A stretch of DNA of 64,000 nucleotides, taken from NCBI GenBank assembly GCA_030041215.1, contig JASHOH010000006.1, forward strand, positions 17,775-81,774, given 5' to 3'. The stretch is from Candidatus Sulfotelmatobacter sp. Lineage in GTDB: Bacteria > Acidobacteriota > Terriglobia > Terriglobales > Acidobacteriaceae. The position numbers and the translations under genes were made by a program. This document shows, in pieces, positions 1 through 64,000 of this stretch; the first letter of the stretch is position 1, and each line of letters begins with the position of its first letter. The notes under the pieces are model-generated. The model was given only the letters and a program-made list of their open reading frames with translations, was not told where the DNA came from and did no database searches.

Positions 1-2132
1 TGCCCGCCTCGATGGCGGTGGCATTTCATCCGGATGAGGAGTACGTGGCTTTGGAAGTTCCCACTTCTCGCAAAGACGGCGAGAAGTGGGGCACCCAGGT
101 TTATATTGTCGCTTCCAAGCTGGCGAAAGAAACTGCCGAGAAATGCGGCTTCGTCAATCCCCGCGAGCTTGCGCACTTCGCCGGCCGCAAGCTCGAGCAC
201 CTGAATTTTCAGCATCCATTTCTCGATCGCAAAATTCTCGGCGTGCTCGCCGAATACGTCACGATGGACACGGGAACAGGCGTGGTTCATACTGCGCCGT
301 CGCATGGCGCTGAGGACTTCGCTACCGGCGTGAAGTACGGGCTCGATGCCACCAGCAACGTCGATGAAAAAGGCATCCTGCGCAATGGCCCGCCCGAATA
401 TACCGGCAAGCGCGTGTGGGACGCGAACCAGCCCATCATCGAGCTGCTCAAGAGCCGAGGAGCGCTACTGCATGAGGAAAAAACGGAGCACTCCTATCCG
501 CATTGCTGGCGCTGCCATAATCCTGTGATCTTCCGTGCCACCGAGCAGTGGTTTATCTCGATGGAAACACCTATGCCGGGCGGCAAGGGGAAAGACGACG
601 TTCTGCGCACGCACACGCTGGAAGACATCAAGCATGTGAAATGGGACCCGGCTTGGGGCGAAGAGCGTATGGCCAACATGATCGCCACGCGACCTGACTG
701 GTGCATTTCGCGGCAGCGCGTGTGGGGCGTGCCCATTGCCGTCTTTCTTTGCGAGGCCTGCGGCAAGCCACTGAACGACAAAACGATCAATCGAAAGGTA
801 GTCGAGCTGTTTCGGCGAGCAGGCGCGGATGCGTGGTTCATTGATGAACCATATTCTTTGCTTCCGGCCGGTGCGAAATGCCCTGATTGCGGCGGCACGA
901 AGTTTGAAAAAGAAACCGACATCTTCGACGTGTGGCTGGAATCGGGTGCAAGCTATCTCGCGTTGATCGACGATGAGCCTTCATATCCCTGGCCGTCTGA
1001 TGTTTATCTCGAAGGCGGCGATCAATACCGTGGATGGTTTCAATCTTCTCTGCTTTGCGGCGAGGGAACGCACAGTTCGCCTCCGTACAAGGGCGTGGTC
1101 ACGCCCGGATGGACGCTCGACGAAACAGGCCAGGCCCTGTCGAAGTCGCGCGGTAACGATGTCGATCCGGTCGACATAGCGAACCGCCTGGGCGGAGAAA
1201 TTGTGCGTTTGTGGGTGGCTTCGGTTGATTTCCGCGAAGACGTGGTCGGCTCCGAAAGGCTCATGCAGCGCGTGGCCGAGAACTACCGGGACATTCGCAA
1301 CCGATTTCGCTACATTCTGGGCAATTTGTATGACTTCGATCCGGCACAGGATGCGCTTGAGTTCGCTCGATTGCAGTCGCTCGATCAATACATGCTGCGG
1401 CAGACGGCGGCCTTCGCCTCAGACGTGCGCAGCTCGTACGAAGAGTTCGCGTTTCACAAGATCTATCACCGGCTGAATCACTTCTGCATCGTCGATCTGA
1501 GCGCGTTCTATTTTGATGTGCTCAAGGACCGGCTCTATACTTCTGCACCAAAATCAAAAGCGCGGCGCGCGGCACAAACGGCCATTTGGCGGATCGGAGA
1601 AGCTCTGGCACGTCTGCTCGCGCCCATCATGAGCTTTACCTGCGAAGAAGTCTGGGAGCATCTGCCGAAAGTTTCTGGTCGCAGCGAAAGCGTTCACTTG
1701 GCGCACTTCCCAGCCGCGAACGACATTCTCGGCGACCGGATTCCAGAGCAAGATGAACAACAATTCAAAGACTGGCAGACGCTGCGCTCGGTTCGCGATG
1801 AAGTGTTGAAAGCGCTCGAAGAAGCCCGCAACAACAAGTTGATCGGCACGGGACTTGAAGCGCAGATTGTGCTCAATGCCTCCGATCCTGTCTATTCCGC
1901 TCTAAAGCGTTATGAAGACCAGTTACGGTATCTTTTCATCGTGTCGGCGGTGCATCTGCACCGCGGTTCAGGAAACGGAACATCCGGCGTGCACGTCGAA
2001 GTGAAGAAAGCTGACGGACTGAAGTGCGAGCGCTGCTGGAATTATTCCATCCATGTCGGGGAGGACAAAAACTATCCCACGGTATGCGAACGTTGCAGCG
2101 CTGTACTGAAAAAAATCGAAGCACGCTGCTAA
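1..2132 (+). CDS. ileS: Isoleucyl-tRNA synthetase, C-terminal ~700 aa (5' end lies outside the window)
   Basis: Frame open to window edge; class I synthetase features including LSKSRGNDVDP (KMSKS-like) and C-terminal zinc motif CERCWNYS...CERC. Confidence 0.95.
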   Translation, partial: PASMAVAFHPDEEYVALEVPTSRKDGEKWGTQVYIVASKLAKETAEKCGFVNPRELAHFAGRKLEHLNFQHPFLDRKILGVLAEYVTMDTGTGVVHTAPSHGAEDFATGVKYGLDATSNVDEKGILRNGPPEYTGKRVWDANQPIIELLKSRGALLHEEKTEHSYPHCWRCHNPVIFRATEQWFISMETPMPGGKGKDDVLRTHTLEDIKHVKWDPAWGEERMANMIATRPDWCISRQRVWGVPIAVFLCEACGKPLNDKTINRKVVELFRRAGADAWFIDEPYSLLPAGAKCPDCGGTKFEKETDIFDVWLESGASYLALIDDEPSYPWPSDVYLEGGDQYRGWFQSSLLCGEGTHSSPPYKGVVTPGWTLDETGQALSKSRGNDVDPVDIANRLGGEIVRLWVASVDFREDVVGSERLMQRVAENYRDIRNRFRYILGNLYDFDPAQDALEFARLQSLDQYMLRQTAAFASDVRSSYEEFAFHKIYHRLNHFCIVDLSAFYFDVLKDRLYTSAPKSKARRAAQTAIWRIGEALARLLAPIMSFTCEEVWEHLPKVSGRSESVHLAHFPAANDILGDRIPEQDEQQFKDWQTLRSVRDEVLKALEEARNNKLIGTGLEAQIVLNASDPVYSALKRYEDQLRYLFIVSAVHLHRGSGNGTSGVHVEVKKADGLKCERCWNYSIHVGEDKNYPTVCERCSAVLKKIEARC

Positions 2133-2174
2133 ATCGGCAGCGCATCCAATCGGTGTCCGCAGCCGGAGTGTACG

Positions 2175-2699
2175 GTGAACTGGCGAAAGATACGAACATT
2201 CCTCATTACGCTTTTCGTCCTGCTTCTGATCCCTGCAACGCGCTTTTACCAAATTGATGAACCCATTCTGCGCATGTTTCGCAACCCTCGCCGGGTGGAT
2301 CCTTTTTCGCTGCACGTAGAGGGCGAGTTCGTCGAGAGTAACCTTGGAACTGAACAGAATTCCGACGGCTCCGTCACAGTGCGGATGATCGCGCAGCAGT
2401 ATCTTTTTATTCCACACTGCATTCTCGTTCCTGCGGGAGTTCCGGTGCATCTGCGAATCACGAGCCCGGATGCAGTCCACTCGCTCGCGTTTCTCGGAAC
2501 GGACTACAACGTCAAGGTCACGCCGGGAGCGATCAGCGTGGCTGAAATGCAACTTCCCCGTGCGGGAGAATACAAGACCGCCTGCCGTGAATTCTGCGGC
2601 GCCGGCCACTACGCCATGCGGTCGGTAGTGAAAGTTGTGCCGCAGGAACAATTCCCGGTTTTGCAGCCGGGAGAAAGGGGTGCCTGTGCCGCACAATAG
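2175..2699 (+). CDS. Cytochrome c oxidase subunit II-like protein, single N-terminal TM, complete CuA site
   Basis: N-terminal hydrophobic helix; cupredoxin fold; DAVHS ... CREFCGAGHYAM matches CuA ligand pattern CxExCxxxHxxM. Confidence 0.85.
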   Translation: MNWRKIRTFLITLFVLLLIPATRFYQIDEPILRMFRNPRRVDPFSLHVEGEFVESNLGTEQNSDGSVTVRMIAQQYLFIPHCILVPAGVPVHLRITSPDAVHSLAFLGTDYNVKVTPGAISVAEMQLPRAGEYKTACREFCGAGHYAMRSVVKVVPQEQFPVLQPGERGACAAQ

Positions 2700-3444
2700 A
2701 AATAGAAGTCGCTCGGCTTTTCGATTAGTGGGGATCCTCTTTCTCGTGCTAACTGCGACCGTACTGCTGTTGCGCGCCGGTGACAATCCGGGGGTTCACG
2801 TTCCCTCTTACGTTGAGTGGACTCCCGAGACAATTGCAACGGCCTCCAGCGGCGATGCGTTTCGGGGGCTTTTATTGTCGCGCCATTGTGAGCACTGCCA
2901 TGGTGCAGAGGGTTTCAGTCAGAAAGCGGATACTCCAAATCTTGCGGGCATGGACCGGCTGGCCATCTGGAAACAGTTGCAAGATTTCCGCGCGGGTAAG
3001 CGTGTTTCGTTCCCGATGAACCCTATCGCTCAATCGCTTTCAACCAAAGACGTGGCTGATGTGGTTGCTTACTACGCGAAGCTGCCCGTCTTTTATGACC
3101 CCGATGACCACCGTGCGTTTCCCGAGCCCGCGCCTGATCCGGTTCGCAAAGGCGTTGCCTGGCGGCTGATCAACTTCGGCGACGGTGAGCGCGGGATTCC
3201 CCCATGCCAGGCCTGCCACGGCCCAGTTGCGTATCGCCCGGGAGCGCCGGCTCTACTGACGCAAAACGGGCCTTATCTTTTAGAGCAGTTGGAGGCCTTC
3301 GCGAATGACAAGCGCGCCAACGACATCAACGAAGCTATGCGCACGATTGCGCAGTTATTGACCGATGATGAGCGGCACGCACTGGCGGAGTATTACGGCG
3401 CGGGATTGGGAATGAATCCGGGGAGCGCGGTCGCGCCGAGATAA
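2680..3444 (+). CDS. Dihaem cytochrome c (probable GTG start at 2680)
   Basis: Signal/TM segment then two haem motifs CEHCH and CQACH; overlaps 3' end of the subunit II gene; purine-rich SD upstream of GTG. Confidence 0.8.
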   Translation: MPVPHNRNRSRSAFRLVGILFLVLTATVLLLRAGDNPGVHVPSYVEWTPETIATASSGDAFRGLLLSRHCEHCHGAEGFSQKADTPNLAGMDRLAIWKQLQDFRAGKRVSFPMNPIAQSLSTKDVADVVAYYAKLPVFYDPDDHRAFPEPAPDPVRKGVAWRLINFGDGERGIPPCQACHGPVAYRPGAPALLTQNGPYLLEQLEAFANDKRANDINEAMRTIAQLLTDDERHALAEYYGAGLGMNPGSAVAPR

Positions 3445-3470
3445 ACACTATTCGCGGGCCCATGAAAGAC

Positions 3471-3642
3471 GTCATGCCGAACGTGGCGAAAGCCGCGAGG
3501 GGACCTTAAATGAGCCGGAAGCGTTCGTGCTGTGAGCGCCAATTGCCACGCGGCATGCAGAGAAAAGGTTCTTTGCCGCGCCGACGCCGATTGACGTGCC
3601 TCGTAAAGTCCCTCCGAGAGCTGACGCTCTCGTCGGGATGAC
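3471..3642 (+). repeat. MITE-like element copy A, terminal inverted repeats gtcatgccga/tcgggatgac
   Basis: Aligns over its full length with the reverse complement of 6751-6921; internal hairpin cgagagc-tgac-gctctcg. Confidence 0.75.
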
Positions 3643-3659
3643 ATTGTTGAAAGAGCACA

Positions 3660-4715
3660 CTACCGCAGCTCTTCCATGGCCGCTTCCAGCGCTTCTCTGC
3701 TCGGACGAACCAGCGATTCGGGCAGCGTGGCCAGCGGTTCGTCGACCATGTTCAGCATGTCAAGGAACGTGGGCACCTTGGGATTCACGTAGAACAATCC
3801 CGTCAGAACTTCACCCTTCTCATGCGCTTCGGCCAAGCGCGAAATCGCTCCGATCCGGTCGGTCGGATCGTAATCTTCTTCCAGCTTGCGCAGTTGCAGG
3901 TGTGAGCCATCGTGCATCGTGACATTTACAGTCGTGCCCGGGTCGTACTCGACGTCAATTTCTTCAAAGTGCGGCACGAAGCTGATTTCCTGCAAAATTT
4001 CGTCGTGATCCTTGACGTATTTGTAGGATTTGGTCGAGCCTTCATGATCATTGAACGTCACGCAGGGAGAAACCACATCGAGCATAACCGTGCCATGATG
4101 GGCGATGGCCGCTTTCAGCAGTGCGCTGAGTTGCTTCTTGTCGCCGGAGAATGAGCGTCCGACAAACGTCGCCCCGAGTTCAATCGCCAGTCCACAGGTG
4201 TCGATCGGCGGCAGATCGTTGATCACACCGGTTTTCAGCTTCGAGCCTAGATCGGCGGTGGCGGAGAACTGGCCTTTGGTCAGCCCGTAGACGCCGTTGT
4301 CTTCGATGATGTAAATGAGCGGAAGATTTCGCCGCATCAGGTGAACAAACTGGCCGATGCCGATCGAAGCTGTGTCGCCATCGCCGCTTACGCCGAGAGC
4401 AAGCAGGTTTCGGTTCGCCAGCATCGCGCCACTCGCCACCGAAGGCATTCGCCCATGCACGGCGTTGAAACTGTGCGAGCGGTTCATAAAATACGCCGGG
4501 CTCTTGGAAGAGCACCCGATTCCGCTCAGCTTCACCACGCGCTCGGGTGAGACGCCCATCTCGTACATGGCTTCGATGATGCGTTCGGAAATTGCATTGT
4601 GGCCGCAGCCAGCGCATAGCGTGGTCTTGCCGCCCTTGTAGTCGATTACGGTCAGTCCGATGCGGTTGGTTTTTGGTTCGGAAGATCTGGGTTCAGAAGT
4701 TGGCGTAGTCGCCAT
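3660..4715 (-). CDS. korB: 2-oxoacid:ferredoxin oxidoreductase subunit beta
   Basis: CAGCGHNAISERIIEAM, GDGDTASIGIGQFVHLMRRN TPP-binding region; start overlaps korA stop. Confidence 0.92.
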   Translation of the reverse strand: MATTPTSEPRSSEPKTNRIGLTVIDYKGGKTTLCAGCGHNAISERIIEAMYEMGVSPERVVKLSGIGCSSKSPAYFMNRSHSFNAVHGRMPSVASGAMLANRNLLALGVSGDGDTASIGIGQFVHLMRRNLPLIYIIEDNGVYGLTKGQFSATADLGSKLKTGVINDLPPIDTCGLAIELGATFVGRSFSGDKKQLSALLKAAIAHHGTVMLDVVSPCVTFNDHEGSTKSYKYVKDHDEILQEISFVPHFEEIDVEYDPGTTVNVTMHDGSHLQLRKLEEDYDPTDRIGAISRLAEAHEKGEVLTGLFYVNPKVPTFLDMLNMVDEPLATLPESLVRPSREALEAAMEELR

Positions 4716-6571
4716 TACTTGCCCTCCATGGTGCTCAATTCGTCAGTAACGGAGCGCGCATCCAGCGGCAGACCGTCCAGATGAGCGATGGCGCGCAGGC
4801 GCGTCGTGAGTTCAGGTTTCAGGTCGAGCTTCAGCAAGCTGAGCATCTGCGCGTCGCGGTTCTGCTCGACCACATACACGCGATCGTGCTGCTCCACGAA
4901 ATCGTGCACTTCGCGCGTAAACGGATACGCCCGAAGTCGTAGGTAATCAGTTTCAATACCATACTCGCTGCGCAACTGGTCGCGGCTTTCGGTGACGCCC
5001 CAATGCGACGTGCCGTAAGCGATGATTCCAATCTTTGCATTTGAAGAGCCGGCGTTTATGCCCTTTTGAATTTCCGGGCGCGGCACAAAGGAGCGCGCCG
5101 TCTCGAACTTGCGGTTCAGGCGCTCCATGTTGTTTTCGTAATCATCGGGGCGCTCGCTGTAGCTGGATTTGTCGTTATGTCCGCTGCCGCGCGTGAAGTA
5201 TGCCGCTGCAGGATGATCTGTTCCCGGCAGCGTGCGATAACCCACGCCATCGCCGTCGAGATCTTTATAGCGAGCAAATCCGCCGAGCCTGTCGAGATCG
5301 GCTTTGCTCAAAACTTTGCCGCGTTTGATCGGCGTGGTCGGATATTCGAATGGATCCGACATCCAGTTGTTCATGCCGAGATCGAGATCGGACATCACGA
5401 AGACAAGCGTCTGAAACTGTTCGGCTAGATTAAATGCGTCTTGCGCCATGCTGAAGCATTCAGAGACCGAGCACGGAATCAGCATGATGTGCTTGGTATC
5501 GCCATGCGACAGAAACGCGGTCGAAAGAATGTCACCTTGCGAAGTGCGCGTGGGCAAACCAGTGGAAGGGCCGACACGCTGAATGTCCCAAATCACACCG
5601 GGAACTTCGGCGTAGTAAGCCAGGCCGGCGAACTCCGACATCAGTGAAATGCCGGGGCCCGCGGTCGCGGTCATTGACCGCGCGCCCGCCCATCCCGCGC
5701 CGATCACCATGCCAATGGCAGCAAGCTCATCTTCTGCCTGCACAATCGCAAATGTTGCTTTGCCATCCGGGCCGATGCGGTACTCCTTCATGTACTCGAT
5801 CATCGTTTCGACGAGCGATGACGACGGCGTGATCGGATACCACGTGACCACGGTGCATCCGGCGAACATGCAGCCCAGCGCCGCTGCTGAGTTGCCGTCG
5901 ATGATGATCTTACCGGCTGTCTTGTCCATGCGTTCGATGTAAAACGCGCCACGCTTTTGCAAGCTTGCCTTGGCGTAATCGAATCCGGCCTGCGCCGCAG
6001 CCAAATTCAAATTGGCCGCTTTGGCTTTCTTCGCGAATTGTTTGCGAATTGCCTTCTCAATCTCGCCCATCTCGATTTCAAGCAACTGCGCGACCACGCC
6101 AACGTACACCATATTCTTGACCAGCTTGCGCAGCTTCGCCTCAGGACAGACCGCCGCTACCAGCTTGTCGTAGGGAACCGAGTAGAAGACGAGATCATTG
6201 CGCAGCCTATCGAGTGCGAGTGGCTCGTCGTAAAGAACCGAAGCGCCCGGCGCGAGCGACATGACGTCATCCTGGGCCGTTTCAGGGTTCATCGCTACCA
6301 GAAAGTCGATCTCTTTCTTGCGGCCGATGTAGCCGTCTTTATTGGCGCGAATCGTGTACCAGGTGGGCAATCCCGCAATGTTCGATGGAAAAAGGTTCTT
6401 GCCGGAAACCGGCACGCCCATTTGAAAGATTGCTCGCAATAAAACCGTATTTGAGCTTTGCGATCCTGAGCCATTCACGGTGGCGACCTGAATGCTCATG
6501 TCGTTGACAATGCGCTTGCGCCCCAATTGCCCGCCGCCCGTACCCTGGGGCGCAACGTTCGTAGTAGACAT
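4715..6571 (-). CDS. korA: 2-oxoacid:ferredoxin oxidoreductase subunit alpha with fused N-terminal gamma domain
   Basis: N-terminal gamma domain (GSQSSNTVLLRAIFQMGVPVSGKNLFPSNI) then GNSAAALGCMFAGCTVVTWYPITPSSSLVE; start at MSTTNVAP with SD. Confidence 0.92.
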   Translation of the reverse strand: MSTTNVAPQGTGGGQLGRKRIVNDMSIQVATVNGSGSQSSNTVLLRAIFQMGVPVSGKNLFPSNIAGLPTWYTIRANKDGYIGRKKEIDFLVAMNPETAQDDVMSLAPGASVLYDEPLALDRLRNDLVFYSVPYDKLVAAVCPEAKLRKLVKNMVYVGVVAQLLEIEMGEIEKAIRKQFAKKAKAANLNLAAAQAGFDYAKASLQKRGAFYIERMDKTAGKIIIDGNSAAALGCMFAGCTVVTWYPITPSSSLVETMIEYMKEYRIGPDGKATFAIVQAEDELAAIGMVIGAGWAGARSMTATAGPGISLMSEFAGLAYYAEVPGVIWDIQRVGPSTGLPTRTSQGDILSTAFLSHGDTKHIMLIPCSVSECFSMAQDAFNLAEQFQTLVFVMSDLDLGMNNWMSDPFEYPTTPIKRGKVLSKADLDRLGGFARYKDLDGDGVGYRTLPGTDHPAAAYFTRGSGHNDKSSYSERPDDYENNMERLNRKFETARSFVPRPEIQKGINAGSSNAKIGIIAYGTSHWGVTESRDQLRSEYGIETDYLRLRAYPFTREVHDFVEQHDRVYVVEQNRDAQMLSLLKLDLKPELTTRLRAIAHLDGLPLDARSVTDELSTMEGK

Positions 6572-6750
6572 CCCTACTCCTTCCTTGTGAGTGCGGAGTA
6601 CTCCGCGTGACGTCAAAATCGAGGATTGGCATAATTATACGCGGCTGAGGCCGAGCGTCGCGGCAAATCGCGCGCCGGAAGCGGCCAGGAACCTAAGTCG
6701 AAACCACCCGATGTCGTCAGAATTAGTCGAATCTCATCAATCTTCACGAT

Positions 6751-6921
6751 GTCATCCCGACGAGAGCGATAGCTCTCGGAGGAACTTATGATACGTTTCA
6801 AGCGGCATCGGCGCGGGAAAGAACGCCTCTATGCATGCAGCGGGGCAACTCCCGTCCGCGGCGCAAACTCCTCCGGCTCACGTACGGTCCCACTCGCGGC
6901 GATAGCCGCGTTCGGGATGAC
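6751..6921 (-). repeat. MITE-like element copy B, inverted relative to copy A
   Basis: gtcatcccga...tcgggatgac termini; hairpins cgagagc-gata-gctctcg and gcggc-tatc-gccgc. Confidence 0.75.
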
Positions 6922-6942
6922 ATCACTCAAATTATTGTTCTA

Positions 6943-7902
6943 TCACTCGCCTTTGAAGAACTGCGCGATGGTACGGAACTTATTATATCGTGACACGACC
7001 AAATCAGAGAGGGGGATTTCCTTCAATTCGGCAAGATGTTTTTGCAGGCTGACGTCGAGGAGGTTCGCTGCGGCTTCGTGATCGCGGTGAGCCCCGCCTT
7101 CGGGCTCAACAACGATGTCGTCAATGCAGCCTAATTCCTTGAGGTCCGGGGCGGTAATTCGCATGGCTTCAGCCGCCAACTCTTTCTTGCTGGCATCGCG
7201 CCACATAATTGCCGCGCAACCCTCGGGAGAAATCACCGAGTAGATGGAGTTCTCCATCATTAATACGCGATCAGCGACTGCGATGGCCAGCGCGCCGCCG
7301 CTTCCGCCGACTCCGATCACGGTCGCGATAATCGGAACCTCTAGGCGCGCCATCTCCCGCAAGTTGTAGGCGATGGCTTCGGCCTGGCCCCGTTCCTCGG
7401 CGTGAATTCCCGGGTATGCCCCGTCGGTATCGACCAGCGTGAAAATCGGCCGACCGAATTTTTCGGCGATCTGCATCACGCGCAACGCCTTGCGGTAGCC
7501 CTCGGGATGCGGCGTACCGAAATTGCGGTGTACGCGCTGTTTCATGTCACGGCCCTTCTGCGTGCCAACCACCAGAACTTCCTCGCCGTGAAAACGCGCC
7601 ATGCCACAAACGATGGCAGGATCATCGCCGAAGCCACGGTCGCCGTGGATTTCGCTGAAATCAGTAAAGACGCGTTCGATGTAATCCAGAGTCTGCGGGC
7701 GCTGCGGATGGCGCGCCAGCTCGGTTTTCTGCCAGGCGGTGTTCAGCGAGGTCATTTCCTGACGCAAGGTGTGAATCCGCTGATGGAGTTGCGCGAGCTG
7801 CCGCTGCGTCTCGGCGTTTTTGCCGCCGTTGGCCTCAATCTGCGCGACTTGCCGCTCGATCTGCTCAAGCTCCTGCTGCGCCTTGGCGGATGATGCTTCC
7901 AT
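6943..7902 (-). CDS. accA: Acetyl-CoA carboxylase carboxyltransferase subunit alpha
   Basis: ARHPQRPQTLDYIERVFTDFSEIHGDRGFGDDPAIVCG; TDGAYPGIHAEERGQAEAIA. Confidence 0.97.
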   Translation of the reverse strand: MEASSAKAQQELEQIERQVAQIEANGGKNAETQRQLAQLHQRIHTLRQEMTSLNTAWQKTELARHPQRPQTLDYIERVFTDFSEIHGDRGFGDDPAIVCGMARFHGEEVLVVGTQKGRDMKQRVHRNFGTPHPEGYRKALRVMQIAEKFGRPIFTLVDTDGAYPGIHAEERGQAEAIAYNLREMARLEVPIIATVIGVGGSGGALAIAVADRVLMMENSIYSVISPEGCAAIMWRDASKKELAAEAMRITAPDLKELGCIDDIVVEPEGGAHRDHEAAANLLDVSLQKHLAELKEIPLSDLVVSRYNKFRTIAQFFKGE

Positions 7903-7981
7903 TGATTACCTGACTGAATAGTAACGCCGCGGTCCCGGCGGCTATCGAGCGGGCGTATCGCCCGCTCCCGTGTGAGCAGCG

Positions 7982-10900
7982 TTAGCTGATTAGCCGCACG
8001 CTTCCCCGTCCACAAATCTGCTCCACGCGGGCGATGAAATTACGGTCTGGCAGCACATTATATCCTTCCGCTTCCATCACGACCATGAAATCGCCGACGC
8101 GCTCCACATCGAACAATACCCGAGCCTCACCTCTGCGCTCGCGGAAAAGCGTATGCAGATCATCGACAGTCGATTCGCCCGACGTTTCCAGCGGCACGTG
8201 AATGCGAATGGCGCGAGGCAGTGGGACCTTCGCATCCTCCAGCGGCATGATCTCAGAAGCGATGAGCTTGGGATTCGCGCCCTCTTCGATTCTCACTCCC
8301 GCACGCACCAGTACCGGAACTTCAAGTTTGACCTTATCTCCTAGCCGCTTAAACGCCTCGGGAAACACAATCATATCGATGGAGCCCGACATGTCTTCGA
8401 GCGTGGCCTGGGCGTAAAACTCGCCGCGCTTCGATTTGAGCACGCGCACGTTGGCGATAATGCCTGCCGTCGCCAGTGTTTCATCTTTGCCCGTGCTCTT
8501 CGTCATGGCGCTCAGTTCGGCGATCGACAGCGCCTGCAAATCCGCCAGCTTGTCTTTGAATTTTTCCAACGGATGGCCGCTGATGAAGAAGCCAAGAATC
8601 TCTTTTTCCGCGCTCAGGCGGGTATGTTCATCCCAATCGGGAATGTTGGGCAGCTTGTCATTATGCGCTTCGGTTTCTTCCTCCTGGAAAATGCCGAAGA
8701 GCCCATGTTGGCCGGATTCGACGTCGCGCTGGGTTTTCTGAGCGCGTTCCATCGCGCGGTCAAGCACCGTCATCAGTTGCGCGCGGCGGCCGAGAGAATC
8801 CATGGCACCGCTCTTGATTAAAGACTCCAGCACACGCTTGTTCAGCAGCCGCAGATCGACGTTCTCGCAGAATTCGTAAATCGATCGGAACCGCCCCAGC
8901 TTCTTGCGCGCTGCAATGATCGATTCGATGGCGTTTGCGCCAACATTCTTCACCGCTGCCAGCCCGAAGCGAATGGCTTCGTCATGCGGCGTGAAGTTCG
9001 CATCCGAAACGTTGATATCGGGAGCTTCCACCGCAATCCCCATCTCGCGGCATTCGTTGATGTACTTCACCACGTCATCCGTGCTCCCCGTAACCGAGGT
9101 CAGCAATGCCGCCATGAACTCCACGGGGTAGTGCGTCTTCAGATACGCGGTGTGATAGGCCAGCAGCGCATAAGCAGCCGAGTGCGATTTGTTGAAGCCG
9201 TATCCCGCGAACTGTGCCATCAAATCGAAAATCTTTTCAATCTTCTTGGGAGGGAACTTGCGCTGCGTCGCGCCTTCGACGAACCGCTCGCGCTGCTGCG
9301 CCATCTCTTCCGGCTTCTTCTTTCCCATGGCACGGCGCAGCAAATCGGCCTCACCGAGTGAATATCCGGCGAGCCGGTTCGCGATCTGCATCACCTGCTC
9401 CTGATACACAATCACGCCCAGCGTTTCTTCGAGAATTTCTTTCAACTCGGGCAATTCGTATTCGACTTTTTTGCGGCCATGCTTTCGATCGACGAAGTCG
9501 TCGATCATGCCGCCCTGAATCGGCCCCGGCCTGTACAAGGCATTCAGTGCGGTCAAATCTTCAATCGAATTTGGCTGATACTTCCGCAGCACGTCGCGCA
9601 TGCCGTGCGATTCAAACTGGAACACGCCCGACGTGAGTCCCTTATGAAAGACCCTCTGATAGGTCTCGGCATCTTCCAGGGGGATCTGTTCGAGGGTCAT
9701 TGGCGTGCTGCGCGTTTGCGCAATCAGTTTCAACGTGTCAGTCAAGATTGTCAGCGTAGTGAGGCCAAGGAAATCCATCTTCAACAGGCCCATCTTCTCG
9801 ATCGCGACCATGTCGAAGGCGGTAACGATTTCGTCGTTCTTTGTTTTGTGAAGCGGAACAAGTTCGGTCAGCGGCCGCGGAGAAATCACGACACCTGCCG
9901 CGTGAACTCCGGCATTGCGTACGAGCCCTTCCAGCTTCTTGGCAGTCTGAATCAGTTCCTTGATTTGTCCATCTTTCTCGATTGCCTCCCGTAACGGTGG
10001 TGATTCTTCGATCGCTTTCTCGATGGTGATGTTGAGTTGCGCGGGAATCATCTTCGCGATGCGGTCCACGTCGCTGTAAGGAATATCCATCGCGCGCCCC
10101 ACATCTTTAATGGCTGCCTTCGCCGCCATGGTGCCGAAAGTGATGATCTGCGCAACATTATCGCGGCCATATTTCCGTGTTACGTAATCGATCACTTCTA
10201 CGCGGCGGTTCATGCAGAAATCGATGTCGATATCCGGCATGGAAACGCGTTCCGGATTCAGAAAGCGCTCAAACAGCAGCTCATGCTGCAATGGATCGAG
10301 GTCGGTAATGCCGAGCGCATACGAGACCAGCGATCCGGCCGCCGATCCCCGCCCTGGCCCCACGGGAATGTAGCGCTCTTTCGCGTAGCGGATAAAGTCC
10401 CAAACGATCAAGAAATAGCCGGAAAACTTCATCTGTTGGATGATGGTGAGTTCGCGCTCCAGGCGTTGCTCGTACTCTGTCAGCGAATGTTTCAGGTTTC
10501 CTTGTTCGGCAAGCGGCCGCAGCGCCTCTAGCCGGCGCGCAAATCCTTCGCGGGTGACGTGAACAAAATAACTATCGATCGTGTAGCCGGGCGGCACATC
10601 GAATTGCGGAAACGGCGACGCGACCTTCTCCAGCCGCACGCTGCAGCGCTCTGCGATACCGAGCGTGCGCTGCAAGACCTGCGGCGAGTCCTTGAATACG
10701 CTGTACATCTGCTCGCCGCTTTTGAGGAAAAACTGTGTGCCGTCGAACTTCATGCGCTGCGCGTCGTGAATCGACTTGCCTGTCTGAATGCAGATCATCA
10801 CATCCTGCGCATGCGCATCGTCCTCGCACAGGTAGTGGCTGTCATTGGTTGCAACCAGAGGCAGGCCGAGATCTTTTTCGAGTTGAAAGAGGCTGGGATT

Positions 10901-11470
10901 GATGCGGGCCTCCATGGCGAGGCCCTGGTTTTGAATCTCCAGGAAAAAGTTGTTCTTGCCGAAGATATCGGCAAATGTTCCGGCGGCGGCTCGCGCGGCT
11001 TCGAGATTCCCTTCCATCAATCGCTCGGCGACTTCGCCCTTCAGGCATCCTGAAAGCCCGATCAGTCCCCGCGAATGCTCCGCAAGAAATTTCTTGCTCA
11101 CGCGCGGTTTGTAATAGAAGCCGTGCAGCGACGCCTCTGACGTGATCTTCACCAGGTTGCGGTAGCCTTCTTCGTTTTCCGCCAGCACCAGCAGATGGTT
11201 ATAGGTATCACCCTCCGGCGGCGTGCGCTCGACGTTGTGATCTTCTTTTTTGCAGATGTAAAGCTCGCACCCGACGATGGGCTTCACGCCGTGCTTGTGC
11301 GCATTTGTGACGAACTCGACGGCTCCGAAGATATTGCCGTGGTCCGTCATGGCGACTGCAGGCATGCCTAGTCTCTCCACTCGTTTGCAGAGTTTTTCGA
11401 TATTGCAGGCGCCATCCAGCAAGGAATAGTCGGTGTGCAGGTGCAGGTGGACGAATTGGGATTCCGCCAT
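7982..11470 (-). CDS. dnaE: DNA polymerase III subunit alpha
   Basis: PHP domain start FVHLHLHTDYSLLDGA; PDIDIDFCMNRR; 1162 aa. Confidence 0.97.
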   Translation of the reverse strand: MAESQFVHLHLHTDYSLLDGACNIEKLCKRVERLGMPAVAMTDHGNIFGAVEFVTNAHKHGVKPIVGCELYICKKEDHNVERTPPEGDTYNHLLVLAENEEGYRNLVKITSEASLHGFYYKPRVSKKFLAEHSRGLIGLSGCLKGEVAERLMEGNLEAARAAAGTFADIFGKNNFFLEIQNQGLAMEARINPSLFQLEKDLGLPLVATNDSHYLCEDDAHAQDVMICIQTGKSIHDAQRMKFDGTQFFLKSGEQMYSVFKDSPQVLQRTLGIAERCSVRLEKVASPFPQFDVPPGYTIDSYFVHVTREGFARRLEALRPLAEQGNLKHSLTEYEQRLERELTIIQQMKFSGYFLIVWDFIRYAKERYIPVGPGRGSAAGSLVSYALGITDLDPLQHELLFERFLNPERVSMPDIDIDFCMNRRVEVIDYVTRKYGRDNVAQIITFGTMAAKAAIKDVGRAMDIPYSDVDRIAKMIPAQLNITIEKAIEESPPLREAIEKDGQIKELIQTAKKLEGLVRNAGVHAAGVVISPRPLTELVPLHKTKNDEIVTAFDMVAIEKMGLLKMDFLGLTTLTILTDTLKLIAQTRSTPMTLEQIPLEDAETYQRVFHKGLTSGVFQFESHGMRDVLRKYQPNSIEDLTALNALYRPGPIQGGMIDDFVDRKHGRKKVEYELPELKEILEETLGVIVYQEQVMQIANRLAGYSLGEADLLRRAMGKKKPEEMAQQRERFVEGATQRKFPPKKIEKIFDLMAQFAGYGFNKSHSAAYALLAYHTAYLKTHYPVEFMAALLTSVTGSTDDVVKYINECREMGIAVEAPDINVSDANFTPHDEAIRFGLAAVKNVGANAIESIIAARKKLGRFRSIYEFCENVDLRLLNKRVLESLIKSGAMDSLGRRAQLMTVLDRAMERAQKTQRDVESGQHGLFGIFQEEETEAHNDKLPNIPDWDEHTRLSAEKEILGFFISGHPLEKFKDKLADLQALSIAELSAMTKSTGKDETLATAGIIANVRVLKSKRGEFYAQATLEDMSGSIDMIVFPEAFKRLGDKVKLEVPVLVRAGVRIEEGANPKLIASEIMPLEDAKVPLPRAIRIHVPLETSGESTVDDLHTLFRERRGEARVLFDVERVGDFMVVMEAEGYNVLPDRNFIARVEQICGRGSVRLIS

Positions 11471-11537
11471 AGGCTAATCTAATTTTACGGTAGTTGCCGC
11501 CATTCTAGCGGGAAAGAGCGCCCGGGCAAGAGGAGAG

Positions 11538-11546
11538 TTATCCACA
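11538..11546 (+). promoter_or_regulatory. Perfect DnaA box (TTATCCACA) upstream of dnaE
   Basis: Exact consensus match 68-76 bp upstream of the dnaE ATG at 11470. Confidence 0.45.
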
Positions 11547-11691
11547 ATCGGTGGAAGATCACCTCTGTACGTGTCTGCCGCCAACTGGCTGCCTTCAGGA
11601 GCTCCCGTGCGAGTTATGCGCCCGCATTCTCTGCACTCAAGTTCAGGAATCGAGCAAAACGGAGTAACGCGGGGGCCGGGTCAAATCAATC

Positions 11692-13134
11692 TCATTTCCC
11701 CAGCACCGCAACCAGCTTCCCCACGCGCTGGTAATCAGAGGCTTCGCGCGGCCACGGTACGAGAACGTCGGGCATGATCCCATTAACCTCATTTGAGCCA
11801 TCGGCCCGCAGCCGCACGCAATCCGGCATTTTCACCTCGGCCCCGGAATTCTTCAACTTTGTTGGGATGCCACCGTTCGTATAGCCGCATCCCGCGCCTC
11901 CTGTAGCTTCGCCCAAGACAGTCGCCGCGTGATTGTCCTGAAGTAGCGCCGCGAGGTATTCGGCCGAGGACCAAGTATCGCGATCCACCACCACGTACAG
12001 CGGCAGCCGATGTTTGTCTTCCGAGTACGCATAGCGTGCCGGATGAAACAGCGTGGTCTTAGATTCCAGAGATTCGAAGCTTCCCGGTTTCGCATAATCG
12101 AGCACTCCGGAAACATACAAACGATTGCGCACCAGCATCGAACAGCTAAGTTTTCCGGTATCCCAAACGTCTACAGGTTGGCATATCTGCTCGGTCTCTT
12201 GAATGGCGGCGTCCAATGTTTTCGCCGCTGCGTGGAGAATATTCTGATCGCCGGCGCGATTTTTGATGTCTGTCTGAACAGCGTTGAGTTCCTGCTGCAA
12301 ATTTTTTGTCCAGTGCGGGTGCTTAAGAAATGCCATCCACGAGGCCCGCAGCGGAACTGAACTCAGCTCCCTGGCGACCGCGTCAACCCAAGCCGAGCCG
12401 CCACCATTGTGAGTAATGTCGATAAGAAGCGCTGTCGCACCCGCCGTGCGCAAAGCGTCCGCTCGCTTCGAAAGTGAAGCCGTCAGAGCATTGGCCGTTT
12501 CGACTTCTAGTTTATTTTCACAGTCTTGGTCGCACTTTGAGTCATCTGCCAAATGCAGAGTTTTGGCCGCGGCCTCACAAACTTCGGGAAAAGCGTGTTC
12601 GGTGAATAACCCGATGCGAATTGTGCCGATGACTTTTCCGTTCGGCAGACGCAGCAAACCACCGGGAAAACTCTTCGCGTCTTCGGTATCGAGTGGCGCA
12701 AATTCGGAGTAAGTTGAAAAATCCAGTCCCGGTTTCAGTGAAGAGTTATACCCTAACCGTTGACATAGATTCGGAGCGGTGTCTCCTTCCGGCTTCGCGC
12801 TAGTATGCGGCTGCACCCATCGAATTTCCAAATGCCCGTCGCCAAAGCTGGCAAGAAACTTTTCAATCGCGCGTTGAGCGGTGCGTTCATCCTGAGCATT
12901 CCGCAGCTTTGCCTCTGTCTCTTTTCGCAGTCTGGGCAGGTCCATTCTGCGGTCTTGCACTGCAAACTCAAGGTCCGCATAATGGGCCGCCATCTCCAGC
13001 TGAAGCTGACGGAAGTCTTCCAGCCACAGTGTCGGATCGAAGGCGGTCGTTTGACCTTTTCCTTTGCCGCCAACTGCCGTAAGGACTACGGAGACGCACA
13101 CGACCAAGACGACAATTCGAATGGGTCCCTTCAT
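11692..13134 (-). CDS. Secreted S41-family (C-terminal processing type) peptidase
   Basis: Signal peptide; TWSSAEYLAALLQDNHAATVLGEATGGAG catalytic Ser region typical of S41. Confidence 0.8.
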   Translation of the reverse strand: MKGPIRIVVLVVCVSVVLTAVGGKGKGQTTAFDPTLWLEDFRQLQLEMAAHYADLEFAVQDRRMDLPRLRKETEAKLRNAQDERTAQRAIEKFLASFGDGHLEIRWVQPHTSAKPEGDTAPNLCQRLGYNSSLKPGLDFSTYSEFAPLDTEDAKSFPGGLLRLPNGKVIGTIRIGLFTEHAFPEVCEAAAKTLHLADDSKCDQDCENKLEVETANALTASLSKRADALRTAGATALLIDITHNGGGSAWVDAVARELSSVPLRASWMAFLKHPHWTKNLQQELNAVQTDIKNRAGDQNILHAAAKTLDAAIQETEQICQPVDVWDTGKLSCSMLVRNRLYVSGVLDYAKPGSFESLESKTTLFHPARYAYSEDKHRLPLYVVVDRDTWSSAEYLAALLQDNHAATVLGEATGGAGCGYTNGGIPTKLKNSGAEVKMPDCVRLRADGSNEVNGIMPDVLVPWPREASDYQRVGKLVAVLGK

Positions 13135-13170
13135 GTGAGTTCAATAGGCCTGTGCTTGTGCTCAGCAATC

Positions 13171-16008
13171 CTAGTTGCCTCTGGCAGGAAACAGAGCGTG
13201 TTTCGGTGCAGGCACCGGCACGTCGCCTTTTTCATCGCGCCAGAGAATTGCATTCAGCTTTGCCGCGTCCGCCGCATCGGGACGCGAAAAATCCATTTTG
13301 GCCGACTCGCTTGCGCCCTTCGCATTCCGCTTGTTGGTTTCATAAATCAGGCCGTTGTTGAGATTTCGGTAATCGGCCTCGAAAGCCGGCTGATTGCCAT
13401 GACCTGAAAACATGGGTCCCATCACCGGCGCATACGCATCGTTCAAGTTCATAGGCGGAAGGCCAAGCCGCATCTCGATCGTGTGGACCATGTTTACCGT
13501 GGTGTAGAAACGGTGATCGACATAAGGTGCGGCTGCACTTCCCGGAGAGTATTTACTGATCACAAACGCGATCGAGCGGTGCGCGTCCACGTGATCACCG
13601 CCATCCTGCGCATCATCTTCGAGGACGAAAATCGCGGTGTCATCCCAATAGGGACTGTGCGAGACGGCGTCAACGACGCGCCCCAGGGCGAGATCGTTAT
13701 CGGCGACCGAGGCCGCAGGGCGCGGATGATCGGGGCGCGTGCCTCCCGTGTGATCGTCGGGAAGATAAAGCAGCACAAATTGCGGAAGCTGAAATTGCGG
13801 ATCCTTGTTCGCCTGCCGGGCCTGAGAAAACGTTTGAAACTCGTTCAGGAACTCGTCGACACGGAGCTGGTCGGGATAATCCGTGTTGAAATCGGGGAAA
13901 AGCGGATCGAAATGATCTCGCAGCGCCGCCTTGGTCGGCTTAACCAGACTGAACAACGGGACTGCCCACGGCCACGGGCTTGCGCCTGCGTGCGGATTCC
14001 CCACATTGGGAGCCAGCATTTCTCCTTTGTGAACCTCAGATCGTGGGCATGGCGCTTCGCTCGCCGAAGGAGTTGCCTGCTTTGGGCTTTCTGCTTTGCG
14101 AATTTTGTTGCACCAGGCGGCGTCAACAAACTCACCGTAGTCGCGATAGGTGTATCCATGCCGCGCCAGATTGTCCCAGAGAAATCCTGTGGAGGGATCG
14201 TCGACGTCCGGCAGCTTGTGTTCAAGCATCACTTCATCAGCCACAGCGCCGCCGAAATCATACGTCCTTTCTTTTCCGCGATACGCAATCTGCCAGGTTT
14301 TTTCGTTGTAGTCGCTGGTGATAGCGGCGGTGGACCAGAGATGCCCGTCGCCGGAAACTTCTCCGCTGTCATAAAAATTGTCGAGCACGCCGAACTGCAG
14401 TGCGAGCTTGTGCTCGTTGGGGGTGATATCGGCGCCATACATCGTAAGCGATGGATCGCCGTCGCCGACAGGTTTGCCTCCGGTCTTCAGATCGCCGAGC
14501 ACCTGATCGTACGTGCGATTCTCCTTGATGACGTAGATCACGTGCTTGATGAGGTTGCCGCCTTGCGCGAATTGCATCTTGCCGGGATCGTTGTGCAGCA
14601 GATTGTCATGCTCGACTGTGCGCGTGAGTCCGTCGAGCCGCTCGAGAGTAGGGAGGAGTTTGAGTCGTGCGATTGATCCGTGCAGCAGCGTCGGGATGTA
14701 GGGATGCTCGTGGTGACGGACCTCCCAAGAAGTTTTGCCCGGTCCTTTGTTGGGTACTGTGCCCTCGCCTTTTGCGGTAGCAATCAGGAGATCGTTGCCT
14801 TGGACTGCAACGGCACTCGGGTACCAGTCGGTGGGGATAAAGCCGGCCGCGACCTGAGGAAAGTTGCTGCTATTCTGCTTATTCGCGGGCAAACTTGGAA
14901 CATCGAAGACAGCCACTGCGTTGGCTGAAGAATCCGCCACGAACAGATACTTTCCATCGCTGGACTGTGCCAGAGCGCTGGGCGTAGTTCCGGCAAACTT
15001 CTGATTTGGCATCGTGGTGCTCAGGAACGCGATCAGCTGACCACTCTCGGTCGAAACCACTGCGACTGAATCAGAATTCGATAAAGCCACGTAGAGCAGT
15101 TTTTCCTCGGGGCTCAAGAGCAGAGCCGTTGGGTGCGACCCGGGCGCAATCTGCTCCTCAGGCTCGTTTAGCTTGATCCAGTGCGTCACCTGGCCACTTG
15201 ACAAGTCCAGTTCAGCGACTCGAGATGCGTTCCACAGGCTGCACCAAGCGCAGCGCCCGTCATGCGTGGCCACACAGGTATAAGGAAACAACGATGGCAC
15301 AAGTTCATTCGTGCTCAGGTCGAAGCGCTGCACGACCTTGCCGCTCGTGACATCTAGCAGCACTACATTGTCGGAAAGATTGTTGGCAATCAGAAGCCGG
15401 TCTTGACCGTTCTGCCCAGCAATCAGCGCCAAGCCCGCCGGATACGGAATCGCCGTCCCCGCAGGCGTCTTCTGCAAAGCACTTGCTACTTTCTTGCCGG
15501 CCGCGAGCGTTTGCGGTTCGATCGCGATGAACCGCTCCGGCGCAACTTTGCCAGCGGCGAAGCTGTAAACAGCGACTCCATTTCCGGTATCGCCGGGCTT
15601 TTGTCCAGTTGGATCGGTGATCGAACCCACCGACGTATAAAGATGTTTGCCATCCGAACTGAAAACCAGGCCGACGAAATAACTTTGGTGAACTTCTTCG
15701 CCGAAGCGCTTGTCGGGAAAATCGGCAAGTTGATTGGTTTTCAGGTCGAGCACACCTATCGATTGTGTTGCCCTCGCTTCCTGAGTGCCGTAACCATCAT
15801 TCAAAAAGGCGGCGTAGCGCCCATCCGGGCTGAGGGTGATCGTGGCAGGAAATCCGTTGGTGCTGCTGAGGCGGCCGGGCGAGGGAACTGTGAGGCTCTT
15901 GCTGCTGGGAAGCGAAATCACCGACGGGCTCGACTTCGCTTCCTGAGCTGGCACTGCATTCTGGCCGCAGAGCAATGTGATCAGGAAAATAATGCTGCAA
16001 CGCGTCAC
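13171..16008 (-). CDS. Secreted YncE-like beta-propeller plus phosphoesterase/alkaline-phosphatase superfamily protein
   Basis: Signal peptide; YVTN-type repeats (GKYLFVADSSANAVAVFD); HVIYVIKENRTYDQVLGDL phosphoesterase start. Confidence 0.85.
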   Translation of the reverse strand: MTRCSIIFLITLLCGQNAVPAQEAKSSPSVISLPSSKSLTVPSPGRLSSTNGFPATITLSPDGRYAAFLNDGYGTQEARATQSIGVLDLKTNQLADFPDKRFGEEVHQSYFVGLVFSSDGKHLYTSVGSITDPTGQKPGDTGNGVAVYSFAAGKVAPERFIAIEPQTLAAGKKVASALQKTPAGTAIPYPAGLALIAGQNGQDRLLIANNLSDNVVLLDVTSGKVVQRFDLSTNELVPSLFPYTCVATHDGRCAWCSLWNASRVAELDLSSGQVTHWIKLNEPEEQIAPGSHPTALLLSPEEKLLYVALSNSDSVAVVSTESGQLIAFLSTTMPNQKFAGTTPSALAQSSDGKYLFVADSSANAVAVFDVPSLPANKQNSSNFPQVAAGFIPTDWYPSAVAVQGNDLLIATAKGEGTVPNKGPGKTSWEVRHHEHPYIPTLLHGSIARLKLLPTLERLDGLTRTVEHDNLLHNDPGKMQFAQGGNLIKHVIYVIKENRTYDQVLGDLKTGGKPVGDGDPSLTMYGADITPNEHKLALQFGVLDNFYDSGEVSGDGHLWSTAAITSDYNEKTWQIAYRGKERTYDFGGAVADEVMLEHKLPDVDDPSTGFLWDNLARHGYTYRDYGEFVDAAWCNKIRKAESPKQATPSASEAPCPRSEVHKGEMLAPNVGNPHAGASPWPWAVPLFSLVKPTKAALRDHFDPLFPDFNTDYPDQLRVDEFLNEFQTFSQARQANKDPQFQLPQFVLLYLPDDHTGGTRPDHPRPAASVADNDLALGRVVDAVSHSPYWDDTAIFVLEDDAQDGGDHVDAHRSIAFVISKYSPGSAAAPYVDHRFYTTVNMVHTIEMRLGLPPMNLNDAYAPVMGPMFSGHGNQPAFEADYRNLNNGLIYETNKRNAKGASESAKMDFSRPDAADAAKLNAILWRDEKGDVPVPAPKHALFPARGN

Positions 16009-16034
16009 AAGAGCCTCCGCAGAAATATTCTTGG

Positions 16035-17660
16035 CTACTGCCCAGGTTTCTTCTCTGTTTCTTTTTCTTTGGGCAAGCCCTTCTCGATGGCCTTACGAGG
16101 CAGCATCTGATCGCGCATGGCGGCGTCATAAACAAAACCGGCTACGACAACGGCCATTTGCTTGAGGTCGTCGGGCTCAAGGCGGTCGTAAACGTCCATG
16201 TTGGAGTGGTGGGTACGCGATTCGTATTCGAGCGGGTCTTGAATGAATTGGAATCCGGGGATGCCGACGGCGTCGAAAGATTGATGATCGGTGCCACCAG
16301 TGTTACGCATGGTGAGCGTAGTCATACCGAGATCTTTGAATGGTTTCATCCATGCTTCGAAAATAGGCGCAACGGCGGCATTCTCCTGCAGGTAGACGCC
16401 GCGAATTTTTCCGCTGCCGTTGTCGACGTTGAAATAGACAGAAACTTTGGCTTGCTCGGGCTTGACGGTCACGTCTCCGGCTTCGCGGCGCAATAACGTA
16501 GGATCATCTTTCTTGCCGGGCTCCTCTGAGTGCGGGCGCGAACCGAAATGGTGCTCAACGTAGCCCTGCGAGCCGAGCAGTCCTTCTTCTTCACCACTCC
16601 ACAGCCCGATGCGAACCGTGCGGCGCATCTTGAGATCGAGCGATTTCAGAATGCGCATGGCTTCCATCATCACGATTGTTCCCGCACCATTGTCCGTGGC
16701 GCCGGTGCCGGCGTGCCAGGAATCGAGATGCGCGCCGACCATGACCACCTCGTCTTTCTTATCGCCTCCGGGAATTTCAGCGATGGTGTCGTAGGCCATG
16801 GGATCGTCGTCGTAGAACGTGTTTTGCACGTTCAATTCGAGCGTGAGATCTTTATTCTGCGAAAGCAGCCGAGCGATGCGCGTCCAGTGCTCCAGCGCGA
16901 TGGTGATCTGCGGAACGGTGGTAGTCTCACCGATTTTGTACGATCCGCCCTGCTGCACGAATACCGTGCCGCCACCTGAGGTCTGGCGGCTGTGATCGAT
17001 GACGGCGAGAACTTTCTCATCCGCAAAGAACTGATTGGTATCCTTCATCAACTGCTGCCGCCTGAGAATATCGGCCATGCGGTATTGGCGCTCGGGCGCG
17101 GCCGTGTAATCGTAGATTCTTGCGAGGTCTTCCTCGGAATCGCGTTTGAACGGGGCTTCAGTGATCGGCTTGGCTTCAGTGTCCGGCCCGGCGATGACGA
17201 TCATGCCTGCCAGCTTGCCCTTGTACTTATCGAAATCTTTTTTGTCCTCGATGTCGACGCGGACGCATTTGCCGGTAACGCTGCCATTTGTTCCCGGAGT
17301 CCAAGCCTTAGCATAAGCAATCAGCGGGGCGACATCAGGCGAAATCATGCGCACGTTGATATATTGGTTCGCCCAGCCGCGGCCGAATGGTCCCCATGCT
17401 TCGAGGTGCGCGTTGTAAAGGCCCATAGCGGCGAGTTGATCGCGCGTCCACTCGTTGGCGCGCTTCATGTTGGGCGAGCCGGTCAGGCGCTCCCCGATGT
17501 TATCCATGAGGCCGGTGGCGTAATCCATGATCTTCGAGTTGTGAAAGCCTTCATTTCGAATACGGCTCATCACTTCAAGGTCGACTTTTTCCTGAGACCA
17601 TGATGCAAGAGCTGATGACAACAAGAAAATAAAGCAGAAGAAGCGGGCGAAGTTCTTCAT
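16035..17660 (-). CDS. M28-family metallopeptidase (secreted)
   Basis: VVMVGAHLDSWHAGTGATDNGAGTIVMMEAMRIL; GLWSGEEEGLLGSQGYVEHHF; NTGGTDHQSFDAVGIPGFQFI. Confidence 0.9.
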   Translation of the reverse strand: MKNFARFFCFIFLLSSALASWSQEKVDLEVMSRIRNEGFHNSKIMDYATGLMDNIGERLTGSPNMKRANEWTRDQLAAMGLYNAHLEAWGPFGRGWANQYINVRMISPDVAPLIAYAKAWTPGTNGSVTGKCVRVDIEDKKDFDKYKGKLAGMIVIAGPDTEAKPITEAPFKRDSEEDLARIYDYTAAPERQYRMADILRRQQLMKDTNQFFADEKVLAVIDHSRQTSGGGTVFVQQGGSYKIGETTTVPQITIALEHWTRIARLLSQNKDLTLELNVQNTFYDDDPMAYDTIAEIPGGDKKDEVVMVGAHLDSWHAGTGATDNGAGTIVMMEAMRILKSLDLKMRRTVRIGLWSGEEEGLLGSQGYVEHHFGSRPHSEEPGKKDDPTLLRREAGDVTVKPEQAKVSVYFNVDNGSGKIRGVYLQENAAVAPIFEAWMKPFKDLGMTTLTMRNTGGTDHQSFDAVGIPGFQFIQDPLEYESRTHHSNMDVYDRLEPDDLKQMAVVVAGFVYDAAMRDQMLPRKAIEKGLPKEKETEKKPGQ

Positions 17661-17884
17661 GTGCGGTCCCCCGGGAGAAGATGAAAAGCGTGATTATACA
17701 GCGGAGTCGCGATGAAGGCGTTCGCGTAGAGGATCAGGCAGTGGTGCAGTTTGGTAAGGATGCGAGCCAACCGCGCGATTGTTGCGGCGCAAAAAGCACG
17801 CCGCGTCGGGCGGCTCGCCCAGATCCCTCGCTGCGCAAAAGAAGCTTGCTCGGGATGACAAGCAAGCCTCACCACTACCAAGGG

Positions 17885-18685
17885 TCAATCCAGCTTCTCA
17901 GGAGCGGCGGGGTTCGGCTCGTTCTCTGGTTTCTTCGGTTCCTCTTTTTCTGCCGGTTGATCATCATTTTTCACCACGTATTCGACAATCAGCGAGATGC
18001 GGCGGTTGGCAGGATCGAGCGGGTTATCGGGCTTTCGCAGATGTTGATCGGCAAAGCCGCGGACCTGCGTGATCTGATCAGGGCGAATGCCGTTGGCCTG
18101 CATCAAACGGCGCGTGGAGTTCGCGCGGTCGGTGGAAAGCTCCCAATTGCTGTAAGTGCCGCTGCCGGCATAGGGTTTCGAGTCAGTGTGGCCTTCGATC
18201 GATATTTTGTTCGGCAGCTTGCCTAGTTCCTGTGCCAGAGTGATCAGCAGGTCTTTGCCATCAGCGTTCAGATTGGGGCTGCCGATGTCGAAAAACGTTC
18301 CGGCGGCCGATTCCATCAGCTCGATGCGCAGCCCCTCCGGCGTAACGGTGATTTCTATCTGATTTTTGATCTTGTCCAATTCGGGTAACTGCCGAATCGC
18401 GTTTTGTAGTTCGTCCTTGAGCTTGGGCATGTTGTCTTTGGTGAGGATGAAGTTTTCTCCCGCACCGAGCATGTTGCTGCCAATTTTTTTCGAGCTTCCG
18501 GTTGGATCTTTGAAGTAACCGCCGACCGCTTCCTGAACCTTCTTGCTGGCATTCAACAGCCAGAGAACGATGAACAGCGCCATCATGGCGGTGACGAAAT
18601 CAGCATAGGCGACCTTCCACGCCCCGCAGTGGTGGCCGTGGCCGCTCTTTTTTTTGACGATGATGATGGGGCGTGTCTTGTCCAT
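17885..18685 (-). CDS. motB: MotB-type stator/OmpA-domain protein
   Basis: WKVAYADFVTAMMALFIVLWLLNAS plug/TM; OmpA-like ISIEGHTDSKPY...NWELSTDRANSTRRLM. Confidence 0.9.
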   Translation of the reverse strand: MDKTRPIIIVKKKSGHGHHCGAWKVAYADFVTAMMALFIVLWLLNASKKVQEAVGGYFKDPTGSSKKIGSNMLGAGENFILTKDNMPKLKDELQNAIRQLPELDKIKNQIEITVTPEGLRIELMESAAGTFFDIGSPNLNADGKDLLITLAQELGKLPNKISIEGHTDSKPYAGSGTYSNWELSTDRANSTRRLMQANGIRPDQITQVRGFADQHLRKPDNPLDPANRRISLIVEYVVKNDDQPAEKEEPKKPENEPNPAAPEKLD

Positions 18686-18700
18686 GGATTTGGTGATTCG

Positions 18701-19261
18701 CTACCTGGCAGCCGTGGCGGCAGCGGCCTGCGGCTCCGTCGCAGGCTCCGCCGTTTTCTTCCGGCAAGCTGCTTCGACTTCGCGGAAAGACGGGCGCACA
18801 TGCCCGGGGATTGCGCGGCGCGCCACTTCCACCGCCATGATCGGCGCCGTCCCCCGCAGGAAGGAAATCATCAGAACGCGCAGGACGTAAAGATAGGCAT
18901 GCTCCTCTTCTGCCGCCTTGCTCATGTTGGCGGCGATGGGGCCGATCAATCCGTAGCAAAGCAGAATGCCGAGAAATGTTCCCACCAGCGCCGCGGCGAC
19001 TTTTTTGCCGATTTCTTCCGGCGGTCCACCCATTGCCTGCATAGTGATGACTACTCCCAGCACTGCTGCGACAATTCCTAGTCCGGGCATGGAATCAGCC
19101 ATGGTACTTAGAGCTGTCGTCGGCTGCGATGCGTCGTGATGATGCACTTCCAGGTCGAGGTCGAGCAGCTGGTCGAGATCGAAGGCATCGATGCCGGTGA
19201 TGGCCATCCGCAAGGAATCGCAGACGAAATCCTGCACATGATGCTTTTTCAGAACAGCGGA
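18701..19261 (-). pseudogene. motA: MotA C-terminal fragment lacking the N-terminal ~130 residues; embedded in a 354-aa chimeric ORF (18701-19765)
   Basis: Homology begins at VLKKHHVQDFVCDSLRMAITG and continues GDSMPGLGIVAAVLGVV-like; preceding residues are out-of-frame PAS-gene translation. Confidence 0.75.
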
Positions 19262-19289
19262 AGCGGCCGCAGCAGCGGCTGCGGCAGCA

Positions 19290-19643
19290 CCGTAAACCGC
19301 ACGGCTCTCCTCGAGGCTCTGCTGGGCGCGCTGCAACTGTGTGCACGGGAGTGCGATGTCCGGACTTGTGATGGACCAACCCTTCCGTTTGCACTGGCTT
19401 GGCTTCGCATAGCGCAGTTGTGATCGGGCACATCTCGCACACTTCGCAGCTTTCCTAGTTGCAATGCAAGAGAATGTTCTCGGAGCAGACATGGCCCAGC
19501 ACCTCGATGCGCGCGTAGCCACTGATCTGCTCGGCGCCGTCGCTCCAGAAAACGATTTTTTTTTGCAGATCAAGCACACAGACTCCCACCTGCAACTGGT
19601 TGAGGATGTCTCGGTAAACATCTGGATCCTGGAAGGCAGACAT
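19290..19643 (-). pseudogene. PAS-domain protein N-terminal fragment with in-frame TAG at 19455-19457
   Basis: MSAFQDPDVYRDILNQLQVGVCVLDLQKKIVFWSDGAEQISGYARIEVLGHVCSENILLHCN*ESCEVCEMCPITTALCEAKPVQTEGLVHHKSGHRTPVH. Confidence 0.75.
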
Positions 19644-19867
19644 GGCATGAACGCAGTGCTGACGAGTTTTCTATCGGCGGAATAGCAGCCCGACTTCATG
19701 CCCGGCGAGGGCGGCATAGAGACTGAAATTGTGCCTAACCTGTCGTGTTTACAGTGCATTAACAACCTAACACTTTTGGGTCAGGCAGTGGCACGAGGGT
19801 GCCATTTGCAAGACTCTCCCCGGGATGTAACTTGACAAGTGAGCAGTTCTGGGGGAGGGCTGCCCGG

Positions 19868-19907
19868 GCGCCTCGATCTCACTGAGATTGAGGCGCTCGT
19901 TATTTTT
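19868..19907 (+). terminator. Intrinsic-terminator-like hairpin with U-tract, + orientation
   Basis: gcgcctcgatctcactgagattgaggcgc followed by tcgttattttt. Confidence 0.6.
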
Positions 19908-20178
19908 GGGCGAGATTCTTGATGTGGGGGCGGGCACTCCTGCCCGCCGAATACGCGCCCATTCTGAAGCCTTTCCCTGGCTAAGTCCGATGGCACCGCC
20001 TCCGCTTACCAGGCCTTGCCTTCGCATCTTTGGCGGTTGATCATCTTCTCCCATCTTCGGTGGTCAAACCTGCGTGTATGATATTCACCACCTTCCGAAA
20101 CTTTCGCGTGCCTGGTGAATCCCATCTGCAAGCCTGGCAAATCAAAGGGCGTGAATCGAGCATGTTGAAGAATCACTT

Positions 20179-20886
20179 ATGGACGAGAAGAAATTTCGCC
20201 AGAACAGCCGCCGTGAATTGCTCAAACTGACGCCGGTACTGGCGCTGGGCGCATTCGCGATTCCAAACCTGCAAGAAGGATTGCTGAAAAAGGGATTGCG
20301 CTTCAGCGATTGGACTGCGGCGCGGCTGTTCCGGCCGCGTCATCTGGCGACTACATTCGATGATTCGGAAGTGACTCCGTTCGAGAAGTTCCCTCTGAAC
20401 ACTTACGACGTGGATGATCCGGGAGTGATTTTTGAAAACTGGACTTTGACCGTGAGTGGCGCGGTACAAAAGCCGGGTGACTATACGCTGGAGCAGATAC
20501 AAGCGCTGCCGCGCGTGCGGCAAAACACGCGGCATATCTGCGTCGAGGGCTGGGACGTCATCGGCCGCTTTGGTGGCGCGCGGCTTTCCGATTTTCTGGG
20601 TTTGATTGGCGCAGATCCTACGGCGCGCTTTATTACAGTGAACTGCGCCGACGATTATTACGAATCGCTGGACATGGCGACGGCGATGCATCAGCAGACG
20701 CTATTGTGTTACGAGATGTACGATCGTCCGCTCACGCGCGAGCACGGCGCGCCGCTGCGCCTGCAGATTCCGACAAAGATTGGCTACAAGCAGGCGAAAT
20801 ATTTGACGGACTTGAAGGTCACGCACGTGCTTGATCGGCTGGGATACTGGGAAGATCAGGGGTATTCGTGGTTCTACGGGCTGTAG
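20179..20886 (+). CDS. Tat-exported molybdopterin-dependent oxidoreductase (sulfite oxidase/MsrP-like)
   Basis: Twin-arginine SRRELLKLTPVLALG; RHICVEGWDVIGRFGGARLSDFL; MYDRPLTREHGAPLRLQIPTKIGYKQAKYL. Confidence 0.85.
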   Translation: MDEKKFRQNSRRELLKLTPVLALGAFAIPNLQEGLLKKGLRFSDWTAARLFRPRHLATTFDDSEVTPFEKFPLNTYDVDDPGVIFENWTLTVSGAVQKPGDYTLEQIQALPRVRQNTRHICVEGWDVIGRFGGARLSDFLGLIGADPTARFITVNCADDYYESLDMATAMHQQTLLCYEMYDRPLTREHGAPLRLQIPTKIGYKQAKYLTDLKVTHVLDRLGYWEDQGYSWFYGL

Positions 20887-20952
20887 AGGTGCGCGTCTGC
20901 GGAAATCAAGAAACTTAACCACGGAGGGCACGGGTTACACGGGGTAAAGCTG

Positions 20953-21651
20953 ATGAGTGGTGTAGTGGTTGAGATTACGCGGCAAAAAGGCAAAGACGAG
21001 CCAATCGTCGTCGGGCGCGGAGTGTATGAACACCCATTCATCGTGCGGTTGTGCCATTGGCTAAATACGATTGCTCTGTTCGTGATGGTAGGCAGCGGGC
21101 TTCAAATCTTTCGCGCGTTTCCCAGCTTTGGGGCGAAGATTCCGCAGAAGGATTTGCTGCACTGGCCGAAGCAGTTTGCCATTGGCGGATGGCTGGGCGG
21201 GGCTCTGCAATGGCATCTGACCTTCATGTGGATTTATATCGCGACCGGCGTGGTTTACATCGCGTATCAGATTTTTAGCGGGAATTATCGTCAAGTCTTG
21301 TTCACGCACCGTGACATTCCTGATGTGTGGCCGATGGTGAGGCATTACTTCTTTTTTGGTCCTAAGCCGCCGACGCGGGAAGCTTACAACGCGCTCCAAA
21401 AGCAGGCTTATACGACGGCGATTGTGCTGGGCATTCTGTCGGTAGCGACTGGATTTGCGGTGTGGAAACCGATTCAGTTTTCCTGGCTGGCGTGGATGAT
21501 GGGCGGCTTTCACTATGCCCGTATCTGGCACTTCGCTGTGATGTGGGCAATGGTGGCTTTTGTTTTAGGACATCTGGTCATGGTGATTCTGCACGGATGG
21601 AACAATTTTGTTTCCATGTTGACGGGGTGGAAGAAGGATCCAGAGTATTAG
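20953..21651 (+). CDS. Cytochrome b561/b-type haem membrane subunit
   Basis: Four TM segments with conserved His (HPFIVRLCHWLNTIALFVMVGSGLQIF; WHLTFMWIYIATGVVYI; ARIWHFAVMWAMVAFVLGHLVMV). Confidence 0.85.
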   Translation: MSGVVVEITRQKGKDEPIVVGRGVYEHPFIVRLCHWLNTIALFVMVGSGLQIFRAFPSFGAKIPQKDLLHWPKQFAIGGWLGGALQWHLTFMWIYIATGVVYIAYQIFSGNYRQVLFTHRDIPDVWPMVRHYFFFGPKPPTREAYNALQKQAYTTAIVLGILSVATGFAVWKPIQFSWLAWMMGGFHYARIWHFAVMWAMVAFVLGHLVMVILHGWNNFVSMLTGWKKDPEY

Positions 21652-21751
21652 ATCGGTTGACGACTTCAACTTCAAAATCTTAAATCGCAAACGCCGCTAA
21701 GAAAGGCCCTAAAGAGCGCAAAGCAAGAGCGCAAAGAAAAGCAGCCCGCGC

Positions 21752-22420
21752 ATGGAAAGCAAGGCATTGAACACTGCCATCGGTAATCCGGAGCAGAGTG
21801 CCGCCTCGCGTGAGCGGGAGTTGATCCTGGCCGTGCAAGGCGGCCAGCGGGAGTTGTTCTACGAACTGGTCCGGCCATATGAGCGGCGGGTTTACGCTGC
21901 GGCGCTGGCAATCCTCCGTAATGAACATGACGCCGAAGACGCCTCGCAGGAAGCCATGCTGAAGGCTCTGGCCAAGATCCGGCAGTTCCGTGCGGAGGCG
22001 CGCTTCAGCACCTGGCTCATCCAGATCACAGTCAACGAAGCTCTAATGCGCCGCAGAAGGGAGCGAACGGTGGTCATCGAAGGCATTGACGATCACGAGC
22101 CTGACGAAGGCGAGTATATGCCGCGCGATTTTGCCGACTGGCGCGAGATTCCCTCCGAAGCGCTGGAGCGCAAGGAAGTGCGCCAGCATCTGGCGAAGGC
22201 GCTGGCCTCGCTCGACAGGAAATATCGCGAGGTCTTTGTGCTGCGCGACATGGAGCACCTCAACATTCAGGAAACGGCGGAGGCGCTGGGAATTTCTATC
22301 GCCTCGGTGAAGACGCGGCTGCTGCGGGCGCGGCTGATGCTGCGCGATCTGCTGGCCGCTGGATGGGAGCAGGGCTGGTTCAGCCGGCTTCCATTCGAGA
22401 AGGGGACCAAGCCATGGTAG
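21752..22420 (+). CDS. RNA polymerase sigma factor, ECF-type
   Basis: Region 2 EHDAEDASQEAMLKALAKIRQFRAEARFSTWLIQI; region 4 YREVFVLRDMEHLNIQETAEALGISIASVKTRLLRARLMLRDLL. Confidence 0.92.
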   Translation: MESKALNTAIGNPEQSAASRERELILAVQGGQRELFYELVRPYERRVYAAALAILRNEHDAEDASQEAMLKALAKIRQFRAEARFSTWLIQITVNEALMRRRRERTVVIEGIDDHEPDEGEYMPRDFADWREIPSEALERKEVRQHLAKALASLDRKYREVFVLRDMEHLNIQETAEALGISIASVKTRLLRARLMLRDLLAAGWEQGWFSRLPFEKGTKPW

Positions 22421-23073
22421 ACCAGAAAATGTCGAGCTGCGAAGAAGTCTGGCGCGAGATTTCGAATTACATCGACGAAGACGTAGAGACTGGCCTGCGC
22501 GCGGAGATGGACGATCATTTGAAGATGTGCCCGCGTTGCGCTTCGGTACTGGCGGGAATGCAAAATGTAGTGAAGCTGTACGGCGATGAGCGCATGCTGG
22601 AGGTGCCGGCGGGATTCAGCGTTCGTTTGGAAAAACGGATCGAGCGAGGACTAGCGACAGATCTTCGCGAGCGTCGGCAGTGGTGGTCGAGTTGGATGGC
22701 CTGGCTGATACCGGTGGCGGCTGTGTTGTTGATTGCCGGAGGCATATGGCTGGCCAATCCGTCGGGATTCAGAAATCCGTTGAGATCGCAACATGCGGAG
22801 CCGGCGAAGAATATTCCTCCTGATCTTCAGGTCGTAGTTTCGGACGGGGAGAAGCTGTTTCATCTGCCGGGATGCAAATTCATCAAGGACCCGAATTCAG
22901 AGCGCACGATGACCGCCAAAGAAGCGATCCAGGAGGGCTATGCGCCGTGCACGCGGTGTCTGCGGCAGTATTTGAAGACTGGATTGATCAGTCCGCATGG
23001 GCAGGCCGGCGATAAGGACGACGAAGCGGAAGAAGAACAAGAACAGCCGATCGTCGGAGCGGCGGTGCAGTAG
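22414..23073 (+). CDS. Membrane anti-sigma factor with N-terminal zinc finger (ZAS) and C-terminal Cys/His motif
   Basis: MSSCEEVWREISNYID...DHLKMCPRC; one TM (WMAWLIPVAAVLLIAGGIWLA); FHLPGCKFIKD...GYAPCTRCL; overlaps sigma gene stop. Confidence 0.85.
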   Translation: MVDQKMSSCEEVWREISNYIDEDVETGLRAEMDDHLKMCPRCASVLAGMQNVVKLYGDERMLEVPAGFSVRLEKRIERGLATDLRERRQWWSSWMAWLIPVAAVLLIAGGIWLANPSGFRNPLRSQHAEPAKNIPPDLQVVVSDGEKLFHLPGCKFIKDPNSERTMTAKEAIQEGYAPCTRCLRQYLKTGLISPHGQAGDKDDEAEEEQEQPIVGAAVQ

Positions 23074-23149
23074 TGGCCGTGGTGAACAGATCATGTCGTC
23101 GGATCCGAAGCAGGTGACATTGTTCGTGGAAGGTGAGCTCCCCAGTCGT

Positions 23150-24373
23150 TCACGGCACCATTTGGATCACCATGGTTGCGAAGTCGATGCGCACTTCGCG
23201 CGGTTGACTGAGGACATCAAGACCGAGATGGCCATAATGGAAATCGTCGCCAACGGGCTTAGAGAAAACATTTGCGGGACGCAAGGTTGCCTCGAAACCG
23301 CCGACCCGGAACCGGATCTCGGGCAACTCCGTAATCTGGCGCTCGTTCGAACCACCGGTTTCCGTGACTTTCCTTGTGCGTTTTGAGCCGCGTTCCTTTA
23401 ACAGCGCGGGGAAATCATCGGCGAAGCGTGTCCAGAATTGCGAGCCGGCACTCTCGCCGCTGTCCAGGATGAAGTCGAGCTGCCTACCTTGAAATTCGAT
23501 GCGGGTTACGGGATTGAGTCCGTCGAAACACAAATTCGCGTCCACTGATGCGGGACCGGCGGACCCAAAGCCTGACTCGAAGGCTCCATCCGCCTTCCAC
23601 GCAAGCGACCGCAGCGCGATGGGAACCTGGATGCCGATCACTCCCCGTTCACCCGCCTTCAGATCGCTCATCGGCTCCTGAGAATCCGGTAAGACAAGGA
23701 AGGCAACATTTCGGAGAATCGAATCACCGACGGTCAGCTCGTCCACCACCGCCGTTCGAATCTTGGCTGTCCCTCCGGCCCCATCCTTGACGCTCGCAGA
23801 GGTTTCATCTACAGCGATCCCGAACAGCGCAGCCTCTTTTTCGCTGATCATCGAAAAGTTCGCGCCCGTGTCGAGCGCCCAGTGCGCGATCTTGCCGTGA
23901 ATGGAGGTGGGCGGCACGATGCCATCACGGTCCGCCTGGCCTTGAAAATGGCTGGGGCGATTGCGTGCGATGGATTGATCAGGATGCCGGCTCCACGCGG
24001 CAAAGAGCAATCGCGCATTGGTCAGGTCGGCCCGGCCTGGCTTTATTTTTAGAGCCTCATCGATTTCCCGCAACGCCTCATGATACCGCCCCAAGCGGCC
24101 ATAGAGATCAATGAGCATGTCGCGGGCATCGGCCGCTTCCTTCGTCGCTGGGTTGAGCCTTACCGCTTCGTTTAGGTATTTCTCGGCTGATTGTGGATCA
24201 TTGAAAGCGGAAGCAATGGCGCCCTTGTAGAGCACGGGGGCTTCCTGGTTCTTGAGGACATCGCGCAGTTCGAACCAGCGGTGCTGGTCATAGAGTGTCT
24301 TCGGCGAAGGCTTGTTTGTGACGGCTGTGGAACTCAGAAAGATCAGAGCGAACGCGAAAATCGCCTTGCTCAT
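23150..24373 (-). CDS. Secreted TPR-containing retropepsin-like aspartyl protease
   Basis: Signal peptide MSKAIFAFALIFLSS; HWALDTGANFSMISEKEAALFG and second LDFILDSGESAG motif. Confidence 0.8.
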   Translation of the reverse strand: MSKAIFAFALIFLSSTAVTNKPSPKTLYDQHRWFELRDVLKNQEAPVLYKGAIASAFNDPQSAEKYLNEAVRLNPATKEAADARDMLIDLYGRLGRYHEALREIDEALKIKPGRADLTNARLLFAAWSRHPDQSIARNRPSHFQGQADRDGIVPPTSIHGKIAHWALDTGANFSMISEKEAALFGIAVDETSASVKDGAGGTAKIRTAVVDELTVGDSILRNVAFLVLPDSQEPMSDLKAGERGVIGIQVPIALRSLAWKADGAFESGFGSAGPASVDANLCFDGLNPVTRIEFQGRQLDFILDSGESAGSQFWTRFADDFPALLKERGSKRTRKVTETGGSNERQITELPEIRFRVGGFEATLRPANVFSKPVGDDFHYGHLGLDVLSQPREVRIDFATMVIQMVP

Positions 24374-24457
24374 GTTTTCGTCCTCACCTTTTAAACGCGA
24401 CTGCGAAACGAACGGCCCTCGCCGCGTGGACATTGGCTTCGTGCTGCATTAAAGGAT

Positions 24458-25258
24458 CTACTGCAACGGCCCACTCTTCGCCAGCTGCATCTCTGTCTTC
24501 CGAATCATCTGCAGCCACAAAGAATCCGGATCGGAACTGAATACCGTGCCGGCGTCTGCCGGAAAAACGAACCACGCCCCCAGTTGCACCTCGGTCCGCA
24601 ATTGCTCTTTTGTCCATCCAGCGTATCCCACATAAACGTGAAAAACGCCAGCGTCAGGGCGGGCCGAAATGGTTCGTTCGAAGAGGGTCTCGTCGGAAAT
24701 CAGGTAAACGCTGCCGAAGACGTTTTCAGCTCCTTCGATCTTGCTCGACGACTGAAACAGCGCAAACACGGCCGGATGTCCGACAGGGCCTCCGAGATAG
24801 ATCGGGTCGGAGCGGTCTTTCGCGCCCTTGAGATCAAGCGCTCGTGAAAGCGGGACATCGGTGCGCCGGTTGAGAACCAGCCCGAGTACGCCTTTTTCGT
24901 CGTAGCGAACCAGCAGGATCACCGTTCCTGCAAAATGCGGATCGCCGAGTTCGCGGCTTGCCACCAGCAACTTTCCGGCCGCCAGACTCTTGGCATTCTG
25001 CGATTGAATCGGAAGAAGCGCCGCCAGCAGCATTTCGCCTTCCGTGCGCAACGCCTTGACCCAATGCGATCGACTTGGCTTGTTCGCCGGATGGCGCCCG
25101 TACAAAAACGACCTATCAGCGGCCAGCACCGGACCGTGCAACCACGTATTGAACCTCGCCACATCAAATTCCGCGGTGTAAGGATTTAGCTTTCCGGGAG
25201 CTGCGAACGTAACAATCGTGACCAGCATTGCGAGGAAGCACGATTTGCGCAGAGACAT
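24458..25258 (-). CDS. YqgE/AlgH (UPF0301) family protein with hydrophobic N-terminus
   Basis: [77 protein letters not shown]. Confidence 0.85.
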
Positions 25259-25432
25259 GAGCGCTCTCCTTCCGCCGAACAACGAACTGACCTCATTAAC
25301 GGTCACAGGTTGCCACTTATACCTCAGCATACGCTGTTTACGATTTGTGTCTGTGACACATCTGCTACATTGTTGACTGCCTTCGTTGACTTCCCCTTCG
25401 CAACGCTCCTACCATTGCACTCGGAATCCGGC

Positions 25433-28114
25433 ATGATCGGCCAAACCATCTCGCACTATCGCATCATCGAGAAGCTCGGTGGCGGGGGCATGGGAGTCGT
25501 TTACAAGGCCGAGGACGTGAGACTCGGGCGCTTTGTCGCTCTCAAGTTCCTGCCTCACGACGTAGCAAGTGATCCGCAGGCGCTAAGCCGGTTCCAGCGC
25601 GAGGCCAAGGCCGCCTCGGCGCTGAACCATCCCAACATCTGCACGATTTACGAGATTGACGATCAGCACGAGCAGGCGTTCATCGCGATGGAGTTTCTGG
25701 ATGGCCTGACGTTGAAGAACAGGATCGCTGGCAGACCATTGGAGATGGAGACATTATTGTCGCTTGGAGTTGAAATCGCCGATGCGCTGGACGCTGCCCA
25801 CGCCGCTGGCATCGTGCATCGGGACATCAAGCCTGCCAACATCTTCATCACAAAACGTGGGCACGCCAAGATTTTGGATTTTGGATTGGCAAAGGTGACT
25901 GCCCCAGGCAAGTGGGAATCGGCGGGCGCCAGCTCCGCGCCGACCATTACTCTGGAAGAACATCTGACGAGTCCCGGTCAAGCGATTGGAACCATCGCGT
26001 ACATGTCGCCAGAGCAAGTCCGCGCCAGGGAGCTCGACTCCCGCACTGACCTGTTTTCGTTTGGCGCCGTCCTTTACGAGATGGCGACCGGATCACTGCC
26101 CTTCCGAGGTGAGAGTTCCGGAGTGATCTTCAAGGCCATTCTGGATGCGAGCCCGACCGCGCCGGTGCGGCTGAATCCGGATCTTCCGCCGAAGCTCGAA
26201 GACATAATCAACAAATGCCTGGAGAAAGACCGCGATCTGCGATACCAGCATGCTTCCGAAATCCGCGCGGATTTGCAGCGGCTCAAGCGTGACACGGAAT
26301 CGAAGAGCGCCGTAAGTTCGGCTGCCGGGACCACTTCAGCGGCGCAGAAGAGAAAGATCTGGCTGGCTGCCTGGCCCAGCCCCACAGTACTGACACTTGT
26401 GAGCCTGGCGCTCGTTCTGATTGGGATGGGCGTTTATGTCTCGCTGGGCCGAAAAAAAACTTTCACCCCCTTCCAGACGATGAACATCGAGCGGCTCACG
26501 ACCAGCGGGATAGCCCGAAGAGTCGCCCTCTCGCCGGATGGCAACTATGTAGCCTATGTTACTGGTAATGCGGGAAAGCAGAGCCTTTGGATGCGACAGA
26601 CCGTCACCCGCAGCGATATCCAGATTATTCTCCCGAGCGAGGAGCATTATGGTGGGCTCACCTTCTCACCGGATGGAAACTACGTTTTCTACGTCCGAAG
26701 AGCAACTGCCTGGGGGTCGGGTACGCTGTATCAAATTCCCACTTTAGGCGGTGAGTCACGCAAGGTGCTAGATCACGTCGAGTCTCCGGTCGCGTTCTCC
26801 CCGGATGGCAAGCGCCTAGCCTTCATAAGAGATAACCCCGGGTCAGAGACTGCTTTGATGGTGGCGGAAGCCGATGGTAGTGGCGAGCTGCAACTCTCCG
26901 CACGGAAAGTTCCTGATCCCTTCAGTGAAGCAGGCATGTCCTGGTCCCATGACGGCAAGAGCATCGCCATCGGGGCGTATTCTGGCGGTGAGTGTTACGT
27001 AATGACCATTCAGATAGCAGACGGGTCTGTGAAACGCGTCGGTTCTCAAGGGTGGCGTCATGTCTTGAGGGTAGCCTGGCTGGCGGATTCGAGCGGGTTA
27101 GTTTTCGGGGCCCAAGATTCGGCGAACGGGCCACTTCAACTCTGGGAGCTTTCCTACCCTGATGGCCGGGCAGGAAGGGTTACCAATGATTTAGACGATT
27201 ACGTCGATCTGGATATGACAGCAGATTCGCGCGCGCTGGCGACCGTTCTGCGCGAGGTTCGCTCAAACCTCTGGCTTGCTCCCGGTGGTGCGCCCGGTCA
27301 GTCTGCCCAGATCAGTTCTAGCGTCGCCACACAGGAGGGCCTCTTCGGTCTCACGTGGACGGCGGAGGGGCGCCTTGCCTATGCTTCGCTGGCGAGCGGC
27401 CGCCGTGAGCTCTGGGTCATGGATACCGACGGCGGTTACCCGCGGCAGTTGACCTCCGCTGCCGACCTCCAGTTTTTCTCTTCGCCTTCATCTTGCCCCG
27501 ACGCGAGCATCTTGTTTGCATCCGGCGTCTACGGCGCCGCGAACATTTGGCGGATCGATTTGGATGGCGGTAACCGGAGACAGTTAACGCACGAAGGCAC
27601 AAATGGTGTCCCTTCTTGTTCGCCGGACGGAAAATGGGTGGTTTTCAACTCTTCGCGCGGGGGAGATTACTCGCTGTGGAGAGTTCCTGTCCAGGGCGGT
27701 AGCCCAGAGCAACTCACCGATTACGCTTCAGCTTTTCCCTCCGTTTCGCCCGACGGGAAGTGGATTGCCTTCGATGACTACCGACTTCCGCAGTCGCAGC
27801 GGATCGGGGTGATTCCTTTCGCAGGCGGCCAGCCTGTTCGGACCTTCGACTATTTGCCCTCCGGCGCGCCGGGCTACCCCATAATCCATTGGACCCAGGA
27901 CAGCCGTTACCTTACCTATATTCGAGACAAGCAAGGGGTCTCCAATATCTGGGCGCAGCCGCTCGACGGCAGCTCACCCAAACAGCTCACCAATTTCCCC
28001 GTCGACGTTATCTACAACTTTGCCTGGTCGCCGGACGGCCGACAACTCGCACTTGCGCGTGGCTCTCAGACCAGCGATGTAGTCCTGATCCGCAGCGTGG
28101 TCACCAATCAATAG
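25433..28114 (+). CDS. Serine/threonine protein kinase with C-terminal TolB/WD40-like propeller
   Basis: [49 protein letters not shown]; repeated FSPDGK...-type blades after a TM. Confidence 0.93.
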
Positions 28115-28158
28115 ACTGGCCGGATTCCCAGCGCAACTGGCGAAATCAGGCTTAACTG

Positions 28159-29508
28159 TCACCGCCCTACAATAAGGTCGCTGGGACCGGGAAGATTGAT
28201 CCGGCATATATCGGTGAAACCCGCATCTTTCATCCACTGCGTATATTCGACTTCGCTATAGTCGGCGCCGCTGTCGGTGCTGACGAGCATGTTCAGTGAG
28301 AATAGTGCCGCGTGAAGAGGTCCGGTTTTATCGCGATTGAGGATGAAATCCTGCACGACGAGGCGGCCCTTTAGCGCAAGCGCCTGCCGGGCGCGCCGGA
28401 AGAGTTCTCGGTTCTCCTCCTCGGAAAACATGTGGCAGATGGCGTTCAGCATGACGATGTCATAGCCGGAGCCCAGATCGTCAGTGAGCATATCGCCGGC
28501 GCGTACCTTGACTTGCGCGGAAACACCAGCTTGCTTCACGTATTCGGTGGTAAGCGGCACGACCTCTGACACGTCAAGTATGTCGCAGTGAACATCGGAA
28601 GAAGCTCTGGCGAAGGCGATGGAGTAAGCGCCAGATCCTCCCCCGAGATCGAGGATGCGATGCACTCCGGCCGTACCCAGGGCCTTCACCACAGACGGGG
28701 CGCGCTCTTTGGCATGGCGATCCATGGCGGCAATGAAGTCGGTTGTCCATTCGGGAGTCTCGTCGCGACCGATCGGAATGCGGGTACCGCTGCGCACCGA
28801 GTCGGTCAGCGTGCTCCAGCGATGCCAAATGTTGGCTATATGGAGCAGACCGTTGCGGTGGTTGTCTTTGGAACCCTGCACAAAGAAGCGCGATGACGCG
28901 GGAGTATTTCTGTAAGTATCGCCACTCTTGCTGAGCAGTCCGAGTGCCACGAGCGCGTTGAGCAGCATGCCAACGGCGCGGGCATTGGCGTGGATCCTCG
29001 TCCCAGCCTGCTCGGCAGTCGCCCCGTCACCGACGGCGGTAAAAATGTCGAGCTCTAGCGCGGTGAGAATGCAGCGGCTCGGCATGTAGCCGCGGATCAT
29101 CTGATCGAGATGGTCGGGCAGAGTTCCTGCTTTGTCGCGGGCAGTCATTGCGGCGCGGAATTTTTCCCTGTGCTCCACCGCCATAGCTTTCATCGCAGAC
29201 GCGTCATTCCAAGCAAGGCGACCGACCGCCCTCCCCTGGCGCAGATGTGCGTCGACAATCTCACCTACATCCGACGCCTGGACACGCCGGTACCACACCC
29301 CTGCCGGATAAACCACCATCACGGGACCTTCATCGCAAAGCCCCATGCAGCCGCAGGTGGTGAGTTGGCAGTCGCCATCGAGGCCGCCTGCCTGTATCTG
29401 TCGATCGAGAGCATCGAGTACCGCGAATGAACCGCTGGCCGGGCACGACACAACACCTTCTGGTTTTTGTTGCGTACAAACGAAAAGATGAAAGCGAAAT
29501 GGTTCCAT
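28159..29508 (-). CDS. Thioredoxin-like [2Fe-2S] ferredoxin domain fused to SAM-dependent O-methyltransferase (Methyltransf_2-like)
   Basis: FHLFVCTQQKPEGVVSCPASGS...CQLTTCGCMGLCDEGPVMVVYPAGVWY; then HRILDLGGGSGAYSIAFARASSDVHCDILDVSEVV. Confidence 0.85.
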   Translation of the reverse strand: MEPFRFHLFVCTQQKPEGVVSCPASGSFAVLDALDRQIQAGGLDGDCQLTTCGCMGLCDEGPVMVVYPAGVWYRRVQASDVGEIVDAHLRQGRAVGRLAWNDASAMKAMAVEHREKFRAAMTARDKAGTLPDHLDQMIRGYMPSRCILTALELDIFTAVGDGATAEQAGTRIHANARAVGMLLNALVALGLLSKSGDTYRNTPASSRFFVQGSKDNHRNGLLHIANIWHRWSTLTDSVRSGTRIPIGRDETPEWTTDFIAAMDRHAKERAPSVVKALGTAGVHRILDLGGGSGAYSIAFARASSDVHCDILDVSEVVPLTTEYVKQAGVSAQVKVRAGDMLTDDLGSGYDIVMLNAICHMFSEEENRELFRRARQALALKGRLVVQDFILNRDKTGPLHAALFSLNMLVSTDSGADYSEVEYTQWMKDAGFTDICRINLPGPSDLIVGR

Positions 29509-29735
29509 GAATGCCTCCCAACAACAGTCCATGTTAGTCCTTTATTTCGGTCTGACAGAAGGCCCGTTGAAAGGCGAAACGGCGGGAGAGAACGATAGCC
29601 CTCACATGGGAAATGGGGTCGGGACACGTTTACACTCAGAATCCATCAAGGCCAGTCTTTGACTTGCTCCTGAAAAAAATTCGGCGCGGACCCGTGGCCC
29701 GCGCCCTGGCAATTCGTGCAGATCGACTCGGACGG

Positions 29736-29978
29736 CTAGTTCTGCTTCATCGTATTGTCTTTCTTGCTGTCGTCCTTCATGGTGTTGTCTTTCTTTGTTG
29801 TGTCTTTCTTCGCGGCCTTGGTCTTCTTGGCTGACTTGGCGGCGCTCTTCTTCGTTGAAGTGTCTTTTTTCGTCGTGTCTTGCTTGCTGGTGTCTTGCTT
29901 CATTGAATCCTGGCCGAAGGTGGGCAGCGAAGCCGCGAGCAAACAGGCAAGCATCAGACTCCCGAAAATCTTCTTCAT
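29736..29978 (-). CDS. Small secreted Lys/Asp/Thr-rich low-complexity protein
   Basis: Signal peptide MKKIFGSLMLACLLAASLPTFGQ followed by repeated (K)xDTTKKD/TKKSAAKSAKK units. Confidence 0.6.
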   Translation of the reverse strand: MKKIFGSLMLACLLAASLPTFGQDSMKQDTSKQDTTKKDTSTKKSAAKSAKKTKAAKKDTTKKDNTMKDDSKKDNTMKQN

Positions 29979-30214
29979 GTTGTCTCCTTGCAATAGGTGA
30001 GTTGGGTCGTCCGGCAGGTCTGCACCTGCAGACTAACGATGGAGATGAGCCGGGCGAAAGAAAGTTACAACATTGGGGCGGAAGGAATCAACCTTAATGG
30101 CTCTGCGTTGCCGGATGACAAACTGAGGAAAGCGCGCAAAGAAATCGCGGACGCCCGCGCGACAACCGGCGAGTATCTTTCGACTTCGTTCGGGGCAGCC
30201 CACGGCGCACACAT

Positions 30215-30784
30215 TTATTTTTGAGGAGGGTGCCGCGTTCCTTTCAGGAAGGCCTTCGTCTCGATAGCGGTGATCTTTTGGCGCAACTCTACAATTGGGC
30301 CGGGATCTGCTCCTTCGTTGTAGGCGATAGATTTCTTTTCTCCGTCGCTGACTTGCAACTCGATCCACGTAGTTGGTTCGTCGGCGCATCCTGGGCAGTC
30401 GGTTGGTGGGTTGGCGAAGGCGGGGAGTACTTTTGTGTCGATTAGGCGTTGCAGATCCTTCCAGTCTCGCTTCGTGATTCTGTACTCAGTGATTTGATCT
30501 GGATATTTCTTTTTGTCCGAATATGATCGGTTGGCAATGACAATTCGTTGCGGCTCAACGGTTGTCTCAACCTCGTTGTAACCTTCCGTGCACCAACCGC
30601 AAGAGTTTCCTACCCGCACGCGGACGACTTGTGCATTCGCGGAAGTCTTGGACAAGCTCTCTTGGCCCCAGAGGGTTGCAATCGTCAAGCCGGCCAGAAT
30701 GCTTAATCTCCAGATCCGGCGTTCGACTCGCAGGCTATGCACACTCTTCCTTAAGCGAAGGGCCGGCGCTACACGTTGGCACAC
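30215..30784 (-). CDS. Hypothetical protein with N-terminal hydrophobic segment and Cys pairs
   Basis: 189-aa ORF; NSCGWCTEGYNEVE and PTDCPGCADEPTTWIEL; coding on neighbouring strand/operon direction. Confidence 0.55.
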   Translation of the reverse strand: MCQRVAPALRLRKSVHSLRVERRIWRLSILAGLTIATLWGQESLSKTSANAQVVRVRVGNSCGWCTEGYNEVETTVEPQRIVIANRSYSDKKKYPDQITEYRITKRDWKDLQRLIDTKVLPAFANPPTDCPGCADEPTTWIELQVSDGEKKSIAYNEGADPGPIVELRQKITAIETKAFLKGTRHPPQK

Positions 30785-33076
30785 CTAACTGCTGCGCAGC
30801 GATGACAATACCTTCTTCGCGTCGGCGTTGTTCGGATCCAGTTTCAGCACGTGTTCTAGTTGCTGGCGCGCCGAGGCCGTTTGCTTGGTTTTCTCATAGG
30901 CAAGCGCGAGATGGTAATGAACCGTGGCATCGTCGGCGGCCCCGTGCTTTTGGCTCAGGCGCAGCGACTCCTGGAACATGTCAATCGCCGACTGATACAC
31001 GCCTTTCTGGAAATAGGCGTAGCCCAGAGTATCGGCCGCAGCGGGAGAATCCGGCATGCCGCGGCGCGCGGTCTGCGCCATGGCGAGGGCAACATCGACA
31101 TTGCCGCCCTGCTGCAACATGATGTACGCCAGATTGTTCGAGGCGAGAGGATTTTCTGGCTGGATATTCAGCGCCTGCTGGTACATGTTCTTTGCCTGAT
31201 CGTATTGGTGCTGTGACTCATACAACATGCCGGCAAGCAGGTAGAAGGAAATCTCCCGAGGATGGTCCTTGATCGACCGCTGGTAGGTTGCCAGCGCCTG
31301 GCTCACTGAACCTTCGGCAGTCTGCACCTGCGCCAGTTTCAGCAGGGCATCGGAATTGTTCTTGTCGAGTTCAATTGATTTTTGAAACGCCGCGTCTGCG
31401 CCGCTGTAGTCTTTTTTCTGAAACAGGGCGGTGCCCAGCAGGTCGTAAAAGCCACTATTGGCAGGCTGCTTGGCAATCTGAGCCCGAGCCGCAGCAATGG
31501 CCTGATCGAGCTGTTTCTGCGCGATGTAGGTGTTCATCATGCCCTGCAACGCATCGGTTGAGTTGCCATCTTTATCGAGCGCCTGCTGATAGGACTTGAT
31601 GGCTTCGGGATATTGTTTTTGCGCCTGGTGCAGATTTCCCATCTGAACATAAGGCGCGGCACTGGCGGGTGCGACCTCGGCCGCCTTGTGTATGTCACTT
31701 TCAGCATCGGAGAATTTCTGCCGCTGCATCTCGGCGACAGCGCGCAAAAGGTATCCATCGGGAGAATTAGGGGCGCCGTAAACGATCTGCTGTGCGGTCT
31801 CGGTCAGGGCGTCAACATCGTTGTGGCGTATTTCGATTGCTGCCAGCGCGCGTTGAGCGTCGGTGAGATCGGGATGCAATCCAACAGCGGTGCGCAATTC
31901 TGACTCGGATTGCGCTTCGTTGTTCTGCATGCCCAGCGCGACGCCGAGGTGATAGTGTGCCACTGCATTGTTTGGGTCCTCTTTCAGCGCCGCTTGCAGC
32001 GAATCAACCGCACCAGCGGCGTCATTCTGGCGAAGGCGTATTTGTCCCCGATAGACCAGCGCTTCGCTGTCGTGCGCATTGGCTTTCAAGATCTCGTCAT
32101 TCAGCTTGGCCGCCTCATCGAGGCGATTTTTTAAGATCAGCAACTGGATATAGTTTTTCTTAACCTGGAGGTCTTTGGGGTGTTCGCTGAAGAGCGAGGC
32201 ATACTCCTCCGTCGCCTTGTCGAGCTGACCATCGGCGAAATAGAAGTCGCCGAGCATGCGGTAGCCCTCGGAATCATCGGCCAAATCTTGCTTCGTCCGG
32301 CGGAGGAAGGCCTCGCTCTCGGCGCGCTTGCCCTCAGTCATCAGCAGGCGAGTATAGGCGGCGCGCGGCGCGGGATCGTGGGGATCGACGTCGATGGCGC
32401 GCTTGAACTGCTGCTCCGCTTCGGCCATCCGATTGTGCGACTGGTAAAACCCTCCCAGCGCCAGTTGTGCGTTCATGTTCTTGGGGCCAAGCTCGGTCGC
32501 TTTCTTTAAGTTGATCTCTGCCTGGTCGGGCAACTGAGCCCGCAGCTGCAGAAGAGCAAGACTTAAATAAGAGTCTGCGCGGCTGGGGTCGGCGGCGATG
32601 CCTTTTTGCATCTCGGTTAAGGCCGCGCCCAGATTATCCTGCGCAGCATAGAAGTTCCCCCAAGCCATATGAGTATCCGCACTGTCGGGCTGACTGGACT
32701 TCAGGAAATCGAGGTGTGGCTGAGCGTCTTTCAATTGGCGCGCAGCAACGAGCAGATTCGCCATCTCCAGATGAGCAGAATAATTGTCCGGGACTAAATC
32801 GAGGGTGCGCGAGAGCTCCACAAAAGCGCGGTTGTAATCCTTAAGTTTAAGGTAGGTCTCGCCCAGCTGGTAATGCGCCTCAGCGAAACGGGGATCGACC
32901 TGAATTGCGTTGGCATACTGGATGACTGCTTCCCGAAACTTGCCTTTATCGCGGTAGCGGTTGCCGCTTTCAAGAAACTTCTGTTTGCGCACATTGGGGT
33001 CGCGCGAACATCCAGTTAGCAGGGTAGTAATGAAAAATGTGATAAAGAAAAAACGAACGAAACTCGAACGGCTCAT
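30785..33076 (-). CDS. Large TPR-repeat lipoprotein
   Basis: Lipobox-like FITTLLTGCSRD; more than ten TPR units. Confidence 0.88.
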   Translation of the reverse strand: MSRSSFVRFFFITFFITTLLTGCSRDPNVRKQKFLESGNRYRDKGKFREAVIQYANAIQVDPRFAEAHYQLGETYLKLKDYNRAFVELSRTLDLVPDNYSAHLEMANLLVAARQLKDAQPHLDFLKSSQPDSADTHMAWGNFYAAQDNLGAALTEMQKGIAADPSRADSYLSLALLQLRAQLPDQAEINLKKATELGPKNMNAQLALGGFYQSHNRMAEAEQQFKRAIDVDPHDPAPRAAYTRLLMTEGKRAESEAFLRRTKQDLADDSEGYRMLGDFYFADGQLDKATEEYASLFSEHPKDLQVKKNYIQLLILKNRLDEAAKLNDEILKANAHDSEALVYRGQIRLRQNDAAGAVDSLQAALKEDPNNAVAHYHLGVALGMQNNEAQSESELRTAVGLHPDLTDAQRALAAIEIRHNDVDALTETAQQIVYGAPNSPDGYLLRAVAEMQRQKFSDAESDIHKAAEVAPASAAPYVQMGNLHQAQKQYPEAIKSYQQALDKDGNSTDALQGMMNTYIAQKQLDQAIAAARAQIAKQPANSGFYDLLGTALFQKKDYSGADAAFQKSIELDKNNSDALLKLAQVQTAEGSVSQALATYQRSIKDHPREISFYLLAGMLYESQHQYDQAKNMYQQALNIQPENPLASNNLAYIMLQQGGNVDVALAMAQTARRGMPDSPAAADTLGYAYFQKGVYQSAIDMFQESLRLSQKHGAADDATVHYHLALAYEKTKQTASARQQLEHVLKLDPNNADAKKVLSSLRSS

Positions 33077-33245
33077 GAAATCTCCCAGGAATGGTACAGA
33101 CGACCACGCACACGTGGTCATGGATAAAAATACCCCAAGTAGCTGTTGAACACAAAGTTACCCGAGTCATGGGAGGAGAGTTGAAACAGGGAGACGCAAT
33201 GTCGTTGTTGCCCTCACGGGCGTGGATTCTCGTCGCAACGCGCAG

Positions 33246-33803
33246 CTATCGGATCTGTATGCTGTTAAAGAACTTGTTGGCATCCGCTTCCGAGCAGTTG
33301 GTTTTGGCGTCGCAGATGACGATGGCCTGCCAGATGCGGTCGCCTTTCACCGTAATGCGTTCGTAGGAAGTGACGTGGAAGGTGGTCTGGCCGTGAACAT
33401 AGGTTCCGGTGGCCGAAACGGCGCGAGCGGGAAAACCGCCGAATGTTGAATCGGTCTTCGGGCCAGGCTTGGCATTATCGAGCTGCCCGAGTGCGCTATC
33501 AAGCATGTGGTCGAGCGCTGCCGTGTCATTGCGGGTGTTGGGAATGTCGCAATAGAGCACCAGAAAGGCGTCGGAATCGTCATGCACGCTCAGGGTGTAG
33601 TTATGCATCTTGGCGGTGCCACCGCTTTTCAGCTGAATGTTGTCGAAGGAATACCCGACGCCGGGCTTGTCTTTATCGGGCAGCGGATACAAGGCAGAAA
33701 ACTCAGGAGCCTCATAGCGCATGCTGGCGAAATCGAGATTCTGCGCCGCGGACGCGGCAACGGCCAACATCCAGAAAGCGAGCGTCAGTTTCATGAAATT
33801 CAT
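33246..33803 (-). CDS. Hypothetical secreted protein
   Basis: Signal peptide MKLTLAFWMLAVAASAAQN; 185 aa uninterrupted. Confidence 0.6.
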   Translation of the reverse strand: MNFMKLTLAFWMLAVAASAAQNLDFASMRYEAPEFSALYPLPDKDKPGVGYSFDNIQLKSGGTAKMHNYTLSVHDDSDAFLVLYCDIPNTRNDTAALDHMLDSALGQLDNAKPGPKTDSTFGGFPARAVSATGTYVHGQTTFHVTSYERITVKGDRIWQAIVICDAKTNCSEADANKFFNSIQIR

Positions 33804-34205
33804 GCACTTCCCCTTTTGCTGCCAGATTGTTTCAGGGGAGAATAGGCATTGCCAGTTACTTCTGTCACGCCAGGCCGCGAGTACCTTTCAAGTCCTGGTC
33901 GTGATTCTTCTAATGGACGAGAGCATGCTCGCCAGATGCGCCGTCGAAAACGATCGGTGGCGATTTTTCTGCTGGCGAGGACAAGACACTTCAAGTCACC
34001 TTCGAGAAGCACAACTCTGTGATGCGGCTGGCGTGGCAGTAGCATGAGCGCCACCCTTTTCTGCCTCACGTCTTCGATTGAGTAATCACGCCCATGCAGG
34101 GACAGGCGCCGTCGAGCGCTTGCCTTGAAGCAGATCTGAGTCACTTTCACTGACAATTAACATCTGCGTAACATTGGCAGTCAATACTGTCCGAGCGGAG
34201 GTCTT

Positions 34206-35915
34206 ATGAAAACGGACAGATTCCTATTGGCGGGAACTATGCTGGCGTTTGCGCTGGCGTCGACGCTGGGAACGGCTGCTCAAACGAATGCGGTCGGCAC
34301 GGGGAAAATCAAGCATGTTCTATTGTTGAGCATCGATGGCATGCACGCGGTCGATTTTTATAACTGTTCACGCGGACTTGCCGGTGTGAACGGCGGAAAC
34401 CCGTATTGTCCGAATATGGCAACGCTGAGCCAGACGGCAATCAACTACGTGAATACGGAGTCTTCGAAGCCATCGGACTCCTTTCCAGGAATGGCGGCGC
34501 TGGCTTCTGGCGGCACGCCGAAAACGACCGGACTTTATTACGACGTCGCCTATGATCGCTCGCTTGACCCACCCGCGCAAACAACGGGCACAGGCTTGGC
34601 GGGTGGTCCATGCAAAGCTTATGCGCCACCGGCCGGAACAACTACAGATTTCGACCAAGGTATCGATTACAACGATAACTTGCTGAACGGCGGTGCACCG
34701 GGCGCGTCACTGACCGAAGGAGGAATCGCTTCCATCGACCCGCAACATTTAGAACGTGACCCACTCAACGGGTGCGCGCCGGTCTACCCGTGGAATTTCA
34801 TTCGCGTCAATACGGCTTTTGGCGTGATTCGTGCGACCGGCGGATACACGGCCTGGATCGACAAGCATCCTTCGTATTCGTTCGTAGGCGGCCCCGGCGG
34901 TAACGGACTCGACGATTATTATTCGCCAGAAGTGGACTCAATGGTGGTGCCGCTGCCGGGGGTGAAAACCTTGGATGGCGCTTCGTGCGATCCGATTCGC
35001 GACCCGCTCGGCACATCTGCGTGAAACGCCAGCTTTAAGAATATCCAATGCTACGATGCGATCAAAGTGTATGGCCTGTTGAATCAGATTGCAGGTAAAA
35101 CACATTCCGGAGCGCCCGCGAAGGTTCCAGCAATTTTCGGCATGAACTTTCAATCCGTATACGTTGGACAATCGGTCTACGAAGCGGGCGTGGGCGGGGG
35201 TGGGTACCAAGACGCTGCGGCCACTCCCAGTGCAGAACTGCTGGGTGAAATCGAATACGTTGATACCTGCATCGGCAACATCGTCGCTGCCCTCCAGACC
35301 GCAGGTCTTTACAATGACACACTGGTCATAATCACGGCCAAGCACGGGGAGTCGCCAATCGATCCGACCCGCTATATCGCCGATGGAACCGACACGCCAG
35401 CGACGCTGTTGGGCGATCTCATTCCTTATTCCGAATCACCATTGAATTCTACGGGTATCGGGGCGACAGAAGACGATGTCTCGGTACTTTGGTTGAAAAA
35501 AGGCGTGGACGTAAAGACGGCCGTCGCAATCCTCGAAAGCGATGCGACCGAAATCGGCATGGGCGAGATTTTCTATGGCCCAACTGTCGCGTTGAACTAT
35601 AACGTGGGCGGTTGGGAGAGCGGCGACGATCCTCGCACGCCAGACATCATTGTCACGCCGAATGTCGGTGTCACGTACTCAAGCAGCACTGCAATGATCG
35701 GCGACCACGGCGGATTCACCCATGACGACACGAACGTAATCTTGCTGGTGGCAAATTCCAGCTTCACGGCGCAGACCGTCGCGACTGCTTCGACAACCCG
35801 GCAGGTAGCTCCAACAATGGTGCAAGTGTTGGGTTTGAATCCCGCGCTGCTGGATGCAGTACAACAGGAAGGCACGCAGGTGTTGGCCGAGGTTGCCGCA
35901 CAGCTGGCAAAGTAG
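34206..35915 (+). pseudogene. Secreted type I phosphodiesterase/nucleotide pyrophosphatase-like protein interrupted by in-frame TGA at 35022-35024
   Basis: ORFs 34206-35024 and 35067-35915 are in the same frame; HVLLLSIDGMHAVDFYNC...GTSA*NASFKNIQCYDAIKVYGLLNQIAGKTHSG...VIITAKHGESPID. Confidence 0.8.
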
Positions 35916-35936
35916 TCTCGATTATTCCTGGGCGAG

Positions 35937-36794
35937 CTATGTAATTTCGGGATACGCTGAATTGAAAAAATCCGGCCGCTCGAAGAATTTTGTGTAGCAC
36001 TCAGTGCAAACCCAATCGTGGCCATTGGTGTAGCCAACGGCATGTTCGGCGTTATCTGACTGGCACAACTCCCAGCGGCACACGAAGCAATGATCTTTCT
36101 TCCAGCCGCCTTTCACTAAATCGAAATTTGCCGGATCGTTGGCAAGACTCAGATCGAATGATACGCGGCCCGTTTTGCGTTCGATGGCGATGTCACGAGG
36201 GGTCCACTGCGCTTTGTGCCAGTGCCAGTTGTACGACCGGCAGAGATTCACGACGTCGCGGACATAGTCGACTTTCCAGCGGGCGCCGTGGATTTCGACG
36301 GTTTCCTTGGAGAGCGATCTGAATCCAAGGTCCTTATACGACCCACGCTGAAATGAGAGCGGTCTCGAGACGTCCTCTCGACAAGCATAATGCTCACGGA
36401 TCTGCGCCGGATCGGCCCCGCGATCGCGAAGTAACTTTGCGGCAAAGGTGTTTTCCTCATCGAGCAATCCAAGAAGCAGGTGCTCGGTGCCGATATGCTT
36501 GTGGGCCAGCCGATCGGCTTCCGCAGCAGCATTCTTAAGAATTACTCTCGAAGACGCGCTGAGCGGCAAGTCCACAGAGGTTGGTATCTGCTCCCGCGGT
36601 GGCGAATGCTGTTCGACCCTTCGGCGGAGACGCTCGGCATTTGTCTCTGGTATCCAGCGATACAAAACTTTGTCTTCGCGAAGAAGTCCGAGCAGCAGAT
36701 GCTCGGCATCGATTACCTGTGATCCGAACTGGCTGGCTTCATAGCGTGCAAAAAAGATCGCACGCCGCGCTTTCTCAGTGTACCGCTCAAACAT
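35937..36794 (-). CDS. Stand-alone double Clp-N domain protein with C-terminal Cys-rich domain
   Basis: FERYTEKARRAIFFARYEASQFGSQVIDAEHLLLGLLRED and second repeat KHIGTEHLLLGLLDEE; C-terminal HCFVCRWELCQ...WVCTECY; no AAA+ domain. Confidence 0.82.
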   Translation of the reverse strand: MFERYTEKARRAIFFARYEASQFGSQVIDAEHLLLGLLREDKVLYRWIPETNAERLRRRVEQHSPPREQIPTSVDLPLSASSRVILKNAAAEADRLAHKHIGTEHLLLGLLDEENTFAAKLLRDRGADPAQIREHYACREDVSRPLSFQRGSYKDLGFRSLSKETVEIHGARWKVDYVRDVVNLCRSYNWHWHKAQWTPRDIAIERKTGRVSFDLSLANDPANFDLVKGGWKKDHCFVCRWELCQSDNAEHAVGYTNGHDWVCTECYTKFFERPDFFNSAYPEIT

Positions 36795-36797
36795 TAC

Positions 36798-38225
36798 TTA
36801 CTCCACTGCGGCTTTCTTGCTGCTGCGCTTCCAATACAGATATCCCGGCACGCCGATCAGCACGATTGCCGTTCCCCAGAAAGCTTCTGACGGGCGGGTG
36901 ATGATGGTGTTCAACGTCCACGCCGCGCCGACGAGGACGTAAATCGCGGGTAGCCAAGGATAGCCGGCACAGCGATAGGGGCGCGGAATATCCGGACGCC
37001 GCCAGCGCAGCAGGAACATGCCGATCACAGTCAGCGTGTACGAAAGCACCATGCCATAAATGACGTAAGTGTACAGCTGATCGTAACGGCCGCTCAACGT
37101 GAGCAACGCGGCCCAGATGCCTTGTCCGATCAGGCTGAAAGCAGGCGTGCGCCATTTGGGATGGATGACCGCCATGCGCTTGAAGAAAACTCCATCTTGC
37201 GCCATGGCGAGATAGACGCGCGCTCCTGAGAGCGTGCAGGTTGCCGCCGCGCTGAAACACGAAACTGCGATCATGAGCGAGAGCCACACCGCCGCCTGGG
37301 GCGAAAACAGCACGGCAGCTGCGGCATGAGCGATGGTGTCGTGCTTGGCGATTTCGCCCAGCGGCAGGGCATATAAATAGGTCACGTTCATGGCGATATA
37401 GATCGCGCCAACAACCAGCACGCCGAGCACCATGCCCAGCGGAACGTTGCGGCGTGGATCTTTCACCTCGCCGGCGACCCATGTGATGTAAACCCACCCG
37501 TCATAGGCCCAGAACACGGCGATGAGCGCAACGCCCATGGCGGAAATCAGTTGCGCGGGTTGAAGTCCCATCGTCAGGCTCGTGCCGTGGGAATTGAAAT
37601 GCGACCAGTCGCCCTTGCCGAGAACGAATCCGAGGCAGACGAATCCGCCCATGGCGGAGAACTTCGTCCAGGTGGAAACATTTTGCAAGAGCGTGCCCCA
37701 GCGCAGGCCGACAACGTTGACGTACGTGAGAATTGCGATCAGCAGCAGGGCGAAGACGTGTGCGCGAGTGATGGCGATGCCCGCCATTGAAACGACAATA
37801 TGCTCCTGCGAAAGCATCGGAAAAACTTGGCCTGTATATGCCGCCGAGGCGACGGAAAGCGCGGCGATCGTCCCGCCGTTGGCGACGGCGAAGAGCATCC
37901 AGCCGTAAAGAAATGCGACCAGGTCGCCGTAAGCCTCGCGCAGATAAACATACTGGCCGCCGGATTCGGGGAACATCGATCCCAGCTCGGCAAAAGCCAC
38001 GCACCCGAACAGCGAAATCACGCCGCCGATGACCCACACGCTCAAGAAGAGCACCGGGTGCGGCAGCGGTCCGGCGATGTCTTTGGCAGTGAGAAAAATC
38101 GAAGACCCTATGATGCCGCTGGCGAGCAGCAGCACGGAATCGAGCAAGCCGAGACCGCGGACGAGCGTGGGCTGAGCTTTCTCGCTGACGGGACTGGCTG
38201 GGGCCGAGGCGAGAGTGGTTTCCAT
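36798..38225 (-). CDS. APC-family amino acid permease
   Basis: GLGLLDSVLLLASGIIGSSIFLTAKDIAGPLPHP, ~12 TM segments. Confidence 0.92.
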   Translation of the reverse strand: METTLASAPASPVSEKAQPTLVRGLGLLDSVLLLASGIIGSSIFLTAKDIAGPLPHPVLFLSVWVIGGVISLFGCVAFAELGSMFPESGGQYVYLREAYGDLVAFLYGWMLFAVANGGTIAALSVASAAYTGQVFPMLSQEHIVVSMAGIAITRAHVFALLLIAILTYVNVVGLRWGTLLQNVSTWTKFSAMGGFVCLGFVLGKGDWSHFNSHGTSLTMGLQPAQLISAMGVALIAVFWAYDGWVYITWVAGEVKDPRRNVPLGMVLGVLVVGAIYIAMNVTYLYALPLGEIAKHDTIAHAAAAVLFSPQAAVWLSLMIAVSCFSAAATCTLSGARVYLAMAQDGVFFKRMAVIHPKWRTPAFSLIGQGIWAALLTLSGRYDQLYTYVIYGMVLSYTLTVIGMFLLRWRRPDIPRPYRCAGYPWLPAIYVLVGAAWTLNTIITRPSEAFWGTAIVLIGVPGYLYWKRSSKKAAVE

Positions 38226-38396
38226 TTATCCGATTCCCAACTCGTCGGCGGATTCCAGCGGGGTTCCGCATTTTCGGCAGATCACGGCCGAGCAGTCGCC
38301 GCAGGTAAGGGGATCGTTCACCTCTTCAGCACAGTTTGGGCAATAGAGCGAGCCGGGTTTCGGCTCGGGATGAGGATTGTGAGGGTTCGCGGCCAT
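38226..38396 (-). CDS. 56-aa zinc-ribbon protein (below cutoff of supplied ORF track)
   Basis: MAANPHNPHPEPKPGSLYCPNCAEEVNDPLTCGDCSAVICRKCGTPLESADELGIG*; stop codon immediately abuts APC permease ATG. Confidence 0.65.
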   Translation of the reverse strand: MAANPHNPHPEPKPGSLYCPNCAEEVNDPLTCGDCSAVICRKCGTPLESADELGIG

Positions 38397-38515
38397 GTGG
38401 AGAAAAACTGTAGCACAGATAGAGGACTGACAGCACAGTTGTTCGTGGCCTTCGTCACATACAAAACCGAATTGGCCTATTAAAATACTACGGGCAATTG
38501 CGTAGGAGGTGCATC

Positions 38516-38770
38516 ATGCAACGTCTGATTTTGTTGCAGCCAACGCCAAACGATCCAGAGATAGCCATTGTGCGAGTTTCGGGCACGGAACATAGCACCT
38601 TGCACAAGCCGGGGGACGAAGGGAAAAATCTCGTGAACAGCAACCATGTATTTACCAAGGATGCGACGAAGCTGACGATGAGGGCGTGTGAGCAGCCCAA
38701 CGTCGGCTGTCTGGTTGTGTTGCAGCACCCGCTCCAATGCTATGCAGTCGGTTCTTGCGTCGCTGCTTAG
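38516..38770 (+). CDS. Hypothetical 84-aa protein
   Basis: Strong SD (taggaggtgcatcATG); no recognised domain; next to the convergent kinase. Confidence 0.35.
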   Translation: MQRLILLQPTPNDPEIAIVRVSGTEHSTLHKPGDEGKNLVNSNHVFTKDATKLTMRACEQPNVGCLVVLQHPLQCYAVGSCVAA

Positions 38771-41139
38771 GACGGTCCAGTCATGGAAGAGATTCCCAGC
38801 CCCTTCGATAACTGACGAAATCTAGGGTTTGAACGTAAACCATCGACCGCGGGGTCCACGCCGATCATGGTTATGTAGGGATCGCGTTCTGCATAGGCTT
38901 TGTCAAGCCAAAGTAAGGCGTTTCCGTTGTCTCCCAGAGCGGCATAGACTGACGCAATGAAATAAGGGGGAACGTAAGTCTTACGAGATTGCTTTAGCAA
39001 TTGCCCAATGATCGCCTGACCTTCGCTCTTATTTCCTGCCATCGCGTAGGTGCGTCCCAGCAGCGTGGTCCACACGGTTTCCTTATTGGAAAGAGTCCAG
39101 GCCTTCTTTGCTTCTTCAACAGCTTGCTGGTTTTGCCCCTTGCCGAGATAGGCATAACTAAAACAGGAGCGTGAGTTGATGCCGTTTGGCGCGAGCTCGG
39201 CCGCGATCTGGCATTGCGCCAGCGCCTGATCGTAACGGCGCGCACAATAAAGGTCCCACCCGGCAGTGGTGTTGTTCTCGCTGTTCAGAGGGTCGAGTTG
39301 CTGAGCGGCGAGGACCTGCGCCAGGGCTTGATCGGTGCGTCCCATCGCCGCGAGGAAAACCGAATACATGCGATGGCTCTCGGCATCATTGGGATTGAGC
39401 TCGAGCGCCCGCTGGTACTCGCGATCGGCGGCGTCCCAGTCCCAATCACCATAGAAACGCACCGTGGCCAGCGCCGTATGCGCGGCTGCCAAGTTCTCGT
39501 CGAGCGAGATGGCTTGTAGAGCATAGGCGCGGGCTTTAGGCATGGTTTCGCTGGCTGGTCGACTGGTGTCGCCCCAATAGGAGTCAGATAATCCCGCGTA
39601 GGCGGGCGCATAGCGGGAGTCGAGTTGCACGGCCTGCTCAAAATACTGCCGCGATCTGGTGCGCTGTTCGGCGGTTCCGAAGCGCAGATACTTTCCCTTT
39701 AGATAGGCTTCCTGCGCCGCGGGTTCGACGGAATGCGAGGCGAATTCGGTACGATCTCGCGGCTTCACGCCGGAATTGATCTCACGAGCGATGGCCAACG
39801 CAAGTTGGTGCCGCAGTGTGAGCAGATCGCGAAAGGCACTTTCATAGCTGTGAGACCAAATCTGGGTATCATCGCTCGCGCTTATCAGACGAACCGTCAC
39901 CTGCACGGCGTCATTCGCGCGCGTGACCGAACCTTCAATCACGGCATCGACCTTCAACTGCCGCGCCACCTCGCTCAGTGGCACGCGTTCAGTTTTATAG
40001 CGGATCACCGAGGTGCGCGAGATGATGCGTGGCACAGTGTGCATCTGGCCGAGGTCGGTAATGAGAAAATCCGTCAAACCGTCGGCCAGGTATTCCTGCT
40101 GGGAGTCTCCCGAGAGGTTCTCGAAAGGCAGAACGGCTAAAGATTCAACGCGGGGCCCGGCGGGGGTAGCGTTTGGCCTCTCGCGCGTGTAGATGCTAAA
40201 AGCAATCAGGAACAGAACCACGAGGCTTGCTACGATGACGGAAACGTATTTCGCTGCCATCCTCTCAGGTCCGGCGGTCGCAGGCTGGAAGGCGTCCAGT
40301 TTCTTGAGTTCCCGAGCGAGTTCCTTGGCCGACTGATATCGCTTTTCCGGATCCTTCTCCAGGCACGTGAGAATGATGGATTCCAACTGCGGCCAAATTC
40401 CAGATCGAAAGCGGCTGAGCGGAAGCGGGGATTTGTGCAGAATGTCATCGACCAGCGCGGGCAACACCTTTTGTTCAAATGGCGGATGCCCGGCGCAAAG
40501 CTCGTAGAGGACTGCTCCCGCCGAATAGATATCGGTGCGAGCATCGGTCGCCTGCCCCAGCAACTGCTCACTTGCCATGTAAGGCAGGGTTCCTGAACAA
40601 TTCGGAGGCCCGTCATAGCTCGCGGTGCTGGCCAGTTGACTCAGGCTAAGTGTGGACCGCGCCAGCCCGAAGTCGAGGATCTTCAATCGGCCATCTTTCG
40701 TCAGCCTCAGGTTTGCCGGCTTTAAGTCGCCGTGGATGACGCCATGTTCATGGGCCGCCGCCAGGCCCTCAGCGAGTTGCACGCCGATGCGGACGATCTC
40801 GCTTTCCGGCAAAGTTGCGCGGCGAGCCTTTTGATCGAGAGATTCTCCAGCGACGTATTCCATCACTAGGAAATCCAGGTCCTGCTGCGAGTCAAAATCC
40901 AGAACCGTGACGATGTTGGGATGGTTCAGCTTGGAGAGAGCGTGGGCTTCTTTGCGGAAAAGATGGCGGTCGCGATCACCGGTCTCAGGAGGCAGAACCT
41001 TGAGGGCCACGACGTGCCCGAGATGCTCGTCGTGAGCAAGAAAAACCTCTCCCATACCTCCGGCGCCCAGTCTTTCGACGACGCGGTAGTGGCCCAGTTC
41101 ACAGCCGATCAGCGAATCGCGGCTGAGTGCCTGGCTCAT
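38767..41139 (-). CDS. Serine/threonine protein kinase with FlgO/TolB-N-like and TPR C-terminal region
   Basis: LGHYRVVERLGAGGMGEVFLAHDEHLGHVVALKVL; GVIHGDLKPANLRL; LAVLPFENLSGDSQQEYLADGLTDFLITDLGQ; TPRs. Confidence 0.92.
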   Translation of the reverse strand: MSQALSRDSLIGCELGHYRVVERLGAGGMGEVFLAHDEHLGHVVALKVLPPETGDRDRHLFRKEAHALSKLNHPNIVTVLDFDSQQDLDFLVMEYVAGESLDQKARRATLPESEIVRIGVQLAEGLAAAHEHGVIHGDLKPANLRLTKDGRLKILDFGLARSTLSLSQLASTASYDGPPNCSGTLPYMASEQLLGQATDARTDIYSAGAVLYELCAGHPPFEQKVLPALVDDILHKSPLPLSRFRSGIWPQLESIILTCLEKDPEKRYQSAKELARELKKLDAFQPATAGPERMAAKYVSVIVASLVVLFLIAFSIYTRERPNATPAGPRVESLAVLPFENLSGDSQQEYLADGLTDFLITDLGQMHTVPRIISRTSVIRYKTERVPLSEVARQLKVDAVIEGSVTRANDAVQVTVRLISASDDTQIWSHSYESAFRDLLTLRHQLALAIAREINSGVKPRDRTEFASHSVEPAAQEAYLKGKYLRFGTAEQRTRSRQYFEQAVQLDSRYAPAYAGLSDSYWGDTSRPASETMPKARAYALQAISLDENLAAAHTALATVRFYGDWDWDAADREYQRALELNPNDAESHRMYSVFLAAMGRTDQALAQVLAAQQLDPLNSENNTTAGWDLYCARRYDQALAQCQIAAELAPNGINSRSCFSYAYLGKGQNQQAVEEAKKAWTLSNKETVWTTLLGRTYAMAGNKSEGQAIIGQLLKQSRKTYVPPYFIASVYAALGDNGNALLWLDKAYAERDPYITMIGVDPAVDGLRSNPRFRQLSKGLGISSMTGPS

Positions 41140-41242
41140 ATGGGGAAGTCTCCTTTCCCCACACTACAAAAATCTTAGGGCCAGCATGGAGCAGAGTCAA
41201 TGAGTTAGTAGCGGGCTGACGTTACAATGAATCGGAAGAACT

Positions 41243-41992
41243 ATGCCGAACAAGCCCCTCACCCCCGACGAAATTCTTCAGCATGAATTCAACCGCTGGG
41301 CCGCCGCTGGCGAAGGCCCCAAGATGGAGCAGCATCACTTCGATATCACGACGAAAACGATTCGGCGTATGAATTTGCGTCCCGGAGAGCGTGTGCTCGA
41401 TCTGGGCTGCGGCTCGGGATGGGCAACGCGTCTGCTGGCGCGGCTGGTTGGGGAGGGCCCCGAAGGTTTCGGGCAGGTTGTCGGCCTCGATATTTCGGAC
41501 GAGATGATTCGCGAGGCGCGGGCTGCGTCGAAAGATTTCGACAACGTGCTGTATGTGTGGGGATCGGCGCAGCAGATTCCGTGGGAGGAGAATTTCTTCG
41601 ACAAGATTCTGTCGGTGGAGTCGTTTTATTACTATCCCGATCAGGACCGCGTTCTGATGGAATTGTTTCGCGTGATGGCGCCGCGGGGAAAGCAGTTCAT
41701 CCTGATTAACCTTTACAAAGACAATCCCTACTCGTTGCAGTGGGTCGACAAATTGAAGGTTCCGGTCCACGTGCGCTCGGTGGCAGAGTACGTCGAACTC
41801 CTCAGAAAACATGCATTCGATAATGTCGAGGCGATTCGGATCCCGGACGATACGCCCACTCCCGATGATTACCAGACCAAGTCGTTTAATAGCCTTGACG
41901 ATCTGCGCGCGTTCAAGCGAGAAGGCGCACTGTTGCTGATGGCTTCGAAGCCCGACCTGAGGACGCCGGGCCCGGCGTACACGATTTACTGA
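41243..41992 (+). CDS. SAM-dependent methyltransferase (class I)
   Basis: LRPGERVLDLGCGSGWATRLLARLVGEG; VVGLDISDEMIREAR. Confidence 0.88.
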   Translation: MPNKPLTPDEILQHEFNRWAAAGEGPKMEQHHFDITTKTIRRMNLRPGERVLDLGCGSGWATRLLARLVGEGPEGFGQVVGLDISDEMIREARAASKDFDNVLYVWGSAQQIPWEENFFDKILSVESFYYYPDQDRVLMELFRVMAPRGKQFILINLYKDNPYSLQWVDKLKVPVHVRSVAEYVELLRKHAFDNVEAIRIPDDTPTPDDYQTKSFNSLDDLRAFKREGALLLMASKPDLRTPGPAYTIY

Positions 41993-42031
41993 TGAGATTT
42001 TCGCCCGCTCCGAAGGGTCGCGGCGACAAGG

Positions 42032-43468
42032 TCAGCGGTAGCGGTTGGCGATTTCTTCCGCGCTTTGGTTTCCCAGAAGCACCTTGGAAGAGTCATCTTC
42101 CTCGATCCACTCTTTGAAGTAGCGGCTCAAATCTCTTTTGCTGACGCGCTCTGCGGTTGCTCGAAAAGCGCTAAAGTCGGCCGGCTCGGAGGCGTATTGA
42201 CTGAGAAACTCCCGAATGATGCTTGAGAATACTGCATCACCGACTATCGTGTTCAGCACGAATAAGGACCATGCCCCTTTGGTATAAGAACAGTCCCCGA
42301 ATTCAAGCTTCCCATAATCGCGAATTGCCGTCTCGGCGATGCGAGGATTTTTTTCCACCTGTTTTCGAAATCGTTCGCGATATGTATTCATACGATCGGC
42401 AAAGGCCGTTCTTCCTTCCAGTCTGCGCTGCGCAAGCGCCTCAAAATAAGAGGCAAACGCCTCGTCGAACCAGCGCGTGCGGTCAACTTCCGGCTTTGCC
42501 TTGGCATTCCAGGAGTGCCCGATTTCGTGATACATCTCATGCAGTCTTGCGGGATCGCGAAACGCCGGGGCTTCCTGCAGGAAATAAAACCTGCCCGCCT
42601 GCGACCCATACGCCTCCGGAATCTCAATCGCTGTATATCCTTCACCGCCCGGAGCGGGGCCGAATGCTTCCGTATAAAAGGCGATGGCCTGCTCCATAGC
42701 CTTCAACATGCGCCTTGCGCCACTTTCATCCTCGGGCAATGTGTAAACGCTTAAATTCGAACTCTCGTTTCGCAGCACCTTGAACTTCGCAGCTGCCACA
42801 TCGATACGTGAAACATCCACGCGACTGCGAAACCGAAACACAACCCCTTCATTGTTGGACTGGGACTCTATAGGTGCACCCCCGCTCACAGCGACGTAGC
42901 CTGAGGGTACATCCACCTCCAGTGCGTAACTGAAAGTTTGCCGCCATGCATCGATCAATGCCGCGAGCGACCGACCGCAGACAATTGGGTAGGTGAGGGC
43001 GTCTGGCCGCAGTAGAGTGTAATCCTCTCCCACGTGATCACGAACATACGCCATCACTTCCGGATATCCGTATACGTATCCACCGAACTTCACGATGACC
43101 GTGGTCTGGTCCCGCACGTTCAGCGGCGCTTGGAGCTGCAAGGTCACTGCATTTACTTGCATATTCGGTGCGTCCGTTAACTTGACGACGGCTTGGCGAA
43201 ACTGCAGTTTGTCTGCATTCTGATCTGTGACGGCCTTCACATCCAGCAAGCGATAAAGCGCAAACGATATTTCGCTGACCGGGTGATCGTCCAAGTTTTG
43301 AATCGTGATGCCCGATTCAGCGTCAAGAGTTTCTTCTGCTGGGATGATTCGGAGGCGAAGATCGTAGTGGGTAACGCGCAGCTTGGGCCCAGCGGTTTCC
43401 GACCATAACAGTACGGGCAGAAAAAACAAAAAAAGCCCCAATCCAATGCATTGGGGGTTTACTGACAT
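42032..43468 (-). CDS. M1-like zinc metallopeptidase (secreted)
   Basis: Hydrophobic leader; HEMYHEIGHSWNAKAKPEVDRTRWFDEAFASYFEAL (HExxH plus downstream Glu). Confidence 0.85.
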   Translation of the reverse strand: MSVNPQCIGLGLFLFFLPVLLWSETAGPKLRVTHYDLRLRIIPAEETLDAESGITIQNLDDHPVSEISFALYRLLDVKAVTDQNADKLQFRQAVVKLTDAPNMQVNAVTLQLQAPLNVRDQTTVIVKFGGYVYGYPEVMAYVRDHVGEDYTLLRPDALTYPIVCGRSLAALIDAWRQTFSYALEVDVPSGYVAVSGGAPIESQSNNEGVVFRFRSRVDVSRIDVAAAKFKVLRNESSNLSVYTLPEDESGARRMLKAMEQAIAFYTEAFGPAPGGEGYTAIEIPEAYGSQAGRFYFLQEAPAFRDPARLHEMYHEIGHSWNAKAKPEVDRTRWFDEAFASYFEALAQRRLEGRTAFADRMNTYRERFRKQVEKNPRIAETAIRDYGKLEFGDCSYTKGAWSLFVLNTIVGDAVFSSIIREFLSQYASEPADFSAFRATAERVSKRDLSRYFKEWIEEDDSSKVLLGNQSAEEIANRYR

Positions 43469-43508
43469 AAAAATACGATGTGTGATAGTCGCGGTAGCTC
43501 TCTCTGCC

Positions 43509-43890
43509 CTAGATTTCGGCCTCGTCTTCATCATTGTCCTGATCGTGGTGACTCAAATCCTTCACCGGGCTCATCGGACGGCCGTCGGAGGTGCGGCGAA
43601 TTTCGATTCTGCCATTCACGTTGCCCAGCTCGCCGCGCAGATCATGGCCAACGAAGCCGTGATGATTCGCGTGCAGCCCAAAATCGTTGTCGATTACACC
43701 CGAAACTGTTTCGGCTTCGATCTCTGCCTTCGAATCCGAAGGAATTGTCAGCTCCAACGCTCCGTTCACCGAATCCAGTTTAATGGATGAGCCGGGAAGT
43801 TCGTTAAACTCTGCTTCCAGTCGCTCATTGACAGTCGACAATTCCGCGCGTCCAATGGGTGATTCCTCAATTTGAAATTGCCATGTAGTC
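43509..43890 (-). pseudogene. DUF4097-like adhesin fragment truncated at its 5' end
   Basis: TTWQFQIEESPIGRAELSTVNERLEAEFNELPGSSIKLDSVNGALELTIPSDSKAEIEAETVSGVIDNDFGL...GELGNVNGRIEIRR; no ATG before the upstream repeat. Confidence 0.6.
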
Positions 43891-43892
43891 GC

Positions 43893-44090
43893 GTCATTCC
43901 GAAGCCCCGCGCTTTCAGGTAGACCCTCGGTTTCAGCCGAGGGCGGCGAAGCCGCGGGGCGAGGAATCTCCCAGAAAATGGCCTGTGCACAGGGAGATCC
44001 TTCGCTCCGCCTGAGGTCCCTCGCGGCGCTCGGGATTTCGGCGCGCGGCTCGGACGCCGCGCAGACGCCTCAAGCTACGCTCAGGATGAC
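43893..44090. repeat. Palindromic intergenic repeat with gtcattccga/ctcaggatgac ends
   Basis: Terminal inverted sequences and internal hairpin ccctcggtttcagccgaggg; related in style to 3471-3642/6751-6921 but different sequence. Confidence 0.6.
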
Positions 44091-44141
44091 GCCATGCCAG
44101 GAAGATCCGCCCCCACAATCTCCATACGAACTGCGGACGCG

Positions 44142-45869
44142 TCAGGGTGTGTAGGGTTGCAGAATCGGTGGCGACGATCCAGCGTGTACGGTCCAGAACT
44201 GCCGCCTAGGATAGTAATTCAGCAATTCCTGGTTTTGCTTCGGCCCCATGTCTCGTGCCCAAACGATTTTCGAGCCATCAATATCGGCGAGGTTATATAC
44301 CCATTCACGGTCCAGATCGAAATCTGGAGAGTAACTCACCAGCACCACATGCTCACCCGGAAGCGCGTTCAGTTCTTGAACAACGGCTGCCCGCTCCATG
44401 TCGCCGTGTTGGAACTCTTTCTCGGGATGGACGTGCGTCACCGCTAAACCGACACGCAGCACAACCGTTCCAATGTAAACCACGGTGACAGCGCGCACGA
44501 ACGCCAGGCCCACGGGTCGCCCGCGCCAGCGAAACATCCGCGCGTGCCTCATGCACTGCATTACGATCAGAAAAAGCAGTGCCGTCGCCGGGGCAATGTA
44601 ATGTGGCAGGAACCAGGTTTCAGCCTGAACGCCTAGTACAAAAATGATGAGGATCATCCAGGGCACGCGCATTTTGCGGTCGCGCAACGCCCATGGCAGC
44701 GCGATGAACGCGAACAATAACGGCGGGTTCAGATAGACTCGCCAAAAATCGTAAAGTGTTTGTCCGGTCTTGTGAATGAATCCACCGAGCGTCCGGTTTT
44801 CACGCCATTGCCTCAGCTCGCGTTCGTATTGCGCCTGCATTTTGGCGTGATGATATGTCTTCTGCGGCCACGCCGATTGCCAGATGAAATAACGTCCCGT
44901 GCCATACATCTCGCGGTTGACTTCATACGTCATGCGAAATGGGCTGCCGGTGACGCGGTAATAGTAATAACCGGTCCAGGCCGCGAGCGGGGTGAGCGTC
45001 AAAACCAAGGACAGGACGAACCTCTTGATCGAAACCCGTAGCGGAGGTGCGCGCCGGCCCAGCATCCATATCAGCAAAGCTAAGGCCACTCCGACGCTCA
45101 GCAACAATCCTTCATACGGACGTGTATTCGCCAGAATGAACAAACCAATTCCCATGATCACGGCGTTACGCCACGAAGGGCGGCGTTTGATTCTGGGCAA
45201 CGCGCCGAGAATCAAGGCTCCGCCGAGGGCAGGAAGGCTGGCGCACCAATATCCGTTGATCCAATAGCTCAGCAGGCCAAGACGGGGAATAGTAAGCACG
45301 CCGCCGAGTAGCGGCCAGCGCAAGGGCAGCCAGCCTTGCAGCATCCAGCAGATGGCGGCGCACATTACGGCCGCAGTCAGCAATTGTCCGATCCATGGAT
45401 TGCCCAAAATCTCGCCGAACGCCAGCACCAAGCCCTGGCCCGGCGGGTACATCGACATGTAGGTGGGGTGCCAGATCACATGGAAGGTTTCGAAGTGAAT
45501 CCACATCGGGTGTGGAGGGTTTGTCAGCCGCTCGTGGGCGAAGGTGTCGCCGGCGAGCAGATAGCTGAATTCGTCGTGCCGTTGAGGCAGAGGAATGCCG
45601 GAGACCGGAATTACGGCAGCTCTAATTGTCAGCAGCGCCAAGCCCACCAGAACTACGCAAAGCCCTTTTCGCGTGGCGAGCGACTTGCCAAACCGTTCCA
45701 GCCGCTTCAGTCCAACCGCTGACCAGAGTCCCGGAGACCTGATCTGCAAATACACCAGGACAGCCACGATCGCAACCGACTTCAAGATACCCAAAATTGT
45801 GAAAAGGATCGGGTGTGCAATCAGCAAGGCGGCAATTGGAGGTGGGGTGGAACTAATCCCGCGAATCAT
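44142..45869 (-). CDS. Polytopic membrane protein, GT39/ArnT-like glycosyltransferase
   Basis: Multi-TM; PLPQRHDEFSYLLAGDTFAHERLTNPPHPMWIHFETFHV resembles GT-C acidic loop. Confidence 0.75.
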   Translation of the reverse strand: MIRGISSTPPPIAALLIAHPILFTILGILKSVAIVAVLVYLQIRSPGLWSAVGLKRLERFGKSLATRKGLCVVLVGLALLTIRAAVIPVSGIPLPQRHDEFSYLLAGDTFAHERLTNPPHPMWIHFETFHVIWHPTYMSMYPPGQGLVLAFGEILGNPWIGQLLTAAVMCAAICWMLQGWLPLRWPLLGGVLTIPRLGLLSYWINGYWCASLPALGGALILGALPRIKRRPSWRNAVIMGIGLFILANTRPYEGLLLSVGVALALLIWMLGRRAPPLRVSIKRFVLSLVLTLTPLAAWTGYYYYRVTGSPFRMTYEVNREMYGTGRYFIWQSAWPQKTYHHAKMQAQYERELRQWRENRTLGGFIHKTGQTLYDFWRVYLNPPLLFAFIALPWALRDRKMRVPWMILIIFVLGVQAETWFLPHYIAPATALLFLIVMQCMRHARMFRWRGRPVGLAFVRAVTVVYIGTVVLRVGLAVTHVHPEKEFQHGDMERAAVVQELNALPGEHVVLVSYSPDFDLDREWVYNLADIDGSKIVWARDMGPKQNQELLNYYPRRQFWTVHAGSSPPILQPYTP

Positions 45870-47178
45870 CGGATGTCTTCGTGTGAATGCGGTTCTTTCC
45901 CGCTTCGGTCAGCAAATACACGCCTAGAATCGCCATTTCCGGCTCGATGGGATGTCGGTAGCGCTGGCTGGTAAAGACGACGTAGTAAACGGCGGGATAG
46001 AAGAGGATCAGCCAAAACAAAAGCCATGCTCCCGGCCTGCGCTGGCGCAACGCACGGCCAAGCCCCCAGAACATGAGCACAGAAGAGGCGAGAAAAAGCG
46101 AATTCTTTACCTGTGAAAGCCACCATACCTGCGCCAGACGCGGCCCGCCCGCCCAGAAATAAATGAAGCGTTTCAGGCAAAGCACGGCGAAGCGGCCGTA
46201 ATCTGCCTTGATGTAGTCCATCGCCTGTTGCTTGCGCATGGCGATGTAGGGCAGCTCGCCCATAGCTTCATACTGCCGAAGTCCGTACAGATCCTGGGTT
46301 GGGTGCAGGTACTGCATCCAGGTCCCATCGGCAAGGCGTCCGTTCCCTAGCCGCAGTTCGGCGCCGAAGTTGTCGCGGATAAAAATCAACTTGTGGAACG
46401 TTACATAATTTCTCACTATCCACGGCGTGATGCAGGCAATGAACACAACCGACGCAAGCGCAACACCTGCCAAAGACTTCTTGCCGCCCTTCCCCCGCCG
46501 ATACCAGGCCCACAATCCCGATGCTGGCAGAAATGAAACCAGCACGGTGCTGTTCAGCGCCGCAATGCCCCAAAGCAGACCGAACCAAAACCACGGCTTC
46601 AGTCGATCGCGATCTTCCATCGTAAGCGCAAGCCAAAACAAAACTGCGATCAGCAGAGCCGAAAGGCTCGTCTCCCAAACCCAGCGCGTACACCAGGCCA
46701 TAGCGTAAGGAAGCAAGGCCCAGGTCCAGGCTGCGCCGACTGCGACTTTTTCGGAAAAGATTCGCCGCGCGATAAAAAAAATCGGAATGCAGGTCAGCGC
46801 AGAGAACATGCTGTTGATCGACAACAGAAAGAAAGCCGACGCCTGCGAGTAAATTCCGAATAGACGAAACACTCCCGCAGTGAGGTATGGGTACAGCGGC
46901 GGCTCCCATGCGGTCGGCCCGGTTGGCGCTTCGAAAGGATTGCTGAATCCGTGTCCTGAGGCGATGGCCGCGCCGATGCGGCCCATTTCCCAGCCAAAGC
47001 CGAAGTTATGATAGGCGGCATTGAACCTGTAGGTGTGGCCAATGATGATCCAGCCGATTCGCAGCAGGGCCCCAATGCCGAACATCCAAAACATTGAAGT
47101 GCGGATGCGGCGCCAGAATTTTCGGAGTCGAATTGCCGTGCTCGCCGGCTCAACCGTGGCGGCGGGATTCGGATTCAT
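45853..47178 (-). CDS. GT39-family membrane glycosyltransferase
   Basis: Multi-TM; GFSNPFEAPTGPTAWEPPLYPYLTAGVFRLFG; overlaps the downstream GT39-like gene. Confidence 0.8.
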   Translation of the reverse strand: MNPNPAATVEPASTAIRLRKFWRRIRTSMFWMFGIGALLRIGWIIIGHTYRFNAAYHNFGFGWEMGRIGAAIASGHGFSNPFEAPTGPTAWEPPLYPYLTAGVFRLFGIYSQASAFFLLSINSMFSALTCIPIFFIARRIFSEKVAVGAAWTWALLPYAMAWCTRWVWETSLSALLIAVLFWLALTMEDRDRLKPWFWFGLLWGIAALNSTVLVSFLPASGLWAWYRRGKGGKKSLAGVALASVVFIACITPWIVRNYVTFHKLIFIRDNFGAELRLGNGRLADGTWMQYLHPTQDLYGLRQYEAMGELPYIAMRKQQAMDYIKADYGRFAVLCLKRFIYFWAGGPRLAQVWWLSQVKNSLFLASSVLMFWGLGRALRQRRPGAWLLFWLILFYPAVYYVVFTSQRYRHPIEPEMAILGVYLLTEAGKNRIHTKTSDDSRD

Positions 47179-47354
47179 GAATAATTCTATTTGTAACTGA
47201 GACGGGGAGCGCGGGCAACTCGCCGGGCACGCTGTTAGCAATTGGCATTTGGCCCTGATGGGGTCCTTCGCTGAGATCTGTTTGGACGAGTGCTAATAGC
47301 CAATGCTGATTGCTGCTCATCGGCCCGACTGTATAATGTTGCTCGAGGTCACCT

Positions 47355-47915
47355 ATGGCCTGGCTGCAAAATAAGTTCGAGAAGAATTTTCTAATCACCA
47401 CAGTCGATTACGTCTTCAACTGGGCGCGCAAGTCCGCCGTGTGGCCGATGACCTTCGGCCTGGCCTGCTGCGCCATTGAAATGATCGCGTCTTCGACGGC
47501 GCGCTTCGACATTGCGCGCTTTGGGTCTGAAGTGTTTCGTCCCAGCCCGCGGCAGAGCGATCTGATGATCGTCGCCGGCACGGTGACGTTGAAGATGGCG
47601 CCGGTGGTCAAACGCATCTACGATCAGATGCCGGACCCGAAGTGGGTGATCTCGATGGGCGCCTGCTCGTCTGTGGGCGGGCCGTTCAATACTTATGCGG
47701 TGTTGCAAGGGGTCGACAAGATTGTCCCGGTCGATGTCTATGTGACCGGCTGCCCGCCGCGTCCCGAGAATCTTTTTTATGCGCTGCTCAAACTGCAAGA
47801 CAAAATCGGCACCATGACAGTGGCCAAGAAGCCCACCGAAGTGCGGCTCGATGCGAACATGCTGGAGGCGTTTAAAAAGCAAGTCATGATTGCCCAAACT
47901 TTGCAACCGAAATGA
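47355..47915 (+). CDS. nuoB: NADH-quinone oxidoreductase subunit B
   Basis: [57 protein letters not shown]. Confidence 0.96.
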
Positions 47916-47989
47916 GGGCGATCCTTCGCGGCGCTCAGGACGACCGCTCCGCAGTCGGCTTCAAGAAGCAAGGTCATGATCGCGCAAAC
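47874..47989 (+). repeat. Imperfect ~25-bp direct repeat of the nuoB 3' end
   Basis: aaaaagcaagtcatgattgcccaaact (47874-47900) and aagaagcaaggtcatgatcgcgcaaac (47963-47989). Confidence 0.6.
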
Positions 47990-48019
47990 CCAAATAGCTC
48001 AGCCGCCAGAAATACAAAT

Positions 48020-48065
48020 GTAGGGACAGCCGCCCCCGGCTGTCCGGCAGAGCGAAGCTCGGCAG
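48020..48065 (+). repeat. Left arm of inverted repeat flanking the Rieske gene
   Basis: gtagggacagccgcccccggctgtccggcagagcgaagctcggcag. Confidence 0.7.
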
Positions 48066-48089
48066 CTTTTTTCTCGAATCAAGATCAAG

Positions 48090-48395
48090 ATGGCTTTCAT
48101 AAAGCTCACTGCTCAATCCGCCCTTCCCGCCACCAACGAAGCCAAAGAATTCCCCTGCGGCAACAAGACCATCTGCATTGCCAACGTAAACGGAACCTAC
48201 AGTGCGATGGACAACATTTGCCTTCACCGCGGTGGTCCGCTCGGGCAAGGAATGATCGAAGGCGGCAAAGTGATTTGTCCGTGGCATGGTTGGGCGTGGG
48301 ACGCGAAGACAGGCGTAGCAGAACAAGATTCGAGAATGAAAGTTGCTCTATATCCTCTGAAAATCGAGAACGGTGAGGTGATGATTGAAATATAG
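48090..48395 (+). CDS. Rieske [2Fe-2S] / NirD-like ferredoxin
   Basis: CLHRGGPLGQGMIEGGKVICPWHGWAWD (CxH...CxxH). Confidence 0.92.
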   Translation: MAFIKLTAQSALPATNEAKEFPCGNKTICIANVNGTYSAMDNICLHRGGPLGQGMIEGGKVICPWHGWAWDAKTGVAEQDSRMKVALYPLKIENGEVMIEI

Positions 48396-48410
48396 TTGCT
48401 CGCAACAGCG

Positions 48411-48457
48411 GCTGCCGAGCTTCGCTCGGCCGGACAGCCGAGGGCGGCTGTCCCTGC
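48411..48457 (-). repeat. Right arm of inverted repeat flanking the Rieske gene
   Basis: gctgccgagcttcgctcggccggacagccgagggcggctgtccctgc, reverse complement of 48020-48065 with few changes. Confidence 0.7.
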
Positions 48458-48482
48458 ATGTGTCTTATTAATATCGGCTTCT

Positions 48483-49727
48483 TTATCCTAGATAGTGCAG
48501 GAACTTTGCCGGCTTATTCTCGTAACCCGGAAACACTTCACTTAAATTCCTATTTCCCACGTGGCGCAAAACGGCCTCGCCAAGCACCTGCCTGAAATCT
48601 GTGGTTAACGCCAGATCGCGGCCCTCATAAAGCTGCGACTGATCGAGTTCCGACCAGCGGCCATAGACCCGGCCTCCGCGAACCGGCCCGCCCAGCACGA
48701 ACATCACGTTCGCGTGGCCGTGATCGGTCCCGCGATTGCCGTTTTCGCGCGCGGTACGGCCGAATTCCGACATCGTCACGACAACTGTGTCCTCGCCGAG
48801 ATCGCCGAGGTCTTTCCAGAACGCAGCAATTGATTGAGAAAACTCGCGCAACACATTGGCAATCTGCCCGTCGACTGCGCCTTCGTTCACGTGATGGTCC
48901 CAGCCGCCGATATCGGCAAATGCGACCTGCACGCCGAGGTTAGCTTTGATCAGTTGCGCGAGCTGGCGAAGGCTGTCGCCGAAGCGTCCTTTGGGATACT
49001 CAACGCCGGGTGCAGGTTTATATTTCCCCGGGTCGGCGGACTTCAGCATTTTCACGGCGTCAAATGTCTCTTCGCCTGTGCCGTGCAGCACAGCGTCGGA
49101 GGAGTGGTCATACATAGCCTCGAATGCACTTGCAACCGGCGAAGACTTCGCGTTTCGTCCGCCGACGGTGAAGTCGTTGATGTTGTTCATGGCAATCGCT
49201 GGTTCCGGCCCGCTCAGAATTCGCGGAATCGATGGCCCCATCGCGATGGCCTGAAATGGGGACCTTTGTGGCCGGCCCGGCAGGTCGTGCAGGCAGCGGT
49301 TCAGCCAGCCATCCTCTGTCGCTTTCAGGCCGGGAGTGCCCGCTTCCATGTAATCCTGCGCGTCGAAATGCGAGCGCGTAGGATCGGGCGACCCCGCCGC
49401 ATGAACAATGGCAAGATGCCGCTGCGCCCACAATGGCTGAAAAGGCGCGAGCGACGGATGCAGGCCGAAAAATCCGTCGAGATCGATCACGGACCTGCGT
49501 GGAATGTTGATACTCGGCCGCATCGCGTAATACTGCGGTTCGGCGTGAGGCACAACAATGTTCAAGCCATCGGCGGCGCCGCGCTGAAAAATAACCACAA
49601 GGCGTTTCGTGCCCGAGGCTGCCTGGGCGGCGCCCATCGCTGCACGCGCCAGAAAGCTCGGGACTGCCGCCGTGCCAACGATGGCCAGCGCCCCGTTGCA
49701 AATGAAAATTCGTCGTGTGATGGACAT
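48483..49727 (-). CDS. DUF1501 domain protein
   Basis: Twin-Arg-like leader MSITRRIFICNGALAIVG; LVVIFQRGAADGLNIVVPH; VVTMSEFGRTARENGNRGTDHGHANVMFVLGG. Confidence 0.92.
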   Translation of the reverse strand: MSITRRIFICNGALAIVGTAAVPSFLARAAMGAAQAASGTKRLVVIFQRGAADGLNIVVPHAEPQYYAMRPSINIPRRSVIDLDGFFGLHPSLAPFQPLWAQRHLAIVHAAGSPDPTRSHFDAQDYMEAGTPGLKATEDGWLNRCLHDLPGRPQRSPFQAIAMGPSIPRILSGPEPAIAMNNINDFTVGGRNAKSSPVASAFEAMYDHSSDAVLHGTGEETFDAVKMLKSADPGKYKPAPGVEYPKGRFGDSLRQLAQLIKANLGVQVAFADIGGWDHHVNEGAVDGQIANVLREFSQSIAAFWKDLGDLGEDTVVVTMSEFGRTARENGNRGTDHGHANVMFVLGGPVRGGRVYGRWSELDQSQLYEGRDLALTTDFRQVLGEAVLRHVGNRNLSEVFPGYENKPAKFLHYLG

Positions 49728-49757
49728 ATGAGTCTGCCTAGCTGGTAATTCCGCCAA

Positions 49758-49820
49758 AAGCTGTCAGCTCTCAGCTGGCCGGCAAAACTGATAGCCGACG
49801 GCTGAAAGCTGACAGCTATC
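49758..49820. repeat. Palindromic AGCTGTCAGCT-type intergenic repeat
   Basis: aagctgtcagctctcagct...gatagccgacggctgaaagctgacagctat. Confidence 0.65.
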
Positions 49821-51918
49821 TCCTCTGAAACTCCGGCGACCCCAGCAGCAATCCTGCAACCGTGTTTGGGCTGGCTTTTTTTTTCGCCTGCAATTGCGAG
49901 AGGATTGAATCGTGCGTCTGCTGCGAGACGCCGCCCGGAACCAGACTGCTCTCCAGCGAGAGAAGCGCCGCCGCCGCGTCCGGCGAAGGCGAAGCGTTGC
50001 CCGCCAGTTTGACCAGGTCCAGCGAGACTCCTTTGATCTTCCCGTTGGCCAGCGCCACAGCAAAATTCATGCGGTTGAGCAGCGCCGCCGAACTCACCCA
50101 GGTTTCAGCCTTCATCGAATAACCCGTCGGGGGCTGCGATCCATATAGCGGCATGCCCATATTCGCAATCTGTCGCGTCAATGGCAACGCATCGTCAATG
50201 TTCGCCCCTGAGGCGCGAACCGCCGACACGACAAACTCCAGCGGCGTCTTTAGTTTCGCTCGATAAGCCGAATCGTCCCAGAACTCCGGTGAATGAAACA
50301 TCGTGCCCAGCACTTCGCCAATGTCACCTTTTTTCTTCAGGAAAGTCTTCGACATTCGATCGACCAACGAAGATGGCGGATCGTCAGAGACGAATCGCTG
50401 TGCCAGCTTGAGTGAAATAAAATGTGCGGTCTGCGGACTCGTCGCCAGTCGGTGCAGCAGCTCCAGGCCTTCTTCTTCACCCTTCGGCCTGATCTTGTGG
50501 TCCATCACAAATTTCGGCCCCGGCTCATGCATGCGCGGATCGAATTTGAATCCGCCTCCCTCGGCTGGTTTGTCGATCGTCCATCCCGTAAACACTTTCG
50601 CCGTTTCGGTTACATCGCGCTGCGAATAGCCGCCGTTCACGCTGACTGTGTGCAGTTCAAGCAGCTCGCGGCCGTAATTTTCATTCAGTCCGTTCGCCCG
50701 CTTAGGAGGATTGGGCCGCGAATACGGCCCCGGATGCAGCGGCAGCCCCAGCGCCTGCGGCGAATGCGGTCCCACGCTCATAAAGTTGTCCAAATAAAAA
50801 AGCATCGCCGGGCTTTTCGCTGTCGCGACCAGCAAATCGTCAAACCTGCCCAAGGCATGCGGACGAATCACGTCGCGCTCATAACTGGTCACCATCATGC
50901 GGTCGAGGCCTTTATCGATGAAAACGTTGAAGTGGTTGAACCAGAAATCGGTCATCACTTCTTCGAGCTGGCGCTGGCTGTAGATAGCGCGCAGAAGTTT
51001 TGCCTGCGTCAGCTCGCTCATCACGGGCTGGACCGGATTATTCATCGCCATCAACGTTTCTTTTTGCGCCGGGTTCAAGCCCCGCAGAAATTCCTCACCC
51101 TTGCCGCCGCGAAGCTGGTTGGCAAATACATACTGCGCTGCCGGCGACATACTCATAATTTTTTTGTAACGCTCATCCGGAGGCAGGCTCGGCAGTTGCT
51201 GGACATCGAGATCTCTGTAAAGTTTTTCTTCGCTTATGCGCGCCTGCTCTTTTTCTTCGGGCGTTAATTTCCGGGGAGCAGTCGCTCCTGGGCTTTCCCC
51301 TCCGCGGTCGGTCATCGTGTCCGCCCAATTCTCGTTGGCACCCGAGTTCATCGTCCCGCTGCCGCTGCTGGCAGAATTCTCCTCGCCAGCAGCTCCCGCT
51401 CCCGGCGCCTTATTCGTCATAGCCCAAGAGTCTGGATTCCCTCCATCCGCAGCCGAACCCTTTGCCACCTTGCTCGTGGCTTCCTCCAATTCTTTCTTCT
51501 CTTCAATCCTTGCCAATTGGACCCCGTAAATGGCGCGCTGCACAGGATCCGTTGGCATCGGTTTCTTGCCGTTCTTCACCTCGTTGATTTCTTGCGGATT
51601 GGGAAACTCTTCGGCAATCTCGCGATCGGACATGCGCAATGTACGAAAGGGTTGGAGACGAGTGTCGAGCGCACTGTCATCGATCATTTCGGGATGGAGT
51701 TGCAGATCAATCCAGCGGTCGACGCCCATGGCCATGACCTGCTGAACATCGCCGGGGCGCGGGCCGAAAGTCAGGCGATTGAGGGCATGCAGTGCGCGCT
51801 TCGAATCATCCGCCGGAGTGGCTGCCTTCTCTTTCTTGCCTGCCAGAACCTGCGAAACCGGACACGCCAGGCTGAAGCAGAGCACAAGAGCAGCTAACTG
51901 AGTTCGGCCCAGGCGCAT
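49816..51918 (-). CDS. DUF1800 domain protein
   Basis: ALHALNRLTFGPRPGDVQQVMAMGVDRWIDLQLHPE; NENYGRELLELHTVSVNGGYSQRDVTETAKVFTGWTID. Confidence 0.92.
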   Translation of the reverse strand: MRLGRTQLAALVLCFSLACPVSQVLAGKKEKAATPADDSKRALHALNRLTFGPRPGDVQQVMAMGVDRWIDLQLHPEMIDDSALDTRLQPFRTLRMSDREIAEEFPNPQEINEVKNGKKPMPTDPVQRAIYGVQLARIEEKKELEEATSKVAKGSAADGGNPDSWAMTNKAPGAGAAGEENSASSGSGTMNSGANENWADTMTDRGGESPGATAPRKLTPEEKEQARISEEKLYRDLDVQQLPSLPPDERYKKIMSMSPAAQYVFANQLRGGKGEEFLRGLNPAQKETLMAMNNPVQPVMSELTQAKLLRAIYSQRQLEEVMTDFWFNHFNVFIDKGLDRMMVTSYERDVIRPHALGRFDDLLVATAKSPAMLFYLDNFMSVGPHSPQALGLPLHPGPYSRPNPPKRANGLNENYGRELLELHTVSVNGGYSQRDVTETAKVFTGWTIDKPAEGGGFKFDPRMHEPGPKFVMDHKIRPKGEEEGLELLHRLATSPQTAHFISLKLAQRFVSDDPPSSLVDRMSKTFLKKKGDIGEVLGTMFHSPEFWDDSAYRAKLKTPLEFVVSAVRASGANIDDALPLTRQIANMGMPLYGSQPPTGYSMKAETWVSSAALLNRMNFAVALANGKIKGVSLDLVKLAGNASPSPDAAAALLSLESSLVPGGVSQQTHDSILSQLQAKKKASPNTVAGLLLGSPEFQRR

Positions 51919-51995
51919 GCGTACTCCAAGGCACAAAAGAAGAGTTTGTCCATATTATCAACCCGGATGGGACGAAAAGGTTGCTACCGAAGCAA

Positions 51996-52070
51996 GAAGC
52001 CGACAGCTTTCAGCCGTTAGCTCTCGGCAGATCGGCTGATGTCCGAAAGCTGACAGCTGATAGCTGCTGC
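51996..52070. repeat. Second copy of the palindromic AGCTGACAGCT-type repeat
   Basis: aagccgacagctttcagccgttagctctcggcagatcggctgatgtccgaaagctgacagctgatagctgctgc. Confidence 0.65.
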
Positions 52071-53324
52071 TTAAATCACATGCGTCTTCCCGTGTGAGAC
52101 TTTATGCTGCAGCGAAGCGGCCAATTGGTCTACATCTGGGGGTGAGATATTCACGGCCATGTGTCCGGCAAGCAGCGGGGTTCGATTGCTGCCAACTGCG
52201 TCCCGGCGCACCTGAATCAACAAGGCCTGCAACACATTGGGATCATACTTCTGCGGGGTCATTTTGATCAGATCGTTCAGTGCGCTGCCGAGCTGCAGCG
52301 GCTCGCGATATGGACGCGGGCTGGTCATGGCGTCGAATGTATCGGCGAGCGCCATGATGCGCACCGGCATTGGCAAATCTTCACCCGCAAGCTTGTCGGG
52401 ATAGCCCGATCCATCGCAGCGCTCGTGGTGCCAGCGCACAGCCTCATGAATCTTGGGCCAGGGAAATTGAACGCTGCTGACAATCTCATGGCCGACCACA
52501 GTGTGGTCCGCCATCTCGCGATACTCTTCCGCAGTCAGCGCTCCCGGCTTGCTGAACAGGCGCCGATCAACCGCGACTTTGCCGATGTCGTGCAGATACC
52601 CCGCGCTGCGCAGCGCGGCAACTTCACTGGCTTCGAATCCCATCGCCTCGCCGATCGCCGCGGCGTAGCGTCCCACGCGCAGCGAATGGCCATGAATATT
52701 CACGTGCTTCACATCGATGGCCGTGGCGAAGGCTTCAAGCGCCGTATCGTAAAAACTGTGTAGCGATGCCATCAAGCGCAAGTTATCGCTCACGCGCTGC
52801 GCCAGAGTTTGCGAAAGCGCATGGTTTTGCACCGCCAGACCGATGTAGCTGCACAACAGTTCCACGGCGTTCAGTTCAGAGTCTTCGTAGAGCGCATCGC
52901 CGGGACGGCGGCCCAGCGCAATCACGCCAGCTAATTTTCCCGCCGCCTTGAGCGGGGCCAGGCACTTGAAAAGTTCGGGAGCAACGTTGCCATTCGAGCT
53001 GAGAAATACGGAGTATGTAGATGCATTCAGCACGATCGGTCCGTGTGCGGCGCTGAGAGCGTGGGCATGTTTGGGAAGCAGAGGGATGAATGCCGGCTCC
53101 GGCAGCATGGCGAACCCCTCAGCCGCCACCGAGGTGAGCATGGTTGGCTTATCGCTGAAAATAAAAAGCGCCCCCTCCTGCGCGCCAGCCGCTTCCATGA
53201 CAGCGGCCAACATACGGCGCGAAGTTTCGGAGAAATCGCGCTGCGCCGTCAGCTCCGGCCCCAGATCAGAGAGAGCCTCTACGGTGCGCAACAGCCGGCG
53301 GAAATTATTGGTCTCCACGGCCAC
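52071..53324 (-). CDS. GAF plus HD-GYP domain protein
   Basis: HSLRVGRYAAAIGEAMG...LHDIGKVAVDRRLFSKPGALTAEE...WHHERCDGSGYPDKLAGEDLPMPVRIMALADTFDAMTS. Confidence 0.92.
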   Translation of the reverse strand: MAVETNNFRRLLRTVEALSDLGPELTAQRDFSETSRRMLAAVMEAAGAQEGALFIFSDKPTMLTSVAAEGFAMLPEPAFIPLLPKHAHALSAAHGPIVLNASTYSVFLSSNGNVAPELFKCLAPLKAAGKLAGVIALGRRPGDALYEDSELNAVELLCSYIGLAVQNHALSQTLAQRVSDNLRLMASLHSFYDTALEAFATAIDVKHVNIHGHSLRVGRYAAAIGEAMGFEASEVAALRSAGYLHDIGKVAVDRRLFSKPGALTAEEYREMADHTVVGHEIVSSVQFPWPKIHEAVRWHHERCDGSGYPDKLAGEDLPMPVRIMALADTFDAMTSPRPYREPLQLGSALNDLIKMTPQKYDPNVLQALLIQVRRDAVGSNRTPLLAGHMAVNISPPDVDQLAASLQHKVSHGKTHVI

Positions 53325-53536
53325 GGAGTGTTTGCGGAACGAACGCCGAACGATTCGAGCGTAGCATGAGGAAGTCGTCGCAGCGAGACGTGGTTGTTGG
53401 TTAGTTTGGTGCAGGGCGAAGAAGGCGCAGTTAAGTTCTTTGCGTGATCTTGTACGACAGGATTCGTATCAGGGCACGGCTTTAGCGGTGCCGGCCAGAA
53501 AGTCTCAGGAAAAGGGCTTCGCCCGAGAATTTTGCT

Positions 53537-54229
53537 TTAGAAATGCTCTCTCAGCTCCGCAAATTTCCCCACAATCAGCAGCTTCTGCGATTCCGGAGCG
53601 GCCGCTAATTCTTCATGCTCGAGAATCCACGTGTCCCCGTGCGGAATAAACACCGCGTGCAAACCCGCAGCCAGCGCGGGATTAATATCTGACTTCGGGC
53701 TGTTCCCGACCATCCACGTGCAGTGGCGGGCGAAATCATGCTTTTCCATCAATACGTGATACGTTGCCGCATTTTTCTCGGGAACGATTTCCGTGACGGC
53801 AAAGTAATGTTTCAGCCCTGAGCGCTCGATCTTGCCGTTCTGCTCTGCCTGCGCGCCCTTGGTCACCAGAATCAATTTGTGCCTCGCCGAAAGATACTCA
53901 AGCGTTTCAGGGACTTCGGGGAGCATCTCAATGGGATGATTTTCAATGCTGCGTGCGAAGCTGAGAATTTGCGCGTGCAACTCGGGCGTGACTGGATGCG
54001 GGCTCAGGCGTTCGAATGTATCCACCAGCGCGTGCGAAAAACTGTGCAGACCGTATCCGTGCTTTACGATACACTCGCGCTCCACGTCATTGAGCACCTC
54101 GCGCACCTGCTCGGGAGTGAATTCGTGATGGTTGAGAAAGGAAATGAACTTGGCAATCGCTCGCTCGAAATAGACATTGTTCTCCCAGAGCGTGTCATCG
54201 GCGTCGATGAGGAGAGTTTGGGAAAGCAA
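53537..54229 (-). CDS. HAD-superfamily hydrolase
   Basis: LLIDADDTLWENNVYFERAI; LILVTKGAQAEQNGKIERSGL; CTWMVGNSPKSDINPALAAGLHAVFI. Confidence 0.88.
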   Translation of the reverse strand: MLSQTLLIDADDTLWENNVYFERAIAKFISFLNHHEFTPEQVREVLNDVERECIVKHGYGLHSFSHALVDTFERLSPHPVTPELHAQILSFARSIENHPIEMLPEVPETLEYLSARHKLILVTKGAQAEQNGKIERSGLKHYFAVTEIVPEKNAATYHVLMEKHDFARHCTWMVGNSPKSDINPALAAGLHAVFIPHGDTWILEHEELAAAPESQKLLIVGKFAELREHF

Positions 54230-54374
54230 GCTGTTAGTTCTTAGCCTTTAGCTCTTAGCTCAACCTCTTGGAATATTAAGTCCGCGCCGCAGGACATTTG
54301 TTGCAGTGGAGATTCGCGATCAAGTACGCGCAAAAATAAAAAGCTAAAGACCGAGAGCTAAAGGCTAAGAGCTT
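54229..54374. repeat. Inverted pair of TAGCTCTTAGCCTTTAGC-type repeats
   Basis: aagctgttagttcttagcctttagctcttagct (54228-54260) and aagctaaagaccgagagctaaaggctaagagctt (54341-54374). Confidence 0.7.
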
Positions 54375-54376
54375 CT

Positions 54377-55258
54377 TCACACCCACTCCACTCTCGCTTC
54401 CGGCCCGATGATCCCCGCTTTGTGCCCCATATCGAGCAAACGCGCCACGGCCTCGCGGCCGTCGGGGCCGTAATCGAGTGTGCGCTCGTTCACGTACATC
54501 CCGACGAATCGATCGGCGGTAGGTGTGTCGAGATCGCGCGCAAACTGCATGGCGTAAGCCAAGGCCTCGTCACGATGATCAAGCGCATACTGAATGCTCT
54601 CACGCAGCGCGCCGGTAACGGTTGATATCAGTTGCCGGCCAAGCGCGCGTCGAATGGCGTTACCTCCCAAGGGCAGTGGCAAACCAGTCATTTTCTGCCA
54701 CCAGCGGCCGAGATCGACAATGCGATGCAGCCCGGCCTTGTCGTACGTAAGCTGTCCTTCATGAATGATCAGCCCTGCTTCATACTTGCCTTCGAGGACA
54801 AGCGGAATGATCTGATCGAAGGGCACGACTTCGGTTTCCACCCCGGGAGCAAAAAGTTGCAGCGCCAAGTATGCCGTTGTCAGTTTTCCGGGAACTGCGA
54901 TGCGCCTGTCTTTTATTTCAAGCTGCGTAAACGGGCGCGGCGAGACAATCATCGGCCCATAGCCTTCGCCGACGCTGCCGCCGCACGACATCAGCGCGTA
55001 CAAATCCTGAATATAAGGGTAAGCGTGAAATGAAATCGCCGTCACATCGTAGACGCCCTCGCGCGCCTTCTGATTCAGCGTTTCGATATCGCAGAGCGTA
55101 TGGGTAAATCGCAGCCCCGGCACGCGAACTTTATTCGTTGCCAGCGCGTAGAACATGAACGCGTCGTCGGAATCCGGGCTATGTGCGATCGTGATCTCGC
55201 GGACGCCTGCGGGAGAATTCGTCCGCGTTGTTTCGTGCTCGGAAACTACGGTCATCAC
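54377..55258 (-). CDS. mqnD: Menaquinone (futalosine) pathway 1,4-dihydroxy-6-naphthoate synthase-like protein
   Basis: EITIAHSPDSDDAFMFYALATNKV; DVTAISFHAYPYIQDLYALMSCGGSVGEGYGPMIVS. Confidence 0.88.
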   Translation of the reverse strand: MMTVVSEHETTRTNSPAGVREITIAHSPDSDDAFMFYALATNKVRVPGLRFTHTLCDIETLNQKAREGVYDVTAISFHAYPYIQDLYALMSCGGSVGEGYGPMIVSPRPFTQLEIKDRRIAVPGKLTTAYLALQLFAPGVETEVVPFDQIIPLVLEGKYEAGLIIHEGQLTYDKAGLHRIVDLGRWWQKMTGLPLPLGGNAIRRALGRQLISTVTGALRESIQYALDHRDEALAYAMQFARDLDTPTADRFVGMYVNERTLDYGPDGREAVARLLDMGHKAGIIGPEARVEWV

Positions 55259-55316
55259 TGAACTCCAACCTGGGGTGCCCCACGTCTCGCATCTGTTGCG
55301 AGACGTGGGACTATCC

Positions 55317-55901
55317 CTACAAGCTTCTCTTCCTCTGCCACTGCACCGCGATTCCCGCCGCCATCATGACCTTGATCACTTCGGCGAACACAAACCAGTA
55401 CAGTCCCCAGCGAAAGGCCTGCGCCAGAGAATGCGTCAGAGCGGCCAGCCAGGCGAGACCTGCGGTAAACAGGACTATCTCGCCGAGAAAACCAGCGAAC
55501 GCCGCGCGGAGAAAGCTCTTGCGGCCGTGCTCCATCACGTAACCCGTGACAAACGCCACGAGAGGATACGCCAGCAGGAATCCACTGGTCGCGCCATGAA
55601 ACAGTTGCGCGATCCCTCCTGCTCCTGTGGGGCTGAACACCGGCAGTCCAGCCGCTCCTTCGGCCAGATACAGCGCCATCGCGGCAAATCCGCGGCGGCT
55701 GCCGAGCAGCAAGCCTACAAGCAGCACGCCAAAGTTTTGCACCGTCAACGGCACTGGGGTGAACGGCAAAGGAATCGAAACTCGCGCACACAAAGCAACC
55801 AGCAAACTGCCACCAACAATCAACCCAAAATTCCGCGCCCCCTCCGAAATGAAGAGACGCGCTCGCTCGCTCGTCAAATTTTGCATCGCAGATTTGGCCA
55901 T
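55317..55901 (-). CDS. bioY: Biotin transporter BioY
   Basis: ARVSIPLPFTPVPLTVQNFGVLLVGLLLGSRRGFAAMALYLAEGAAGLPVFS. Confidence 0.93.
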   Translation of the reverse strand: MAKSAMQNLTSERARLFISEGARNFGLIVGGSLLVALCARVSIPLPFTPVPLTVQNFGVLLVGLLLGSRRGFAAMALYLAEGAAGLPVFSPTGAGGIAQLFHGATSGFLLAYPLVAFVTGYVMEHGRKSFLRAAFAGFLGEIVLFTAGLAWLAALTHSLAQAFRWGLYWFVFAEVIKVMMAAGIAVQWQRKRSL

Positions 55902-55925
55902 ACGCTCTCCGCTCAGGGTCGGCAG

Positions 55926-56087
55926 TTAGCTTTCACTCGACTGATGCTCATGCTCGATATTACTGGGAGTTTCCTCGTGAACGCCATGAGTTGCCCGCAA
56001 GCGCCGCCGCAAGTGGACGTACGCCGCGATGGCAACACACACCACAACCAGAGTACTCACGCCCAAGATCAGGAAATACCAGATCAT
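55926..56087 (-). CDS. 53-aa single-TM protein (below ORF-track cutoff)
   Basis: MIWYFLILGVSTLVVVCVAIAAYVHLRRRLRATHGVHEETPSNIEHEHQSSES*; same direction as neighbours. Confidence 0.5.
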   Translation of the reverse strand: MIWYFLILGVSTLVVVCVAIAAYVHLRRRLRATHGVHEETPSNIEHEHQSSES

Positions 56088-56158
56088 CCGCACAACCGAT
56101 TAGCATAACAGATGGACGCCGCATATCTCCGCCATGTTCGCTGTGCTACGCAACTCGA

Positions 56159-56620
56159 TTAGCTGGCTTTGCGCTCGGCCATCTTCTGACGCATGGCTTC
56201 GACGCGCTTGATCATGAATTGCAGGCGGTTCCTTCCCCACTTTGTGCGGGTAACGGCTTTTTCGACGTTGACGAAAAACTCGGGATCGTTGAGCTTTTCG
56301 CGCAAGTCTTTCACGATAGGATGGATTTTCGCATAGATCACAAAAAGTTCGCCGCTGAATCCCGGCTGAAGGAATAATTCCTCGTTCAGCACACCGGCAA
56401 GCACAAACGAGGTCACGATGCCCCAGTAACCGCTCACCTGCCGCAACCACGCGTTTTCCTGCGTGCCCATTGCCCATGCCACTTTCAGGAAGTCGTCTGC
56501 GGTTTGCGGGAAAAACTGCGCCGTCCACCAAGTGCGGGCTTTACGCATTTCAGGTTCTCGGCGGAGATCGTAGAGCTGAAGGATCAGTTGAGCATCGGCA
56601 TGAGTCGCTTTTTTGGCCAT
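56159..56620 (-). CDS. Hypothetical protein
   Basis: MAKKATHADAQLILQLYDLRREPEMRKARTWWTAQFFPQTADDFLKVAWAMGTQENAWLRQVSGYWG; ORF-track start at 56704 runs through the AT-rich repeat, so 56620 preferred. Confidence 0.7.
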   Translation of the reverse strand: MAKKATHADAQLILQLYDLRREPEMRKARTWWTAQFFPQTADDFLKVAWAMGTQENAWLRQVSGYWGIVTSFVLAGVLNEELFLQPGFSGELFVIYAKIHPIVKDLREKLNDPEFFVNVEKAVTRTKWGRNRLQFMIKRVEAMRQKMAERKAS

Positions 56621-56635
56621 GAAGCACCTCGGAGG

Positions 56636-56745
56636 AATTTGGTAATTGGGAGATCGAGTAATTTGGTAATTGAGAACCGAACCTGGCCTTTGATCGCGAA
56701 CCAAAAATTATTCAATCACTAAATTTCCCAATTACTCAATCGCTG
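56636..56745. repeat. AT-rich imperfect inverted repeat (taatttggtaattg family)
   Basis: ttggtaattgggagatcgagtaatttggtaattgag ... tcaatcactaaatttcccaattactcaatcg. Confidence 0.55.
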
Positions 56746-56746
56746 T

Positions 56747-59239
56747 CTAGGTTCTTGCCGCCGCTGCTTCCGCTACTGGCGCTGGCCGCTCGTAATCGCA
56801 CTCTTTATTCGGGCACGCAATCACCGGCCCAGCTTTCAAATTCTTCTCGGCTAAATACTCGATGCCGCATTTCGGGCATTTCTCGGCGATCGGCCTGTTC
56901 GCCGATGTGAACTTGCACTTGGGATAATTACTACATCCGTAGAACGTGTTGCCCTTGCGTGCACGCTTCTCGACAAGTTCCCCATCCTTACACTCGGGGC
57001 ACTTCACCCCGATGAAGTTCTGCTTCACGTATTTGCAGTCGGGATATCCGCTGCACGCCGTGAACTCGCCAAATCGGCCATGGCGGATCATCAAGTTGCG
57101 TCCGCACTTGGGGCAAAGTTCGTCGAGCGGAATATCCGGAACTTTTTTCCCTTGATCCAGCCGCCGCGTGGTCTTGCAATCTGGATAACCCGTACACGCC
57201 ATAAATTGCCCGAAGCGCCCGCGCTTGAGCACCATCACGCGGCCGCAGTTTTCGCAGTATTCATCCTGCGCTCCCGTCTCCTGCATGTCGGCGGAATCGA
57301 GATCCGGCAGATTGATGGGATTCTCTTTCGTGAAGGTGCAGGTGTTCGGATCGTCTTTGTCGTAGGTGCTGCACGCGTAGAAGGAGCCGTGCTTGCCCCA
57401 CTTGATCACCAGCGGCGCGCCACAGCGCTCGCACTTCTCGTCTGTGGGCTTTTCCATCCGCTTGATGTTCTCCATATGCTTTTCTGCATATTTGAGATCT
57501 TTCTGGAATTTTTTGTAGAACTCGGCGAGCGCGTCGGTCCACTTTTCCTTGCCCTCTTCGATTTCGTCGAGTTCTTCTTCCAAACGAGCGGTATATTGCA
57601 CATCAAAAATATCGCGGAAGTTTTCCACGAGAAGATCGGTGACCACCAGGCCGATTTCAGTCGGCGTGAACTTGCCGCCGATCTTCTGCACGTATTGCCG
57701 CTCCTGGATAGTCGAGAGAATCGCCGAGTAGGTCGAAGGCCTGCCAATGCCGCGCTCCTCGAGTTCTTTCACCAGCGACGCTTCGTTGTAGCGTGGTGGA
57801 GGCTCGGTAAAATGCTGCTCCGGCTTCAACGCCTTCAGCGTCAGCTTCTGTCCTGCTTCGAGCGGCGGTAGCTTGTGCTTGAGTTCCTCGTCTTCTTCGT
57901 CTTTGCCTTCTTTCGATTCTTCGTAGACACGGAGGAAACCATCGAACTTGAGCACCGATCCGGTCACACGGAACCAGAATGTCTCTCCGCTTTTGGCGTC
58001 CGCGTCGATATCGACAGTCGTCTGATCGAAAACAGCCGGATTGATCTGTGATGCTACGAATCGCTGCCAGATCAGCTTGTAGACTTTGTACTCATCTTCC
58101 TTTAAGTACTGCTTGATCGAGTCCGGATGCCGCATCGCCGAAGTCGGGCGAATGGCTTCGTGCGCCGCCTGCGCCTCCTTTTTCTCTTTGAACGTATTTG
58201 GCGTTTCAGGTAGATAGTTCGGCCCGTACTCCTTGCCGACATATTCGCGAACTTCAGCAATCGCCTCAGGCGCGACGCGGGTCGAATCTGTTCGCATATA
58301 AGTAATGAGGCCGATCTGTCCTTCTTCGCCGAGTTCCACGCCTTCGTACAGCCGCTGCGCGATCATCATGGTGCGCTTCACGCTGAAGCGCACCTTACGG
58401 GAAGCATCCTGTTGCAATTTGCTGGTGGTGAATGGAGGGGCGGCGTTGCGGCGGCGCTCTTTCTTGTCGACCGAGCGAACAACCCAGTCAGCGGTCTCAA
58501 GCGCGGTGCGAAGCTTTTCAGCTTCCTCGCCGTTGTTGATCTCGATCTTCTCTTCGCCCTTGCCTAAGAATCGCGCATCGAATGCCGGCGGCTTGTTGGC
58601 TGCGAGATGCGCGTCGATCGTCCAGTATTCTTTTTTCTCGAACGCTTTGATTTCGCGCTCGCGCTCAACGATCAGTCTCAAAGCCACCGTCTGGACGCGC
58701 CCAGCCGATAAACCGCGGCGAACTTTATCCCAAAGTAGCGGCGAAACCTGATAACCGACCAAACGATCGAGCACGCGGCGCGCCTGTTGCGCATCGACCA
58801 GATTCTGATCAATCGACCGCGGATGCTCGAACGCCTGTTGCACCGCGCGCTTGGTGATTTCGTTGAACGTTACGCGCTGGATGCGCGGTGTACCATCGGT
58901 CTTGGCCTTTTTCTTCTTTTTCTTTTTGCCGGTGCCGTTGCCATCGAGTTCTTCAGCCAGATGCGCGGCGATGGCTTCGCCTTCGCGGTCGGGATCAGGC
59001 GCGAGATAAATCGAGTCCACACGGGCCGCGGCCTTTTTCAGCTTGGCCAGAACTTTCTCCTTGCCAGGGATGACGACGTAATCGGTGGCAAAATTTTCGC
59101 GGATATCGACGCCCAGCGTGCTCTTGGGCAAATCTTTCACGTGGCCGAGCGATGCCTCGACAGAAAATCCCTTCCCCAGATATTTCTGGATGGTCTTCGC
59201 CTTGGCCGGCGATTCGACAATGACTAAACCTTTTGACAA
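56747..59239 (-). CDS. topA: DNA topoisomerase I with five C-terminal zinc ribbons
   Basis: KGLVIVESPAKAKTIQKYLGKGF; GLITYMRTDSTRVAPEAI; five CxxC...C(x)C modules. Confidence 0.97.
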   Translation of the reverse strand: MSKGLVIVESPAKAKTIQKYLGKGFSVEASLGHVKDLPKSTLGVDIRENFATDYVVIPGKEKVLAKLKKAAARVDSIYLAPDPDREGEAIAAHLAEELDGNGTGKKKKKKKAKTDGTPRIQRVTFNEITKRAVQQAFEHPRSIDQNLVDAQQARRVLDRLVGYQVSPLLWDKVRRGLSAGRVQTVALRLIVEREREIKAFEKKEYWTIDAHLAANKPPAFDARFLGKGEEKIEINNGEEAEKLRTALETADWVVRSVDKKERRRNAAPPFTTSKLQQDASRKVRFSVKRTMMIAQRLYEGVELGEEGQIGLITYMRTDSTRVAPEAIAEVREYVGKEYGPNYLPETPNTFKEKKEAQAAHEAIRPTSAMRHPDSIKQYLKEDEYKVYKLIWQRFVASQINPAVFDQTTVDIDADAKSGETFWFRVTGSVLKFDGFLRVYEESKEGKDEEDEELKHKLPPLEAGQKLTLKALKPEQHFTEPPPRYNEASLVKELEERGIGRPSTYSAILSTIQERQYVQKIGGKFTPTEIGLVVTDLLVENFRDIFDVQYTARLEEELDEIEEGKEKWTDALAEFYKKFQKDLKYAEKHMENIKRMEKPTDEKCERCGAPLVIKWGKHGSFYACSTYDKDDPNTCTFTKENPINLPDLDSADMQETGAQDEYCENCGRVMVLKRGRFGQFMACTGYPDCKTTRRLDQGKKVPDIPLDELCPKCGRNLMIRHGRFGEFTACSGYPDCKYVKQNFIGVKCPECKDGELVEKRARKGNTFYGCSNYPKCKFTSANRPIAEKCPKCGIEYLAEKNLKAGPVIACPNKECDYERPAPVAEAAAART

Positions 59240-59308
59240 TGTTTCCTCAATTCTTCCGAAGCTAGCACGAATGGGAGCGATGCAACAAGTAACGGGAGAA
59301 AAGTTCGA

Positions 59309-59340
59309 AGCTTTTAGCTCTTAGCCTTTAGCTCTTAGCT
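59309..59340 (+). repeat. TAGCTCTTAGCCTTTAGCTC repeat, left of four-helix-bundle gene
   Basis: agcttttagctcttagcctttagctcttagct. Confidence 0.7.
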
Positions 59341-59713
59341 CCGGAACCTCCACATGCTTGGTCATTTTCAATCGCGCTGAAAAAGCAGAGAGCATTCGCA
59401 TCACTTCGTCCAACAGCAGGCGCAGGCGATCGAAATCACCGGTTTTCAGATATCCAAGATCTTTAGACAAAAGCAAGTGATAGGACAGCTCTGCACCCGA
59501 CCCCATTGCGATTTGGACGAATCGTCCCATCTCACCGTCAGATCGTCGGCCACAACCTTCCGCCAGATTAGCGGCAATGGATGCCGAAGCGCGGCGTACC
59601 TGACTCGTCAGTCCAAAGCGTTCGTCGTTGGGAAATGCTTGCGTCGTTCTATAAATTTCTAAAGCGAGTCGGTGCGCTTTTTCCCAAACCGCTAAGTCTC
59701 GATAATTCCTCAT
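59321..59713 (-). CDS. Four-helix-bundle protein (23S rRNA intervening-sequence/S23 family)
   Basis: MRNYRDLAVWEKAHRLALEIYRTTQAFPNDERFGLTSQVRRASASIAANLAEGCGRRS. Confidence 0.93.
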   Translation of the reverse strand: MRNYRDLAVWEKAHRLALEIYRTTQAFPNDERFGLTSQVRRASASIAANLAEGCGRRSDGEMGRFVQIAMGSGAELSYHLLLSKDLGYLKTGDFDRLRLLLDEVMRMLSAFSARLKMTKHVEVPELRAKG

Positions 59714-59732
59714 GGAGTTCCTCGCAGTGCTT

Positions 59733-59769
59733 GAGCTAAAGGCTAAGAACTAACAGCTAAAAGCTCTTC
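59733..59769 (-). repeat. Inverted copy of the TAGCTC repeat, right of four-helix-bundle gene
   Basis: gagctaaaggctaagaactaacagctaaaagctcttc. Confidence 0.7.
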
Positions 59770-60920
59770 ACAAAATTCTTTCCCGGCATCTGCTTCACTT
59801 TGCCGGCCAGCTCCAACTCGAACAGGGCCGCGAAGATTTCTGAAGACGACATTTCCGTCTCCAGCTTTTCCACCAGTTCATCAATGTGGGTGGCTTCGTC
59901 GGCCTTGAGCAGGCCCAGGATTCGCTTCTCGTGAGGAGGTAACCCGTCTTCCGGAAATAGAGATGATGTTGTGTGGACCTGGGATTCACCGCCCATCGTG
60001 GGCGTGAGCGCAAGTTTTACTTCCGGCGGCAGATCTTCCCAAACGTCTTCCCAGGTCGCCACCAGCTTTGCGCCTTGTTTTATCAGCGTGTTAGGCCCCC
60101 AGGAGTTCTTATTCGTTACGTTGCCAGGAACGGCAAACACATCACGATTTTGTTCGAGCGCGCAGCGGGCCGTAATACGTGTTCCGGAATATTCGCCCGC
60201 TTCGACGACCAGCACCCCCACTGACATGCCGCTCAAAATTCGATTGCGTATCGGAAAATTCTGCGGCGCCGCAAACGTTCCCAACGGAAACTCTGAAATA
60301 ATCGCTCCGCCCAGCGCCAGAATCTGCTCCGCCAAGCGCGAATTTTCCTTCGGATAAATCACGTCCACACCCGTGCCAAACACCGCGATAGTCTTACCCT
60401 TCGCCGCGATCGCCCCCCGATGGCTCGCCGTATCAACGCCGCGAGCCATACCACTAATAATGACCAGTCCCTGGTTCGCCAGATCGCAGGCCAACCGCTC
60501 CGCCATGCCAGATCCGTACGGTGTAGGATGCCGCGTGCCGACCATCGCAATTCCCGGCTGCGACAGCAACTCTGCGTTTCCGCGCACGTATAGCACCAGT
60601 GGAGGATCGTAAATTTCTTTCAAGCGCGGCGGATATGTTGGATCTTCCAGCGAGGCGACCGTGATTTTCTCCGCAGCTGCTTTGGCAATTTCTTCTCGCG
60701 CCAGCTCCGCCGATTTTCCTGTGGCAATCGCTTGCGCCGAGACGGCCTGAATTCCAGTCCCTTCCAGTTCGGTCAGCGACGCCCGAAAAACAGCTTCGGG
60801 TCCGCCAAGGTGCTCAACCAGTTTTCGGGCTTTCGTCGGCCCGAGTCCGGGAGTGAGGGTGAGCGCAAGCCACTCTAAAAGGTGCGTTGCAGATGGCGAT
60901 GCCAGGGCGGCGGTTGTCAT
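59757..60920 (-). CDS. dprA: DNA-processing protein DprA
   Basis: MVGTRHPTPYGSGMAERLACDLANQGLVIISGMARGVDTASHRGAIAAKGKTIAVFGTGVDVIYPKENSRLAEQI. Confidence 0.95.
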   Translation of the reverse strand: MTTAALASPSATHLLEWLALTLTPGLGPTKARKLVEHLGGPEAVFRASLTELEGTGIQAVSAQAIATGKSAELAREEIAKAAAEKITVASLEDPTYPPRLKEIYDPPLVLYVRGNAELLSQPGIAMVGTRHPTPYGSGMAERLACDLANQGLVIISGMARGVDTASHRGAIAAKGKTIAVFGTGVDVIYPKENSRLAEQILALGGAIISEFPLGTFAAPQNFPIRNRILSGMSVGVLVVEAGEYSGTRITARCALEQNRDVFAVPGNVTNKNSWGPNTLIKQGAKLVATWEDVWEDLPPEVKLALTPTMGGESQVHTTSSLFPEDGLPPHEKRILGLLKADEATHIDELVEKLETEMSSSEIFAALFELELAGKVKQMPGKNFVKSF

Positions 60921-61033
60921 ATCGATGCTCTCGTTGTGCAGGATGGGGCGGACTCTAAACACTCTCGGAAACCAAAGTCAAGGAAAGTCCTCACAAAGCC
61001 CTGTCAATATCCTCTGCTAGAATCAAAAGCGGA

Positions 61034-61894
61034 ATGCCCCGTCTGCGCATCTCTGCGATTTCCTATCTCAACACCGCCCCTCTCATGTGGGATTTCGAAC
61101 ACGGTGCCGCCGGCCGAGACTTCGACATTTCCTACACCATCCCTTCCGCTTGCGCTCGCGCCTTGCAGGCCGGAACCGCCGATATCGGCATCATCCCCGC
61201 CGCGGCTTATGCGCAGATTCCCAGCCTCGTCGTTTTGCCGGATGTAGCCATCGCCTCGCGGCGTCCGGTGCGTTCGATTCTGCTGGTCAGCCGTGTGCCG
61301 GTAGAGAAAATTCGCAGCGTTGCGCTCGATACGTCTTCGATGACCTCGGTGGCATTAACTAAGATTCTGTTCGAAAAATGGCTGGGCGGGGGAAGAGAAT
61401 TTACACAGATGGCGCCGAACCTCGACGAAATGCTCGCCCGACACGATGCTGGCCTGCTGATCGGCGATCCGGCGCTGCAAGTCGACCGCTCGCGCTATAT
61501 AACTCTCGACCTTGCCGAAGAGTGGATTCGCTACACGAGCAAGCCCTTCGTCTTTGCGTTCTGGGCAGTTCGCCGACATGCACTCCAAGAGAATTTACAA
61601 AATCGGTTAAGCGAAACAGCTGCGACGCAGGATCTGGCCCGAGTTTTTCAACGTTCCCGCGACCACGGCCTCGAACTCGCAAGCCTCGATCAGATCGCCC
61701 ACGAATGGTCGCCTCAGCTCAAGCTGGCGGAAGCAGATGTACGCGCATATCTGACCGAGAATATTTACTACTATCTGGATGAGGATTGTCTGGCCGGCTT
61801 ACAACTTTTCTATCGCTATGCCGCCGAAATCGGAGCACTGCCCAAGGCACCAGAAATGAGGTTTGTGGAAGCAACTGCGACGGCGTCGCTCTAG
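61034..61894 (+). CDS. mqnA: Chorismate dehydratase (menaquinone biosynthesis)
   Basis: RISAISYLNTAPLMWDFEHG; ADIGIIPAAAYAQIPSLVVLPDVAIASRRPVRSILLVSR. Confidence 0.9.
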   Translation: MPRLRISAISYLNTAPLMWDFEHGAAGRDFDISYTIPSACARALQAGTADIGIIPAAAYAQIPSLVVLPDVAIASRRPVRSILLVSRVPVEKIRSVALDTSSMTSVALTKILFEKWLGGGREFTQMAPNLDEMLARHDAGLLIGDPALQVDRSRYITLDLAEEWIRYTSKPFVFAFWAVRRHALQENLQNRLSETAATQDLARVFQRSRDHGLELASLDQIAHEWSPQLKLAEADVRAYLTENIYYYLDEDCLAGLQLFYRYAAEIGALPKAPEMRFVEATATASL

Positions 61895-61946
61895 GACGGC
61901 ATTTTGCCTGCGTGTGTAAGCCTCCGTTAGAATCAACTTGTCGCAC

Positions 61947-62993
61947 ATGTCCCTAACCAAATCCCAGGCCCTTGACCTCTTCCGCTCCGACGATCTCATA
62001 GGCATCGGCATGGAGGCAGACTCCGTGCGCCGCAAGCTGCATCCCGAGGGCGTAGTCACCTACATCATCGACCGCAACATTAATTACACGAACTTCTGCA
62101 CCGAGTACTGCACTTTCTGCGCCTTCTATCGCCCGCTGAAAGGCCCTGCCGCGAAAGAAGGCTACATTCTCGACTTTGACACCATCTACGAAAAAATACG
62201 CGAGACCGTCGAACTCGGCGGCACCGGGGTGCTCATGCAGGGTGGTCTGCATCCCGACCTCAAAATTGACTGGCACGAGCGCATGTTGCGCGGCATCAAG
62301 CAGCGCTTCCCGCAGATTCACCTGCACTGCTATTCGGCGTCGGAAATCATCGCCATCGCTGAATACAGCCGCCTCTCGATTCGCGACACTATCCTCCGCC
62401 TGCGCGACGCCGGGCTCGACTCCATTCCCGGCGGCGGCGCCGAAATTCTCGACGACGAAGTCCGCTACCGCATCGCCCGCCTGAAATGCCTCACCGGCGA
62501 CTGGATCAACGTTCACCGCACCGCCCACCAGGTCGGCATGCGCACCACCGCGACCATGATGTTCGGCGTCGGCGAAACCTACGAGCACCGCATCAACCAT
62601 TTCCAGGAACTCTACAACCTTCAGGAAGAAACCGGAGGCTTCACCGCCTTCATCCCCTGGAGCTTCCAGCCGGCCAACACCGCCCTCGGCGGGCGCCACT
62701 GGGACGAAGCCACCGCCGTCGAATACCTCAAAGTCCTCGCCATCTCGCGCCTCTATCTCTCGAACTTCCTCAACGTGCAATCGAGCTGGGTTACGCAAGG
62801 ACTCAAAGTCTGCCAGATGGGCCTGCGCTTCGGCGGCAACGACGTCGGCTCCGTGATGCTGGAGGAAAACGTGGTCCGCGCCGCCGGCGTGAATAACTGT
62901 ACGACGGAAGAAGAACTGCGCCGGATTATTCGCGACGCGGGGTTTAGGCCGGCGCAGAGGGACACGCTGTACCGGCAGTATTTTCTGAATTGA
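61947..62993 (+). CDS. mqnC: Cyclic dehypoxanthine futalosine synthase (radical SAM)
   Basis: YIIDRNINYTNFCTEYCTFCAFYRPL radical-SAM cluster motif CxxxCxxC; GGGAEILDDEVR. Confidence 0.95.
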   Translation: MSLTKSQALDLFRSDDLIGIGMEADSVRRKLHPEGVVTYIIDRNINYTNFCTEYCTFCAFYRPLKGPAAKEGYILDFDTIYEKIRETVELGGTGVLMQGGLHPDLKIDWHERMLRGIKQRFPQIHLHCYSASEIIAIAEYSRLSIRDTILRLRDAGLDSIPGGGAEILDDEVRYRIARLKCLTGDWINVHRTAHQVGMRTTATMMFGVGETYEHRINHFQELYNLQEETGGFTAFIPWSFQPANTALGGRHWDEATAVEYLKVLAISRLYLSNFLNVQSSWVTQGLKVCQMGLRFGGNDVGSVMLEENVVRAAGVNNCTTEEELRRIIRDAGFRPAQRDTLYRQYFLN

Positions 62994-63032
62994 GCTCGCG
63001 ACTTCCCCGGTATTCGTTAGTCGGCGCTGGAA

Positions 63033-63788
63033 TCACCGATATTTTTCATCAAACAGCGGCGGGAACTGACCGCGGCGACCGGTGGCAATCAGCTCGCCGT
63101 CGAATACCCCGCCGTAGTTCACGCCGAACAGGCGATTGCGTACTCTGCTTTCAGCAAGAAATGGCCAACGCAACAGCATTCCGAATTTCTGTTTCAGGCC
63201 GCGAGGCTGCGAAGACGGGTAAAGGCGAATATCGTCAAAGCCGCAAACCAGCAATAGCGCTCGCAAATTTGAGCCGCTAAATCCATACTCATGCGCGAGC
63301 GTCACATAATAGGAGGAATTGGCGCATGGCCCTTCCATGTTTGGGGTGCGCAGAAAAAGCATGCCACCCGATTTCAGAGCACGATAAAGCGCGTCGCCAA
63401 TCCAGAGCAGCGAATACTTCGGAATGTGTTCGATTACGTGGGACATGTGAATGAAGTCGAACTCGCCCGGATGATCGGCAAGAAACTCGCCAATATCACT
63501 TTCGATTTTGTGTAACGTTACGTTCCAGTTTTTGAGATACGGCTTATTTTCCGGCGCAAATTCAGCGCCTGACACATTTTTATAGCCCAAGGCTAAACAG
63601 GCAGCCATAAACTACCCGTCACCGAAACCGATATCCAGGATAGCGGCATCCTTTTGCGAGGGCAGGAGGTCACGATATTCCTCCGCGACTTGCTTGATCC
63701 GGTGTTCAGTGGGAGGAATTCTCACCGTGGGCGCGGCGCGCAACGACATCCGCCGGTAAACTTCAGCGATAAATTCATGTGGATCCAT
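63033..63788 (-). pseudogene. SAM-dependent methyltransferase interrupted by in-frame TAG at 63612-63614
   Basis: Manual translation: MDPHEFIAEVYRRMSLRAAPTVRIPPTEHRIKQVAEEYRDLLPSQKDAAILDIGFGDG*FMAACLALGYKNVSGAEF...HMSHVIEHIP. Confidence 0.8.
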
Positions 63789-63932
63789 GTGTAGAGAGGA
63801 TGAAGAAGATGGGCATCTCCGTCAAGTTGGGTGTTCGCACCGGATAGCTGCGAACGATCGACGGCATTGAGTCGTGAGAACGCAAACGGCCCCGGGCATC
63901 ACAATGCTGCAACCGATAGAATGGAGCCAGTG

Positions 63933-64000
63933 ATGTCCTATCCCATCAAAACCTGTGCCGTTTGTGGAGAGGAATTCGAACTCAAACCTGGCAAGCCGGG
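63933..64000 (+). CDS. Start of a Cys-pair (zinc-ribbon-like) protein, truncated by window end
   Basis: MSYPIKTCAVCGEEFELKPGKP... Confidence 0.45.
   Translation, partial: MSYPIKTCAVCGEEFELKPGKP

Follow-up and report, generated by a model that had tools for sequence, protein, structure and literature searches.

The gene considered here raises the question of why an iron-sulfur electron carrier should share a polypeptide with an enzyme that transfers methyl groups. No electrons are required for SN2 methyl transfer from SAM, and a conserved ferredoxin domain with a complete set of cluster ligands must therefore add something to it, be it reduction of the acceptor, redox control or docking. The gene lies on the reverse strand of the window, by which we mean the whole 64,000-nucleotide stretch of a Candidatus Sulfotelmatobacter contig that was analyzed, and the initial annotation had described its product as a [2Fe-2S] thioredoxin-like ferredoxin in cis with a complete, acetylserotonin-type O-methyltransferase.

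The reverse strand of positions 28159–29508 translates into 449 residues uninterrupted by stops, with the stop codon at 28159–28161. We consider the ATG at 29508 to be the right start because a Shine-Dalgarno-like GGGAGG (29514–29519, reverse strand) is found five bases upstream and because nearly all fusion homologs begin with MEPF or a close variant. Pfam profiles match along the protein in the order PF01257 (2Fe-2S_thioredx), PF08100 (O-MT dimerization) and PF00891 (Methyltransf_2), and the segments that follow are all encoded on the reverse strand. Residues 1–99 (29212–29508) form the thioredoxin-like [2Fe-2S] ferredoxin domain, which the structural model also shows; PF01257 scores just above its cut-off here (26.1 bits against 24.8, best stretch 20–87), and the Aquifex ferredoxin 1f37 matches residues 7–99 in a PDB sequence search (E=1e-18). 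The linker, residues 100–130 (29119–29211), is occupied by one long predicted helix, and stand-alone homologs of the ferredoxin have it too, aligning to residues 1–127. Next come the dimerization/winged-helix domain at residues 131–230 (28819–29118; PF08100, 48.3 bits against a cut-off of 25.6, E=9e-13) and the SAM-binding catalytic domain at residues 231–449 (28162–28818; PF00891, 97.5 bits against 22.3, E=9e-28), the latter with a DLGGGSG motif near 287; solved COMT-type O-methyltransferases match residues 131–448 with E-values down to 8e-33. The protein scored 74 bits against NCBIfam NF041612, an equivalog model for clostridial-type 2Fe-2S ferredoxins with a cut-off of 150. These matches, together with full-length homologs, confirm that one chain joins a thioredoxin-like ferredoxin, by way of a helical linker, to a complete COMT-type methyltransferase; the architecture claimed at the outset is borne out, as are the intact winged-helix and SAM-binding portions and the ferredoxin type, which is that of Shethna protein I and not FeSII.

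A single-chain AF2 model of the protein was confident (pLDDT 89.3, pTM 0.78) and shows the ferredoxin, with strands and helices at residues 6–11, 27–40, 47–52, 64–67, 71–73 and 78–90, then a long helix at 103–127 that leads straight into the dimerization helices, and the methyltransferase. In a structure search the modeled fold matched 2r3s, RedM, PigF, ASMT and 5i2h. PDB entry 22ow (461 residues, with an N-terminal extension of similar size) was considered as a possible solved fusion and rejected, as its N-terminal part went unmatched both when the whole protein and when the ferredoxin alone served as query.

Sequence searches for the architecture, a check that the initial annotation had suggested, showed that the fusion occurs at full length in 55 Acidobacteriota proteins, and one more fusion was found in another phylum. 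The 55 distinct Acidobacteriota sequences, the window's protein included, make up our aligned set (homologs 46–83% identical) and come from independent assemblies in several classes of the phylum; given this full-length recurrence, the fusion is neither a chance product nor a chimera. In searches that used one genome per species, the genus itself had full-length fusions in 12 of the 37 genomes searched (counting one copy truncated at a contig end); a sample of 399 genomes from the class gave 22 genomes with the fusion, and other classes of the phylum gave another four. When 84,980 species were scanned with a pattern, which reaches close relatives only, 25 fusion loci were returned, all in Acidobacteriota. 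One of 247 genomes of one different phylum carries the fusion, with 44% identity over residues 1–411 and the assembly masked beyond; this homolog (L145/L155, G734:C1:1793890-1795128), from the phylum of a deltaproteobacterial MAG, adjoins enoate-reductase-like flavoproteins and an acyl-CoA ligase. No PLSDB plasmid carries the fusion, as 0 of 162 matching records cover 80% of it. Duplicate copies were also observed: one genome (G001) has two intact fusions on contigs C74 and C185, 80% and 60% identical to the query, and another (G023) has copies on C108 and C49, the second of which matches only residues 1–187, contains stops and looks decayed.

In a phylogeny of the methyltransferase part, all 55 fusions fall into one clade of 78 rows (support 100/99). 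Nested inside this clade are 23 ferredoxin-less rows; these include several duplicates, where a gene was retrieved twice, and a fusion truncated at a contig end (L012). Mapping the presence or absence of the fusion onto the tree requires six changes, of which well-supported branches impose four; this suggests a single early fusion followed by several losses, other orders of events being possible. Close methyltransferase relatives (42–55% identity) lack the ferredoxin domain, and the genomes that encode unfused methyltransferases have no close stand-alone copy of this ferredoxin. Within the fusions, mean pairwise distances are nearly equal for the ferredoxin and the methyltransferase (0.365 versus 0.376) and are correlated over 1485 pairs (r=0.89), indicating that both domains have traveled together and that both are under selection. 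Conservation is lowest in the linker (0.65 versus 0.72–0.74), where one of 31 residues is fully conserved. Stand-alone ferredoxins of the MEPFRYH type occur in three genomes of distant Acidobacteriota (L110, L111 and L112) and, in a tree built from few columns, branch beside one fusion subclade; most simply, they may be split-offs or relatives of the donor.

Conservation of the cluster cysteines had been named in the initial annotation as a check on the ferredoxin assignment, and the cysteines are indeed retained. Ligand positions were numbered 11, 22, 54 and 58 by family alignment through 1f37; in Shethna protein I the ligands are Cys11, Cys24, Cys56 and Cys60 (PMC8561814). Cys11 (29476–29478, reverse strand), which aligns with Cys11 of Shethna protein I, Cys22 (29443–29445, reverse strand) and Cys58 (29335–29337, reverse strand) are each present in 55/55 fusions. 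The third ligand falls within Cys52-Gly-Cys54 (29347–29355, reverse strand), where residue 54 is canonical and 52 the alternative: Cys52 is found in 49 of 55 sequences and Cys54 in 39, the other 16 having Ser at position 54, and in no sequence are both cysteines absent. In one subclade, where Ser takes the place of Cys54, the third ligand appears to have shifted by two residues, with Cys52 as its probable substitute; the alternation, with at least one of the two cysteines always kept, is a possible natural case of iron-sulfur ligand migration. Among the stand-alone ferredoxins, L111 and L112 have no cysteine at either 52 or 54 and have a Cys21-Cys22 pair. The hallmark Y67-P68-x-G70-x-W72-Y73 is invariant across the fusions, as are H7, Q13 and K15; the dimer contacts of Shethna protein I include His7 and Tyr69 (PMC8561814), and their equivalents H7 and Y67 are kept in 55/55 sequences. 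On this pattern of conservation, we infer that the domain binds a [2Fe-2S] cluster through Cys11, Cys22, Cys54 (or Cys52) and Cys58.

The catalytic-site residues of the methyltransferase were examined through an alignment with PigF, over which METHYLTRANSFERASE stands as the heading. In the glycine-rich SAM motif DLGGGSG and at the acidic adenine/ribose contacts, D287, G289, G291 and D312 are conserved in 55/55 sequences and D339, which aligns with the adenine-binding Asp226 of PigF, in 51/55; N406 aligns with PigF Asn294. His359 (28432–28434, reverse strand), a histidine of the catalytic-base type that aligns with PigF His247, is likewise present in 55/55, and its acidic partner Asp387 (28348–28350, reverse strand), at the position of PigF Glu275, is Asp in 54 sequences and Glu in one. 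The third member of the classical COMT triad (Glu329), traced through PigF, is not conserved: at the Glu329/Glu304 position the window's protein has Asp, and 48 of 55 fusions have Ser. In PigF, His247 is essential and neither Glu275 nor Glu304 is (PMC8895007). The invariance of His359 makes O-methylation by the fusion protein plausible; it favors this activity without proving it, because several N-, C- or S-methylating relatives lack an equivalent of His359, as does at least one O-methyltransferase, DnrK (PMC10784701); DsyB lacks it too. Our best reading is of an O-methyltransferase that would be homodimeric and whose acceptor would be small and probably aromatic or quinol-like. The designation "acetylserotonin-type" holds only at the level of the COMT-type superfamily: human ASMT (4a6d) shares the superfamily fold and domain order, yet it is ~25% identical over the fold match and lacks a ferredoxin, no ASMT-level NCBIfam model was among the matches listed, and nothing points to acetylserotonin or supports an indole substrate for the fusion.

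Other characterized systems resemble the fusion in part. Shethna protein I and 1f37 (PF01257) share the fold, the four cysteine positions, the residues equivalent to H7 and Y67 of the dimer contacts and the VYPxGVWY hallmark; they are stand-alone proteins, however, whereas in the fusion a methyltransferase follows and one subclade has exchanged Cys54 for Ser. HydB/NuoF-type subunits (7q4v, 7t2r) carry the same ferredoxin domain at the N-terminus of a larger hydrogenase or NADH-dehydrogenase enzyme, but these are flavin/NAD oxidoreductases, while the methyltransferase needs no net electrons. PigF of the prodigiosin pathway (7clf) has the same COMT-type fold, histidine (247/359), acidic residue (Glu275/Asp387) and asparagine (294/406) at ~27% identity; it lacks a ferredoxin, and its essential Asp248 corresponds to Met360 in the fusion. 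The DsyB/MTHB S-methyltransferases (7wdw, 7wdq) gave the strongest hit when the methyltransferase part was searched by sequence against the PDB (E=8e-33), although they have no catalytic histidine at the equivalent position and S-methylate an aliphatic thioether.

Genomic context gave no indication of a partner. A protein kinase/beta-propeller gene (25310–28114) converges on the fusion gene. Upstream of the fusion, a small reverse-strand frame at 29736–29993 resembles a secreted protein, with a signal-peptide-like start and Lys/Thr/Asp repeats (KQDTSKQDTTKKDTS). A consensus scan placed a strong terminator-like hairpin (29683–29705, reverse strand; 10 pairs, 9 of them G-C, then a T run) between this frame and the fusion gene, for which reason the latter is probably transcribed alone as a separate unit. 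The initial annotation had looked to the neighborhood for a substrate pathway, and none is indicated, since no family of genes adjoins the fusion at more than 3 of 44 loci. We also considered a Rosetta-stone arrangement, in which an unfused ferredoxin and methyltransferase would be neighbors, and discarded it, as no such ferredoxin lies within ~5 kb of the unfused methyltransferases. No Rfam match to a riboswitch or other RNA was found in the window. The host genome has four other PF01257 matches, one of them below the cut-off; one is a frame of NuoE length, and the other three lie in a cluster on contig C152. Judging by profile coverage and frame size, these look like respiratory or hydrogenase-type subunits.

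One explanation for these results, which we favor tentatively and at somewhat less than an even chance, is that the protein is a single-polypeptide redox methyltransferase in which the ferredoxin acts in cis, most likely so that the acceptor stays in, or is brought to, its reduced form. In this scenario the C-terminal two thirds would work as a SAM-dependent, homodimeric COMT-type O-methyltransferase with His359 as base and a small, probably aromatic or quinol-like acceptor, while the N-terminal ferredoxin would bind one [2Fe-2S] cluster and dimerize as Shethna protein I does. The ferredoxin would receive electrons from a cellular donor and serve the methyltransferase in cis as a one-electron relay, so that the acceptor is kept or made reduced, for example from quinone to hydroquinone, freeing a hydroxyl for methylation. 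Both the delivery of electrons to the acceptor and the identity of that acceptor are proposals only. We favor acceptor reduction because it explains the conserved cluster ligands together with the aromatic hallmark surface, and the host has no other PF01257 match outside the seeming respiratory or hydrogenase-type subunits; a stricter version, in which a quinone-like acceptor is reduced in place by the ferredoxin and the resulting hydroxyl is trapped as a methyl ether, we regard as unlikely. Weighing against a redox methyltransferase are the lack of any linked electron donor, substrate or operon partner across the 44 loci, the close relatives that manage with neither the ferredoxin domain nor a close stand-alone copy, the patchy occurrence within the genus (12 of 37 genomes) and the Asp or, in most fusions, Ser at the Glu329/Glu304 position.

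One may postulate alternatively that no electrons reach the substrate and that the oxidation state of the cluster, or its loss under O2 or NO, alters the dimer or the linker helix and thereby switches the methyltransferase on or off. This is a doubtful but serious contender: in the model, the passage of helix 103–127 into the dimerization helices would offer a natural route for conformational coupling, the residues at the ferredoxin dimer contacts are conserved, and COMT-type enzymes such as PigF alternate between an open and a closed form (PMC8895007); the low conservation of the linker, however, is unexpected in an allosteric lever, and no regulatory context is conserved in the 44 loci. The ferredoxin might instead tether the enzyme to a redox partner, such as a NuoF/HydB-like flavoprotein, or steady the dimer, electron transfer being unrelated to methylation. 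The precedent of thioredoxin-like ferredoxin domains built into HydB/NuoF-type subunits (7q4v, 7t2r), the existence of ferredoxin-less relatives and the invariant YPxGxWY surface, which could be a docking patch, are consistent with this; but a docking module would have no need of a third-ligand cysteine that is kept in 55/55 sequences while shifting between 52 and 54, and we consider the idea rather improbable. RdmB needs an added reductant, and a similar chemistry would give the fused ferredoxin a job as electron source if the methyltransferase fold carried out hydroxylation or decarboxylation instead of, or besides, methylation. Proteins of the RdmB/DnrK type are indeed among the sequence and structural neighbors, yet D287, G289, G291 and His359 are kept in 55/55 fusions and the PDB sequence search places the methyltransferase nearer PigF, 2r3s and DsyB than RdmB, making this a distant prospect. 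That both parts are also found alone in related genomes might recall an artefact of gene prediction or assembly, or a neutral, meaningless fusion; this reading, which we find scarcely credible, is mainly refuted by 55 independent full-length frames in one clade, with matched rates and retained ligand and catalytic residues.

The ferredoxin–COMT fusion is an uncharacterized architecture made from two known families, and no paper on such a fusion was found in the open-access literature. A conserved iron-sulfur carrier that is fused to an ordinary O-methyltransferase and retains all its ligands in several classes of a phylum dominant in soil points to a coupled redox step or to redox control, and either, if true, would be a clear and testable addition to the enzymology of COMT-type proteins. 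It would also assign a function to ferredoxins of the Shethna protein I type, a family for which, to our knowledge, few functions are known.

Elsewhere in the window, forward-strand open reading frames at 34206–35024 and 35067–35915 lie in the same frame and together (34206–35915) resemble a single phosphodiesterase-type protein interrupted by an in-frame stop, possibly a pseudogene or a sequencing error. In the forward-strand region 20179–23073, genes for a molybdopterin oxidoreductase and a cytochrome b561 precede one for an ECF sigma factor, which overlaps a zinc-finger anti-sigma-like gene; the region looks like a regulated periplasmic redox unit.
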